Assembly: GCA_964036045.1 (NCBI GenBank)
Contig: OZ038384.1
Location: 62,035,355-62,099,354 of the forward strand
DNA: 64,000 bases
Direction: 5' to 3'
From: Eutreptiella sp. 'Long Island Sound 2002'
Lineage: Eukaryota; Euglenozoa; Euglenophyceae; Eutreptiales; Eutreptiaceae
In this document: in pieces, positions 1 to 64,000 of the stretch
Layout: each line of letters starts with the position of its first letter
Numbering within the stretch: position 1 is the first letter of the stretch
Made by a program: the position numbers and the translations under genes
Notes under the pieces: model-generated
Seen by the model: only the letters and a program-made list of their open reading frames with translations
Told to the model about the DNA's origin: nothing
Databases searched by the model: none

Positions 1-1062
1 TCTTGCTCTTGTTGCATTGCAGTGTCGTGGTGTTGATCCAAGGGTGAACAGAACAAGGCCATCCTTCCCTTACGAAGAAGGAGTCGAGGGGTAAAAGGCT
101 CAAAATGAAACATGAGAAACACTAAGCAATAAGCTAGCATACAAAGTATGAACAATGATAACCTAAATCTTCAGGCAAACAATGAGGGTAAGTGTAATGC
201 GGCTGGATGTAGACGTATAAATTACAATGAGCTATACGAAAAATCAATAAAAATTGAGATGAAATGCAACATGTGGGTTAAACTGAAAAATCAAGCTCTG
301 CCCAAGCTGTCTATTGACATGACTTATCTTCGTACTTAAAGAGAGGATACACCACCTTACTCAATGGACACGTTACATGTGGCTGCCTACCTCAATGTAT
401 GCATTGTGGTACCTATTTGATGCAATGGGGTACTTGGCTTGCATTGAATGGACAGAGAAAGCGAGGCAGCATCAGTAATGACCAACTGTTGATTAGTTTA
501 GCGGGTAGGGATAACTCAAAGGGTGGGGGGTGGCAGTCACAATGAGAAACAAAAAACTCACCTGACCCGGATCTGCTCTTTCGTATCCTGGGAATATCAA
601 TATCAAGGATTGATCCGTCTGGGGGTATGGGGATTTATACTAATACTTCAACCAAAAAAGCGTTGAAAGATATAGTTCGTCATTACCAACCTTTTACTTC
701 TTTCTTGCTATCTCTAAAATGAAGCGGAAACATCAGTTACCTATCATGACTAGAAATCATGTACAAGCGATTCAATATTCCATCACGGCAATATGCTCAA
801 GAATCTTACCGCCTGGCATATGCACGCCATCTTCCTCAGTTGGACATAGCCCACAGGAATCTAATGAGATATGAAGCTAGCGGAAATTCTGGTTTGTGTA
901 GAAATGTCCTAAATGACTTAAATCACCAATGCAAATAATCTGCACGAAAGGGTGAAAATGTAGAAGTGTGTTCATCCTGTACATTCAGAGAAAGAAGTTG
1001 CATGGGTTGTCCCAAATGCTAAACATGACAGAAACCAATGGATTGTATGCGTGAACGTAGGG
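1..1062. repeat. Left copy of a long direct duplication flanking E1
   Basis: This segment matches 7,826-8,887 base for base at a constant offset of 7,825, with roughly two dozen substitutions seen by eye and no net indel. Similarity stops at 1,062, exactly where the GTAG-type tail of the GC-rich element begins. It is moderately AT-rich and non-coding; the longest short ORF (148-339) has no recognisable product and is not preserved as a frame in the other copy. The best reading is a target-site duplication made when E1 inserted. Its left limit lies outside the window, so the full length is unknown. Confidence 0.85.
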
Positions 1063-1642
1063 TCGGTAGGTAGGTATCTTCGGGAGCTCGGGATGCCTCC
1101 TTTGACATTGCAGGAAGAAGGTCTTACCAAGGGGACATCCTGTCCCTCCCACTGCCCTATGTCAGGTGCCTCTTGAGCCGCTCCCGCATGTGCTTCGGAA
1201 AGCATTGTCGCGGCCACCCGGTCCATGTGTCCCAGGGCGGAGGGTGTCCCCACATGTGTCCATGGGTAGGGCCACATGCCCCCTCCTTTGGGCGGCAGCT
1301 CTGGGGGCTGCTCAGCTGTGTGGAGTATCTCTCACCACAAGGGGTATTGCTCCCGCTAGTCTACGGTACGACCGCCTAACTCTTGTGGCTTGAGTTGCGG
1401 GGCCACTCTGCTTGGCAGGCGACCCCCTCCTGGACTGTGTACCGGCTCGCCTGTCACCGGTTGCTTCCATGGCTCCGGGTGACGTTTGCCATGGTCCCTG
1501 ATGCAGCCTGGCCGGGCTCGGACCAGTGGCCTTGGAGTACCGCTCCTGCCACTGGCCCGGTGATTCGGCTGGGTCGCCCCAGTGCGTCTGACCCATGGGG
1601 TGTTGGTTCTTTCCTGTCCCTCGGCCGCCCTACGTGTGTGCA

Positions 1643-2098
1643 GTGTCCTGGGCCGCTTGGCTCCTGTTCACCGGTGTGCCCGCGCGGTTCGTTGTGTTGC
1701 GTCTGCGGTGTCCTGGGCCACTTGGCTCCTGTTCACCGGTGTGCTCGCTCGGTGTGTTGTGTTGCGTGTGCGGTGTCCTGGGCCACTTGACTCCCGTTCA
1801 ACGGTGCGCCCGCTGGGTATGTTGTGTTGCGTGTGCGGTGTCCCGGGCCACTTGGCTCCTGTTCACCGGTGTGCCCGCTCGGTGTGTTGCTTTGTGTGTG
1901 CGGTGTCCTGGGCCACTTGGCTTCTGTTCACCGGTGTGCCCGCTCGGTGTGTTTTGTTGCGTGTACCATGTCCTGGGCCACTTGGCTCCTGTTCACCGGT
2001 GTGCCCGCTCGCTGTGTTGTTGTGCCTGTGCGGTGTCCTGGGCCACTTGGCTCCTGTTCACCGGTGTGCCCGCTCGGTGTGTTGTGTTACGTGTCCTT
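1643..2098. repeat. 65-bp minisatellite, about 7 units, in E1 3' region
   Basis: The unit starts GTGTCCTGGGCC and recurs at 1,643, 1,708, 1,773, 1,838, 1,903, 1,968 and 2,033, an exact 65-bp period. The same unit occurs three times, inverted, in E3 and about 34 times at 5,384-7,590. Because 65 is not a multiple of three, each frame reads a rotated version of the same peptide, which produces long spurious open frames. Confidence 0.95.
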
Positions 2099-2199
2099 CT
2101 GCTCTCCCCGCGGTCTCTTCCTCTGTCTTTCCCTTGCTCCTCTCTTTTCGCCGGCTTGTTTTGCTTTGTTTTTTCTTTTTTTTTGGGGGGGGGGGATGG

Positions 2200-4510
2200 C
2201 TGGGGTGCGGCGTTTCTGGTGCTGTGCGTGGCCGTCGGTGTATGCCGGTGCCGGTGCTGGTGTGGGCGTGGGTGTCGTGGGGGACGGGGGTCGGGTGGCT
2301 GTCGCGCTCTGGGTTCCCTGTGTGTGCGCCTGCCCCCAGGCTTCCGGTTTCCAGGGCGCAGGTCTGGGGGGTGCTGACGGCGGGTGGTTGGCGGCAGTGG
2401 TGGCGTGGCGCTTGCGTGGATGGTCGCGGCTCCTGGGTAGTGCCTTGGTGGCGTGGCCGGGCGCGGGCGTGCGTGTGGGTGTGTTCATGGCGTGGGCTGA
2501 TGGGGTGGTGAACAGTGTGGGCGTGGGTGGTTTGTGTGGGTGTCGGGCATGTGTGCGCCGAAGGCGCGGTGGGTTGGGCTGGGGCACTGTGATCGATGCA
2601 ATGGGTGGAGGAGATGCTGGTGACGCCTACGGGGGGGGTGCTGTAGGCGTCGAAACGGGTTGGTGTTGTTGACGTGGGTGCTTCAGCTGGTGCGCCGGGC
2701 GGCGACGGGGTTGGTGACGCTGATGGTGTCATAGGTGACGGGGCGGGCGCTCGGGGGGGCCTGCGGCTCCGGTGGTCACCGTAGGTGGTGCAGTGGGTGG
2801 TGGCATAACTGGTGATGTCGGCGGTGAGGGTGCTGCAGGTGACGTCGATGGTGAGGGCGCTGCTGGTGATGTCATGGGTGGTGGCGATGTTGATGTGGGT
2901 GTTGCAGGTGGTGTGCCGGCTGGTGGCGCCGCTGGTACTGTCCTTGCGTAGGGTTGTGCTGGGAGTGCTGTGGGCGGTGGTGTCGTCGGTGGTGCTGATG
3001 GTGAGGATGACGCAGGCGATGCACCGGGTGACGATGAGGCCGGTGTGTGTCGTAGGTGACGCGTTGGGAACGGGTGGTGGGGGGCTGGAGGGGGGTTGCC
3101 GTTGGTGCAATGGGCGATGGTGGCGTTGGTGCCGCAGGTGGTGGATCGGGTGATGGTGTTGTTGGTGATGACGACGAGGTGGTTTGTCTGCCTGTCTGCC
3201 CGTGGAGTCGGTGCCGGCGTGGGGCGGTTGCCTGTGCGTGTGGTGGTGGCGGTGGGAGTCGGCGCGCCGGGCGCTTGGTCGGCGTGGTTGGGTGCGGGTG
3301 CGCGTGTTGTTGTGTACTTGGTGCGGGTTGCGGGGGGTCTGTGGGCGGCGGGTGCGCTGTTGCCGTGCGTGTGGCGGTTTGTATTGTCTGGTGGAGCGTG
3401 GCCAGCGTATGCTTTGCGTGGATGGTGTGGGTTCTGGTCGGTTTGGGTGGTGTCGGTGTGGGTGTTTGGGGCTGGGTGCTGGTTGCGGGCGTGTCGTCCG
3501 CGCGGTGTGGTCGGGCGTGATGGTGGTGCCGCTGGCGACGTCGATTGTGACGGTGCTGCAGGTGATAAGGGTGGGACGGCGATGTTGGCGGTTTCTGTTG
3601 TGGGTGCTGTGGGTGGTGTTGAGCGTGGGGGTGTTGCAGGTGTGGTGCCGGGTGGATGGTGGTGTGCCTGGCGACGGCGTCGTGAGTGCTGTCGGGGGGG
3701 AGGGTGTTGTTGGTGGTGCTTTGGGTGGCGGTGCCGCCGGTGAGAGGCTGGCGGAGAGGAGAGGGCGGTAGTGCGGCCGGGCGCGTTGTTGGGTTCTTCG
3801 GTGTGGGTTGTCAGCCGGAGGTGGGTGTGGCTGGTGGTGTGGCGCTCGGTGTGTGTGGCCTGTGCCGGGTATCTTGGGTGCGCTTTTTGGTGCGGGTGTG
3901 TTGATGGCGGCGGTTTGTCCGCCTTTCTGCCCGTGGAGTTGGTGCCGGCGTTGGGTGGCTGCCTGTGTGCGGTTTGTGCCGTTGTGTGTGGCGGTGGTGG
4001 TGGGCGTCGGTGCGCTGGGCGCTTGGTGGGCTTGGTTGGGTGCGGGTTTGCGCGTGGAGGTGTACTTGGTGGGCAGCTTGTGTTGTCTGATGGTGCGTGG
4101 CTGGTGTATGCTCTGCGTGGATGGTGCCGCTGTGGCTGCTTGGGGTTGGGTGCTGGATGTGGGTGCGTCGCCTGCGCGGTGTGGTCGGGCGTGATGGTTG
4201 GTTCTCTGACGTGTGTGGCCGGCTGGTGGCGGGTGTGGTCGGGCCGGTGTGGGCTGGGTGGTGGTGGTGGTTGTGGCTGGGCTGCTTGGTGGTTTTGGTG
4301 TCGGTGGGCGGCCCTGATGATGGGTCTTGGGTGTGTGGTGGTGGGTGGGCGTGTATGGTGATGGTGATGGTGTGTCACTGCGGGTGTTGGGTGTGGTACT
4401 GTTGGGCGTGTGGTTTGTGATAACTGAGCATTCACCCCTCCGGGTGGCGCGGGCCCCGTGGTCCGGTAGCCCGTCCGGCAGGCAGTGCGTGCCCGCCGGG
4501 TGCTCCCGCG
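2200..4510. other. Strand-asymmetric G+T-rich low-complexity stretch of E1
   Basis: The plus strand is extremely rich in G and T with short imprecise GGTG/GCTG periodicities. On the minus strand 2,729-4,621 is open for 630 codons, reading Pro/Thr/Ser/His-rich low complexity with short TSPAAPSP-like repeats. This position could correspond to the proline-rich ORF of E3/E4, but no conserved block is visible and base composition alone removes most stops. I do not call it a gene. Confidence 0.5.
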
Positions 4511-4925
4511 TCCCTCGGGACGGCGGCTGTTCCTTAGCCGGCAGGGGCTTGGTTCACTGCCGGGCGCACACACGTCCCTCCGGACGGCGGCTGTTTTGTA
4601 GCCGGCAGGGGATGGGTTCACTGCCGGGCGCGCACACGTCCGTCAGGACGGCGGCTGTTTCGTAGCCGGCAGGGGCTGGGTTCACTGCCGGGCGCACACA
4701 CGTCCATTTGGACGGCGGCTGTTTCGTAGCCAGCAGGGGCTGGGTTCACTGCCGGGCGCACACATGTCCATCCGGACGGCTGCTGGTCTGTAGCCGGCAG
4801 GGGCTGGGTTCACTGCCGGGCGCACACACGTCCGTCCGGACGGCGGCTGTTTCGTAGCCGGCAGGGGTGGGGTACCCTGCCGGGCGCACACACGTCCATC
4901 CGGACGGCGGCTGTTGCGCTGTGGG
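4511..4925. repeat. 64-bp minisatellite, about 7 units
   Basis: The core CGGCGGCTGT recurs at 4,521, 4,585, 4,649, 4,713, 4,777, 4,841 and 4,905, a 64-bp period. The sequence is unrelated to the neighbouring 65-bp unit. It is probably part of E1, or of a second element fused to it. Confidence 0.9.
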
Positions 4926-5383
4926 GACTGCGGGGCTCCGACTTGTTCTTGGCGGCTCGTTCGTCGTCGGGCGTGGGAGTTTGCCGTGGTGGTGTTGTGT
5001 TTTGTGCCGTGGTGCGTGCTGGCGTGCGGTGCTGCGCGTGTGCCCTGCTTGGCCTGCATGTGGCGCGCGCTCCTTGCCCGGGCGTGCTGTTGCGCAGGCG
5101 CAGGGACACACCCTCTCTCTGGCGGGCCCGTTTGGCTCCATGGGGTGTGTGTACGTTGGGGGGGGGGGGTTTGGTTCCTCTCCCCTCGCCTTCCCCGCCT
5201 TGTCCCTCTGTCCCTTTTCGCCGGCCTGCCCTGCCTGTCTACCCTCTTCGTACCCGCTCGGTTGGCCTTGGCTGGACGGTTGATCTTGGTTGTCTGACAT
5301 GGTGTTTCTTTCCTGCAGGACGGCGCTGGCTGGGTTTGTTTTGGGGGCGGGTTGCTCGTGTGGTGTGCCGTGCCGCGTGTACG

Positions 5384-7590
5384 GTGTCCTGGGCCTCCTG
5401 GCTCCTGTTCACCAGCGTGCATGTCCTGTGTGTGGTGTTGCGTGTGCGGTGTCCTGGGCCGCTTGGCTCCTGTTCACCGGTGTGCACGCTCTGTGTGTGG
5501 TGTTGTGTGTACGGTGTCCTGGGCCCCCTGGCTCCTGTTCACCGGTGTGTACGCTCTGTGTGTGGTGGTGCGTGTACGGTGTCCTGGGCCTCCTGGATCC
5601 TGTTCACCGGTGTGCACGCTCTGTGCGTGGTGTTGCATGTACGGTGTCCTGGGCCTCCTGGTTCCTGTTCACCGGTGTGCACGCTTTGTGTGTGGTGTTG
5701 CGTGTACGGCGTCCTGGGCCTCCTGGCTCCTGTTCACCGGTGTGCACGCTCTGTGTGTGGTGTTGCGTGTATGGTGTTCTGGGCCTCTTGGCTCCTGTTC
5801 ACCGGTGTGCACGCTCTGTGTGTGGTGTTGCGTGTACGGTGTCCTGGGCCTCCTGGCTCCTGTTCACCGGTGTGCACGCTCTGTGTGTGGTGTTGCGTGT
5901 GCGGTGTCCTGGGCCTCCTGGCTCCTGTTCACTGGTGCACACGCTCTGTGTGTGGTGTTGCGTGTACGGCGTCCTGGGCCTCCTGGCTCCTGTTCACCGG
6001 TGTGCACGCTCTGTGTGTGGTGTTGCATGTACGGTGTCCTGGGCCTCCTGGCTCCTGTTCACCGGTGTGCACGCTCTGTGTGTGGTGTTGCGTGTACAGC
6101 GTCCTGGGCCTCCTGACTCCTGTTTACCGTTGTGCACGCTCTGTGTGTGGTGTTGCGTGTACGGTGTCCCGGGCCCCCTGGCTCCTGTTCACCGGTGTGC
6201 ACGCTCCGTGTGTGGTGTTGTGTGCACGGTGTCCTGGGCCTCCTGGCTCCTGTTCACCGGTGTGCACGCTCTGTGTGTGGTGTTGCGTGTACGGCGTCCT
6301 GGGCCTCCTGGATCCTGTTCACCGGTGTGCACGCTCTGTGTGTGGTGTTGCGTGTACGGTGTCCTGGGCCTCCTGGCTCCTGTTCACCGGTGTGCACGCT
6401 CTGTGTGTGGTGTTGCGTGTACGGTGTCCTGGGCCTTCTGGCTCCTGTTCACCGGTGTGCACGCTCTGTGTGTGGTGTTGCCTGTACGGCGTCCTGGGCC
6501 TCTTGGCTCCTGTTCACTGGTTTGCACGCTCTATGTGCGGTGTTGCGTGTACGGCGTCCTGGGCCTCCTGGCTCCTGTTCACCGGTGTGCACGCTCTGTG
6601 TGTGGTGTTGCGTGTACGGCGTCCTGGGCCTCCTGGCTCCTGTTCACCGGTGTGCACGCTCTGTGTGTGGTGTTGCATGTACGGTGTCCTGGGCCTCCTG
6701 GCTCCTGTTCACCGTTGTGCACGCTCTGTGTGTGGTGGTGCGTGTACGGTGTCCTGGGCCTCCTGGCTCCTGTTCACCGGTGCACACGCTCTGTGTGTGG
6801 TGTTGTGTGTACGGTGTCCTGGGCCTCCTGGCTCCTGTTCACCTGTGTGCACGCTCTGTGCGTGGTGTTGCGTGTACAGTGCCCCGGGCCTCCTGGCTCC
6901 TGTTCACCGGTGTGCACGCTCTGTGTGTGGTGTTGCGTGTACGGCGTCCTGGGCCTCCTGGCTCCTGTTCACCGGTGTGCACGCTCTGTGTGTGGTGTTG
7001 CGTGTATGGTGTTCTGGGCCTCCTGGTTCCTGTTCACCGGTGTGCACGCACTGTGTGTGGTGTTGCGTGTACGGTGTCCTGGGCCTCCTGGCTCCTGTTC
7101 ACCGGTGCACACGCTCTGTGTGTGGTGTTGTGTGCGTGGTGTCCTGGGCCGCTTGGCTCCTGTTCACCTGTGTGCCTGCTCCGGTGTGCTGTGCCGTGTG
7201 TACGGCGTCCTGGGCCCCTTGGCTCTGGTTCACCGGTGTGCACGCTTTGTGTGCGGTGTTGTGTGTGCGGTGTCCTGGGCCTCTTGGCTCCTGTTCTCCG
7301 GTGCGCGTGCTTGTTGTGCGGTGTGGTTTGTGCCGTGTTCTGGGCTTCCTGGCTCCTGTCCTCCGTCGTGCCCGCTCTGTGTGCGGTGTCGTGTGTGTGG
7401 TCTCCTGGGCCTTTTGGCTCTTTTGTGCATGTGTGCTCCTGTGGTGTGTGCTGTGTTGTGTGTGTGGTGTCCTGGGACACTTGATTCGTGTTCTCCGGTG
7501 TCGCGGTGTGTTGCGGTGTGTGTTGTGTCTGGTGTGCGGTGTTACGTGTGCGGTGTCCTGGGACTCCCGGCCCCTGTTCACCGGTGTGTG
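5384..7590. repeat. Expanded 65-bp minisatellite, about 34 units
   Basis: GTGTCCTGGGCC-type units repeat every 65 bp from 5,384 to about 7,553. Most are nearly identical; those after about 7,130 are more diverged and slightly irregular, as expected at an array edge. The unit is the same family as the 3'-region arrays of E1 and E3, so an element-borne minisatellite has expanded greatly here. Open frames of 886, 835 and 450 codons across it are artefacts of the repeat. Confidence 0.95.
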
Positions 7591-7825
7591 CAGTCCATTA
7601 TGACATGTTATTCTAAAGAAGAATTGCTGGATTTGTGTGTTTTGGGAACACGTCCCGACTCTATATTCCCATACCCAATGAAGGGCGGAAACTGCCCATT
7701 TGCATGTGGGTCAGGTATGACCTCTTTTGTTCATATTTGTCCATTGTTCTTCCCTTCCTCTCAGGGGATGTCTATTTCTTATTTCTATTATTGTTGATAC
7801 TTTGATTGAGATTCAAGTGTGGACT
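7591..7825. other. Unique segment between minisatellite and right duplicate
   Basis: Composition changes abruptly here from GC-rich repeat to AT-richer unique DNA resembling the following duplicate. It has no counterpart inside the window. The simplest reading is that it is the start of the right-hand duplicate, whose left-hand partner lies upstream of position 1; the true duplication would then be about 1.3 kb. It could instead be non-repeat sequence of E1. No gene is seen. Confidence 0.5.
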
Positions 7826-8887
7826 TCTTGCTCTTGTTGCATTGCAGTGTCGTGGTGTTGATCCAAGGGTGAACAGGACAAGGCGATCCTTCCCTTACGA
7901 AGAAGGAGTGGAGGGGTAAAAAGCTCAAAATGAAACATGAGAAACACTAAGCAATAAGCTAGCATACAAAGTATGAACAATGATAACCTAAATCCTCAGG
8001 CAAACAATGAGGGTAAGTGTAATGCGGCTGGATGTAGACGTATAAATTACAATGAGCTATACGGAAAATCAATAAAAATTGAGATGAAATGCAACATGTG
8101 GGTTGAATAGGAAATTCAAGCTCTGCCCAAGCTGTCTATTGACATGACTTGTCTTCGTACTTAAAGAGAGGATACACCACCTTACTCAATGGACACGTTA
8201 CATGTGGCTGCCTACCTCAATGGATGCATTGTGGTACCTATTTGATGCAATGGGGTTCTTGGCTTGCATTGAATGGACAGGGAAAGCGAGGCAGCATCAG
8301 TAATGACCAACTGTTGATTAGTTTAGCGGGTAGGGATAACTCAAAGGGTGGGGGGTGGCAGTCACAATGAGAAACAAAAAACTCACCTGACCCGGATCTG
8401 CTCTTTCGTATCCTGGGAATATCAATATCAAGGATTGATCCGTCTGGGGGTACGGGGATTTATACTAATACTTCAACCAAAAAAGCGTTGAAAGATATAG
8501 TTCGTCATTACCAACCTTTTACTACTTTCTTGCTATCTCTAAAATGAAGCGGAAACATCAGTTACCTATCATGACTAGGAATCATGTACAAGCGAATCAG
8601 TATTCCATCACGGCAATATGCTCAAGAATCTTACCGCCTGGCACATGCACGCCATTTTCCACAGTTGGATATAGCCCACAGGAATCTAATGAGATATGAA
8701 GCTAGCGGAAATTCTGGTTTGTGTAGAAATGTCCTAAATGACTTAAATCACCAATGCAAATAATCTGCACGAAAGGGTGAAAATGTAGAAGTGTGTTCAT
8801 CCTGTACATTCAGAGAAAGAAGTTGCATGGGTTGTCCCAAATGCTAAACATGACAGAAACCAATGGATTGTATGCGTGAATGTAGGG
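7826..8887. repeat. Right copy of the long direct duplication flanking E1
   Basis: This is the partner of 1-1,062 at offset 7,825. Sequence beyond 8,887 does not match E1 and is presumed to be the original continuation of the locus. It is non-coding. Confidence 0.85.
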
Positions 8888-10488
8888 GTTGGGTTTACGG
8901 GTAGGGGTGGGTTGCTCACCTAGGGTCCGTTGGAAACGAAGTAGGTAAGTGATAAGTGAAAAAAATTGGAAAGGTCGGATGTTTTCTGCAACGCCGTTCA
9001 GCTTTAATGCGAGCAAACGGATATCCTACACAGCTCGAGGGTTGCCACTGCCTCATACGCGAAATGTATCATCGGTAGGCTGTCTCAGACAAGTAGAAGT
9101 AGTAAATCTACAAAAAATGCGATTGTAATTTCAGTGTGTTCTGTATCTTACCGGAAGACCAATGACGGGGAGCCCCTTGCCCAGCACATGATCGTACAAA
9201 GCCATCCGTGCGGGGGCCTGTCTTCCTACATGAAGAGTGAATTCCGCCCAACTGACTTCCAGGATTCAGGCTATCCTCTTGGAGCTGAACTCCATTATCT
9301 ATCTCTACCGCAAGAGAAGGGGTCTATCTCACTGCAGGGAAAGTACTTATCTAGGCCGCGCGAGGGTAGAAGCCCATTACTGTAGGCATTCGATACCTTT
9401 CGATAATTCTTTAATGAGCGTGCCGTAGTGCACCGCTTGTCTCGCCGGCTACCGGCGTAGGACTGTTCACTAACACATCGCGGAATGCATTACCCAAGTC
9501 AGAGGTTAAGTGACTCAGCTTAAACCTGTTCACTTGTGTTACACAACAAAGATGTGGCGGGGTGAGACCAACGCCGGCTCCTGCAAGCGGACACTGACTA
9601 TCTACACGAAGGAAATGACTTAGAAATTGGCTCGTAGGCAAAAATTGCATGGATGTGGTACTACAGCAATTCCTCAGAGTGTGAAATGCAAATAAAACAT
9701 GGAATAATAAAATGATTCATGGCATGTTTTTGTGTGTGGGTTGTATGTGTAGTGTGATGAGGGAGGGAATGTGTAAAAAGTGCACTTACGTCTGTCATAC
9801 GTTTGATGGTCTGGTTGGGGGGATAGAGAATGTAATGCGATGGACTGAGAACACTGAATTAAGCACCCCCAAAAACGGTAATTGAACCTGTTCCAGGCGA
9901 TCTAGCGAAAGTTAACGAAGCAAAACGTACCCGTAGTGGTTCGGTAGCAAATTTGAGGATAAACTAGCTCTTTAGACCAAATGACGTAGGTCAATGATCT
10001 CGAGGGTTGGAAAAAGGGATTCCCTCCTCACAACTTGCAAGCAATCAACAAAGGTTCAGGGGCTACAAATAGATTGTTCCTGGCTGTGATCCAAAACTCG
10101 GGGTCTATTGAGCAAAAGGTGCTCATATAACTACGTAGCGCAGATCAATTACAGACCATATTGCATGTTGAGCGTTATGGGCAAACCCTTGCAATAAGGA
10201 AGTAATGTAATCAGTATGAAATGTAAGATTTGCAAAGTGAAATGCAATGAATGAGTGACCTCATTGAACGAAGTGAATGAAATGCAATCGGAATGGAGAG
10301 CAGAATACGTCACTAGTTAAACGCTTGCCTTGACGGCGATGCAATGAAGGATGAGGTGCATGGTAGAGAGAAATGAGGACAAATGACTTCCTAGCTCAAA
10401 TGCAATTGTGCTGAAATGAAATACCTCGGAAAATTCAAGCTTCCGGAAAGGGTCTCAGCACACACCAATGTGGTGGACCGTGACCAGA
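8888..10488. other. Non-coding sequence, no feature recognised
   Basis: The composition is moderate and only short frames occur, without family resemblance. I see no tandem repeats, LTR ends or RNA-gene signatures. It is probably the continuation of whatever E1 inserted into. Confidence 0.5.
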
Positions 10489-10553
10489 AGGTAGGTAGGT
10501 AGGTAGGTAGGTAGGTAGATAGGTAGGTAGGTAGGTAGGTAGGTAGGTAGGTG
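10489..10553. repeat. GTAG tetranucleotide microsatellite
   Basis: About 16 GTAG/GGTA units with one interruption (GATA near 10,518). The same tetranucleotide, in shorter form, forms the 3' tails of E1 (1,063-1,075) and, inverted, E3 (31,690-31,704). It therefore probably marks the 3' tail of the GC-rich element E2 that follows, in reverse orientation. Confidence 0.9.
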
Positions 10554-11056
10554 CACTTGGTCGTGGAGAGGCGCCTCATCGTTCTCGCTGGCGTTGCCGC
10601 TGTGACGAACAGGAAGAGGCACCGCGCTTGAAGAGGGAAGGCAACTTACATCCCGCTAGACCTGACTGGTGCCCCCCAACTAAGCGGCCCCGGGCAAAAC
10701 CAGGAGGACTGATCCTCGCCAGCGTGACAGACTTGTCACGCCGAGAAGGTGTGCCCCCGTGCCTGCGCACGTCCCCTCCTTTAAGCGAACCATAGGGGTT
10801 CACCGGACTTCCTGCCGTATCCCGTTCCGAAGGCATGCATGCATGTTCTTGGTACTGGGATTCCGAGGTGCTTGGGTGTCGCACGCTCCGCCTCCAATCC
10901 CAAAGCAGCGCAGGCCTTGGAATGCAGCTTTATCCCCGGTCTCTGGATCTCATTTGGCCGGGTCACCTGCATTGCACGGGCTGCCTCAGTGCCCGGGCTA
11001 TGGACACTGGGTTTTCTACTGTTGTGTGGCGCTTGTGTTTGGGTCTGGGTTTTGCG

Positions 11057-11240
11057 GTAACCCCGCCAATCCTGGCCGGGGTCTAAGGTGTGTGTGTTTG
11101 GGTACGGGTTTTGGTTTTGCCCCGCCATTCCTGGCTGGGGTTTGTCGTGCGTGTGTTTGGGGTTGGATTTCGTGGTAACCCCGCCATTCCTGGCTGGGGT
11201 CTAGGGTGTGTGTGTTTGGGTATGGGTTTTGGCTGTGTCC
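11057..11240. repeat. About 60-bp tandem repeat, 3 units
   Basis: Units beginning CCCCGCCA recur near 11,060, 11,119 and 11,180, each followed by a GTGTTTGGG-type stretch. A related partial unit occurs at ~12,100-12,180, so the intervening 11,250-12,095 may be a later insertion into the array. Confidence 0.75.
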
Positions 11241-11442
11241 TCATGTAAACAGCGTCCGATGCATTGACACCCCCCCCCCCCGCCCAAGGTGCTAAGAGAG
11301 AGTTGGTCAACTCCCTAAATCACAAGGAGCCTGCCACGACCCCGAGGGAGGGGGTGACGGCAAAGTACTCATGGGGGGAAGAGGACACTGCCAATGCTGA
11401 AAAAACTCAAAACGGACAACCTTGCATCGGAGTGGATTGGCC

Positions 11443-11940
11443 TCATTGGGATGGTGACTGGGACTGGGTCGAACTGCCCTTTGCTGCCATGGACTGATAC
11501 AGTTCCCGCCTCTGTGTTGTCATCTCCTTTTGTGCAGTCAGTTGCGCTTCCAAGCTCTGTCTTTGGGCCAGCGGGCCTTCGAGCTGCATCCGGAGAGCTT
11601 TCTCCTGGTTGACTTGCACCATGAGGTCAGAGACCTCCACCTGGGCCTCCGCGGCTTTTTTCTTGGCCCTCTGGAGCGCTTCCTTCAAAGCGCCTACGAC
11701 CTCCTACCGCTTGTCCTGATGCTTGCGGCGCTCCTGAAAAAGTGCCTTCAGGGAAATCTGGTGCTCCTTCTTGAGTGCACGGACCTCCGTGGCGTGTGCC
11801 TCCGTGAGCGCCTTGATATCCGTGGACACAGCCCCCTCTTTGGCGCGTGGTGATTGCCCCGCCCTTGCATCGAGACGGTGTACCTTGAGAAGGTGGATGA
11901 CGACGGGTGCCTGGACCTTCGAGCAGATGCCCCCCAAGGG
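11443..11940 (-). pseudogene. Gag-like coiled-coil fragment
   Basis: On the minus strand two open stretches in the same frame (11,937-11,704 and 11,688-11,443), separated by a single TAG, read as about 160 residues of heptad-like charged coiled coil rich in Ala, Glu, Gln, Lys and Arg. The style resembles the coiled-coil gag of gypsy A (15,142-16,090), but I cannot align them. It is most likely a fragment of another LTR-retrotransposon gag. No zinc knuckle or capsid region is visible beside it, and a host gene exon cannot be excluded. Confidence 0.4.
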
Positions 11941-12825
11941 GCCTCTCGCAAAAACACATCATGGCAAGGACCTTTGCAGCACCACCTCTTACCTGTCCAT
12001 GGAGAAGGATCCAAGTTTGTCAAACCCCGTGTACTCCGTCCGAAGCGACTCCCCTCACCAAGGGAGTGTACATGGGCCAAGAACAGTGTCTGCTGGCCAG
12101 ATATTTTTGGCTGGGGTTTGAGGTGCATGTGTTTGGGTTTGTGTTTTTCCTGCACCCTGCTATTTCTGGCAGGGGTGTTGCGAGGTGTGCCTCTTGCGGG
12201 CGCTTCGCCCGTACCCCGCCGCCCCCGGGTGGGGCTGCCTCTGGCGAGGGGTTGTGTCAGGGCCGCCGTGGGCGGGGTCTCTCCCCCCCCGATTGTTTGT
12301 TTTTTGCGGTCTTCCTGGCTGCGGGGGGGGGTCTGTGCGTGTGGTTCTCGGCCCTGTCGTGTTGTGGCTCTGTGGTGGTCGCCATCGCCTGTCTTTGTCT
12401 TGGCCCCCTTGGTCTCCGCCCTCCCCTCCCGCCTTCGTTTGGGCTTCTTTTTTTTTTTTTTTTGCTGTATCGGTGTCTGTGTGGGCGGTGGCCTGCCACT
12501 TCTCCGTTGGGGGTGTGCGCTGGCGTGTCCGGGGTGTCTTTTCCTCCGGCCCTTCGTCGGCTGTTTGGTCGTGGTGGTCCGTTGTTTCGGGCTGGGCATC
12601 TTCCGGCTGGGCTGGGTGGTCCCCCGGTGGCCTATTGGCGGGCCCCGTGGGTACCGCCTTTGGTGTTACCTGGTCGGGGGGTAGCCTGCCTCTGTGCAGT
12701 GGCTGCGCGGCTTTGCGGTTGTGCGACTGTCCCCCCCGTTTTTCTTCTTTTCTGTTGGCCGGCTGGTGTGTGCTCGTTGATGGGTGGGGCTTCCCCCGTT
12801 GTGTGTATTTTTTTGGGGGGGTGTG

Positions 12826-15082
12826 TAAAACTTAGGGCACAGCCATGTCAGAATCCATGTTTGTTGCTCATTTCTCCTTTGCACCCTCATCTTCCTTGTT
12901 GTGTGCCATTTCAGGTGTAAATTATTATGCAATCTCAGCATTTGATTCCAATCCAAGATTTCGATCCCAGAATTAATTCCGACTGCAGATTTCAGTTTTG
13001 TCGTTGCATTTATGATGTTGCATTCATTTTTTTTCAATTTTGCGGTTGGCCAGCATTTGTTCTAACATCTTTTGGGTTTCCGATTCGTTGATGGGCTGCT
13101 GCTGTGTGTGCACAGGCGCCGTCTTCGGTCGCGCTGTAATGCAGGCCAGCCAATCCAATACCCTTTCAGTTTGGTGCTAACGGAAACGGAAGCAAATTGG
13201 AAGCCAGGGCAACTCCAGTGGATGATCGAAGGCCTGGAGTTAAGAATCTGGCTAAACCCTGGTGTTCTGCCTCCGCCCACACCGGCTGTCAACCTTGGGT
13301 GCATCACTGCACTTAGGAGGAGACCGGTGTACGTTAATGGGCGCATCTGCTTCGGCAGTGCCACGCCCCCGTGCCTGGGGGACCACAAGTCTCTTGAAGC
13401 TGGAGGAGCCCTAGTGGAAGGGGAGTTGAAGTGGAAGTGGCTGAGGTAGGCGCACCGCTGGTGGTGGGATACATTTGTTGTTGCCTTGCAATGGGACTCC
13501 ATTGGGGTGCCACACCATATTTGGTTTGGAGGTCTCATGCATTCATTCTAAGAGTTGACATTGCATTTGTCATTCATGCATGGTTCATTCATGGTGTGAC
13601 TCAGACTTGGTGGTGCCCACGATTTCATGGTCAAGGTGAACATATGGTGACTCATCTCCCCAAGGTGGATTTGATCCTTTCCCTCACTCTGCTTCTCTCT
13701 CCCATTTCGTCATACTCCTCAAGAGGTAAATTGAGCATTTAATGCCATGTGACCGTTCTCTTTGATCCTTTGAGACTCTTGGGCTCTTTCATTTTTTTCA
13801 AGAGCCCGTGGCTTGGGAGTTATCCCATTAAGACATGCCGTGGTTTTGCCGTCTTATGATTTGACTCAAGGATAGGCATTGGTCGAGCTTTCGCCACTCT
13901 CTCTCCAAGTGCAGGCATGCTCTCTTGGGTCAAGGCTAGGCAAAACTCTGTCCACATTCATGCTCTCTTGGGACAAGGCTAGGCGAAACTCTCTCCCCAT
14001 GCATGCCCTTTCTCATGATGGATAGGTCAAGCTCTCTCAAGGGATTTCGTTGGGGAATATCTCTCCTCGGGCATGGTTAGGTGATTCTTTCTCTATGCAT
14101 CTACTCTCTCCAGAATGAGACCAACTCTGCATGCACGTGCTCTCGGTGGGAGGGATCATCTCTCCATGCACGTGCTCTCTTTGGGTGGAGGTTAGGTCCC
14201 ATGGGTAGCCAGGGAGGCTACTGGCTTATTGTGTGCTCCTTTGCCCAAGAGGTGGATCTCCATTGTTAATGGTGTATTGGTCATTTGCTAGTTTGGTTTA
14301 GATTAGTTGTTGCCCCTGAGAACTAACCGGGTCATGGTGTGGTGCCTTTGTTGGTGCGTTTACATGCCCCATGTGACCATGTATGTGCATGTGCACTTCC
14401 TTCTTTCATGTTGGTGTAGTCAAGACGTCCGGAGACTCCACGGTGACTCATGTGCTCTTTGGGGATGGTCCGATTGTGGTGTCAATTCTTTCCACTCCTC
14501 CACCCCCGGTGAGACCATCCATGTCGACGGGTAGAAGTAGTGTGAATTCTCGTTTGCACTTTTGCATGCATGACTCACGTCCATAGGATGATGCCCTTGC
14601 CCATGGACTCTTGGTCTTGCATTGCATGTGTTCCGACTGGAAGAGTGGGTTGAGTCTTACTCACGCTCGTGAATTGCTTTCTTTTTCTAAAGGGTGGACC
14701 TACCCTGTGCCCGTTTGGACCCTCGTTGAACCCGTGCCCCTCCGGTGTGGACTAGTGGACCATTTGTACCCGTCTTGGACCTGTGTTTGACCATTATTGG
14801 ACCGTGGCTCATTTCTGGCTCTTTTGTGGGTCATTTGTGGGTTTTTGTGGACCATTGGTGAACTTCTGGTTGGATCGCTGTTGGAACGTATTGGATTCTT
14901 GGGTCATCTCGTCATTGGGCTTTCATTTTGAATTGTTTGTGTCATTGCCGTGCTCTGAGGGACTTGAGTGGGTTCTGAGCTTGGAAATCTCTGCTGGTTT
15001 TATTGGTTGGAAATTGGAATTGGTTGGAAATCGGGAAAAATGGAAAATTCATCCGGCTCAAGTCACCTCGAGGGCGAATTGT
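12826..15082 (+). repeat. 5' LTR of gypsy A
   Basis: About 2.26 kb that matches 55,069-57,349 along its whole length. Similarity begins at TAAAAC and ends just before a TGGTA-type primer-binding site. The left edge abuts a T-run/G-run of E2, so a few terminal bases may be missing and no clear terminal dinucleotide or target duplication can be assigned. Short frames inside are not coding. Confidence 0.75.
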
Positions 15083-15094
15083 TGGTATAAGAGG
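15083..15094 (+). other. Primer-binding site of gypsy A (initiator tRNA-Met type)
   Basis: TGGTATAAGAGG immediately follows the LTR and resembles the plant initiator tRNA-Met primer site (TGGTATCAGAGC). The matching site after the second LTR (57,350) reads TGGTAGCAGAG. Confidence 0.6.
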
Positions 15095-15141
15095 CTTACT
15101 GGGGCGGAAGTTTAGCCTACGGCTCTGACAAGGGTAGTGGA

Positions 15142-16098
15142 ATGACTCTTGGAGAGGTTGCGGCCATGATCGGGATGATCACAGCACGGCCAGAGGAATC
15201 GGGTTCTGACCATGCGACAGGGCATGAGTCAACTGCTGGGTCTGCTTTGGAATGGGCAGTTGGGCTTAGGCAGGACCAGCCATTATACCCAATTAGGGAA
15301 GACACCAACATGGAGGCAGCACCATGGGGATACCGGTCCTTTGAGAGGATTCGGATGGAGAATCAATTCGGCGAAGCAGCCGAAAGGATTTCGATTCATG
15401 AGTGGACACCGGAGACTCATGATTTAGCAAACTCGTCCGCGCAGGTTGCGTACTTAACTGCTGGGTTGCATTATCTCCAAAACGTTAATTTTCAGGCGGC
15501 TTCAGCTATTTCAGAAATTGGCCAGGTCATCCAAGCCCTCTCTCGCGACCTTGAACTCCATGTGCGGGGAGTACAAGTAGATGGGTCAGCTTTGACGGCG
15601 CGAGTAGAGGCATTGGGACAATTGTTGAATGAGGTAAACAACAAGGTGCAGGACAAGACGTCCCAGTTCGACTCGAAGAGAGCAGAAATGCAATCACCTT
15701 TAAAAGAAGCGACTGCAGCAGCTTTGGAATATCGCCCAGTAGCTGAAGCTCTTAAGGCGAAGGTGGACAATTCTCGCCAAGCCAGGAGCAAGCCACCAAT
15801 GAGTTGAAACGGCAAGTGGAGGGAGCGCTGAATGAAGTAACTGGGTTGAGTTCACACCAGACCCAATCGGACAAATCGGTTGCAGAATTGAAGAGTTTGG
15901 AAGGCAAGGTGTCGAATTGTGAGCAGGTCACCACCAACATGGCCGAGGAAATCCGGCGGATAGGTCTCAGCTTGGAGGATGCCGAAAAACGGGTGCACGG
16001 TGCGGAAGCAATGGCGGAAAGCCACAAGGCATTTTTTTCCCAGCTTATCAATTGGGTACACAATTTGGAGCACCCTGCTGTTTGGTCAACATCTACAG
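15142..16098 (+). pseudogene. Gypsy A gag, N-terminal part
   Basis: An open frame from 15,142 runs to about 15,780 and continues in another frame (to 16,098) after a one-base frameshift near 15,782. The protein is hydrophilic and largely coiled coil in its second half (about residues 115-310), as in gag proteins that assemble particles. It is cut at 16,098 by DNA transposon B1; coiled-coil coding resumes at about 19,631 in a frame that joins without gain or loss if B1 left no net duplication. Start codon choice is uncertain because an ATG and alternatives lie near 15,142. Confidence 0.6.
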
Positions 16099-16138
16099 CC
16101 CTTGGAACCCGTTTTGCCCACGTAGATGGCGGCACTAG

Positions 16139-16600
16139 TGTGCAACCCCTGTGATGAAGTGTGACATAGGCCACTTGCACACCCCTTGCACACCCAACCC
16201 AAACTTTCATTTCACCCTCTTTTTTGGTAGTTTTTTGGGTGCCACCGAATATCCCATGGCATAATCCATTAGTGTACTATGACCCAAACCTCTCACATGC
16301 CTAAAAGGTGTGTCCCATACCCATGTACCACGTCCCCCCAAAATTCCCAAATGCGGGGGTTGTGCAACCGCCCCCTTGGACAACCAACCCCTTGGACATG
16401 CCATCCCAACCAAAGGGACCGTGGTTTCACGGTTTGCTTGTAATGAATAGGTTGTACAGAGAGGAGAACCATGTTTTTTATCATCACACACCAGAATATT
16501 TCTCATTAAAACCGCTTCTTGTCTACCCCCATTGGTGTGTGCAACCCCCCAATTTCACCGGTTGCACTTATGCAACCGTGTGCAACCGTGTGCAACCACC
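16139..16600. repeat. B1 left subterminal TTGCAC/GTGCAA array
   Basis: The hexamer GTGCAA or its complement TTGCAC occurs near 16,139, 16,174, 16,185, 16,372, 16,539, 16,562, 16,579 and 16,589, often extended to GTGTGCAACC. The spacing and presence in both orientations resemble subterminal transposase-binding arrays of other DNA transposons. Function is inferred. Confidence 0.7.
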
Positions 16601-16740
16601 ATGCTACCCGCGGTGCGCGCCGTAGTACTGTAGTACAAAAAAAGAAGAATTGATTCAATGCAAGCACATTCGGACAATGCACTACAAATCACACATAACA
16701 CAAGCAAAGACGCATCCTCCATCATTGGAATCACATGTCA

Positions 16741-17172
16741 TCACCACAATGGAAACCCCATTTCAAGGAGTCCCTGTCGCACCACGGGCGTCAAGCATAC
16801 CCACGATGCACTCGTGTAGCATACAATAGCATAGCGTTCCCCAGGCCAACACGTAGGTCCATGCAAATGATATGCATTGAAGAGGACGCCGGCTCTTGCA
16901 TCAATCAAGCATCCCCATACGAGTCGCTCCCCCCCATGTGCCCATACACGGGTCTTGACTTCCCACCCACCCAAATAACCCGTCGTGAAAAGGTACCCCC
17001 CATCAAAATCACCGATGGTGATTTCGCCGGTGAGAGCACAATCGTCGTGGCCATGAGTATGAAGGTTCATGGGGGCACTCCCTGCGCCATGCACAAGAGC
17101 AATGCTTGTGTAGGACAAATGGGGGAGGTGTCGTCCCACAAAATTATTTATACATCGCAAGAGCGGCTCCAT
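16741..17172 (-). pseudogene. Unidentified B1 ORF
   Basis: A 143-codon open frame on the minus strand, downstream of the acidic ORF within B1. It is rich in Gly, Trp, His and aromatic residues and resembles a structured domain more than low complexity. It lies at the position corresponding to the second gene of B2, but I could not align it convincingly. It may be a decayed remnant of that gene. No function can be assigned. Confidence 0.3.
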
Positions 17173-17283
17173 TTTTCAAGAATTTTCGTGTGGAAGTTGC
17201 AATCTCCTTGTGAAAGCTTGGAAATGCCTTAACGGCCCCAAAGAGGAGGTCGGATAGTGAGTGCCATGTCTCTCAGTGGTGTC

Positions 17284-17793
17284 TCAACCCCTTGCATGAC
17301 GTAGCTTTTGAACGAGGGTGTCGGCTAGTCCTTGCAGAGGTGGCGAGCTCCATAGCTTTTGCGTTGCGTCGAAACCCTCCTTGTTCGGCGTGTTCGTCTT
17401 GGGTGCCTCATCGCTCTTCTTCTCTTCCGCCACGGCCACACCTGTGTCACTTGGGGTGGCGGGCTTGTCATTGACATCCTCCTTGGGAACTTCCTCGCCT
17501 TGCTCTTCCTCTGGCATGGGTTAATCCTCTTCCTTCGTGCCTTCCTTTTTGTCGGTACACACTGTTTCGTCATCGGCCTTGGGTGGGGACTCCCCTTCGT
17601 CCATTTTTCGCACGTCACGGTCACAGTCACCATTGGGCCCCATCACGCCTTCTCCAGCTGCACTCAACACGGCAATGCCATCCCCATCGGGTTCGTCGCC
17701 ACCACCCTTGGCCTCGGCATCCGGCACCGTCTCTTTTTCTTTGTCCTCGGTGGCTTCCGCCACTTTGTCATTGTCCACATTGGCTTCCGCCAC
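17284..17793 (-). pseudogene. Acidic B1 ORF with one in-frame stop
   Basis: Two open stretches in the same minus-strand frame (17,793-17,521 and 17,517-17,284) are separated by one TAA. Together they read about 165 residues very rich in Glu, Asp, Lys, Ala and Pro, with no hydrophobic core. B2 has comparable acidic/Pro-rich segments in its second gene (exon at 45,191-44,220), so this is probably the equivalent protein, shortened and broken. No catalytic motif is seen. Confidence 0.4.
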
Positions 17794-19418
17794 TCCCGCA
17801 TTTCCTCCGTGTCAACGCCCTTGTCCTCGTGCCCCACAACCACCTCAATGACATGGTTTGGAAGCTTCATGGCCTTGCCAATATGACCCCAGTTTGCCAA
17901 CAAGAGCCATGTCTCTTCCCCATCCGGAGAGGCATGGCCTTTGAGAATAATTTTGGTCTTTGCACAATTGAGGCGATCTGGAACACGATCCCTAGTGGCC
18001 GGCGGAAGGTGCTTGCACTTCTTCCTAATGAATTTGGTGAGGTAGTCACCAACCCGAATAACAAGGTGCAATATGCACATAACCACAAATTTGAACCGTT
18101 CCTCTATATGCAGCAAGGGTTCAGTCACACATCCTTTGGCGGTGGTACAATCCAACCCCTTCTTATGAAGTTTATATACTTTTTTGTCACTCTTGGGTGA
18201 ACGCTGCCACTTTCAGTCCTCCCACCTTCCCTTGACGTCGCACCACGTCGCGTAAGTATTAATACTCCCAATGCGAAAATAGCTTGAAATTCCTAGCACT
18301 TTACGGAGCCATGGTGAGTCACCACCCAACATGACTCGGCCACGACACCATTTTTCACGAATGAGGATCCATCCAGTATTTATAATACTTTGGATTGCCT
18401 CCAAAGTCTTTGAAAAAATTGCACGTAGAGCATCGATGTCCTGCTCACTTGTGAGGGCGACATCGATGGTCCAATTATAAGCTAGGGTGCGCGCCTTCTG
18501 ACCATGGTCGGCAAACCCAATGGCCAATTGCACCCAAGGGCGAGGTCCACAAGGGAATCTGTCACCCCGAACGATCAAAACATATGGTCGTTCCCCATCC
18601 AAAAGCGGGAATGATATTGTATCAAGTGTATCGTCTTGAGTTGAGATATACTTAAAAAACTCATCAAGATCCCAACGGACACCTACCTTCCCATTCTAAT
18701 CGCTTGGGACTAGGATTTGCTTGCTCCCAAGTTCCCGCCAAGCAATCTTGAAAGCCTCAAATGATGGAAGGGGGTGCTCCCAATTAGCGGGGAGGCGCCC
18801 CTTTCCATCATTGCGAAGCTTGGATACCCAACGGATAAGGTTCTTGTACCTAGAAAGGGAGAGGCATATATTGGTAGTTGCACAAGTGCAACCGTGTGCA
18901 AACGGTGCAATAAACTACTTGCACACATGTTTGCACAAAGCGTAACATTGCCATCATCGCACTATTTTTATGAATGTGGTGTTATAGGATAGCCTAGTGT
19001 GCAAGTTAGAGTATGTAGGTATCCGGAATGGAGTGAATGACCACATTAGACGATGTATGAGAATGATATGGCTTCGAAAGTGTGCAAGTGGTCACTTGCA
19101 CACCGCAAGGAGCGGTTGCACAATGCATCAATAACGCAAAAAAGCGACATAGCAAGAAACATCACCTTTTTTTGGCATTTCAAGCTCCAAAACGAGGCAG
19201 AGAGCCTCGGTAGGTGTGTAAACCTGCCGAATGGCGTCCTTTGCGCGTTTCTTGTATCGTTTTTGCTTATTGATGCGTGCATTGAGGCGATCTAATAGGG
19301 CGGTACCCGGTGGCGGTGAGGTAAATAGTCCCACAAGGTCATCCGTCAAGTCCTCGCTGCTAAAACTACCGTAAGTAGTTCTAATAAATTGGGAAATAGT
19401 ATTTCCTTGCAAAACCAT
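17664..19418 (-). pseudogene. B1 DDE-type transposase, broken
   Basis: Exon 1 (19,418-19,166) and exon 2 (from 18,849) flank a 316-bp GT-AG intron at exactly the position of the intron in the B2 transposase. Alignable blocks include LIVRGD with its following strand, a GGDSPWLRK block before NTYATWC, and CILHLVI, then SPDGEETW; these match IVRGD, GGDSPWLRR, TYMTWC, CVLHLLI and EPDGEETW in B2. The two Asp positions are likely catalytic, by analogy with RNase H-fold DDE transposases. There is a TAG near 18,697, another stop near 18,213, and the C-terminal Glu-containing block of B2 is not seen here, so the copy is inactive. Confidence 0.7.
18850..19165 (-). other. B1 transposase intron filled with TTGCAC motifs
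   Basis: Donor GTGATG at 19,165 and acceptor CTTTCTAG at 18,850, restoring homology to B2 on both sides. At least eight TTGCAC/GTGCAA hexamers lie inside (18,876-18,960, 19,001 and 19,080-19,125), including near-palindromic pairs. Such hexamers are almost absent from the neighbouring exons. Confidence 0.75.
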
Positions 19419-19499
19419 TGCAAATCTGGCAAATGGCTAGTAAATTTCTCGTGAAACTTAAGATTCGGCAGCGACGGCGTCAGTTGCGACGGCGGCGCC

Positions 19500-19610
19500 A
19501 GCGCGGTTGCACAGGGATTGCACTGTGTAACTGCAGTGCAATTCTGTGCAACTGGCAGAAATTTAGTGCAAGTGCGTGCAAACATCAAGTTTTCCGTGCA
19601 ACTCTACCTG
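19500..19610. repeat. B1 right subterminal TTGCAC/GTGCAA array
   Basis: Within about 105 bp the hexamer or a one-base variant occurs about seven times in both orientations, close to the right terminal inverted repeat. It mirrors the left array at 16,139-16,600. Confidence 0.7.
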
Positions 19611-19630
19611 GGCAAAACGGGTTCCTAGGG

Positions 19631-21673
19631 TAGGGGAAGCCAGAGAGGCGAAGGTGCCCGCAACAGAGGTGAGACGCATAGCGGTGAACCTGGAGATCAC
19701 GAGTGCACAAGTGGGTACGCTCACGGGCCAAATGCACGATTGGTAAACTATGCCCAAGCCCGAATACGCCAAGGTTGAGGCCCTGGAGTTACAGGTGCGA
19801 TTGCTCATGACCCGGTTGGAACAAAGTGAGCATGAGGTACATGCGCTCAGGGAGGACACCGGAACCGGACCCCATGGCGGTCCACCCGAAGGGATGCGGT
19901 CGGATTCTCATGTCACTCGTGAATTACAAAGAAAATTGGAGTCTTTGGAGAACAAATATCAATTGTTGAAGCATGCGGGTACACCGCAGATGAATCCAAT
20001 TGGGATCCCGACACCGAAGCCTGAACCACGTGTCCGAGTTTTTGAGGTGCCAGCGCGGGAAGAACGGGTTGCAGGAAGCCTACCGGGGTTCGGATTCCCC
20101 CCGGCTGAGGATGACTGGTCATCCATGCGGTCGGATGAACGGGGCTTCCGGGGTAGAGCCCCACGTGGTAGAGGGAGTGGGAACCGCATCCTTGAGGGAC
20201 ACACCCCGCCTGGCATTGGGGGTGATTGGCGGCCTTGCGCCAAGTTGGACCTCCGCTCCTTTGAGGCGGACGGTGTTGGTTGGTTTATGTCGCGAACGGT
20301 GTTTCAGTTGTTTAATTGACCAGAATCTCTCAAGGACGGAATTGGGCTTCCGAAACAAAAGCCGTCGGGAATTGTACGGGCAATGGCGTTTGATGAAGTT
20401 TGCCCTGAACGACTGTTGGATGCCCTGTTCGACTGGGAAGAGCCACAACTTGAGGGAACAGATCCGCGGTGAATTCCTCCCGGGGTCGATTGGAGGCTGG
20501 TAACCCCGGTGATGGACCCTCGAACTTTCGGGGACGTTCAAGGAATGTCTGTCGCCCCACGGCGGGATGGAAGTGGGACCACGGCCATTAAGTTGTTTTG
20601 GATTTTTGTGCTTGGGAGCGCGATGGGATGTACGGGTTGACGGATGCCATGAAGAGAGCGGTTTTGCTTTCTCTTATTCCCGCCACCCGGTACAACGCAC
20701 TCATGGAGATGGTGAATCGGTACCAATTCAAGTACCAAGACTTGTTGAGGGAAGTGACGGAGGAAGTCTTCACGGAGGCGAACCACGACGTGATCTTGGA
20801 GGCCTTCCACACGATCAAACCGTCTTCACTAACTCCAGCGCAACACGGGTTCATCAATCTTGTGGAACAGTTCCTCGCCTTGGGCTGCCGTGTTCGGGAC
20901 TGAATGACGCAAAGGCAGGCAAAAGATCGACTACTTGATGTTATTGCGACAATGAAGGGGGATGGGTTGCTCAAGGAAATCATCAAAGAGGAGACCAAGG
21001 TTCGGCTGGAATTTAAAATAACCTTGGGATGATTTTTTTCGTGATGAACCCCCTCATGTCCCGCCACAAATTGGTGATCAAGAAGGGGCATATCATGCGA
21101 CGACTTGGGCATGCTATCCAAGAATCGCCGCAACCCAAGCCATGGACCCCGCCAAACCAAGTGAACCCTCAACGGACAGGGAACAAGAATGGATGGGGCC
21201 GGGTGGGAGGCATGGAAGGAGTCGGGGACATGGACATAACGGAGGATCCCGAAGGTCACCAAGATCAAGAAAAAGCGGACACGGAGTTGAGCATTCCGGA
21301 GATTCAAGAAACATGTGAAGCCCAGGTGTTGGCTATGTCAGCACGAGCAGGTGCAGGTGCGAGCTCCATCCCGAGGTGCCCGGCATGTGGCAAGGAAAGA
21401 CATAGCCGAGAGGATTGCTGAGTCTCGCATCCGCACAACGCAGCCGAGTTGCTTCAGGATGAACTCAAGTCCAAGAAAATTGGGAAGGGCGGCCAAGCAA
21501 AGCCCCCTGCGCAAGGAGGTGGCAAAGGAAAAGGACCACACAAGGGTGGGACGTTTTTGCCTTGCAAGGGCTGCGGGAGCACGGTGCATCCGCCGGAGGA
21601 TTGTTGGACGCTCCATCCGGAGTTGCAGGAGAAAGCCAAGGCTGAGGGGCGGCTCCGTCAGCGACACAACTGA
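19631..21673 (+). pseudogene. Gypsy A gag, C-terminal part with capsid-like region and two CCHC knuckles
   Basis: Coiled coil continues after B1 (19,750-20,319). A capsid-like segment follows (20,598-20,903, with a recognisable retrotransposon-gag style helical region), then a basic/glycine-rich stretch. Two zinc knuckles of the form C-x2-C-x4-H-x4-C occur at about 21,377-21,418 and 21,567-21,605, in the same frame and separated by one TGA directly after the first. Several frameshifts and stops (for example near 20,320 and 20,903) break the gene. The knuckles would bind the RNA genome in a live element. Confidence 0.65.
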
Positions 21674-21929
21674 GAAAGTCGCCGGCAACGCTGGATATCC
21701 AAGAAAATTGACCAGGCTGGTAGGGATATGGGCCCCTCACCGGCGACTGTATGCCCCATTATGTGGGTAAACTAAGCCCAGGCATGGGATGACGGATATT
21801 GTACGCGTCTGGTTCTTCGAATCAGTGGGGACCAGGAGGAAATGTTACGGGTGCCTCGACCTGGGCACGGCGAGAAGCTTCCAAAATGCGTCGTCGTTCC
21901 GGGGATATATATCCCTCACAAAGGGACCT

Positions 21930-22320
21930 CGGAATGAATAGAGGCACTATCGCTTGGGGACACCGGCAATGAGGTGATTGTGGCTGCTGGTTGGGAATCA
22001 TTCCCAGAACAACGTCGGGAGGAGGCCACCCAACCGTTCCGACTACTCGGAGTTGGTGCGAAGCAGTTGGAAGGTGAAAAATGTGTGGTCCGGAGCGACA
22101 TCATTGTGCCCGTGCAAAGAGGCTCCCAGGTCGCGATGGCGCGCTGCGCCGATTGCTTGCTTTATTCCGCCTTGGTTGGCTGGCGAGCCATTCTTGGTTT
22201 CCCTTGTGTTGCCTGGTATGGACTTGTTGTCCTTCCCGATCCGGGATGCTTTGCGTTGCAGGAGGACCTTTGTCAAGGCGGCCCTTGGGATGAATTTGAT
22301 TATAAATGTCCTCCTCTGCA
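21930..22320 (+). pseudogene. Gypsy A retropepsin-like protease
   Basis: A DTGNE motif (start about 21,958) followed about 80 residues later by an AILGFP motif matches the D-T/S-G and ILG signatures of retrotransposon aspartic proteases. It sits between gag and RT, as expected. In gypsy elements this protease cleaves the gag-pol polyprotein. The surrounding frame has stops; the copy is dead. Confidence 0.6.
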
Positions 22321-23470
22321 GGCACGGACTTCGTTGCACATGGCTGGCAACTGGGAGCTTGAGCGGGTTGTCAATGGGGTGGAGCATAACCGGCAGTTGT
22401 GCCGCCCCATGCAAGGCTCGGCTACAATGTCTTGCGTGGAAGACAAGAACTTGAACGCCACTGAGGTTCATCAAGAGTTGGTGACCATATATATTTTGGG
22501 ATAGTTTGTTGCAACTACAGGAGTTGCAGGAATCCTCTTCTTTGCATGACCCACTTTTGGGTTTTTCTTCTCATGAATTGGCAACTTTTGAAGACGCCGA
22601 GATCATTTTTTTTGAGCGAGGAGACAATGCTTCACCCGGAGTTTGCCGGAGCGTTGTGGAGTGTTCAATACCACAAGTTATGGGTTTGATAGGAATAATG
22701 TTGGTTGGGTCACTGACGGCATTGAACAACAGTGTTGTCCTCCCAGGGAAGAACTCACGTGGAGGTGCCCCTTCCCAATGGCTTTCTCTTTAGGTCCTTG
22801 GACATGTGGATGGTCCTTTGCTCTCTCCCATTTGCTTATTAGCCATTTCTGGAATGTCAGCCATTTTGTTGCATGCACATTTCCAGAAGTTGGGCCCTGG
22901 TGAGTGGCCTAAATTACCAGAACAGAATGCGCCTCCTTTAACGGCAGCACATAGTTGTAAGGCGACCGAAGGAACAAGCATTGAGTCCCTAATAGACCGG
23001 ATATTGACAGTTCCAGAAATATTGCCTCCGATGAAAGTCCGAAAGATCGTGAGGTCCCGGAGACTGTAATAGCGAGATGGGTTTAGGAACTTGCTGATCC
23101 CAAGCTGGACTGTGCTGAATTGGACTCACAATGTGAGTTGAGCCCCTCATCCGACGAGGGCTCTGTTGGCCCTGACGTGCCCCCCGACGGGTTTATGGGT
23201 CGGTATGGCTATCTTAGGGATGAGGAAGGTTTGGAGACAGTGGAAACCCTGCAGGTGCTTGCTAAGCAACTTGAAACACCGTCTTCAATTTCGAATTCTA
23301 ATTTATTAGGATGGGGTTTTGATTCCCAGGATTCAGGGAAATGCATGGAGTTGCGCCCAAGGGGGAATCCAAAGGATCGTAAGGAAAGGCCTCAGCTTTA
23401 TTGGAGTAAGCCGGCAGCCCTCACCGGAATGTCGAGGCTGCCAACCAAGAGGACGTCCATACACACGGAA
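22321..23470 (+). pseudogene. Gypsy A pol linker, broken frames
   Basis: Short open stretches in all three frames (e.g. 22,506-22,793 and 23,120-23,542) lie between protease and the methyltransferase-like region. No domain is recognised. The corresponding part of gypsy C (40,000-40,850) is a Glu/Lys-rich linker, but that lies on the other side of its methyltransferase region, so this segment has no clear equivalent. Confidence 0.4.
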
Positions 23471-23960
23471 GTGTATAGCGAAGGGCGGTTCTCTTTGGAT
23501 TCACGGTGGTTTCACCGCATCTCAGATTGGGCAGGAGATTAATTTGAACCCCAGGGCTACGCGTTTGCAGATCTGCGCTCGACTACCAAGGTCAAGCGCC
23601 CCGGAAAGCGCGCCGGGGTATGATTCCACACTCTTAAAGGTGGAGCTGCAGTCATGCAAGGTTTGAACAAGCCTTGGCATGATGACACCATATTTGTTAT
23701 GTCCCCGCATATTTTTCTGCGACAAGCTGCAGAGAAAGTGATATGGGTGGAAGGCGAGAGATCATGATTGTTCCCCGCCACAAAAACAAAGAATGGTTTC
23801 GTGGGCTCGGTGAAGTGACAGTTGATCGGTGGGATTTGCCGAATGATGCCTTGTGTTTCCGTGATGAGGGAGGTGCGCCTCGTTCTCCTGGGAAATTAGG
23901 TGCAACAGTTTTTTTCTTTGATGCCTTGGGCGGTGATCAAGAAGGGTTGCGACAAACTGA
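23471..23960 (+). pseudogene. Degenerate Dam-like methyltransferase region of gypsy A
   Basis: Across a stop and a frameshift near 23,760, the pattern of hydrophobic strand, active-site loop (here SPH rather than NPPF), helix, strand ending in VP, WF..L helix and Trp-Asp-Leu-Pro follows the methyltransferase-like region of gypsy C (39,430-39,830). The NPPF motif is lost. It also lies between protease and RT. I recognise it only by comparison with gypsy C, so confidence is moderate. Confidence 0.45.
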
Positions 23961-24649
23961 TTTCAAGAAATCACATGTTGATCCTCCTCCTCAAGATCAT
24001 CGGAACCGGCCAGGTGGTCGCTCGACAGCTTGGTCAAAATATTTTTGGGAAGCCTCAACGAAAACGAAATGTCATGCGTCCCCATGTGCCACCTCCCCTC
24101 GCACACCTGTAGGGATGAGTCGGAAAGCGTGGAAGGTCGTGCGTGTTTCAGCTGCGGCTAGACGGCTTATACCCTTGCCGCCCGATTCCATTCTAAATTC
24201 CATTCTGCCTCGCTCAGCAGTCATGTCTCAAGAACATGATTCCATTCTTGATTCCGTTCTCCCCTGCTCAAGAGTCATGTCTCAAGAAAATGATTCCATG
24301 ACCGAGTGAGGAGCTCAGGAACAAGAGACACCTCTGGTCCGACTGGTTGGAAGGGTATTCATTGAACAAAATTCTGGTAATCCTCTGCCTTCCTGTGATC
24401 TTCCTGAAGTGTGTGAGCGTCGAATTTCAAAGGTCTCGTATGTGCATCCGAGAACAAAAACGGTCTCACTTCAAGACTGGATCTCTGATTGGAGTAAAGG
24501 ATTACACAATGCATGTCCCAGCGAGTTGACTTCAGAGCAGTCTCAAACTCTGTTTCTCAAGGGGAATGATCGCCCTTTGCCTTTTTCAGGTATCTCAGGT
24601 GATCCAGTTACCATTTTCAGGACGCGGGATAGGTGTGTGCGTTCTGTGA

Positions 24650-25753
24650 TTGAGGCGAATGCTGAACATCCACATTGCCAAGAGTATAGGGATTGGATTT
24701 ACAACCGGCTCAAAGATACCGTGTTCAAGGAAGGAGGTAATCATTGGTCCGAGATTGAAAAAAATATGGACAAACGGGGACCCAATGGGATTTGTGTCTT
24801 GGAGCCAATTCCGGATGCTAAGCGGAACGCTGACAAGCCCATTCCTGCAGTTGGCCTCTGGGAAGAGGCCATGCGTGAAAAAAAAAGAGTTTCAAGAAAA
24901 GGGCTCGATTGCGCCCAACCAATCCCATTGCGTCAGCCGGGGGTCTCTTGTGCCAAAGCCTGGCACAAATGGATGGCGACTCGTCATTGGTTATTGGTAC
25001 GTGAACACGCAACTCTGCGGCTGCGACTTCCCGTTGCCGGTAATCGAGTACTTGTTTGTCAAACAGGCTGTAAACCAGCTCTGGACCGTCCTTGACCTCG
25101 AGGATGGGTTCCACCAAATGCCTCTAAGTGAGTGCAGTAGGCAATACACTGCCTTCTGTACTCCTTTTGGGGTATTTGAGTGGAGGGTCCTACCCATGGG
25201 GGTGAAGGCAGGACCCCAAGCTTTTCAGAGAATGGCGAGTGATTGTTTGAAGTCGCTAGGGCCACACACACACATTTACATTGGTGATTTACCCACGGGG
25301 ACACGACCCAAGCTTTGTGGTAAGGGCAAAATACTTGATTCAAAGGCATACCTCGAAGACCACTTTCAAAACGTGGTTGAACCTTTTGAGAAGTTAGAGG
25401 AATGCCATCTCAAAGTCCGCTTTGAGAAATGTCATGTTTTTATGGAGAGAATCAAGTATTGTGGGCATGATTTACACGGGGGAATGCGTAGTCCGGCCCC
25501 TTCCAAGGTGGATGCGGTACGCAATTGGCACAAGCCTAAAACCCCAAAGCAGATGAAGCGATTCTTGGGCGTTGTAAATGGGTATTCAATTTACATAAGA
25601 AAATGTTCCAATATTGCAGCCCTGTTGATGAGGTCGCTGCAAGGTGAGTATGAGTGTGTCCCTGGGGTAGATGGTCGTAAGGAACATTGTAGGGTACCAA
25701 GGGAGCGTAATTTTATCCAGTGGACACCCGAGATGGAGTCCGCTTTTACTTAG
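24650..25753 (+). pseudogene. Gypsy A reverse transcriptase
   Basis: A Ty3/gypsy RT core follows the usual order: a WRLVIGYWYVN block, LDLEDGFHQMPL, YTAFCTPFGVFEWRVLPMGV, QAFQRM, the active-site loop, then KCHVF, CGH and the FLGVVNGY connection. The active-site YxDD reads YIGD at 25,277-25,288, so the first catalytic Asp is Gly. The N-terminal part changes frame near 24,960. The ORF ends in a TAG at 25,751-25,753 that directly abuts the RNase H in the same frame. Confidence 0.8.
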
Positions 25754-26305
25754 TTGAAGGAAGCACTCAGTGCTGAGTGTGAGTTGTACATACCATCACC
25801 CGGCGGTGAATATCGCATCCATGTGGATGCTTGCGACCATGGAGTCGGTGTTATCCTGGAACAACAAAACCCTGAAAGGGACTGGAAGCCTTGCGTTTTT
25901 CTTAGCCGCAAGCTTGAAGGCAAGGATGGGAAGGGACAAAGAGCTTGGAGCTCCCGCGAGCAAGAGACCTATGCATTAGTCTCTTGCTTGCTAAAATTTA
26001 AGAGTTGGATTGCGGGACGAAAAGACACCGTGTACACAGACCACAAGTCTTTGGAGAGTTGGTACAAAGAAGATCTTTTTACCCCCTTGGGGCCTTTGGG
26101 AAGGCGTGGCCGGTTGCATGAATTTTTAAGGTGGTACCACATTGAAGTGGTGTGGGAACCCGGCAAGGACAACAGCGTTGCCGATCGGTTGTCTCGGTGG
26201 GCATATCGCGCCGAATTGGCGGATGACACCAATTTTTACGGCAGTGATGTGGATCAAAAGGGGGTCATGAAGCAGGAACATGATCTCAAGGAAAGAGAAG
26301 AATAA
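25754..26305 (+). pseudogene. Gypsy A RNase H
   Basis: The same frame as RT after one nonsense codon. The typical gypsy RNase H blocks are present: HVDACDHGVGVIL (first Asp), REQETYALV (Glu), VYTDHKSLE (Asp), LHEFLRWYHIEV and KDNSVADRLSR. It removes RNA from RNA:DNA hybrids in a live element. A TAA (26,303-26,305) separates it from integrase, again in the same frame. Confidence 0.8.
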
Positions 26306-26308
26306 TTT

Positions 26309-27810
26309 TTGGCCCAGCCGGCTAGAGACACGCAAGGCGAGTCTGATTCAGGTGTTCTCAATGCCATCACTGCCGTGGGGGCTGTCTTAACTCTCCAATG
26401 GCTTGGATTTGCCACGGTGCAGGCTCTAAGTGCTCATCAAGCTGGGGTACAACCTTGCCCCTCCATTCTACAGTGTTTCCATGACAGTTCTCGGGACATT
26501 CAGGACAGACAGGACGGAGGGAAAAATGAGCTTGCTGCATCTATTGCTTCTGTCAAGGGATGTGCGGCCAATTGGTCCACTGAGACTATTTCTGGCTATG
26601 CAGCCCATCTTCAAGCTCGGATGAGTCATTTGTCGTATTGGCCTGAGTCGGAAGGCCTCATTTGTGCCGTCTCCAAGGTGAACATACCACCTCAGTCCGA
26701 GGTTTTCTATGAGGAATGGACTGAGCATTATTGGGATGAGTTTCCTGACTGGGACTTTGAGTCTCCCCCAGTCATTGCAAACCCAAACTACTGGGATTAC
26801 GGTATGAGGTGGGACGATGACGAAATAAAGATTCGGTTCAAGGGAAAGATTGTGTGCCCTACGGCTCTTTTTGAAGATGTGGTGGTGCCAATACATTCTT
26901 ATGGCCACCCTCGGGTGGAGAAGACTGTGGAGTTGTTTGATAGAAAATTTTGGTGCCTTGCTTACGATTTGCCAAGAGATAGGCGTAATCTGTCACCCGA
27001 CATCGCTAAAATTCTTCAGCGATGTCATGAGTGTCAAACTACGAAGGCAAGGCGTGGCAAGCAACCCGACACATGTGAAGTTGCTCTTGTTCCGCAGTAT
27101 CCCTTCACATCCCTTGCAACTGGTTTTTGTAAATTGCCCGAGTTTTTGCAGAAGTCCACTACAAAAAAGCTGGACTATCTCATGGTCATTGTCTGCCATC
27201 AAACTGGGTATGAATTGGCAATCTCTTGTCAAGAAAAGGGATGGGACAGTAAGAGTGCTGCTTCTTTGTTTTTGGATCGATGCGTCCACATGTTTGGGTT
27301 GCCAAAAGAGTTCATTTGTGACAATGCGTCCATTATCAACTCTGAAGTTTTGAAGGATTTCTTTGCCTTGAGTGGAGTTGAACAGCACAGCTCGGTGGCC
27401 TACGGACGGCAGAGCAACGGACGTGCTGAACGAGCTGTCCAAACTATTGTAAACTCACTTAGGCAGTACCTTGAGCAGCGTGGGGCTTCCAGCAAGCACT
27501 CCTGGGTGGAAAGCTTACCATTGGCCCTTCGGGCTTTGAACGATTTGCCGGGGGCAGTCAGTGGGTAGTCCCCACATCGACTTCTTTATGGGAGAGATTC
27601 TTTAGGTTGGGGGGATTGTTTGCCCATATCCCTACAGGATGGTGCTGAGGATGCAGAACATATTTTTGGTCATATGTTGGAGGAACGTGCTGAAGACCTC
27701 CATGCCAAGGAGGTTGCCGAATTTTTGGCCAAACATCCGCAGCAATCGTTCAAGCCGGGGGACGTGTATGCGTACGTAGACCTCCTGTGCATGGCAAGCT
27801 CGAAAGGGTT
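26309..27810 (+). pseudogene. Gypsy A integrase, first copy (interrupted by E3)
   Basis: An HHCC zinc-binding region (HSYGHP, then CHECQ) precedes the catalytic core. The first catalytic Asp position reads TGFCKL (Gly, about 27,119), the second is present in FICDNASII and the Glu in NGRAERAVQ. A TAG at 27,566-27,568 and the following DVYAYVDLL segment are in the same frame. The sequence is cut at 27,810 by E3. Part of it (27,223-27,810) is repeated at 31,705-32,292, including the same TAG, so the nonsense mutation is older than the duplication. Confidence 0.8.
27223..27810. repeat. 588-bp direct duplication, left copy (flanks E3)
   Basis: Matches 31,705-32,292 at a constant offset of 4,482 with about ten substitutions and no indel. 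It lies within the integrase coding region. The element E3 sits precisely between the copies, so this is read as a very long target-site duplication. Confidence 0.9.
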
Positions 27811-28908
27811 GAACCCTACGCCCTACACAACCCCGCAGCGGTACGGCAGCACCTCCGGGGACTCGGGGAACACGACATCGTGCTGTGCCTCCGCACCTCC
27901 GGCACCAGCACCCGCATCCGGGCGGCCACCCTGGTCCAGGCGGCCACCCTGGGGGAAGGCGTCCGAGACTTCCTCTTCGACGCCTTCCTCCACGTCGCCC
28001 GACACGACCGCCCCCCACGCGCCACCCCAGACGGCGAGAGCCCGCCCCCCACAGGGAGCCGGATCTGGGTGCCCCCCATTGACTGGGGGCGACACCTAGT
28101 GGGACACCCCGTGCCGGGGCGGGTGGACACCGAGGGCCACACTTGCTACCGCGAGCCCAACATGGCCCACCCCCCACCCGGCGCCACCCCCGACAGCACC
28201 AAAGAGTGGGGGCGGGAAACATGGGTAGCCCGGATGGCCTCCCTGAGCAACTTCCGGCACCACGTCCCGGGGGACATCCCCACCCCCGACGAGCAACAGC
28301 CAGCCCCCTCCACGTACATGACCCTCATGTACAATCTGCACTACACCCTCTCCACCACCAACTACCACGCACCCACTGACCACTGGGTGGTACACGGCAC
28401 CAACTCCCTCCTCCCCGCCGACTACGCCCCCCCCCCCCCACACAGCCCAGGCCCCGACACATACGCCAGGGGGGACGACCCGGACGACCCCCACATCTGG
28501 GGCACGTGGGAACGCAAATCCCTGGACACGCTGCTCTCTACCCGCAGCAGCAGCCAGGGCCTTGGTAGGGCGATGTATTGCCTCGCGAAGTGGACCCAAC
28601 GGACCTGGGGGATCCCCACGGACCGGTGGGTGTGGGTGGTCACGCTGCGCCCCCAGCAGAGGGAAGCCCCCCCAAACCGCAGGGGACCCACCCCCCCACG
28701 CCCCACCACCCTACAGATCTACCCGTACATGGTGGCAGCCCGCCTCGTGACGCTGCTGTGGCCGGGCCCCCACACCCCCACCCAAAACTACCCCCACCTC
28801 ACGGAGGAGGACATGCCCGGCATCCAGCGATGCTTCTTCCAGACCCTGGACCACCTCCAGCAAACACACCCGCACGTCCTGGAGCAGATATGGCCACCCC
28901 CTGGGTAA
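27811..28908 (+). pseudogene. Ulp1/C48-like protease-like ORF of E3, 5'-truncated
   Basis: The frame is open from the element's first base to a TAA at 28,906. It aligns with the E4 ORF at 63,049-61,604: GEGVRDFLFDAF versus GKGVHETIVDLF, IWVPPIDWG versus IWIPHHRVG, and LHYTLSTT..WVVHGTNSLL versus GHYYVVAA..WVIKGTDTML. Order and spacing recall Ulp1-type cysteine proteases (His in an HY/HW strand, then an acidic/Asn residue), as carried by NeSL and Utopia retroelements. The final QxxxxxCG block seen in E4 is replaced by an IYPY sequence here, so this copy lacks the candidate nucleophile. Its true start lies outside the insertion. Confidence 0.5.
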
Positions 28909-30600
28909 CCCACGTGCCCGCGCAGCCGAAACAACGCCGCCACACCAGCACCAGCACGCACGGATCACCAGGGAAAACACGCGCACACGCCCGGTGCCCG
29001 AACCCGCACCCTCGTTCTCGCTACTTGCAGGACCCAGCATCATACGCCCGCCCCCGAAGCCCAAGACCCTCCGCCGTCTCCCACAGCCCTCTCCTCCGCC
29101 TCCGACTCCACAACCTCCACCACCACGACCACCTCATCCACCGCCACCACCACGTCCTCATCCAGCACTCCACCCCCCAGGCCGCGGGGGGCACCTCCCA
29201 AACGGGCCCCCAAACACGCCCCCACCGCGAGCAACCCCGCCGCCGCCAAGGCCCACGCCCCGACGAGGCCCACACCCGCGACCCAGCCGAAACCCAAGAG
29301 CGCCGCCAAACGGCCACCCAAACCCGTCAGCGCGCCACGACAGCAACCCGCAGCCAAGCCCAAACCCAAGTCCAGACCAGGCGCCACGACAGCAGCGCGA
29401 GCCCGACCCCCCGAGGACGTCCTCTATGACATTCGGCCCCAGCCGTCCCAGGCCCGAAGGCAGCAGCGCCCAGCGCGGCGCCCCCCCACCGTCACCGACG
29501 CCACTGCCACCACCTTCATGGCGGAGCGCGCCGCGGCCGAAGCACGACGCACCTCGTCCCGCCACCCCTCAAAGCCCGCACCCCAGGCCCACGGACCGCC
29601 CCCGACCAGGCCAGAACGACGCCAGGGTCTGCCAGCAGCGTCCCCGCCCCCCTACCAACCCTCGATGACAGCCCACGTACAGCGCATGCCTCACTACCGC
29701 CGCCGCCGCGAGTCCCCGCCCAACCCCGAGGCGGACACCGTGCGCGCACACTTGCGGGTCCACATCCGCGCGCGCCCCCACTCCCCACGCACCCCCACGG
29801 AACAGGACTACGAGATATCCCCCAGGCCCGCCACCGCCACTGGTCCCCACGACCCCGTCACACCCACCCACGCCCACTCCTCCGCCAAAGACCGCAGGCC
29901 CGCCCAGGAACAGTGGTGGTAGCGCTGGACCCACACGCAGCTCTGGGAGCTGCGAAAGTGGGCCTGGGGCGAGCCCTCCCTCGAGGGCCTGGTCCTTCGG
30001 CCCCGCAAGGGGTCGGTGGAGAACTGCCGCCTCCGGCCGGCGGGGGGGGTGGATGCCGCAGGCTGCATGGGAAGCCATGCTGGCCGATGCGCTCCACCCC
30101 CTGGGAGTCCACCCCCGCAACGTCCACGCGCCCCAGGACCACCCGTATGTCCTCAGGCGCCTGCGGGAGACCCTCCTGGAGACGCAGCGAGACGGCATCC
30201 GCCTGTGGGACATCACCCAAAGCCCAGCCCCGCACAAACACACCCCCTCACCACCCCACAAGCGTTGGCGCACCAACATCGGCGACACCCACAGCACCCC
30301 AGGAGCCCTGCGCACCACACAACACGACACGCCTGACCCCCCGGCCAGCGGCGCCGCGACCTAAACCCGTTACCCAGCAAACCACCACCAGCGGGCGCCA
30401 CGCCAGGCCCTGCCCAGAAGTCACCAAACAACCGGACGCCGAAGGACGCCAACGCACACCACAACGGGCACCACTACGCCCAAAGGCACCGAACCCAGGC
30501 CCGCTACTGTCGCAACCGCCTAACCGAGCCAGAACCCAAGCACAAATCAAACCCGATCCACACCCCGAAACCGCTAACCCTTGACTCCTAACCTGGCCCG
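28909..30600 (+). pseudogene. E3 Pro/Arg-rich ORF with conserved C-terminal blocks
   Basis: Proline-, serine- and arginine-rich low complexity (28,994-29,922) is followed by a block (29,930-30,210) alignable with E4. QLWELRKWA matches LQELCRWVKWA, and AWEAMLADALHP with LRRLRETLLE matches ECEALLRDAVQG with LRRWLQTT. An in-frame TAG (29,920-29,922) and a frameshift near 30,040 break it. Conservation across two elements implies a real domain, possibly nucleic-acid binding given the basic context, but no known family is recognised. Confidence 0.45.
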
Positions 30601-30954
30601 CCGAGGGAACAACGTAACCACAGCCCACACCCACAGCCCACACAGCCGCCTAACCAGCCAGCTCCAGAAGCAAAGAGACACCTCACCAAACCCACCCTGA
30701 CCCAAGCCCGTGTACATCAGGACGCGCGAGCCGCACCCCTGGGGCGCGACCGCCGCCACAGCACCGACGACACACGCCAGAGGACACAACGCTATTGCAC
30801 CGCCGCACCATCTGCCCATGCCTGTGCCTGCAGTGTATGCGCGCCCCTGTTTTTCTTCTTCTTTTTTCCCAAAAAAAAAAAACAAAAAAAAACTAAATGA
30901 GAGGGGGAGGGAGAGGGACACAACCACCCATGGCACACTCGCACCGCACACAGC

Positions 30955-31140
30955 GCGCACACCGGTGAACGGGAGCCAAGTGGCCCAGGACACCGCACAT
31001 GCAACACAACACACCGAGCCAGCACACCGGTGAACAGGAGCCAGGTGGCCCAGGACACCGCAGACGCAACACAGCAAACCGCGCGGGCACACCGGTGAAC
31101 AGGAGCCCAGCGGCCCAGGACACTGCACACACGTAGGGCG
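30955..31140. repeat. 65-bp minisatellite, 3 units, in E3 3' region
   Basis: Inverted version of the E1 unit; CAGGAC recurs at 30,986, 31,051 and 31,116. E1 has seven units at the equivalent place. Confidence 0.9.
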
Positions 31141-31704
31141 GCCGAGGGACAGGAAAGAACCCATACCCCATGGGTCAGACGCACCGGGGCGACCCAGCCG
31201 ACCCACCGGGCCAATGGCAGGAGCGGTACTCCAAGGCCACTGGTCCGAGCCCGGCCAGGCTGCATCGGGGACCATGGCAAACGTCACCCGGAGCCATGGA
31301 AGCAACCGGTGACAGGCGAGCCGGTACACAGTCCAGGAGGGGGTCACCTGCCAAGCAGAGTGGCCCCTCAACTCAAGCCAAAAGGGTGAGGCGGTCGTAC
31401 CGTAGACAAGCGGGAGCAATACCCCTTGTGGTGAGAGATGCTCCACACGGCTGGGCAGCCCCGAGAGCTGCCGCCAAAAGGAGGGGGCATGTGGCCCTAC
31501 CCATGGACACATGTGGGAACACCCTCCCACCTGGGATACATGGACCGGGTGGCCGCGACAATGCCTTCCCAAGCACATGCGGGAGCGGCTCAAGAGGCAC
31601 CTGACATAGGGCAGCGGGAGGGACAGGACATCCCCTTGGTAAGACCTTCTTCCTGCAATGTCAAAGGAGGCATCCCGAGCTCCCGAAGATACCTACCTAC
31701 CTAC
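31141..31704 (+). other. Conserved 3' end of the E1/E3 family
   Basis: About 560 bp nearly identical to the reverse complement of 1,063-1,620, ending in CTACCTACCTAC. It is non-coding, and probably the 3' UTR recognised by the element's reverse transcriptase. That role is inferred from its position and conservation. Confidence 0.75.
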
Positions 31705-32292
31705 CTCTTGTCAAGAAAAGGGATTGGACAGTAAGAGTGCTGCTTCTTTGTTTTTGGATCGATGCGTCCACATGTTTGCGTTGCCAAAAGAGTTCATTTG
31801 TGACAATGCGTCCATTATCAACTCTGAAGTTTTGAAGGATTTCTTTGCCTTGAGTGGAGTTGAACAGCACAGCTCGGTGGCCTACGGACGGCAGAGCAAC
31901 GGACGTGCTGAACGAGCTGTCCAAACTATTGTAAACTCACTTAGGCAGTACCTTGAGCAGCGTGGGGCTTCCAGCAAGCACTCCTGGGTGGAAAGCTTAC
32001 CATTGGCCCTTCGGGCTTTGAACGATTTGCCGGGGGCAGTCAGTGGGTAGTCCCCACATCGACTTCTTTATGGGAGAGATCCTGTAGGTTGGGGGGATTA
32101 TTTGCCCATATCCCTACAGGATGGTGCTGAGGATGCAGAACAATTTTTTGGTCATATGTTGGAGGAACGTGCTGAAGACCTCCATGCCAAGGATTATGCC
32201 GAATTTTTGGCCAAACATCCGCAGCAATCGTTCAAGCCGGGGGACGTGTATGCGTACGTAGACCTCCTGTGCATGGCAAGCTCGAAAGGGTT
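31705..32292. repeat. 588-bp direct duplication, right copy (flanks E3)
   Basis: Partner of 27,223-27,810. It repeats the integrase C-terminal half, including the D of FICDN, the E of NGRAERA and the in-frame TAG (32,048-32,050). Gypsy A continues uninterrupted to the right. Confidence 0.9.
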
Positions 32293-32381
32293 TGGCAAAG
32301 CCCTTGTGAAGCGATGAGACGCATCTCAGCGGGCACCTGGCGTGTGAAAATCCAAGGGAAGAGATCTTCACTTCTCGGCGA

Positions 32382-32654
32382 TTGAAGCCCTATGTCCCTT
32401 ACAAGCACGACAAGAAAGTGCCTTTGCACGATTATACGGATACGGAAGGGTTGATTGAGACCAACGACTATCTGGTCGAGCGTGTGTTGGAGGATCGTGT
32501 CGCTGGGGGCAAGCGACAGTGGCGAGTCAAATTTTGGGGGCTCCCCGAGCCTGAGTGGCATTATGCAGGCTCCTTCATGCATAATATCAACGATACATGG
32601 GCTTGGTACAACCGCCGGAAAGGGATTGATGTGTCTTTATCAGATTTGCGCTGA
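32382..32654 (+). pseudogene. Gypsy A chromodomain
   Basis: The stretch beginning YLVERVLEDR and continuing RQWRVKFWGLPEPEW is a chromodomain: an aromatic first strand, WRVKFWG and the Glu-Trp near the C-terminal helix. It lies after the integrase, as in chromoviruses, where it directs integration to marked chromatin. The linker from integrase (32,293-32,381) has stops. The ORF ends at a natural stop. Confidence 0.8.
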
Positions 32655-33135
32655 ATTATTGTTGATTTTCTATTTGTTTACCACCTATTGGCAGGTTGGC
32701 CCTCCAGCAAGTTTTTTCATCGCATTATCCCCGTTGGACTGGAATGCCATCTCCTCACACTTTATTCAGTTAAATGTGCATCAATGCTTTGAAACCTTTG
32801 CCTCATGATGCATTTGCGCTTATCCGTTGCCATTGATTGATGGTGGTTGTCTCACCCACATGTCTTTTCCACTTGCTTGACGTACTCCTCTCATTTGCAT
32901 TGTGATGTCCTTCTCATCCCTGCTTTGCCTTACCCCCCTGTTTTTGGGTTGCCGGATGCAACCATGCCATTGTTTTGTATTGTTGTGGGTGTTTCAGTGC
33001 CTATTCCATGGTGTGCCTACCACTTTCGGCACCTTGGATACATTTGGGCTTGACACACTGAATTCTTATGTTGTTTCAGCTTCTACCCCTAATTTGAGGT
33101 TTACGAACGCAATGGGGGCCGCTGATCGTGCTTAG
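32655..33135 (+). other. Gypsy A 3' untranslated stretch
   Basis: Non-coding sequence after the chromodomain stop up to a possible Harbinger-type terminus. It would continue at about 54,887 after the insertion. Confidence 0.5.
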
Positions 33136-33330
33136 GGGGCGCCTGTTTAGGTAACGGCCCCTTCTACTTTTAGAACACGGCCTTTTATTTCTGGCATTTT
33201 TGTTCTATTTCTAGTAACAAAATTTCTTTTTTTAGAACTGCTCCCGACCGGCCCCGTTTCGGGTGTCATCGGCGTCCGCGACCATATTGTTGCACCGTGA
33301 TCGCATTAGATTCGGGCCGCCTCGCTCTCC

Positions 33331-33993
33331 TGTCTCCATCCTGTTGCCTCCCTGTTGCCTCCCCGTCGCTTTTTTGGCACTTTTAGCCCCCTGTCGCTCC
33401 CCTGTTGCTTGCCTGTCGCTTCCCTGTCGCTCCCCTGTTGCTCCACTGTCGCCTCCCTGTCGCTTTCCTGCCGCCCTCCTGTCGCTATGCTGTCGCTTTC
33501 TGTCGGTTCCTGTCTGCCTCTGTCGCCATGCTACTTTTTGCCTGGCGTCTTCCTGTCGCCCTCCTGTTGCTTGCATGTTGTCTTCCTGCCGCCTCCCTGG
33601 TGACTCCCCGTCGCCTCCCTGTCGCCTTCCTGTCGCCCAATGTGGTAACCTGTTGCTCTCCTAACGCTTGCCTGTCGCTTGCCTGTCCCTTGCCTGTCGC
33701 CTTCCTGTTGTCTCACTGTTGCCTCCCTGTCGCCTCCCTGTTGCCTCCCTGTCGCCTCCGTGTCGCCCAACCTGGTAACCTGTTGCTGTCCTGTCCCTTG
33801 CCTGTTGCCTGCCTGTCCCTTGCCTGTCGCCTTCCCGTCGCCACCCTGTTGCCTCCCTGTCGCCTACCTGTCGCCTCCTTGTCACCCAATGTGTTACCCT
33901 TTCGCTCCCCTGTTGCATTGTTGTGGCTTGCCTGTCGCTTTCCTCTCGGCTGCCTGTCGCCTACCTGTCGCTTCGCTGTCACCTTCCTCCCCA
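33331..33993. repeat. 10-bp satellite array (CCTGTCGCTT type)
   Basis: About 65 imperfect 10-bp units alternating CTGTCGC and CTGTTGC with C/T-rich spacers. The same satellite, in the same orientation, occurs at 53,721-54,165 on the other side of gypsy C. A 10-bp period makes all three frames encode the same rotated decapeptide, so ORFs here are spurious. Confidence 0.95.
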
Positions 33994-34087
33994 GGGGTGT
34001 GCAAAGCAATGATGCAAATCGCAGATCGATGGTCCAGTCATTTGCACTGTCTGACAATCCTAAATTCATAACACTCTTGGTGATCTA

Positions 34088-34333
34088 CTATGCACATTTC
34101 CATGGTCGCTCAGCTGTAGGCTCGCAACCATTTTGCAAATGAAACTGAATCTCACAATTATGTAGTACACACGCCGCCAAGAAGAAGTTGGTCAACTCGT
34201 TATATTCGTATGATCCACCTCGCCTCTTAACTCGATGAAAAAGGCCCAATTTCTTGATGTTCTCGAATGCGTTCTCAATAGCAATGCGCTCCTGAGGTGC
34301 AATGATGAAAGAGCAATTTACTACACGAATCAA
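34088..34333 (-). pseudogene. PIF/Harbinger-type transposase C-terminal fragment
   Basis: About 80 residues with an IENAFENIKKL block and, about 30 residues later, AACVLHNCE. This is the hallmark end of DDE_Tnp_4/Harbinger transposases (V-E-r-a-F-x-x-L-K followed by a-C-x-x-L-H-N), which also contains the catalytic Glu. The rest of the transposase is not recognisable nearby. It is a decayed remnant. Confidence 0.6.
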
Positions 34334-34500
34334 ACATACATTTATTTGGCTTTCGGCTTATGCGTACTAGCATAAAGGTTGCCACGACCAATCAGTCAAC
34401 TGTTCAAAAGGAAGCACAGAGCAAATGTAGGTCTAAACCAATATCAGACTCACAATTATCCAATCCGGCAAATGAAAAGTTAGTACTTAACTGGCTGCTG

Positions 34501-34706
34501 ATGGTGAGTCCCAATGATGGTGGTCCCCATGATGGTGAGTTGCAATGATGGTGAGTCCCCAAGATGGTGAGTCCCCACGATGGTGAGTCCCAATGATGGT
34601 GCGTCCGAATGATGGTGAGGCCCCACGATGGTGAGTCCCAATGATGGTGCGTCCCAATGAAGGTGGTCCCCACAATGGTGCGTCCCCACAATGGTGAGTC
34701 CGAATG
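34501..34706. repeat. About 16-bp tandem repeat (GATGGTGAGTCCCCAC type)
   Basis: Roughly 13 imperfect copies of a 16-bp unit. Confidence 0.9.
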
Positions 34707-34967
34707 ATATTAGCTTCTGATGCAGCACGATACATTGGTGTAGTTTAATGGTGCAACCACATCCTTGGAGATGCAAAAATCCATAGTGTAATCTTCCAAC
34801 CACTTGAACAAATCTTGTTGCATAAATAATTGTTTGTAATACACCATTGACTGTCCGGTTGGTCAGTGCTTGCAAAGTGACAGGTTGCGTGTAGCAGGGT
34901 CTGTTACTGTCCAACAGGCGAGCGGTCTGCTCCTTGCCGCGTGTGCCCTCGCTGGTGTGCATAGTTG

Positions 34968-35548
34968 TGCTGTGCTGTGCAGTGCGGTGCCAAATTGTGC
35001 TGTGCTGTGCCGTGCGGTGCTGAGTTGGGCTGTGCAGTGCCATGCGGTGCTGAGTTGTGCTGCGCTGTGCCATGCGGTGCTGAATGGTGCTGTGCTGTGC
35101 CGTGCGGTGCTGAATGGTGCTGAGCTGTGCCGTGCGGTGCGGAATGGTGCTGTACTGGGCTGAATGGTGCTGTGCTGTGCTGTGCGGTGCTGAATTGTGC
35201 TTTGCTGTGCCGTGCGGTGCTGAGTTGTGCTGTGCTGTGCCGTGCCGTGCTGAGTTGTGCTGTGCTGTGCCGTGCGCTGCTGAATTGTGCTGTGCTGTGC
35301 CGTGCCGTGCTGAGTTGTGCTCTGCTGTGCCGTGCGGTGCTGAATGGTGCTGTGCAGTGCCATATGGTGCTGAATTATGCTGTGCTCTGCGGTGCCATGC
35401 TGAGTTGCGCTGTGCTGTGGCGGTGCTGAATGGTGCTGTGCAGTGCCGTGCGGTGCTGAGTGGTGCTGTGCTATGCCGTGCAGTGCCGAATGGTGCTGTG
35501 CTGTGCCGTGCGGTGCTGAAGGGTGCTGTGCTGTGCTGTGCTGTGTGG
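34968..35548. repeat. 30-bp satellite built from GTGCN pentamers
   Basis: The unit reads as pentamers GTGCT-GTGCT-GTGCC-GTGCG-GTGCT-GAATG, giving a 30-bp higher-order repeat of about 19 copies. Because 30 is a multiple of three, open frames in it encode regular Cys/Ala/Val-rich (plus) or His/Ser/Ala-rich (minus) repeats; I regard these as spurious. Confidence 0.9.
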
Positions 35549-35861
35549 GAGAGCTCAGAGAGAGACCGGCGAAACAGGGCAGAGACGTTGCCCGTTCCTT
35601 GGGTCGTGAACGCTTTGTTGCAGGGCTGGTGCTGATCTGCTGGGTTCAAGTTCTTTGGACTCTGTGGGACACAGTGTGTGAGGCAAAAAAAAATGCCTCA
35701 TGGGCAACCACAACCCAGGTGATCGTCACTCGTGCATTCCATGTCTGGTTTCCTCTTGTCCTGGTGCTGGAGCCGTCGAGGTGACACGCAACGCACCATG
35801 CTCATGGACCCGCAAAGCCGCCAGCCAATTGTAACCTGGACCCAGTCAACCAACACATAAA

Positions 35862-36668
35862 AGTGAGATTGAGCCCCATGGAGTATATATTTTGAACTCA
35901 GAGTGTACTTTATTTGAACTCAGAGCAGATTCAGATCAATCATCATCATACATCATTACCATCATTCATCATGCATCATGTGTCATGTGTCATGCATCAT
36001 GTGTCATGACATGCTGGCGCCCTAGCATGTGTTTTTCACATTCCAACCCAAAACCTCACTTTCGCTCAGAACTAACACAACCACAACCCCACTCTTATGG
36101 GTTCCTAAGAAGGTTATACTATTCATTTTTCATAACTCTTTGAATTTGGATGATCACATTTTTGACATCATGGATTGTCATGCATGTCATGCATGATCGA
36201 CTCATTTTGTGAGTGATACCACACATACTACCTTCGAAGGAGTCTAAGGCCCCTAAGGGACCTCTATATACTCTACAACCCTTTTCCATGGTTGTCCCTA
36301 CTTCTACATGTATTTTAATGCCTATTTTGAGGGTCCGAAGCATGTTTCATGTATTGGGGGATCCCAAGAATATACCTAGGCCTAAGCCAAGCCCCAAACA
36401 CAAGAGGAGAGAAGAGGGATAGATAGAGGAGAGGCGCCTGGCGGCGACACCAGGGAGCACGTGGTGCTTCCTAGGTAAGTCCTAACTAGGTGTATTTTAC
36501 TACAAGAGGCATATTTGTATGGTGAGAGTGGAAGAGAGGTAAGGAGTGAACATGAGTGTAAATAATGATTGTGTTTCATAGTCCCTTTTTTGCTATGGAC
36601 TAAGCTGGAAGACCAAATACTATGAGCCCATTACTTTGCTGTTGTTGAGGACGGTGCCAAATCTAACT
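35862..36668 (+). repeat. 5' LTR of gypsy C
   Basis: 807 bp, from AGTGAGATTG to AATCTAACT. The AGT/ACT termini together with the flanking ATAAA duplication fix the ends. A TATATATTT stretch at 35,884-35,892 could be a promoter element, but this is not tested. Confidence 0.92.
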
Positions 36669-36678
36669 GGTAGCAGAG
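36668..36678 (+). other. Primer-binding site of gypsy C
   Basis: TGGTAGCAGAG at the LTR/internal junction, initiator tRNA-Met type; its first T is also the last LTR base. The identical 11-mer follows the second gypsy A-type LTR at 57,350. Confidence 0.8.
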
Positions 36679-36801
36679 AAAACCTGCTCTGCCTAAATCC
36701 AGTATCCCTTGGATTTAATTTCGATTCAATTCCAGCCTGGAAATTTAGTAAGGGACGGAGAAGAATTCCGGAACTCAGAAAATCGAGTCTGAAAAATTGA
36801 G

Positions 36802-38897
36802 ATGGACCCTGTGAGAACTCCAAGCAGCCTAGAAGCTACGGGCGCTTCTGAAAACGACGCGCAAGTCGTGATACCGGTCTCCGATGAGGAACTAGTCGCG
36901 CCTACCATGGCCGGGTTTGGAACCCCAGAAGTACCTCTAGACGGATCTCGATTCGAAGCCTATCGTTTTCCTGCGCCTACATGTCCTGAGTATGCTGAAG
37001 CTGTAGCTCCACGCCCAGTGCCTTCAGCGAATAACATGACGACAGCTGAGGTAGCGAATGCTATGGAGGTCCTATCGTTGCTCAACCAGAGTGGTCGGTT
37101 GCAACAAATGGTTCAACAAGTCGAACACCATGAAGGTTCATTCACTAATGCCCCACAGACTCATGAGTCGGGGACCACATCGTCTTCGACTAATCCTTTC
37201 CATTCTGTGCCATGGCGTTCTAATGTGACTTACGCCACTATGCCTCAACCCCCTATCCCCCTATCCGTGGAGAACCTATTGTTCATGGAGTGCCTACCGG
37301 AGTTCCTGAGCCTAGTTTTTTCTCTGAACCTCAAGCTCCCAAAAGGACTCATGTTTTCGAAGCCTCTCCTTCTTCGGAAGAGAGCACTATCCTTTTGTCG
37401 ACCTTGCAACAACTCAAGGGTCGTCTTGAAAACTTAGAAAATAGGACCAGTGTTAACTTAACCACTAACCCTTGTGTACCTTACCACCCCTCGCCTCTAA
37501 CCCGAGTGTGCACCGGGCTTGCCGGTGTGCCTCCTGGAGTCAAGTCGCCCTTTGTACCCCGTACCAAAGCACCCAAACCCGTGGCGTGCTTTACCACTAC
37601 CTACGAAGTATACACCCTCGACCAAGCCCTCGCCCTAGGACTCGGTCCACTAGCGCCTATGGCGCTACTCCCCGACCCCACACAACCGGTGCCACATACT
37701 GGTAGAGGAACCAAAGCTTTTTTCAAACCCCAAACCGAAACCAAACTACCCAAGTTTTCGGGCAGAGACCTCGACGTTTACGCCGAAGATTTTTTGAGGT
37801 TCTTGAGGTCGACGGGACAAGAAGACCTCAACGAAAGAGCCAAGGCGGACCTTGTTATCAACGGTTGTGATAACAAGGACGTAAAAGAAGTGGTTTCGGG
37901 GGCACTCAAGAAAAGTGACTCTTGGGTAAGGTTCCTTATTACGCTCGAAAAGCTCTACCCTACTTACGTTACCGACCTAGAGCTTATTCAAGAGATAGAG
38001 CGTATCCCTCGGTTGAAGGAATACCCTACAACCGCGGACATAGCCCAATACGTCCAAAAGTTTACTACGCTTACGGACCAATTGGCTACGTCCTACTACG
38101 ACGACTCCAAAGCCCTCCTACACCTCCTACCTCGTGTTCCGCCCAAAACCATGGACGAAATACGTGCTCCTCCCGAGAGGTTGTCTAGAATACACACTTT
38201 CAACTCTCTCGTTGACCTCCTCTACGAGTTGGCCCTCCAAAGGAAGTCTGACGCTACTTTGAAAAACTTGCACTCGATGGCTCAACTCAAGTGGCTAGAC
38301 GGCAACACCAAAGCCGACTCCAACGCCCCTATGAACCAAGAAGAGGCCTTTGCCCACTCGCTATGTGAGGAGTGCTTTGTGTCGTTTCAACAAGCACGAG
38401 GACAAGCAAACAGCAACTGTGGTGGTGGCGGTCGTGGCCGTGGAAAAGGTGGACGAGGCAAAGGACAAGGCCAAGGGCAGTGGTATTGGCGAAGGGAAGT
38501 CGAGGAGGACAACTCCACCGCGCCCAAATTCTTCGCCACCGTGTTTTGCCCCATTTGTGGGACAAAACACAACGTAAGAGACAAGGCGTGGCAAGACAGC
38601 CTTGACGCGAGGAATGAAGAGCAAAAGCAAACGAAGAAAGGTCAAGGCAAAGGGGGAAAGGACCAAGCGAAAGGAGGAGAAAAAGGAAGTGGAGGAAAAG
38701 CGAACGGAGGAAAGGCGAACGAAGGAAAAGGAGGCAAAGAAAAAGATGACGACAAAGGAAAGCCTCAAGAGAAGAAACGCTTGGAAGAGTTGACGGAAGG
38801 AGAGCGAGAAAAGAAGCGAAAAAGAGTTCTCAAGCTGGAAAGGCAAGCTAACAACGTCAAGGACTTTCTTGCGGGTCAAACGTCGGGGGAAGCCTAG
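36802..38897 (+). CDS. Gypsy C gag (one frameshift)
   Basis: ATG at 36,802 opens 212 codons. From about 37,250 the protein continues in a different frame (ORF 37,290-38,897), so a one-base indel in the C-rich run at 37,246-37,268 is likely. The middle contains a capsid-type segment (KFSGRDLDVYAEDFLRFL and following helices). The C-terminus is Gly/Lys/Glu-rich with a CPIC..H partial zinc-finger-like motif rather than a CCHC knuckle, and ends in a long charged helix. It would form the particle and bind RNA. Pol overlaps its end in the -1 frame. Confidence 0.75.
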
Positions 38898-38935
38898 GTG
38901 GACACCGAGACGACGCACCGAGGTATTGCTACCTA

Positions 38936-41900
38936 TTGAGGGTCGCTATCAATGGTGTATGGGTGGACGCATACCTTGATACCGGCGCTACAATCTCCCT
39001 AGTCTCCTCTAGGTTCGTCAACTACGAGGACCTAGTTCCCAAAAATATTTGTGGGGTAAAAACGGGAGAAGGGGGAGTCACTCTCACCGGAGGCGAGATA
39101 GAAGGAGAAGTACAAGTGGGGGACCGAAAGGTACTTCAAAAGTTTCAAGCGTTCGACACCGACGCCTTTGAAGCCGTATTGGGGACGGACTTCTCTGCGC
39201 AAAACGAGTGGATAAAATATTTATCCCTTCAAGAACCCACTCACTTGTTGGTGGTGAACGAAGAGCAAGAATGGGAAGCAATACCCCTCAAGGAGACAAA
39301 GTGTCCAAGACCTACGCTCAAGACTCTCAAGAGTTTTCCGTTGGCACTCGATAGCGAGGTGAAGCAAGAGAGTATCCTCGCTCCCTTGAGCCTACACCGA
39401 ACGGAGAACTACACTCTCGACTCCGCCGCCAAACGTGACGCGTTTCGAGAACTTGGCCTTAACCCGAACACGTGTAACGGCGACTTTGTCGAACTCTTTG
39501 CGTCCAAAGAGAACGCCGACGCTGAGTACTTTTGTACTCCCAAAACCAACAACACGTGGTGGTACGACTGGGGAAAGTTGGGAGCTCGGAAGATGCTCTA
39601 CGCCAACCCCCCTTTCTCAAAAATACTCCACACGTTGGTAAAAGTTTATGTGGACCAAGCTACGGTCGCGTTGGTTATTCCCGAAGGGAAGAAGTGGGAA
39701 GAAAAAGAAAAGCTATGGGGGCCTATACTCGAAAAGTTGACGGTGACAAAGTTGCTCTTACCTGACGTTCCTCTTTACCGACTTAAGCCAAAAGAAGAGG
39801 TTTTGCCAAAGCCCCGTTGGCGAACCGCTATGTACCTAGTCTCGGGGAAGAACGTGTCCTCTAACCCCATGGAAAACGTGTCTGAGGAGATAAAGAAGTT
39901 CGTGCTAAAGCACCACCGTGGGTACGGAAAAGAAGAGATGATGAAAAAGTTTCCGGACGTGGACGAGAGCAAGGAAGAGTACAAGTTCGAGACGCCTAAG
40001 TTTCAAGTCGAAGAAGTGGTTCAAGAAAGTCCGAAAGAGGCAAGAGAAACTCAAGAAGAGAGCGAAGAAACCTCCGACGAAGGCGGAAGTATATCCGAAG
40101 CTCCTTCCGAGTCGACTATACCCTTTTCGAACGACTCCTACACCACTATGGACTACGACGACTTGGTCGCCAACCTGTTCTTGGAAGAAGTAGAACCTCT
40201 AGAGGCTCCTTCGACCCCTTCCGAAACTCCTAACCCCGAAAAACTTCTTTCACACGTTTCCGTCCCACTTGAAACGATGACGAGCGAAGGAGACGAACGT
40301 GAACTCCGTCTCCTACACGCACGCCCGAGTAAAAATTCGTTCCCTTCTTCAAAAGAAGATTTGGAAGAAACTCGTCTCCTTCTACTAAATCAAATTGACA
40401 GACTCCAAAAACTGGAGCTAAAAGAAAAATGGAAAAGCATGGTCTACTTAGACGAGTACGACGGAGAAGATGGGACGTATTTTGATGTCGGCGAAGAATT
40501 GGTCATGCTTCACGAACTACACGAAGCATTGGAACAAGAAATTGAAGGAGAAGAAGAAAAGAAAGAAGAAGGAAAAGACCGATTACGCCGTAAAGACATC
40601 AAGAGACTAAGAAAGAAAGTCAAAAAAAAGAAGAAAATTGATCACCAAGAGAATCAGATGATTTTGGACCCCGAACAAGTCCTAGCCCTCAGGAAATTGA
40701 CGGAGCAAGATGACAAATCTAAGAAACAAGAATTAGGTGTGTCCAATCTACAAGCATCTGAAGACCTCAAGATTTCGCTCGACAAAATGGAAGTTGATGA
40801 GAGGATCAAGAAAATCATCCTGCATTTCTCTGACATTTTTGGTCCGTTACCTCCACCCGGATCGGTGAAGAAACTCGTGACCATGGATCTAGAACTAAGA
40901 GAAGAATTTCTCAAAGATCGAGTTCGATGTCGACCGTACCCAGCATCAAAAGATGACATGGCTGAGATTACTCGCCAAATCAAAGAATGCGTGGAGGCCG
41001 GTTTGGTTTACGAGTACAAAAAGACGGACTATCCTAAGCATTGCAGTCCATGCTTCCTGGTAGCTAAACCAGGGAGCACTGCAAAAAGATTGGTGGTCGA
41101 CTACAAAAAGGTCAACCAGAAAATAAAACTGCACAGCGGTTCGTTGCCCCTGATGGAGAACACCGTGGAAACCGCTGCTGGATGCAGATACAAAACTAAA
41201 ATGGACAAGCGGTCCGGTTTCTGGCAAATTGACCTAACGGAGCGTGCCCAAGACCTGACGGCATTCATTGCTCCGGATGGACGGGTCTACAAATGGCGGG
41301 TAATGCCATTTGGTATTGCTAACGCCCCGGCGTTGTTCCAGGAGTTGATGAATCAAATCATCGCCCTGTGTAAACGACGACCGGCCGTCCAAGAGCTCCT
41401 ACAGCGTGGTGCTGTCCTGGAGGCTCACATCAACGATGTCATCCTAGGGACGAACACCATCGATGACCATCTCCTACTACTCCGAAAATTCTACACCGTC
41501 TGTCAAGAAAATCACCTCCGCATCAAGCTGGAGAAATGCGAATTTCTCAAGACGGAAACAGACTACCTCGGATTCCACATCGGAGATGGATGGTGGAAAC
41601 CGCAGGATCAAAAGATGAAGCCCCTGATGGACTTCGACCTAACGGATTTTATGTCTAAAGCTGAAGGAGTTCAGAAAATCCGACAATTCATCGGATCCTG
41701 TAATTTTTACAGGAGGCATCTCCGAAATTTCACGGAAGCCAGCGCACCACTAACGGATCTCATCAAGAAGGAGACTCCGTGGCGCTGGGGACCTATTGAA
41801 AAGCAAGCAATCGAAGATGTCAAGAAGAAAATCCGAGAATGCCTAGTACTTGGAGTACCCCAACGCTACGGCGAGATGATTCTAATCACAGATGCCAGTA

Positions 41901-42262
41901 ACGTTGGAGGAGGAGGGACATTACTACAGTGGCAAAAGCTAACTACGGATCAATGTAAAGACATTGATTATCGCCTAAGAGTTCAAGGTGTCACAAGGGA
42001 AGGATTCATGAAATCTGACTATGACTCCCAAGAATGGCGCCTAGTTCCACTTGGCCACTGGAATTGGAAGTGGAATGCAGCCCGCTCACACTATCACACC
42101 TACGAGCAGGAGCTGTTAGCTGGAGTTCTAGTGTTGGCTAGTCAACACAGGATCCTGGGTACCAATCCCATCACGTGGCTATGTGATCAGGATTCCGTGA
42201 AGTACTTTATGGAAAGCCACCGCCGGATGGAAAACGTCTACGACGGTGGTGGGTCTACCTGA
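38936..42262 (+). CDS. Gypsy C pol: protease, Dam-like methyltransferase region, RT, RNase H
   Basis: The 1,108-codon frame opens upstream at about 38,852, overlapping gag by ~46 nt in the -1 frame. Protease: DTGA at residues 15-18. Residues about 165-300: FVELFASKENA, WWYDW, then YANPPF (N224-F227) and VALVIPEGKKW, a pattern of phage/DIRS Dam-like N6-adenine methyltransferases. Residues about 400-640 form an acidic/basic linker. The RT blocks are standard (DKRSGFWQIDL, YKWRVMPFGIANAP), but the YxDD site is HIND (41,426-41,437), with the first Asp changed to Asn. RNase H shows LITDAS, a YEQELLA block and a CDQDS block. A frameshift near 42,235 separates the end. Confidence 0.85.
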   Translation: MRVAINGVWVDAYLDTGATISLVSSRFVNYEDLVPKNICGVKTGEGGVTLTGGEIEGEVQVGDRKVLQKFQAFDTDAFEAVLGTDFSAQNEWIKYLSLQEPTHLLVVNEEQEWEAIPLKETKCPRPTLKTLKSFPLALDSEVKQESILAPLSLHRTENYTLDSAAKRDAFRELGLNPNTCNGDFVELFASKENADAEYFCTPKTNNTWWYDWGKLGARKMLYANPPFSKILHTLVKVYVDQATVALVIPEGKKWEEKEKLWGPILEKLTVTKLLLPDVPLYRLKPKEEVLPKPRWRTAMYLVSGKNVSSNPMENVSEEIKKFVLKHHRGYGKEEMMKKFPDVDESKEEYKFETPKFQVEEVVQESPKEARETQEESEETSDEGGSISEAPSESTIPFSNDSYTTMDYDDLVANLFLEEVEPLEAPSTPSETPNPEKLLSHVSVPLETMTSEGDERELRLLHARPSKNSFPSSKEDLEETRLLLLNQIDRLQKLELKEKWKSMVYLDEYDGEDGTYFDVGEELVMLHELHEALEQEIEGEEEKKEEGKDRLRRKDIKRLRKKVKKKKKIDHQENQMILDPEQVLALRKLTEQDDKSKKQELGVSNLQASEDLKISLDKMEVDERIKKIILHFSDIFGPLPPPGSVKKLVTMDLELREEFLKDRVRCRPYPASKDDMAEITRQIKECVEAGLVYEYKKTDYPKHCSPCFLVAKPGSTAKRLVVDYKKVNQKIKLHSGSLPLMENTVETAAGCRYKTKMDKRSGFWQIDLTERAQDLTAFIAPDGRVYKWRVMPFGIANAPALFQELMNQIIALCKRRPAVQELLQRGAVLEAHINDVILGTNTIDDHLLLLRKFYTVCQENHLRIKLEKCEFLKTETDYLGFHIGDGWWKPQDQKMKPLMDFDLTDFMSKAEGVQKIRQFIGSCNFYRRHLRNFTEASAPLTDLIKKETPWRWGPIEKQAIEDVKKKIRECLVLGVPQRYGEMILITDASNVGGGGTLLQWQKLTTDQCKDIDYRLRVQGVTREGFMKSDYDSQEWRLVPLGHWNWKWNAARSHYHTYEQELLAGVLVLASQHRILGTNPITWLCDQDSVKYFMESHRRMENVYDGGGST

Positions 42263-42591
42263 GCCAACTACGACTCGCTACATTCCACATCCGGGGAATT
42301 AAAAACGAACTCTGTGATTATCTATCACGGAATTGCTTTGATTCCCTGGTAGGGGCAGACACCGAGATGATGGCCCAAGAAGCTTTCGCCAAGATGGATC
42401 AACATCTCGATCTCTTTACGAGGAAAGAAAAACTCATGTCCTGGAGTATGAAAGACCTGACGGCCGATTACTCGGACATCTTGGACCAGTTGACGATTGG
42501 GAGCTCAAAGATCCTGGATGGAGTACAATGGTCCCGCACGTCAACTCACCTATACAGGGAAGACCTCATTTGTGTCCCCAAAGACTATTAA
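42235..42591 (+). CDS. Gypsy C RNase H C-terminus and connection, after frameshift
   Basis: In the frame shifted relative to pol, RRWWVYLSQ and LCDYLSRN match the end of gypsy RNase H (FxIxxxxGxxNxxADxLSR type). The frame then runs to a TAA at 42,589-42,591, after which integrase continues in the same frame. One frameshift plus one nonsense codon therefore disable the polyprotein, unless these are assembly errors. Confidence 0.75.
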   Translation, partial: RLRRWWVYLSQLRLATFHIRGIKNELCDYLSRNCFDSLVGADTEMMAQEAFAKMDQHLDLFTRKEKLMSWSMKDLTADYSDILDQLTIGSSKILDGVQWSRTSTHLYREDLICVPKDY

Positions 42592-43846
42592 GAAACTATG
42601 TTGGAATGGGCACACAAAACGGATGGTCACCCTGGGGTGGAGAGAACTCTTTGGTTCTTCCAGAAGTATTTCTTCGCTAAGAGTAGCGATGCATCTCTCA
42701 AGAAGATGTTATCTAAGATCATCGCTGAGTGTCCCTGCACTAAGGCTAAAGCTAACACTGCAGCTGATCGTGGTGAGGTAAGGAATCTCCCGATTCCGAA
42801 CCAAATGAACTCCATCCTCTACGTGGATTTTATGGAGTTACCTAAATTCGCTGGCCATGACTTCGCCCTCCTGGTGACGGATGGACTCAGTCGCTACAGC
42901 CGAGTGTTTCCCCTTACTAAGAAGGTAGATGGTGAAGGAGTATTGAAAGAGATTTTCGAAGGATGGGTACAAGTCTACGGATTACCCAAGATTATCCACA
43001 GCGATCAAGACATCTGGTTTACCAGCCCTACTGGTTGGTACCGAAGCGTCATGAGAGCCATGGGTACGGAAGTCCAGTTCGGAACTCCTTACCTACGAAC
43101 AAAGAATCCTCTGTGCGAACGCCAAATTGGCTGTTTCAAAACAGTCATGAGGATTCTGATGCTGGCCGAGAAGAGCCGAAACTCGCTAAAACTAGTCCCT
43201 TATGCTATCTACTTGATGAATAATCAAGTGAGTAGCAGGACTGGTTTCACCCCTACGGAACTGTTCCTAGGGAGGCCAGGTTTCAACTTCGAATTCCCCT
43301 GCGCGAGCGAAGGAAATCCTAAAGTTGATGAATGGCTCACCGAGCAAAAACGGATCGCCGATCTATGCCGATCACTACTGGAAAAGAAAAGAAGTGAGGA
43401 GAATCGTACCAAGAACCGCAAAAGAAAAGAAGCTATCTACCAAATTGGTGACTGGGCTCTGGTACATCACACAAGATTCAAGGCATGGCCTCGTAACACG
43501 CTGGACAGCCCTTACTTCGGACCATTTCTGGTCACGGATGTAGCTGAAGGATCCGTGTGGATCAAAACTCATCCTAAGTACGGAGGTCTGGTTGAAGTGG
43601 GTTACCCACAGCTTAAGCACTATGACGTGCTAGACGACCTCTACGACTGGGAAGAAGATCTACAAGAAAGCCTGGAAGCTGCAGCCGAAGATTTGGCCGC
43701 GGATCCTATGGATGAAGATGAAGAACTGCCGCCTATGGAGGATGACGGTTCACTACCTAGACTACGGATGCCCGAAAGGGACATCTCTCTCTCTAGACCT
43801 ACTGTACCTACACCTACGGCCGTAGAGGCTAGACCCAAAAGAATAA
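42592..43846 (+). CDS. Gypsy C integrase (cut by B2)
   Basis: Zinc-binding HHCC-like region (HKTDGHPG ... CPC; the cysteines are C-x-C instead of C-x2-C). The catalytic triad is present: Asp in YVDFMEL, Asp in HSDQDIWF, Glu in CERQIG. A GPF-type C-terminal beta domain (YFGPFLV, VGYPQLKHY) and an acidic/Pro-rich tail follow. It joins viral DNA to the host. The ORF reads into B2 at 43,847; the chromodomain that completes the protein is on the far side at 49,420. Confidence 0.85.
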
Positions 43847-43850
43847 CCCT

Positions 43851-44219
43851 GCGTGCGCGCAATGTCGCATTTTTTCCATAGTGTGCGCAAATTTTCAAAA
43901 ATACGACCTTTATAGCGCGCCTATTGCGCGCGCTCTACCGCGCTATATTGTCCTGTTTTTCAAATTTTTCAAAGCCGGAAAATGTTTCAAAACCATGCTT
44001 TTTCCAGTGTCCTGCGTTTCTCAAAAACCCCTTGCTTTTCAAAAACATTCCCTGTTGCTCATTCAACCCAAGACACATGCAAAAACACTGTCTGAAAGGT
44101 CTGAAAAGTGTGCAACGGTACAGGTCCTCACGGACGAAAACAGTGTAGCGCGCGCAACATATTTACAGCGCGCGCTGGCAGCCTTATGGCGCGCGCTATA
44201 CCAGGTATAGCGCGCGCTG
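43851..44219. repeat. B2 left subterminal GCGCGC array
   Basis: GCGCGC-centred motifs, typically TAGCGCGCGCTA or TTGCGCGC, occur at 43,853-43,945 (about five) and 44,145-44,219 (about four to five, some as perfect palindromes). The stretch in between has few. The array abuts the stop codon of gene 2. Confidence 0.8.
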
Positions 44220-47096
44220 TCATTCAGTGATATCCTCAATGGTTTGGACCACCACTTTGGCCTCCCACTCCTTCTCCCATTCGGGTCTGTGGTCTTCTGC
44301 CCCAGTGGCAGCTGGGGCTGCATCCCCTTCTTTGTGGTCTTCTGCCCCAGTGGCAGCTGGGGCTGCATCCCTTTCTTCTTGTGGGCTTGGGTCGCCTTCT
44401 GGGGTTGCTCCTTGTGGTGCCTCTTCTTCTTTCGGGGCTGCTCCTTCTCCTTCTTGTGGCGTGGACGCTGGCGCCTCTCCTTCTTGTGGTGGGGCTGGTG
44501 CGTCGTCTTCTTGTGCTGCTGCTGCTGCTGGGGCTGGTGCCTCTTCTTCTTGTGCAGCTGCTGCTGGTGCTTCTGCTGGTGCTGCAGCTTCGGCAGGTCC
44601 CTTGTCTCCTTGTGGGGGGGCTGGTGGCTGGGCTGGTGGGTCTCCTTGGGGCTTCTTCTTCTTTGGGGATGGTGGCTTCGACGGGGGCATCCTCATGGTC
44701 TTTGGGTCGGGGCAGAGGTCCTCAATGTCATCGGCCTCGTACGTCTCCCACCACGACTGCCACTTGCCCAACTCCTCATACGCTTTGCTTTTGGCGGAGA
44801 ACACCTGGCAGCTGGGCATGAACTCCGACCAGTCGTCCTCTTCCTCCTCCTCCTCCCCTTGTTGGCTGGGGCTCCACTGATCGTTGGGGATGATGACGGC
44901 CACGTGGTCCTGAGGGGCCCTCCTGGCGCCTGCTGGCTTGATTTCGGCTCCCTCCACAATCATCGGCGCGATCGCAGTGGTGCAGTAGATGATCCACCGA
45001 GGCTTGTAGCCGTCTTTGTAGGACCACTCTCGGCGCTGCATGAGCTCCTCTCTTGCCTCCTTGTCCGCGTCGGCTCTGCCCTGCTGCTTGGCCTTGGGAG
45101 CCGTACTGGGTGGGGTGGAACCGCACGGAACTCCTTGTTCTTGTGGCTGGTCTGGGACTGGGACAGGCTGCTTCGGTGCTGGCTTTGATGCCTGGTAAGA
45201 GTAGCGCGGAGGCATAGCACAGGCATAGCACGCGCAATACGGAACATAACACGCGCGACGAGATGCATAGCACGTGCAATGACGACAATAGCGCGCGCTG
45301 CATTACCTTTTCTGCTTTCTCCTCCTCTGCTTTCTTCCGTCTCTTCTCCTCCTCTTCCTTCTCCTTCTTCTCCCTCTCATTCTTCTTCCTCTTTTCCTCC
45401 TCATCCTTCTCCTTCTTCTTCCTCTTATCGTCCTCTTCCTTCTTCTTCTTCTTTGCTTCGTCCTCTTTCTTCTTGGCCTGTTCCGCCTGACGTTGGACTC
45501 GGTGTGCCGCCTCTGCCATCAGCCGCTGGTCGGCAGTCTTCTGGGCAAGGACCTTTCCAGGCGGGTGGGGGGGCTTAGCGGTGTGGGAGGCGGAGATGGC
45601 TTGTGGTAGGTGGCTGGTGGCTGCTGGCCCCTCGGTACGCTTCTTCTTGGGCCTTGGGACTGTCACGGATTCCGTCTCCGGCACGGCAAAGGCGTCGGCC
45701 CAGTCCACCTCCAGCTCCTCCAGCTGCCGCTTAGCCCGGGCCAGCACCGGGGAGGGGCCTTGCTCCTTCCGTCCGTCAAGCCAGTCGGCCGCATGCTTGG
45801 ACTGCCCGGCAATGTCCGCGGGCACGCTGATCATCAACGGCCCTCTGCGGGATCCCAGGCACAGAAGCTGCTCGAAGCTGCCCACCTACGTGACAATGGG
45901 ACAGAAGGTAGGGCCGTAGCGCGCGCAAACAATCAAATCGCGCGTGCTACAACAAATGAAGCGCGCGCAACAATGTCGAAAGCGCGCGCAATGGCAAACA
46001 TAGCGCGTACCTGTGGCTGTGCCAGTTGTTGTTGTTGTTGCTGCTGTTGCTGGGCCATCTGCACCCGCTGCTGCTGCTGGAGCAGCTGCAGTGTTGCCTG
46101 CTGCATGGCTGCCTGCTGTTGGAGCTGCTGCTGCTGCACTTGCTGCTGCTGCGGCTGCTCCTCGTCCTTGACCGCCGTGGTTTTGACTGGGGCGCCGGTT
46201 GCAATTGCCCTTGCGGCACTGGCTCCTCTTTTGGCTGACCCCCGCATCAAACTGGCACTCGCACTTCTCACCGAGGCGCACTCGTTCCCGAAGGCCATTG
46301 CCCCCGCGTCGGTCGCGTTGATGAAGCTCGGTGGGTCCTTGTTGAAGTAGAAGTGGTGGACGGTCTTTGCGGTGGCACCCGGAGGCGTGTGGGTCCGAAC
46401 GTGACCCCACCCATAACTTGCCCAGCACGAGAACAGCAGCTCGTACTCCTCCACCTTGCAGTGTCTATAGGCAGCTTGTCCTTCTTGGGTTGGCACGGAG
46501 GGGTTCAACAGGTTGTGGAGACTGCACCAGGTGCCAGTAATGCTTTCGTCATACCAGCAGGGTTTCACGGCTCTGTCTGGGATCTTGGCAATGGCCGTGG
46601 CCCTTTGGCGCCAGAACTTGTAGAAGGCCACCTCGAAGAGGTAGGCCGGTGTCACGCACTGGGGAGCCCAAGGTGGGCGACCCACCGGGGAACAGCATGG
46701 GAGACAGCTGCTGTGAGGCACCTCGTAACGGGGACTGCGGCGCGGGCCACAGAGGCTGAGTTGCGGAGAACTGGGTCAGCTGCTGGGACAGCGTCTGCGG
46801 AAAACAGGACAAAGCACACGCAACCAGGACGTGCGTAGTGCGCACAACGAGACAGCTAGCACGCACAATAAGAGCGTAGCACGCGCAACGGAAACAGTAG
46901 TGCGCGCAACGGAAACAGTAGTGCGCACGGCAAGTACCTGTGGCCGCATGCTCCACGGCGTCGTCGACGGCTGCTGCAGTCCCGGTTGTAAAGCTGCATG
47001 TGGCGGTGGCTGCGGTGTCGCACCTGCTCCTGCGGCCCCTGCAGTAGTTGTTGGCGGTGCTGCAGGAAGCGGATACCCCCAGCCCGCGGGGTGCAT
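44220..47096 (-). CDS. B2 gene 2: polyQ/coiled-coil/acidic protein, 4 exons
   Basis: Model on the minus strand: exons 47,096-46,938, 46,794-46,011, 45,885-45,307 and 45,191-44,220 (TGA), with introns of 143, 125 and 115 bp, all GT-AG and all phase 0. Exon 2 has one extra base (784 nt), implying a frameshift near 46,650. Features in order: a Pro/Ala-rich start; a structured aromatic block (AYLFEVAFYKFW through the CWASYGWGHV region); a polyQ stretch; a block with GPLMISVPADIAGQ; a long Lys/Glu coiled coil; a WSYKDGYKPRWIIYC block; and an acidic, Pro/Ala/Glu-rich tail. About 830 residues. I do not recognise the family. It may be an accessory transposition protein, as many DNA transposons have two genes. 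Confidence 0.6.
45192..45306 (-). other. B2 gene 2 intron 3, GCGCGC-rich
   Basis: Donor GTAATGCAG, acceptor CTTACCAG, 115 bp. It contains about six GCGCGC or close variants (CACGCGC, GCACGTGC), spaced about 17-25 bp. Exons on both sides lack them. Confidence 0.8.
45886..46010 (-). other. B2 gene 2 intron 2, GCGCGC-rich
   Basis: Donor GTACGCGC, acceptor TCACGTAG, 125 bp. It contains about five to six GCGCGC-type motifs in alternating orientation. Confidence 0.8.
46795..46937 (-). other. B2 gene 2 intron 1, GCGCGC-rich
   Basis: Donor GTACTTGCC, acceptor TTCCGCAG, 143 bp. It contains about seven motifs (GTGCGCAC, TTGCGCGC, GCACGCGC), with one 24-bp unit repeated almost exactly in tandem. Confidence 0.8.
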
Positions 47097-47392
47097 GGGC
47101 AAGAGGGTTACATTAAAGTACCCCTGTTCCAGCAGTAATACAAAAAGGAAAATGCAGTAACAAAAAAATCGAAAGCACCAAAACAAACGGACGAAAAGGA
47201 ACAAATCAATGCATTCTAAATTCCAATCAATGCATTCCAAACGCTTTAGGTGCGTCGTCATAGCACGATACTTCCGGTTATATATCGCGATTTCAAGGGT
47301 TCCAGCGCTTGAAAACATCATAGCGCGCGCGATAGTGGTCATTGCGCGCACTAGATAGCATGTAGCGCGCGCTAAAAAACAAATAGCGCGCG
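47097..47392. other. Spacer between the two B2 genes
   Basis: About 300 bp. The part next to the transposase stop (47,320-47,392) holds four GCGCGC motifs; the rest is AT-rich with no gene. It could be the gene 2 promoter, or another intron: a GT donor-like site overlaps the transposase stop at 47,396, and an AG at 47,124 precedes open sequence, but joining them is not in frame. Confidence 0.5.
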
Positions 47393-49194
47393 CTACCACA
47401 GTTCCTCATCCGCAAAATATGCCCGAACCTCGTCAGCTATTTTTTGTGCATTGCACAGGTTGCTTCTGGAGTTGCCATTCCACCTTGGTACTTCAAAGTA
47501 CAGGAACAGACGGTCATTAACCTGCCTGAGCATCTTAATGCGGCGCAACACCAGGGTTCCTGCCCCCCCACCTCTATCACAAAAGGAGGACCAAATGTCC
47601 TTCAGCACCCTGTTGCTCCCTTCCAGAAGATCACCCGAAAACATTCCTAGGCCATAGGGCCTTATGGCCTGAATAGTAACTGTTGCATCGTGCAACATCC
47701 AGTTTATATAAGGTGATCTTATTGCTGGACAAGCCCACCTCTGGAAAGCCTGGGCAACCTCTGGAGCCTGCAATGCACCCTCTTCAAACATTGTGCCATA
47801 CATGTCCCCCAGTAGCATGTACATGGCAACCACTGCTGTGTGCATTCTCATGTCACCCCCAAGGAGGGGGGCAAGGTCCTCCCAAACCTTTAGAAGGCAC
47901 CAAGTCTCTTCCCCATCTGGCTCTGCCGTCCCCTGTAGTGCTATGTGACAACCAGACCTGTGAAGAATAGCCTGAACAGAGACCCTAGTACTGGGACGCA
48001 CAGACTTGGCCAATCTGCGTACCAAGGCAGTGACCTGCCTCCCTACAAAAATCAGAAGGTGCAGAACACATGGTATAAGGTGACGCCGCCTCAGAGGCAC
48101 CTTCAACAACCTGCTCTGGACAACACCAAATATATCCATGGGCCTGCACTTGGCCCCAGGTGCAATAAGCCCTAGCAACTGCTCATCTCGCTCGGTGGTT
48201 CTATCCACATCCTGTTGCAACCACGTTGCACTGGACTTGCACCACGTCATGTAAGTGAACAGACTACCTGCCATCCAATGTGTAGTGACACCCGACAACC
48301 GACGCAGCCAAGGGCTATCCCCACCGCAGAAAATCCTACAGCGTCTGGATGCAGCCCGGATGTGAAGCACACCAGTGTCAAGGGCACTCTGCAGAAAAGC
48401 AAGATTGTTAGCCCAGACCCGGGACAACACAGAGGTGGACTTCTCACCACAAAGGGCGACGTTAACAGTCCAGTGGTAGGACAACGTCCTTGCCAAGTGA
48501 CCATGGTTGGCAAAGGAAATGTACATCTGGCACCACGATTCCCCCCCACAAGGCAACCCATCCCCCCTCACAATGATCCACAGCTCTCCTTGGCACTCCC
48601 TGGGGTATTGGAGGTTAGAAACAATGGAATCAAAGGAAAATATATAGTCAAAAAAGTGCTGCAGGGGCCACTGCGAAAGGACTGTGACCCCATCTGTGTG
48701 CACGGCAACCTCTAAATGCTGCCTACTTGCAAGCTGGTTCCATTCTGTGGCGAAACTAGCATAGGAGGGGAGAGAAAAAAGGTGTGTGGGGACCTTACTT
48801 CTCGTCCAAGTAATCAAATCTTTGTACCTGAGGAAAATAGCGCGCGCAACATGGGGACGTAGCGCGCGCAGAAGTCAACGAAGCGCGTGCTATGAGCGGA
48901 AGTGCGCGCAATGTCACATGCAAAGCGCGCGCAATAATACCTTTTTCTTGGAATCCCCAGGAGCAGGACCAAGTCCACCAGCGACAGGGGTGTGACGGCG
49001 TTGGCAGCCTCGGTCCTGCGACGCTTCTTCTCTGCTTCAGACACGGGGACCCTTTTTTCCAACCTGGCCCACAAGGACCGTTGGACGGCAGACCCTGAGC
49101 AAAAAAACTCAACTAAGTCCGCCAAAAGGTCCTCGTTCTTCCACAGGGACCACCCATAGTGGGGGCCCAAAATGTTTGCAATCTTCCCTGACAT
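47393..49194 (-). CDS. B2 gene 1: DDE-type transposase, 2 exons
   Basis: Exon 1 (49,194-48,941) and exon 2 (48,827-47,393, TAG) flank a 113-bp GT-AG phase-2 intron; about 562 residues. Conserved blocks: EDLLADLVEFF in exon 1; IVRGD (strand with Asp); GGDSPWLRR followed by TYMTWC; PCVLHLLIFVG; EPDGEETW; FSGDLLEGSNRVLKD (Glu) and a following GGG. The order Asp, Asp, C-x-x-x-H, Glu resembles the large eukaryotic DDE transposases grouped as KDZ/Plavaka-like, but the superfamily is not assigned. It would cut and rejoin DNA in the nucleus. The ORF appears intact. B1 carries a broken homologue with the same intron position. The upstream start is uncertain: extra 5' coding sequence to about 49,290 is possible. 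Confidence 0.75.
48828..48940 (-). other. B2 transposase intron, GCGCGC-rich
   Basis: Donor GTATTATTG at 48,940, acceptor TTTCCTCAG at 48,828, 113 bp. It contains five GCGCGC-type motifs at about 20-bp spacing. Splicing joins blocks that align with B1 on both sides, which validates the intron. Confidence 0.85.
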
Positions 49195-49299
49195 TAACAG
49201 CGTCAGATGTGGTGCCGGAAGAATCTGAAACGTTAGAAAAATAGGCGTTTTTGCCCTGCTTATTAGGACATGGGGTTACAAACCCAAGACCCCGAGCCA

Positions 49300-49382
49300 T
49301 AGCGCGCGCTATGCTGCGCGCTATAGTTTTGTAGTGCGCACTGAGCCATCGCGCGGCAATACCCTGTAGCGCGCACACAGGG
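49300..49382. repeat. B2 right subterminal GCGCGC array and terminal hairpin
   Basis: Five to six GCGCGC-type motifs close to the right end. The last 21 bp begin CCCTGT and end ACAGGG around a GCGCGC core, so they can form a hairpin. Confidence 0.75.
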
Positions 49383-49419
49383 AAGCGCTAGTGAACCCAT
49401 TACGTTTACTGAATCAGAG

Positions 49420-49662
49420 ATGAAAAAGCAAGACTACTACTTTGTTGAAAGAATCCTCCGCCACACCTACAGACGTGGTTGGAGATTCTATACAAAGTGG
49501 TCTGGCTATTCTATCTCTGACTGTACCTGGGAGCCAGTGACGGCTTTCATACTCGATGACGGTAACGTCAACGAGGTTTTTGCTGATTACTGCAAATCTC
49601 AGGATTTGCGTGACATTCTGCAGTCAGCCCAAAATCAGGCCCGCAAGCGTGCTGGGAGGTGA
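49420..49662 (+). CDS. Gypsy C chromodomain (C-terminus of integrase)
   Basis: About 80 residues: DYYFVERILRHTYRRG and WRFYTKWSGYSISDCTWEP form a canonical chromodomain with aromatic cage positions (Tyr/Phe at the first strand, Trp in FYTKWSG, Trp before EP), followed by a C-terminal helix. In chromoviruses it targets integration to methylated histone H3. It is separated from the integrase only by B2. Confidence 0.9.
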   Translation: MKKQDYYFVERILRHTYRRGWRFYTKWSGYSISDCTWEPVTAFILDDGNVNEVFADYCKSQDLRDILQSAQNQARKRAGR

Positions 49663-52112
49663 GACTACTCCCTCCTGTTTCATAGCACCTGTGAAAACGG
49701 TGCATCTATGGTCCTAAGGCCCTGTTTCACTGAGCAGTGAGTTCACACTCACTAGCCTGGGAGTTGTCGTGGATTTCCAAGGGAACTCCGAGGCTGGGGG
49801 ACAGGTTTCACCAATCTAGGGAGAGAGATGAGCGGTGTGTAACTGGCGCGCGTGTGAGTGTCAACAGCCCCAACTGAAGTGTGTTGCCTATAGGCATATA
49901 TATACATATAGGAGAGAAGTGAAACACTACTGCTAAGCAAGCCGATTCTTACGGGTGGTGAACACCTGGTTCCATTTTGGAACAGTCAAGCATCCACCAC
50001 CGGAGGGGCAGGGTTGGTGTTCCCCAGGGACGGGACCTCCCCCAGGAACTGGGTGGGCTGCAGGACGAGCACAGTTTGCAAGGGCTGCCCCACCACGACC
50101 AGGGCTACCCCCTTGGCTGCAAACCTCCCCGCCTTGGGCACCCACCGTCAAAGACGCTAACGCCTGATCCTACACCGCAAGACACCCTGATCCTACAACT
50201 TTGCACACACACGCCCACGCCAAGGCAAGTCAAGTTGTAGCTAACACCAAGCATCCCTGAACAAACAGTGAACGCTTTGGGTGCATCTCGCCTCCGGTCC
50301 GATGACACCCGTGCAAGTGTGGACACGGAACCGAAGCTCAACGTGATCCGTGCAGAGTGAGTGAATGGCGCGCAAAAGTGTGTTTTGTTGAGTATGTGTG
50401 TGCAGTGCTGTGCGTGGATGTGCGGTGCAGGGCGAGCATGTGTGTGAATCTACCTCAGGGTCTCTACCTTGGGGCTACCCAAAGGAAAAAGAGAGAGGGT
50501 CACACACGGGGAGACCAGGAAAAAAACCGTCAGGGATCAGAATGGGATTGGGAACAAGGGCCAGCGTACGCTGACCAACGCGAACGCCCTTGCCCATTCC
50601 AATCCCCTGCCTTCCCAGTCTCCCACACGCTGAACTTAACGCTCTACAAAGGAGTAGCCCTTTGCAGGAGCGCCCCTTGCTAACGCCTCCAACCCACATC
50701 CCACTCTCCACTCCACACTCCTCCCACACTCGGAGAACTCAAACCGCGCAACTTGCAAGTCGGGAATCTCACCCCAGAGTTTCATTGGGCTTTTTGAGTT
50801 CCCAGGGTCCTACACTCTCTAACACACGCTGCATGTGTGAGCTGCACGTTGAAACATATGAGTGTTTTAGGTGCCTGCACGTGAGCATATGCATGCACTG
50901 AAAGATTCACCAGGCATTCCGCCAGAAAATCACCAACAGACGACAGTGACGCATATAGCGGCGCCTCCGCTGTGCATGCACACTGTTCTGCAGAGCGAGC
51001 AAGGAAGGTTCTCCCTACCTCCCAAACCTTGAATCTGTCCCTTGTGACGGTTTTACCCTCTATCCTACTTGGATTCGGAGTTTTTACGTGTGCACGACGC
51101 GGCGTACGCTGCTATTTTGCATGCGTGACGAGCTGATTCCCTCCTGAATCCTGCCTGAATGCCAGCCCAAGCCAAATATTGCGAGGCACCAAGAGCGTGC
51201 ACAAGACTGCAAAGCAAGGTAAAAACACGCTACCCGTGTTGTGCAAGCTCTAACCAACACGTATGTTTCATTTCTGTTGTGCTATGTGTGGCTGATGTTG
51301 AAACTCACCTATTAAACGCACAGTGGTGAATTGATGCGCGCAGAACGTACAGTTACCCTATGGCTGTACTGTGCACCCTCCCCGCGCAAAAGGTTTTGCC
51401 TGTCTGTGAGCCTCAATTTATAAAATCGCGTTTTTCGCTGCTCGTTGTTTTCCAAATTCTTTGTTTTACAAAACTGCGCTTTTTGCAGCTTCAGAAGCGC
51501 TTTTTTACAAAAGTTCAAACGTTTTTGGACTTTGGAGGCTTCGCCCCCAGTCCCGCACGGCGGACGCGCGCAGTTACGGGAGTCGCCAGAACTCCCAGCG
51601 CTACACTTTGCGCTTTTCAGGTGTCCAAATACTTTTTCAAGTTTTGGTTCCTGGCGAGTTAGAAGCTCAGCTACGGTTCATTTTGAAGTTCATTTCAAGC
51701 GTTATTCATTGCCGATTTCAAATTGATTTCATAAATCGGTATCTGCATTTGTTATGTAAGGCTTCCCTAAGGATTCCTACGCCTTGTCCATGCTTTATAT
51801 ATCACTTTGAGCACAATCGTTCTGGAACTTCTGGTATTTGCATTTTTAGCTCCAAACTAATCACCTATTGTGCTGTGGTAAGAGTGGTATAGTAAGAAAG
51901 GTAACTCGCATGTATGCTTTCCGAAGTCATTCCACTCATTCTTTACTGTGGTACTGAGGTGCAGTGATCATACTTGGTATTGAAGGTAGTCCAGTTCTGG
52001 ACTGAATAGTAAATGCTAAGAGATTTCACAGGGCTGCATATGATTATGGCCACAATATCATTTTTCAGCCTATTTTTCTGAGTATTTACTCCTGAATTCC
52101 AGGGCTTCAGTC
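49663..52112 (+). other. Gypsy C long 3' untranslated region
   Basis: About 2.45 kb between the chromodomain stop and the polypurine tract. Only short frames without family resemblance; no gene or repeat recognised. Such long 3' regions occur in several large plant gypsy lineages. Confidence 0.6.
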
Positions 52113-52120
52113 GGGGGGGG
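52113..52120 (+). other. Polypurine tract of gypsy C
   Basis: Eight G residues immediately before the 3' LTR, the plus-strand primer site for reverse transcription. Confidence 0.8.
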
Positions 52121-52927
52121 AGTGAGATTGAGCCCCATGGAGTATATATTTTGAACTCAGAGTGTACTTTATTTGAACTCAGAGCAGATTCAGATCAATC
52201 ATCATCATACATCATTATCATCATTCATCATGCATCATGTGTCATGTGTCATGCATCATGTGTCATGACATGCTGGCGCCCTAGCATGTGTTTTTCACAT
52301 TCCAACCCAAAACCTCACTTTCGCTCAGAACTAACACAACCACAACCCCACTCTTATGGGTTCCTAAGAAGGTTATACTATTCATTTTCCATAACTCTTT
52401 GAATTTGGATGATCACATTTTTGACATCATGGATTGTCATGCATGTCATGCATGATCGACTCATTTTGTGAGTGATACCACACATACTACCTTCGAAGGA
52501 GTCTAAGGCCCCTAAGGGACCTCTATATACTCTACAACCCTTTTCCATGGTTGTCCCTACTTCTACATGTATTTTAATGCCTATTTCGAGGGTCCCAAGC
52601 ATGTTTCATGTATTGGGGGATCCCAAGAATATACCTAGGCCTAAGCCAAGCCCCAAACACAAGAGGAGAGAAGAGAGATAGATAGAGGAGAGGCGCCTGG
52701 CGGCGACACCAGGGAGCACGTGGTGCTTCCTAGGTAAGTCCTAACTAGGTGTATTTTACTACAAGAGGCATATTTGTATGGTGAGAGTGGAAGAGAGGTA
52801 AGGAGTGAACATGAGTGTAAATAAAGATTGTGTTTCATAGTCCCTTTTTTGCTATGGACTAAGCTGGAAGACCAAATACTATGAGCCCATTACTTTGCTG
52901 TTGTTGAGGAGGGTGCCAAATCTAACT
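52121..52927 (+). repeat. 3' LTR of gypsy C
   Basis: 807 bp, same length as the 5' LTR, ending ACT before the ATAAA duplication (52,928-52,932). About eight differences from the 5' LTR by eye. Confidence 0.92.
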
Positions 52928-52932
52928 ATAAA

Positions 52933-53720
52933 CAACGCCGAAACTCCTTTGCATACCCGTAGGGAGGACAGCGGAGGAGACTTCTCGGCCTCAGAGAAAT
53001 CAGAAGAAACATCAGAGTAGAAAGAGTCAGCGGAAGGGACCAAGGCAGCGGTGTCCGGATCTGCCAACAGCGAGCACAGACTGTTACTCGTGAAGAATCC
53101 TCAGATAGGTGATAGATCAGTGCAAAGAAAACCTGTGAGGAAAAATAGGTCCTGATCTTGGGGATAGAAATGGGTCGGCTATCACTGCGGCAGAGTGATC
53201 AAGCAGCTAAGTTGTACACACACACACACATACACACAAGTACCTTTTCTTTCTTGCTGTTCTTGAGGTCGGCATTTTCACAACAGCGGCAACGTTTCTT
53301 TATGCAAGCATTTCATTGAGTTAAGCCAAAATTTGTTTTCGACTGTGTTACTTGTGTTTTCTTCCTGCCACATTTTCTGTTTATAGTTTACCGTGAGTTC
53401 TCGTGAGTTCTTGCTTTTGGGACGAGTTCTTGTTGTCGGCACCTGTCGGGACCATTTGTGATCGGGACAGTTTGCAGTTGAAGCTTATCTTTATCTTTAT
53501 CATTTGGCTTTCAGTTTCAGGTCAAATCTACCTGCTGAATGTAGTGATTCCATAAAAGATTAAAATTCACCAAATAGTAAAAGTTTAGCCATGTAACAAT
53601 GAAATGACATCTTCATAAGAATCCAAATAAATCTAAAACATTGGTTCTCATTTTCTTTACATATATCCGCCTATATAAAAAGCCATGTGCTATATGGTCT
53701 CACTTGTTGTCCTCCACAAG
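52933..53720. other. Non-coding sequence right of gypsy C
   Basis: Continuation of the DNA into which gypsy C inserted. A minus-strand stretch (53,067-52,928) reads acidic, Ser-rich residues but has no ATG and no clear continuation across the insertion site. A short CA microsatellite lies at about 53,216-53,238. No gene called. Confidence 0.5.
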
Positions 53721-54165
53721 CCTGTCGCTCTCCTGTTGCCTTCCTGTTGCCTTCCTGTCGCCTTCCTGTCGCAAAAAAGAATCCCTGCCGCTCTCCTGTC
53801 GCTCTCCTGTCGCTCTCCTGTCGCTTTCTCCTGTCGCTTCCCTGTTGTTTCCCTGTCGCCGCTAGCCCTATCGCCCTCCTGTCGTCTTCCTTTCGCTTTC
53901 CTGTCGCTTATCCTGTCGCTATGTCTTGCTTCCTGTTGCTTCCCTGTCGTCTCCCTGTTGCCACCCTGTCGCCGTCCTGTCGCTTCCCTGTTGCCCTCCT
54001 GTTGCACCTCCCCTGTCGCCTTCCTGTCGCCTGCCTGTTGCTGCCTGTTGCTTCCCTGCTGCTTTGCTGCCGCTTTCCCGTTGTTTTCCTGTCGCCACCC
54101 TGTCGTCTTCCTGTCGCCACCCTGTCGCCTTCTTGTCGCTCCCTGCCGCCTTTCGCCGTCGCCTG
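53721..54165. repeat. 10-bp satellite array, second block
   Basis: Same CTGTCGC/CTGTTGC 10-bp satellite and orientation as 33,331-33,993, about 44 units. Confidence 0.95.
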
Positions 54166-55055
54166 CCTCGCGTGGCCCCAATCTATTCGTGAGGTCCTTT
54201 TCCCTCCAGGGTTGCCCTATTTGGAGATCAAATTTTTCCGCTTCGCTATTTTTAGTAAGAACTGTTACTATTTTTAGTAAAAATTTGATTTTCATTCCTC
54301 CGAGTTGGTGGCACTCGGGGACATTCCAAACGGATACTCGACCATTTTTTGGCATGCCTGTCGCAACCGTGGGGTCCGTTGGCATTACACTTGCACAAGC
54401 GGCCCCCGGGTAGACCCTCCTGAAAAGTTTTTAGGGTAGGGTTAGCAAGGGTGAAAACCATGGTTTTGCCATATTTTTGACACATCGCTGAGTTGGAAGA
54501 TTTTGTGAGTACCTACGTCCATCGAAAACTCATTCCGGATGCAACCATGGCATCTGTCTGCTTCCTGTGTCCACCTGACTCCAAAATGATGTAGCATTTG
54601 TTGAAAAAAAATCGGAGAAAAAAAACTTTTTTTTCGAAGAAAAACGTTTTTCGAAAAAAATTGTTTTTCTCCCCAATTCCTCCATTTATTGTCTTCAGTG
54701 ACCTCAAGGTGCATTTCAGCATTGTATGGCTCTCACTGTGGTTGTTGATTCCCCTTCGCGCCATTGGGTGGCATTGTTTTGCTGCGACTTGGCTTGTCCA
54801 CGGGAATTTGCAGCTAAGGAGGGTGGTGTCAATGGCACGTGTGGGGGCTTTGCATGGGTATTTTATCGCCTAAACACCAGCATTTGAGTTATGCAGGGTG
54901 TTCAGAGCTAGGAAGGAGGGTGTTTGTGCAATGCCCACACCCATGTGGATTTCGCACCCGCCCACCTGCCCTATGATGCTTGTTTGCGCTCCTTTCCATG
55001 GCTCTGACCTTCGTTTTCTGACTTTGGTGTTTCAGAGCATTTGGGATGTCTGAGT
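54166..55055. other. Non-coding sequence before the second gypsy A LTR
   Basis: Contains a run of A/T-rich short repeats (54,600-54,665) and no coding signal. The part after about 54,887 probably resumes the gypsy A 3' region. Confidence 0.4.
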
Positions 55056-55067
55056 CAGGGAAGGGGC
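55056..55067 (+). other. Candidate polypurine tract before the second gypsy A LTR
   Basis: CAGGGAAGGGGC lies directly before the LTR start and is almost entirely purine, as expected for the plus-strand primer of a 3' LTR. Confidence 0.5.
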
Positions 55068-55068
55068 A

Positions 55069-57349
55069 TTAAAACGTAGGGCATAGCCATGTCAGAATCC
55101 ATGCTTGTTGCCCATTTCTGCTTCGCACACTCATGCTGCTTCTTGTGTGCCATTTGAGTTGCAAATTATTATGCGATCTCAGGATTATATTCCAATCCAA
55201 GATTTTGGATCTGAGAATTAATACCGACTGCAGATTCCAGTTCTGTTTTTGCATTTATGATGTCGCATTGCTTGTTTTCCAATTCTGCGGTTGGCCAGCA
55301 TTTGGCCTAACATTATTTGAGTTTCCAATTCGTCGATTGGCTGCTGCTGTGTGTGCGCGCGCGCCGTCTTCGGTCGCGCCGTAATGCAGGCCAGCCAATC
55401 CAATACCCCTCCAGTTTGGTGCTAATAGTGTTAGTTCTATCTTGTTACGGAAATGGGAGCACATTGGAACCTAGGGCAACTCCAGTGGATGATAGAAGGC
55501 CCGGGGTTAAGGATCTGGCTAAATCCTGGTGTGGTGCCTCCGCCCACACCGGCTGTCGCCCTTGGGTGCATCACTGCACTTGGGAGAAGACTGGTGTACG
55601 TTAATGGGCGCATCTGCTTTGGCAGTGCCACGCCTACGTGCATGGGGAACCACGAGTCCCCTGAAGCCCGATGAGCCTCAGTTGAAGAGGAGTTGAAGTG
55701 GAAGTGGCTGAGGTAGGCGCACTGCTGGTCGTGGGATACATTGGTCGCTGCCTTGCAATGGGATTCCACTGGGGTGCCACACCACATTTGGTTTGGAGGT
55801 CTCATGCATTCATTCTAAGAGTTGACATTGCATTTGTCATTCATGCATGGTTCATTCATGGTGTGACCCAAACTTGGTGGTGCCCACAATTCCATGGTCA
55901 AGGTGAACATATGGTGTCTCCTCTCCCAAAGGTGGATTTGGTGCTTTCCCGCACTCTCCCTCTCTCTCCCAATTCGTCATACTCCCTAAGAGGTAAATTG
56001 AGCATTTAATGCCATTTGACCGTTGTCTTTGATCCTTTGAGACTCTTGGGCCCTTTCATTTTTTTCAAGTGCCCGTGGCTTGGGAGTCATCCAATTGAGA
56101 CATGCCGTGGTTTGGACGTCTTATGATTTCACTCAAGGATAGGCATTGGTCGAGCTTTCGCCACGCTCTCTCGAAGTGCATGCATCCTCCCTTGGGTCAA
56201 GGCCAGGCTAACCTCTCTCTGTATGCATGCTCTCTTGGGTCAAGGCTAGGCGAAACTCTCTCTGCATGCAGGCCCTCCCTCATGATGGATAGGTCAAGCT
56301 CTCTGAAGGGATTCGGTTGGGGAATATCTCTCCTCGGGCATGGTTAGGTGACTCTTTCCCCATGCATCTACTCTCTCCGGGATGCGACCAACCCTCCATG
56401 CTCGTGGTGGGTGGTATCATCTCTCCATGCACGTGCTCTCTTTGGGTGGATGTTAGGTCCCATGGGTCATGGTTAGGTGACTCTTTCCCCATGCATCTAC
56501 TCTCTCCGGGATGCGACCAACCCTCCATGCTCGTGGTGGGTGGTATCATCTCTCCATGCACGTGCTCTCTTTGGGTGGATGTTAGGTCCCATGGGTCATG
56601 GTTTGGTGCCTTCGTTGGTGCGTTTACATGCCCCATGTGACAATTTATGTGCATGTGCACTTCCTTCCCTCATGTTGGTGTAGTCAACACGTCCGGAGAC
56701 TCAAGTGTGACTCATGTGCTCTTAGGGGATGGCCCGACGGTAGTGTGAATTCTTTCCACTCCTCCACCCTCGTTGAGACCATCCATGTCGACGGGTAGAA
56801 GTAGTCTGAATTTTGGTTTGCACCTTTGCATGCATGACTCAAGTTGATAGGATGATGCCCGTGCACATGGACTCTTGGTCTTGCATTGCATGTGTTCCGA
56901 CTGGAAGAGTCGGTTGAGTCTTACTCACGCTTGAATTGTTTACTTTCTCAAAAGGGTGGACCTACCCTGTGCCTGTTTGGAACCTTGTTGGACCCGTGCT
57001 CTTCCCGTGTGGACTATTTGACCGTTTGTACTTGTCATCGACCCTTGTTTGACTATTGGTGGACTGTGGCTCATTTGTGGCTCGTTTGTGGCTCATTTGC
57101 GGGTTTTTGTGGACCTTTGGTGAAATTGTGGTTGGATCGTTGTTGGACCGTATTGGATTATTGCGTCATTTCGTCATTGGGTTTTCAGTTGGAATTGTTT
57201 GTGTGATTGCTGTGCTCTCAGGGACAGGAGTGGGTTGTGAGCTTGGAAATCTCTGCTGATTTTATTGATTCCGAAATTGGAATTGGTTGGAATTCGGAAA
57301 AAATGGAAAATTCACCCGGCTCAAGTCACCTCGAGTGCGAATCGTTGGC
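55069..57349 (+). repeat. Second gypsy A-type LTR
   Basis: Matches 12,826-15,082 throughout at roughly 90% by eye, plus one extra 129-bp tandem unit (56,339-56,596). It is preceded by a purine tract (3' LTR property) and followed by a primer-binding site (5' LTR property). Confidence 0.75.
56339..56596. repeat. 129-bp tandem duplication inside the LTR
   Basis: CATGGTTAGG recurs at 56,339 and 56,468 with near-identical units; a variant CATGGTTTGG begins the flank at 56,597. The 5' LTR has only one unit (about 14,070-14,200). Confidence 0.9.
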
Positions 57350-57360
57350 TGGTAGCAGAG
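57350..57360 (+). other. Primer-binding site after the second LTR
   Basis: TGGTAGCAGAG, identical to the gypsy C site, immediately after the LTR. Confidence 0.7.
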
Positions 57361-57885
57361 TGTGGATTTTGCATAAACAGGGGGGTTTGCCTGTGCCTCC
57401 CTCTGCCTCCCCTGGGCTGGTGCATGCACTGGTCGGCAAACGATGTGGCTAACTGGGTCGCTGTTGGGGTTGTTGGTGGCCGCAGGCCGTGCCCCAGCCC
57501 CATGGGTTGTGTGGGTTATGTACACGCTTGGGCTGGTGGCCTGTCCTGTTGGGTTACGATCTGGTTCTGCTTGCTGGGCGGTTGCGCCAGCCAGTCTAAT
57601 GAGGTCATCGGTTAGGGGGGTTGGGTTGTCCTGTGTCCTCCCGCCCCTGCGGTGCCGGTTTGGTGGTGGCGGGTTTCACTTTCTGGTGGTCGTTTGTGCG
57701 GGCGGGCAGGCGCCGGCGAGGAGGAAAGGGGTGTACGGACTGGCGTGTGGTGGCCTGTAGCCCGTGCCTGGTGGGCTGGTGCGGTGTTGTCCCACGGTTG
57801 TGGGCGCGTTCTCTTCCTTTCTGGGGTGTAAGGCGGCTTGCTCTGATTAGACCCATGGCTAGTGTCTCCTGCTTTGGTGCTGTGG

Positions 57886-58160
57886 TGTGCTTGGGTGTGC
57901 CGTGCTGTGTTGTGCTGTGGAATGCTGTGCTGTGCCGCGTGGTTCCGCGCTGTGCTGCGGTGCGCCCTGCACTGTCGTGCCCGCCGTGCCGTGTCGTGCC
58001 GTGGTGTGTCTTGCCGCGGCGTGGCTGGTTGCACCTTGCTGTGCCGCGCCGCACTGTGTCGTGCTGTGCTGTGTCGTGCTGTCGTGTGCCTTGTTGCGTT
58101 GCGCTGCACGGCAGTGCGCTGTACTGCGGTGCGCCGTGCTGGTTCTTGTTGTGCCGCGCT
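57886..58160. repeat. GTGCY pentamer-rich low-complexity stretch
   Basis: Irregular runs of GTGCT/GTGCC pentamers, similar in kind to the satellite at 34,968-35,548 but without the 30-bp higher-order unit. Confidence 0.7.
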
Positions 58161-59199
58161 TTGCTGTGCGCTGATGTGTGGTGCGTCCATCGTACCTCCG
58201 GTCCGGCGTGGGGTGGCGCCGGCGCTGGTTAGACTCGTGCCTTTGTTGTGTGGGACGCGGGCTGAGGTTATGTGGCTGGCTGGTGGCCAGGGGGCGTCAT
58301 TAGGCGAGGTGCGGCTTGTTGGGTCTGTGTTGCGGGGGTCTGGGTGTGCCGTTCGACCTGGTTGGTCAGGCGAGTGTCCGCAGGGTTGCCCTCTCTTCGG
58401 GCCTGTGCCTTGGTCCCGTGTCCTCTAGGGGTCCCTGTCCCCAAGGGTGTGCCGGGCTCTGTGGGGTCGGGTGGCGTGGTCCATTCCGTTTTGGTGGGTC
58501 CCCTCCCGCCTGCCCCTCTGCCTCCTTCTCGTCCCCCGTCCTTGGTGTCGCGGCCGTGTCCCCTTCCCCATCCGGCGCCCCTGCCGTGGCGTCTGTGTGG
58601 TGGCCCTTGCTGTGGCCGGGGTCGTCGCCTGGCGGTTAGGGTGCGGTGGTCCCGGCGGTTCCCTGTGTGGGTGTATCCCCTTCCCCCTGTGTGGGTGTAC
58701 CCTCCTTCCCCTGTGCAGGGACTGGTGGTCGGTGGGGGCGACCCGCTGTGGTTCGTGTGGTGTCACGTCCGGGCTGCGGCGGCGCGTCTTGGCGGGCGTG
58801 CGCCTCTGGGATGGTCCGCCTGGTGCCTTGGTGTGGCGGTGTCCCTTGGGGGTCGCGTGGTGTTGACTGGGTGGGGGGGGGTGGGGCGGTGCCGGTCCCT
58901 CCGGTGTGGTGTGCCCCTTCTTTGTGGTGTGCGTCCTTGTGCCTGTCGTTCTGCCCTCTCCTCCAGTGCCATGGCCCCTGGCCTTGCCTTTTCCCCGTGT
59001 CGGTTGTCCTCCGGTGATTCCTTGCATCCGTGTTGTGATGCCCCCGATGCCCTGTCTATGTGGGCGCCTGCCTGCCACCTTGGGCCTCTCCTTGCCCCCT
59101 TGCCGGGCCTCCCCTTTGCCCTTTTCCTTTCCGGTGTGCTGGTGGTGGCATGGTGGCGAGGCTTGTGGGGCACCGATGGCCCATGCCCGGGAGTGGGTG

Positions 59200-61300
59200 G
59201 TCTGGAGCCACCGGCGGAGGGTTTCGGGGGTGTAGGGGCGGCAGAAGCCCTGGACCGCGTCCCGGAGAAGGGCTTCACATTCCTCCTGCGGCATGGCGGC
59301 CTCCAGGGCGGTCTCGTTGGGGTTGGCTGGGGTGTGGGTGACAATTATTCTCGAAGGTGTGGATCATGTGCACCCCCTCACGCCTTCCCGCTCCCCCGGC
59401 CCACTTCACCCAGCGGCAGAGCTCCTGCAGGGCGGGGGCAGACCACCAGGTGAGGTGGGCGGGGGCCAGGGGGGGGGAGGGCTCCAAGCTCGAGGTCCTG
59501 GAGCGGTGCTGGCGGGGGCTATGCGTGCAGGATGTGTATCGGTGGCGCAGGGAACCGGAAGCGCGGTGCCGTTCCTGGGGGGAGGGGGACGCGGACATGG
59601 AACGGCGGTGGTGCATGTGGTGGCGCCCAGAGGAGCAGGAGCGGCGGTGGCGCGTGCTGGGGCCGGGGGATGCGTATCGGTTGCGTGGGGGACGGGAAGG
59701 GCGCTGCGGTTCGTGCTGGGAGGGGGATGCGGACATGAGACCGTGGTGGCACGTGTGGTGGTGCTCGTGGGAGCGGGAACGGCGGGTGCGGGGCCCTGGG
59801 GAGTCGTGGCGGCGCCTCAGGGAGCGGGAGCGGTGCGAGTGAGCGGGTGAGGCGCGGTGGCGCTGCGGGGAGCGGGGGACCCGTGGGCGGGATTGTTGCG
59901 CGGGGGGGGAGCGGGAGCGCTGCCGTTTGAGGGATCGGGCCTCGTCGTGGGGCCGGTTGGGCCACTCAGGAGGCGTCGGTGGCGCCTGGGGGCCCCCGCG
60001 TGGTGCCTCCGGGTACCGGGGCCGGGGGGGGGTTTCCCACCCTCCATGGATCTGCCGCGTAGGGCTGCAGTGCCGGGTTCTGTGGATGCGGCGGCGGTGG
60101 TGGCAGGTGGTACGGGTCCAGTGTTTGTTGGGGTCGTTGTCCCGGCCGGGGCTGGGCTTGGGGGGCCCCTTTGGTGTGGACGTGGTGGCCGGGCTAATAC
60201 GGTTCTCGGTAGGGGGGGGGGGTCCCTGGTGGTAGGCGGGGTAGTGGGGTTGAGCGCCTGGTGGGTGGTGCTGCCATCCCTTGCGCTGGTGCTGCTCGTG
60301 CATGGGGGGTGGTCGCCCGGTGGGGTAGGGTGGTGGGCAGTGGTAGTGGTGGTGGTGGGCCTGGTGCTGGGGGTTGTGGTGGTGGTGGTGTTGGTTGTGG
60401 TGGCGGCGGGGGCACTGCTGGCGGTGGTGGTGGTGGTGGGGATCGTGGTGATGATGGTGCTGTGGGTATGCCCGTAGGAACCCCTAGCGTTCCCGATGGG
60501 ATGTGGGGGTCGGGCATCGTTTGCAGCACTTGGGGCTGTACGGCTTGGTGGATAGCGGTAGCGGGTTTGGGGCTGGCCTTGACGGCGACCGCGGTCGAGG
60601 GGTCCCACGTCCCCGGGTGGGTCTGGCCAGCGTTGGTGTTGGTTTGTGGGGGGTGGATGGTGGGGCGCTTGGAGATGGGGATTTGGACGACGGTGTGGAC
60701 GGGGTCTTGTTGTGTGGCCGCCTCCGTGGTGACGGCTTGCGCTGGGGGCAGCGGGGCTCGGGATGCGGTGGGTGCGGGGTCGGGTCGGGTTTAGGCTGGA
60801 ATTCCGGTTCGAGGTTGAGGAGGACCTCGTCTCGGAGGTGTTAGGGGACTGCTGCTGGGCGGGGGGCGTTCTCAGCGAGCTGCCGGGGTGCCGGGGTTGT
60901 CTGCTGGGGGCTCTGGAGGCCTCCGGCTGCCTGGTGTGCGGCTGCAGCTTTGGCTTTGGCCGTGGCTTTGTGGATGAGGGAGAGGGGCAGGTCGGAGGAG
61001 GAGGTGGAGGACATCGAGGAGGATTAGGACGAGAAGGAAATGGTGGTTTTGGGTGATGTGGGTTGCCCCGCCATGGGGGCGGGGGCGGCTTTGCGGCCCG
61101 CGGCGGCCCCCGCCGCGGCCACTGCGGGGAGGATGGAGGGCATTTCCTCGGGCTGCGGGTTGGGGGCGGGTGGCTAGACGGGCCCGGCCGCAACCTGGCA
61201 GCCTGGTGGGCCGATCCGGTTGGCAGCGGTGGGCGGGGGTGGCACCGGGCTGTGGTCTCTGCCTTCCGGGTTTGGCTGGGCTGGGCTCCCGCAATGTGTG
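59200..61300 (-). pseudogene. E4 Pro-rich and Arg/Ser-rich ORF with conserved C-terminal blocks
   Basis: On the minus strand a Pro/Thr-rich stretch (61,193-59,970) leads into Arg/Ser/His-rich tandem peptide repeats (about 59,980-59,500, units of roughly 45 residues with a SMSASPS core). It then reaches LTWWSAPALQELCRWVKWA and, in another frame, ECEALLRDAVQG with LRRWLQTT. The last two blocks align with E3 (29,930-30,210). At least one frameshift (near 59,320) breaks it. The RS-like basic part suggests RNA binding, as in ORF1-type proteins; this is inference. Confidence 0.45.
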
Positions 61301-61603
61301 AGGGCGTGCGCGTTGGCGTCCACGGGGGGGAACATTTCGCGTGGGCTGCATTCTGGGGCGGGGGGGGGTTGGGCCTGGGGTTTCGTGGGTAGGTTCAGGG
61401 GGCGTATGTGGCTCACTGGGCGGGGTGGGTGTGCCATGGGGCGTGGCGCTCTTCGCGGTGGGTGTGTGTGGGTTGACGGCTGTGGTGGGCGGTGAGGCTC
61501 GTTTCGCGGGAGGGTCTGTGGAGAGCTTGTGTGGCTGATCGAACGAGGGAGGAGGCCCGTGTCCGGGGGCCCAGGGCTGCGCGCGAAGGTGGGTGTGTGT
61601 GGG

Positions 61604-63049
61604 CTACTGGTTGGGGAGTGGGGAGGGAGGGGCAGGGGGTGTGGGGCTGGGTTCGCATGCGTTGTGTTGGCGTAGGTGTCCGCTTGCAGCGGCGCGCTCG
61701 TGTGGTCTCGTGTAGGCCGGGAGATTTGGAGGGGAAGCTTGCCCTCTTCTGCCGCCGCGGCAAGGATTTTGCAGATGAGTGTGCGTATTTGGTGCACCTC
61801 CTGATCGGTGGTGGCGAACAGGGTACTGTAGGGGTGGGCTAAGGCCCATGCGCCAGAGGACCCTGTAGATGGCGTGGTACCCGCAGGTGAGGGAGTGTTG
61901 TGGCCGGGGGGGGGGGTCCTCCCGTGTGTCGGGGCCCGCCTCGACTTGTGTGTGGGCGGTGGGGATGAAGCAGTCCCAGGGCACGGTCCCTGTGGACGGC
62001 CAGCGGCGCTTGATCCACTGGGACAGGCAGAGCATGGCCAGTCCCAGGTGGTAGCCCGCTCGCCCCGAGTTGATTTGGGCCAGAGGGCGGGCCGGGGCTT
62101 GGTCCCCCGGCTGGAGGACGCCCCTGAGGACCTTGTGCGGGGTGGTGGGGTCCCCTTTTGTCTCTGGGGGCGCGGCCCCACGGGCGAGCATGGTGTCGGT
62201 CCCCTTTATGACCCATTGTGGGGCCGGTGACACTGCTGTGGCGGCCACTACGTAGTAGTGCCCGCGCTCGAGGACTGTACACCAAACTTCTGGTGGGGGT
62301 CGGTCGCTGTGTGTAGGTGGGGGGGGAAGGTCGTCATCGGGGGTACGGAGGCCGGCGGCGCAGAGGGCGGTGTCGCAGGTTGGTGCGGTGGCCTGTTTCC
62401 ATTGTTCCGGATGACTCGGGTCTGCCGGGTGATCCTTCTCCGCTGGGGCTCGTCGTAGGCGTGTGGTTCCTCGGTGTGTGACGTTGGTGTTGGTGTCGTG
62501 TGTCAAGGCCGGGCCCCACTCGATGGTGGGGGATCCAGATGTGCTGGTCTTGGGTGTGTTGGCGGGCCCCCCAGATGAAGAGGTCTACGATGGTCTCGTG
62601 GACACCTTTCCCGCGGTGGCTAGGTAGCGGAGGGCCTTGACGGTGAGCTTGGTCCAGCTCTCTTGTAGGCGGTACCAGCCCGGGGGTGTGTCTAGGCCCC
62701 TGCCTTGGAAGGTTGCTCGGAGGAGGTCGGGGTCGCTGATGGTGGCCGGTGTAAGGGGGGGGTTCCGTGGGTCTGGGGGGGTCCGGCGGGGTGGGCTATT
62801 GAGGTCCGGCACGTCCACGTCCTTCTTTGTGTGGTCCTGGGTGGGCTTTGCTGGGCTGGACGGTGTCGGGTGGTCCCAAGGGTGAGAGGTGGTTGGTCCT
62901 GGGGTGTCACGGGTGCTTCTGGTCGGGGGGTCCTGCGGTGGGTGTTCCTCTGGGGCGCTCTGGTAGTGTCTTGGAGGCATGTGGACAGGGATGGGGGGCG
63001 TTTGTGAGGCGCCGAGCAGGTTAGTGGACCTCTGGGTCATGCACAGCAC
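61604..63049 (-). pseudogene. Ulp1/C48-like protease-like ORF of E4
   Basis: From about 63,049 the frame passes DLLRATFQGRGL and a WTKLTVKALRYLATAGK segment. After a frameshift near 62,600 come GKGVHETIVDLFIWGARQ, IWIPHHRVG, GHYYVVAATAV, WVIKGTDTML, WDCFIP, and finally QHSLTCGYHAIYRVL. The order (helix, IWIP strand, His in an HYY strand, Asp, then Q-x5-CG) matches Ulp1-like cysteine proteases, with candidate catalytic His, Asp, Gln and Cys all present. NeSL and Utopia non-LTR retroelements carry such domains. Function here is inferred; the frameshift suggests a dead copy. Confidence 0.55.
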
Positions 63050-64000
63050 GGTAATGGATGAGACGCAGCATGTGTTCCCTGGCGGTGGGGTCGGCGAGTT
63101 GCTCCGTGTGTGTCAACAGGAGGCGCCTGCGGTGTACCATTTGGGCCGCAGCTCTGCGGACTGCCTCTAGCTGGAGGTGCGCTGGTGCCCTCATCGGGTC
63201 CTGCGCGTGTTTGGTGAGGTGCTGTTGCAGGGCCTGGGTCACCGCTCCTCTCATAGTAGCCTCCTTGATCAGGGGATCCCTGAAGAGGTGTTCTGTGGCC
63301 TGGTGTGCGTGGCTGTGGGTCGGCCAGTCTTCGTGTTGCCGTAGGGTTTCTGCCGGGGACCAGCCCACTAGTGTGTTCCTGCCCGTATGCAGGGAGCATA
63401 TCTTGAAGTGTTCCCAGTCCTCTGGGGTGGTGTGGTTGCATGGGCAGCGGGTGTGTTCTTCTGGGACATGGATGTGCTTGCAGGCGAGCCATCGGGCGAC
63501 TCTGGTGAGGAATGGTAGTTAGTCCCTGAGGAGCTGGATGCGTCGTTTCTGCAGGTGGGCTGGGACGCACGCCCGGCATAGCCGCGAGTCGTAGAGGGGG
63601 ACTTTCAGTTTCTCCTGGAGCTCTTGGATGTGCCCTCGGCTGTCCGTGTCGACGAGCAGGCGGGCGAGATGTTGGATTCGGTAGGGGTAATGATATGCCC
63701 TGTCGTGTGAGGTACGGGGGGCGTCCTCCGGTACCCAGTCCCGGGTCCAATGGCGTTCAGTCTTGGGGGGTACGTGCTGGAGGTGTGTGTGGTTTCGGTG
63801 CAGGTCTGGCACCTGGAGGGTCGGTAGGTGTGTAGTGCGCTGCTGTACTGCCTGGATGTCGACCTTACCGATTCCGTATTGGTGCCTGTGGGACTCCTGT
63901 TTCGCGATGTGAAGTTGGACATAGGGGGGAAGGCTGCGGAGGGCTTTCCAGAGCAGCAGTGCTTGGGTGCCGAGGCTCCTCGCGGTGGCTTTGTGGAGTA
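63021..64000 (-). pseudogene. C-terminal region of a non-LTR-type RT protein (E4)
   Basis: Read inward from the window edge, the frame includes LLLWKALRSLPPYVQL, a WVPED block, YPYRIQHLARLL, LYDSRLCRACVPAHLQ and CPC ... WEHFKIC. The C-x-C ... H-x3-C cluster near the end is like the zinc knuckle found after the RT domain in non-LTR elements. One TAA (about 63,521) interrupts an otherwise continuous frame after LLRD. The RT core itself, if present, lies beyond 64,000. The stop at 63,021 overlaps the start of the Ulp1-like ORF in another frame. Confidence 0.5.

Follow-up and report, generated by a model that had tools for sequence, protein, structure and literature searches.

In the genome of Eutreptiella sp. 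'Long Island Sound 2002' a two-gene cut-and-paste transposon carries one 12-bp word, T[AT]GCGCGCGC[TA]A, at both of its ends, between its genes and in every one of its introns, with none in the exons. We consider it likely that a protein encoded by the element, most likely the gene-2 product, binds this word as double-stranded DNA; the transposase of the element is predicted to have the RAG1 fold. The layout suggests that an element-made protein recognises its own DNA along the length of the element, in a large algal genome. Features found in the window (the whole stretch of 64,000 nucleotides that was analysed) are listed in Table 1. The element ends in CCC...GGG, duplicates 2 bp of its target and has four introns, all of them GT-AG; the coordinates of these introns and of the element ends had already been placed exactly in the preliminary description.

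Table 1. Features of the transposon in the window (sites at no more than two mismatches where indicated).
Feature	Positions	Strand	Basis or remark
Whole transposon, CCCTG...CAGGG	43847..49382	-	both genes on minus strand; ends, frames, copies
Target-site duplication AA, left copy	43845..43846	.	other copies also with 2-bp duplications
Left terminal inverted repeat CCCTGCGTGCGCGC (element 3' end)	43847..43860	.	terminus recurs in copies
Subterminal sites, element 3' end (two at <=2 mismatches)	43879..43935	.	site scan
3' array, four sites, spacing 21, 21, 20, immediately past gene-2 stop codon	44146..44219	-	site scan
Gene 2 exon 4, low-complexity C-terminus	44220..45191	-	frames/splice model
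Intron 4, three sites (<=2 mismatches), spacing 21, 42	45192..45306	-	site scan
Gene 2 exon 3	45307..45885	-	frames/splice model
Intron 3, four sites, spacing 21, 21, 21	45886..46010	-	in other families an intron precedes the corresponding block
Gene 2 exon 2 (WLxDIT domain)	46011..46794	-	comparison with copies
Intron 2, four sites (<=2 mismatches), spacing 21, 20, 21	46795..46937	-	site scan and copies
Gene 2 exon 1	46938..47096	-	frames/splice model
Intergenic array, four sites, spacing 21; starts in gene-1 stop codon	47321..47395	-	12/12 copies
Gene 1 exon 2: RNase-H-like catalytic region	47393..48827	-	RAG1/Transib fold in predicted model
Intron 1, five sites, spacing 23, 19, 21, 22	48828..48940	-	20/20 copies; position and phase common to three other families
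Gene 1 (transposase) exon 1	48941..49194	-	frames/splice model
Subterminal sites, element 5' end (two at <=2 mismatches)	49300..49378	.	site scan
Right terminal inverted repeat CCCTGTGTGCGCGC (minus strand; element 5' end)	49369..49382	.	window sequence and copies
Target-site duplication AA, right copy	49383..49384	.	window sequence

Compared with nine fetched copies, gene 2 of the window copy misses 306-327 bp near 46,655 and is therefore out of frame there, which leaves the intron calls unaffected. By eye, the element is seen to interrupt a Gypsy-like frame, which is preserved if the AA is counted once.

Counting every match to the word with at most two mismatches as a site, we find 16 sites in 496 bp of introns, six in 373 bp at the 3' end, two in 188 bp at the 5' end and three in 296 bp of intergenic region (plus one that overlaps the gene-1 stop); the exons hold none in 4,183 bp and the remaining ~58 kb of the window four. 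Motifs centred on GCGCGC, the self-complementary core of the word, had been reported at both ends and in all four introns; these locations are borne out by the counts, and the intergenic array had been missed. The same description called the motif nearly absent from exons, which holds as a count, but the exons are simply at background level and a depletion was rejected. In a blind test with the most over-represented 8-mer of the element, only one of 28 matches was centred on coding sequence, which makes up 75.6% of the length (P 6e-16). A reversed-word control is uninformative for this element because the word is almost its own reverse. Additional degenerate sites are visible in intron 2.

The spacing is tighter than the loose 17-25 bp first described: among 18 neighbour distances of up to 70 bp, 13 measure 20-23 bp and 10 exactly 21 bp, the usual spacing and the equivalent of two helical turns. 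Since 21 bp is also seven codons, the arrays could be read as coding heptad repeats (as RA/AR). This was rejected: a stop in the exon's frame lies within one intron, another intron runs into a stop just beyond it, intron lengths are never multiples of three, and the same arrays also stand outside the genes.

Three further families in the same genome show the same layout, with intron 1 at identical position and phase in all four; their transposases are 35-38% identical, whereas in the alignment the gene-2 domain is only 19-24% identical between families. In a blind 8-mer search on one element per family (n=4), the top word occurred two or more times in every one of the 14 modelled introns and in 25 of 26 non-coding segments, and the coding share of the matches was 1/28, 4/47, 2/24 and 4/37 (P 6e-16 to 4e-8). 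One of these models (L023) has a first gene-2 exon that is one base short, which hardly affects the counts; for L022 the 3' end was not found, the element was taken to the locus end and one acceptor site was chosen for its frame. At its 5' end, L023 has no site among the blind matches. When searched for in the other three families, each of the four words gave 0 or 1 matches. Given that the families have the same layout yet a word each, the word is replaced in concert across the non-coding DNA of each family. Arrays within one family are shared by descent, and independence thus rests on the four families. Spacing follows 10.5 bp in three of them, whereas the five spacings of F518 show no helical phasing. 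For a further family, two retrieved pieces (L067 and L068) contained no element sequence.

These family-specific words bear directly on the possibility that the sites are bound by a host protein, be it a transcription factor, a silencer or an insulator. Such a protein would leave the same helical phasing and constraint; however, one host protein would not favour four words in four families of a single genome, which makes a host binder unlikely. Genome-wide, the words are over-represented against reversed controls (1,477 vs 19; for the F506 pair 825 vs 1), an observation that by itself does not separate a host from an element protein.

It might also be argued that the pre-mRNA is where the arrays work, either enhancing splicing or forming hairpins that pair the intron ends, given the self-complementary core and the presence of an array in every intron of the element. 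Yet the non-coding stretches near both termini have the same sites, the words of the other families are not GC palindromes (in counts that take in each locus as fetched, beyond the element itself), and F506 has its word only in minus orientation in one intron and only in plus orientation in the following one. At L021 the sites are all plus in one intron and all minus in another (relative to transcription), so that recognition of DNA fits better than recognition of RNA. We therefore regard a role in the pre-mRNA as very unlikely.

Equally, the introns could be introner-like, or could have been copied from the terminal arrays and spread within the element; the preliminary description had suggested the latter. 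Transposable elements are a known source of introners (PMC9860276, in the sections available), and by eye intron 2 contains a short local duplication of the repeat unit. With the sites masked, however, 21 comparisons among introns, intergenic region and ends gave no outlier once multiple testing was allowed for (lowest P 0.02): unlike introner elements, these introns show no clear resemblance to each other or to the ends. Moreover, families that differ in their word agree in the place of intron 1, which hence predates the present word. There is thus no support for a spread of the terminal arrays into the introns, and an origin of this kind appears highly improbable.

Conservation was analysed in copies from L033-L064 that were chosen by their transposase protein. 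The motif persists in their introns, and copies lacking it there, which the preliminary description had named as a refutation, did not turn up: among 20 copies (18 from the upper part of the protein-match table and two from its lowest rows) both splice sites of intron 1 are present in all 20, all five sites in 16 and at least three of the five in every copy. All 12 copies used for the intergenic/intron-2 piece, drawn from the same 20, keep the four intergenic sites and at least two intron-2 sites. Over these protein-selected copies 18 of 2,460 cells changed in sites and 145 of 5,002 in spacers (Fisher 5e-11); for intron 1 by itself the difference is not significant (P 0.12). CpGs were counted in the same selection (changes in sites 9/992, spacers 14/596, coding 19/836) and in a 14-copy set (23/1,784, 57/1,229 and 130/3,827, respectively). 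The latter consists of the window copy and 13 of the 20 copies L001-L020, which were chosen on contig C1 for containing TAGCGCGCGCTA and are biased towards arrays (L011, L014-L018 and L020 were left out as short or rearranged). Neutral growth of functionless tandem repeats, which non-coding DNA tolerates and of which the runs of a 10-bp unit in F506 arrays are reminiscent, is hardly credible given that spacers of the window element differ in sequence while spacing stays near 21 bp, that sites change about four times slower than spacers, and that CpGs in sites change less than those in spacers or coding DNA. In the 14-copy set CpGs outside the sites evolve more quickly than other bases, but not consistently so in the protein-selected copies, which is why the hint of methylation is weak; C5-cytosine methyltransferases are encoded in the genome.

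As to the transposase, the predicted model has the RAG1-like catalytic fold of RAG1/Transib, and on this model the protein is of the RAG1-fold lineage. An initial guess of KDZ/Zisupton membership was rejected, since hAT came out far below RAG1 and Transib when folds were compared; the 8-bp duplications of Zisupton, against 2 bp here, also disfavour it. Transib duplicates 5 bp of its target. The duplication is 2 bp in the window family and in F506: it is AA in the window copy, and is exact in six of the eight other copies whose ends were examined (out of the 20 copies L001-L020) and in both F506 copies. A seventh of the eight fits if one terminal base has changed, and L009 does not match. For the CMCT clade, PMC12730594 describes, in the part available, C(2)C and H(3-4)H motifs between the second D and the last E. 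Within D170-E402 (residues that we assigned from conserved columns) of eight aligned proteins these paired motifs were not found: a single CxxC is present, in L027, and a single HxxxxH, in the window protein, and no protein has both. The 2-bp duplication falls within the 2-5 bp of CMCT; the termini, which are CA..TG in most CMCT members, are CCCTG..CAGGG here and CCCTAG..CTAGGG in F506 and L023, and the 5' end of F518 is CCCATC. On this model, the RAG1/Transib fold would seem to occur also in a lineage that duplicates 2 bp and lacks the Cys/His motif pair shared by RAG1 and its known relatives.

No Tnp2 or other transposase model in Pfam matched the eight transposases at E<=1, a search that very divergent members could escape, and the gene-2 pieces gave no Pfam match of note. 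A search of PDB chains returned three matches, none credible; viral contigs yielded one pattern match and no confirmed close relative, and a viral fold library nothing at E<=0.001. The predicted structure of the gene-2 domain (pLDDT 51) is too poor for use.

The binder is probably the fast-evolving gene-2 product, acting like Arabidopsis VANC or maize TnpA; we infer DNA binding by this product because of its position, its speed of change and the analogy. Such a protein would recognise the word in ends, intergenic region and introns, at sites mostly one or two helical turns apart and on one face of the DNA, where it could therefore bind cooperatively. Introns would carry sites because they are the sole non-coding DNA inside the genes. 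The occupied segments might let the element mark its full length, which may keep it open to transcription (anti-silencing, VANC-like), and/or they might assemble a transposition complex (TnpA-like). With a word for each family the system would stay private, and a shift in the specificity of the protein would take the sites along at all places. Introns as extra internal binding sites, the interpretation first offered for this element, are thereby favoured on sequence grounds by constraint and helical phasing, and by both orientations and family-specific words elsewhere. A more far-reaching picture is possible but rather doubtful: a RAG1-fold lineage, not met in the literature searched, that keeps its introns as docking platforms for a self-recognition protein, with helically phased sites from end to end and six or seven arrays rewritten in concert as specificity drifts. 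VANC-like self-recognition would then have originated a second time, independently of plants and of MULEs, and a transposon would have a reason to keep its introns.

VANDALs, which have a comparable layout, are MULEs. The statement that no described system has such a layout was wrong: the accessible part of PMC5735166 places VANC21 on the non-coding DNA of VANDAL21 (introns, intergenic and terminal regions) and describes a short motif to which it binds; the targets of VANC6 carry another motif. Sections of PMC5735166 and PMC10398659 report that VANDAL motifs differ between related families, with a proposed co-evolution with the element-encoded protein. As in VANDAL21 and VANDAL6, a family-specific short motif occurs here in introns, intergenic and terminal DNA; unlike in VANDAL, the modelled transposase is RAG1-fold rather than MULE, the host is different, no VANC is recognisable from Pfam, sites are helically phased in three of four families, and binding and anti-silencing are putative. 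En/Spm and other CACTA elements with TnpA/TNP1 likewise have arrays of motifs that differ between families, and a transposase plus a second product. Their subterminal motifs diverge between families of one species, and the DNA-binding protein is believed to diverge in parallel (PMC2613891, available sections). In the same sections CACTA arrays are subterminal, with CACTA termini and a 3-bp duplication, whereas our arrays also occupy introns and the intergenic region, the ends are CCC, the duplication is 2 bp and the transposase gave no credible Pfam match.

New in comparison with VANDAL/VANC are the other transposase lineage, the helical phasing and the concerted turnover of the word. A full-text literature search, working at the level of titles and abstract openings and with subscription papers mostly outside it, found no RAG1-like transposon with intron arrays. 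If the reading of the word as a site for an element-encoded protein is true, self-recognition by intron-tiled arrays arose at least twice (in flowering-plant elements and in a RAG1-fold algal transposon); array-based self-recognition would then be a general transposon strategy and introns of mobile elements would gain a job. Four families with four words in one genome also offer a natural series for the joint change of a DNA-binding protein and dozens of sites. Finally, and counting against the reading of an element-encoded binder, a different element (L065), for which nothing credible was obtained from Pfam in four frames, has a similar word; the window word gives 10 matches there.

The preliminary description placed a short motif in both ends and every intron of the transposon, and hardly at all in its exons, and site counts in the window (G000:C7:62,035,355-62,099,354; genome of 2.28 Gb) bear this out. 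With a site defined by at most two mismatches to T[AT]GCGCGCGC[TA]A, we find 16 sites in the introns, six at the 3' end, two at the 5' end and three in the intergenic region (plus one spanning the gene-1 stop), and none in 4,183 bp of exons; four more lie in the window outside the element. All four intron coordinates were also correct, each with GT-AG borders. The spacing, put at about 17-25 bp, proves sharper: among the 18 distances between neighbouring sites no more than 70 bp apart, 13 measure 20-23 bp and 10 of these exactly 21, and none of 20,000 random draws scored as high for 10.5-bp phasing (0.74). Genome-wide, TAGCGCGCGCTA, a word identical to its reverse complement, is found 1,477 times on each strand, against 19 for the backwards pattern.

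Coordinates of genes and other features
Feature	Location	Strand	Remarks
Gene 1 (transposase)	49,194-47,393	minus	one intron
Gene 2 (candidate site-binding protein)	47,096-44,220	minus	three introns
L065 site cluster	near 1370-1500		
L065 site cluster	near 3050-3170		
L065 site cluster	near 4520-4740		
L065 site cluster	near 7155-7260		
Tandem chlorophyll-binding domains	G000:C9:43682069-43694992		and similar places

CCCTG at 43,847 and CAGGG at 49,382 bound the element, which is flanked by AA on either side and sits in a Gypsy-like open frame; this frame runs through if AA is counted once (by eye) and has an integrase core matched at E 7e-5, below the Pfam cut-off. Six of the eight other copies inspected at their ends have an exact 2-bp target duplication; a seventh would have it given a change in the last base, and the eighth shows no match. 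Duplications are TG and AA in two copies of the related family F506 and apparently AT (by eye) in L023, a locus of the related P21 clade; no target preference is visible among the insertion sites of the copies inspected. Gene 2 of the window copy is out of frame near 46,655, since 306-327 bp present in nine fetched copies are missing; in a tenth (L004) this stretch is about 137 bp long. For gene-1 exon 2, 54 of 89 scored genome matches lack an internal stop (counted from the match table), and with 9,104 candidates the family must be larger than these 89. Three proteins (P0004, P0019, P0023) appear to be internal-deletion derivatives with transposase pieces fused to gene 2 or the terminal region; translation of P0019 continues through intron 4 and displays its array.

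A search of the same genome with the divergent relative P0021 gave at least 146 matches, and eight loci of related families were fetched, whose full-length transposases are 35-38% identical to that of the window element over exon 2. Each family has its own word, and each of the four words has zero or one match in the other three families.

Words of the related families (at most one mismatch, over each fetched locus)
Family	Loci	Word	Matches	Reversed word
F506	L021, L028	CGGTTGAACA	35, 34	1, 2
F518 group	L022, L024, L025, L026	GTTTGAATCA	12, 14, 19, 12	0
P21 clade	L023, L027	TGCAACTTTG	23, 18	1, 3

The comparison of introns, exons and ends was made blindly, taking the top 8-mer without gene models in a single representative of each family (window, L021, L022, L023). 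In all four it is largely confined to non-coding DNA: 1 of 28, 4 of 47, 2 of 24 and 4 of 37 matches are centred on coding DNA, which accounts for 55-76% of the sequence (P 6e-16, 7e-15, 4e-8 and 2e-8). It occurs at least twice in 25 of 26 non-coding segments, including all 14 modelled introns, the exception being the 5' end of L023. Reversed words gave 9, 3 and 8 matches in L021, L022 and L023 without the non-coding pattern; the window control (26 matches) carries no information, since reversing that word hardly changes it. Genome-wide, F506 word pairs number 825 against 1 reversed. Intron 1 has an identical place and phase (2) across the four families, and two gene-2 introns, as we read the gene models, precede equivalent blocks in the window element, F506 and F518; the last of these introns has low-complexity surroundings. 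Both genes are fully open in L021; L022 has some stops. Within the P0021 subfamily (locus L066; identity to P0021 77% for L069 and 65% for the L023 locus) a variant of the L023 word is retained in intron 1 (by eye). Phasing recurs in F506 (0.83, to which tandem 10-bp units contribute, so that its spacings are not independent) and P21 (0.65), with P 5e-5 or less as for the window element, and is absent in F518 (0.01, five spacings). The related family of L022, L025 and L026 has 5' ends CCCATCATGACAG and sparser arrays that are not clearly phased; no 3' end could be recognised in the DNA fetched for it.

Twenty copies were chosen from the transposase table, independently of the motif. All 20 retain intron 1 with its splice sites and three or more of its five motif sites (16 have all five); the four intergenic sites and two or more intron-2 sites are present in 12 of 12. 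Copies with motif-free introns, which the preliminary description had named as evidence against itself, were thus not encountered: every protein-selected copy examined keeps an array in intron 1. Departures from the majority base amount to 18 of 2,460 cells in sites (0.0073), 145 of 5,002 in spacers (0.0290) and 108 of 6,423 in exons (0.0168). The site-spacer difference (Fisher P 5e-11) is driven by the intergenic/intron-2 set (P 1.5e-7); for intron 1 alone P is 0.12.

In 14 motif-biased copies, CpGs outpace other bases outside sites, as expected of methylated DNA, but not inside them (CpG departures: sites 23/1,784, spacers 57/1,229, coding 130/3,827; non-CpG: 37/2,391, 352/10,175, 750/42,091). 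This hint is weak because the protein-selected copies give a mixed picture: CpG change is again least within sites (9/992; spacers 14/596, exons 19/836), and CpGs are faster than other bases in the gene-2 exon piece, and slightly faster inside sites, with no such excess in spacers or near intron 1. Judged from sequence, the constraint on the sites is, unlike the methylation hint, not weak. The C5-cytosine methyltransferase family has 55 matches in the genome, and heavy cytosine methylation is reported for viral insertions and their flanks in E. gracilis (PMC12455990).

Layout, constraint and phasing favour the proposal that the arrays are binding sites. The other proposal, that they arose by spread of the terminal arrays, fares worse: once sites are masked, spacers from the four introns of the window element, from its two ends and from between its genes show no clear similarity in 21 pairwise comparisons (lowest P 0.02), and there is thus little sign that one array was copied from another. 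The original observation is confirmed and extended and its interpretation partly supported. Action in DNA would fit better than action in RNA, because in L021 five sites are all minus in one intron and six all plus in the next (mixed elsewhere), and because ends and intergenic DNA carry the same words as introns.

That no described system has such a layout does not hold; it is known in kind. In Arabidopsis VANDAL21, VANC21 is described as located in introns and in the non-coding DNA between genes and at the ends (PMC5735166), and as in the window element the motif lies in all three. VANC21 binds YAGTATTAY and a different motif occurs in VANC6 targets; protein and tandem-repeat targets are proposed to co-evolve (PMC5735166, PMC10398659). 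Like the families studied here, the CACTA families of a single species, soybean, have different subterminal motifs (PMC2613891). Within the literature searched, what appears new is the transposase type, the host, the helical phasing, and the four-family series in which the word is replaced in concert in introns and ends.

The window-element word also has 10 matches in L065 (G000:C1:1242000-1250600), an element-like stretch without detectable similarity to the window transposase, whose own word is similar. Its four clusters of TTGGCGCGCCAA-like sites are spaced about 21-22 bp, and some of the clusters, if not all, seem to lie between coding blocks. A euglenid host is suggested by two features met elsewhere in the genome: the TTAGGG telomere repeat, carried by one of four contig ends inspected (L030), and chlorophyll-binding domains that lie in tandem inside one long open frame, which can reach several thousand residues.
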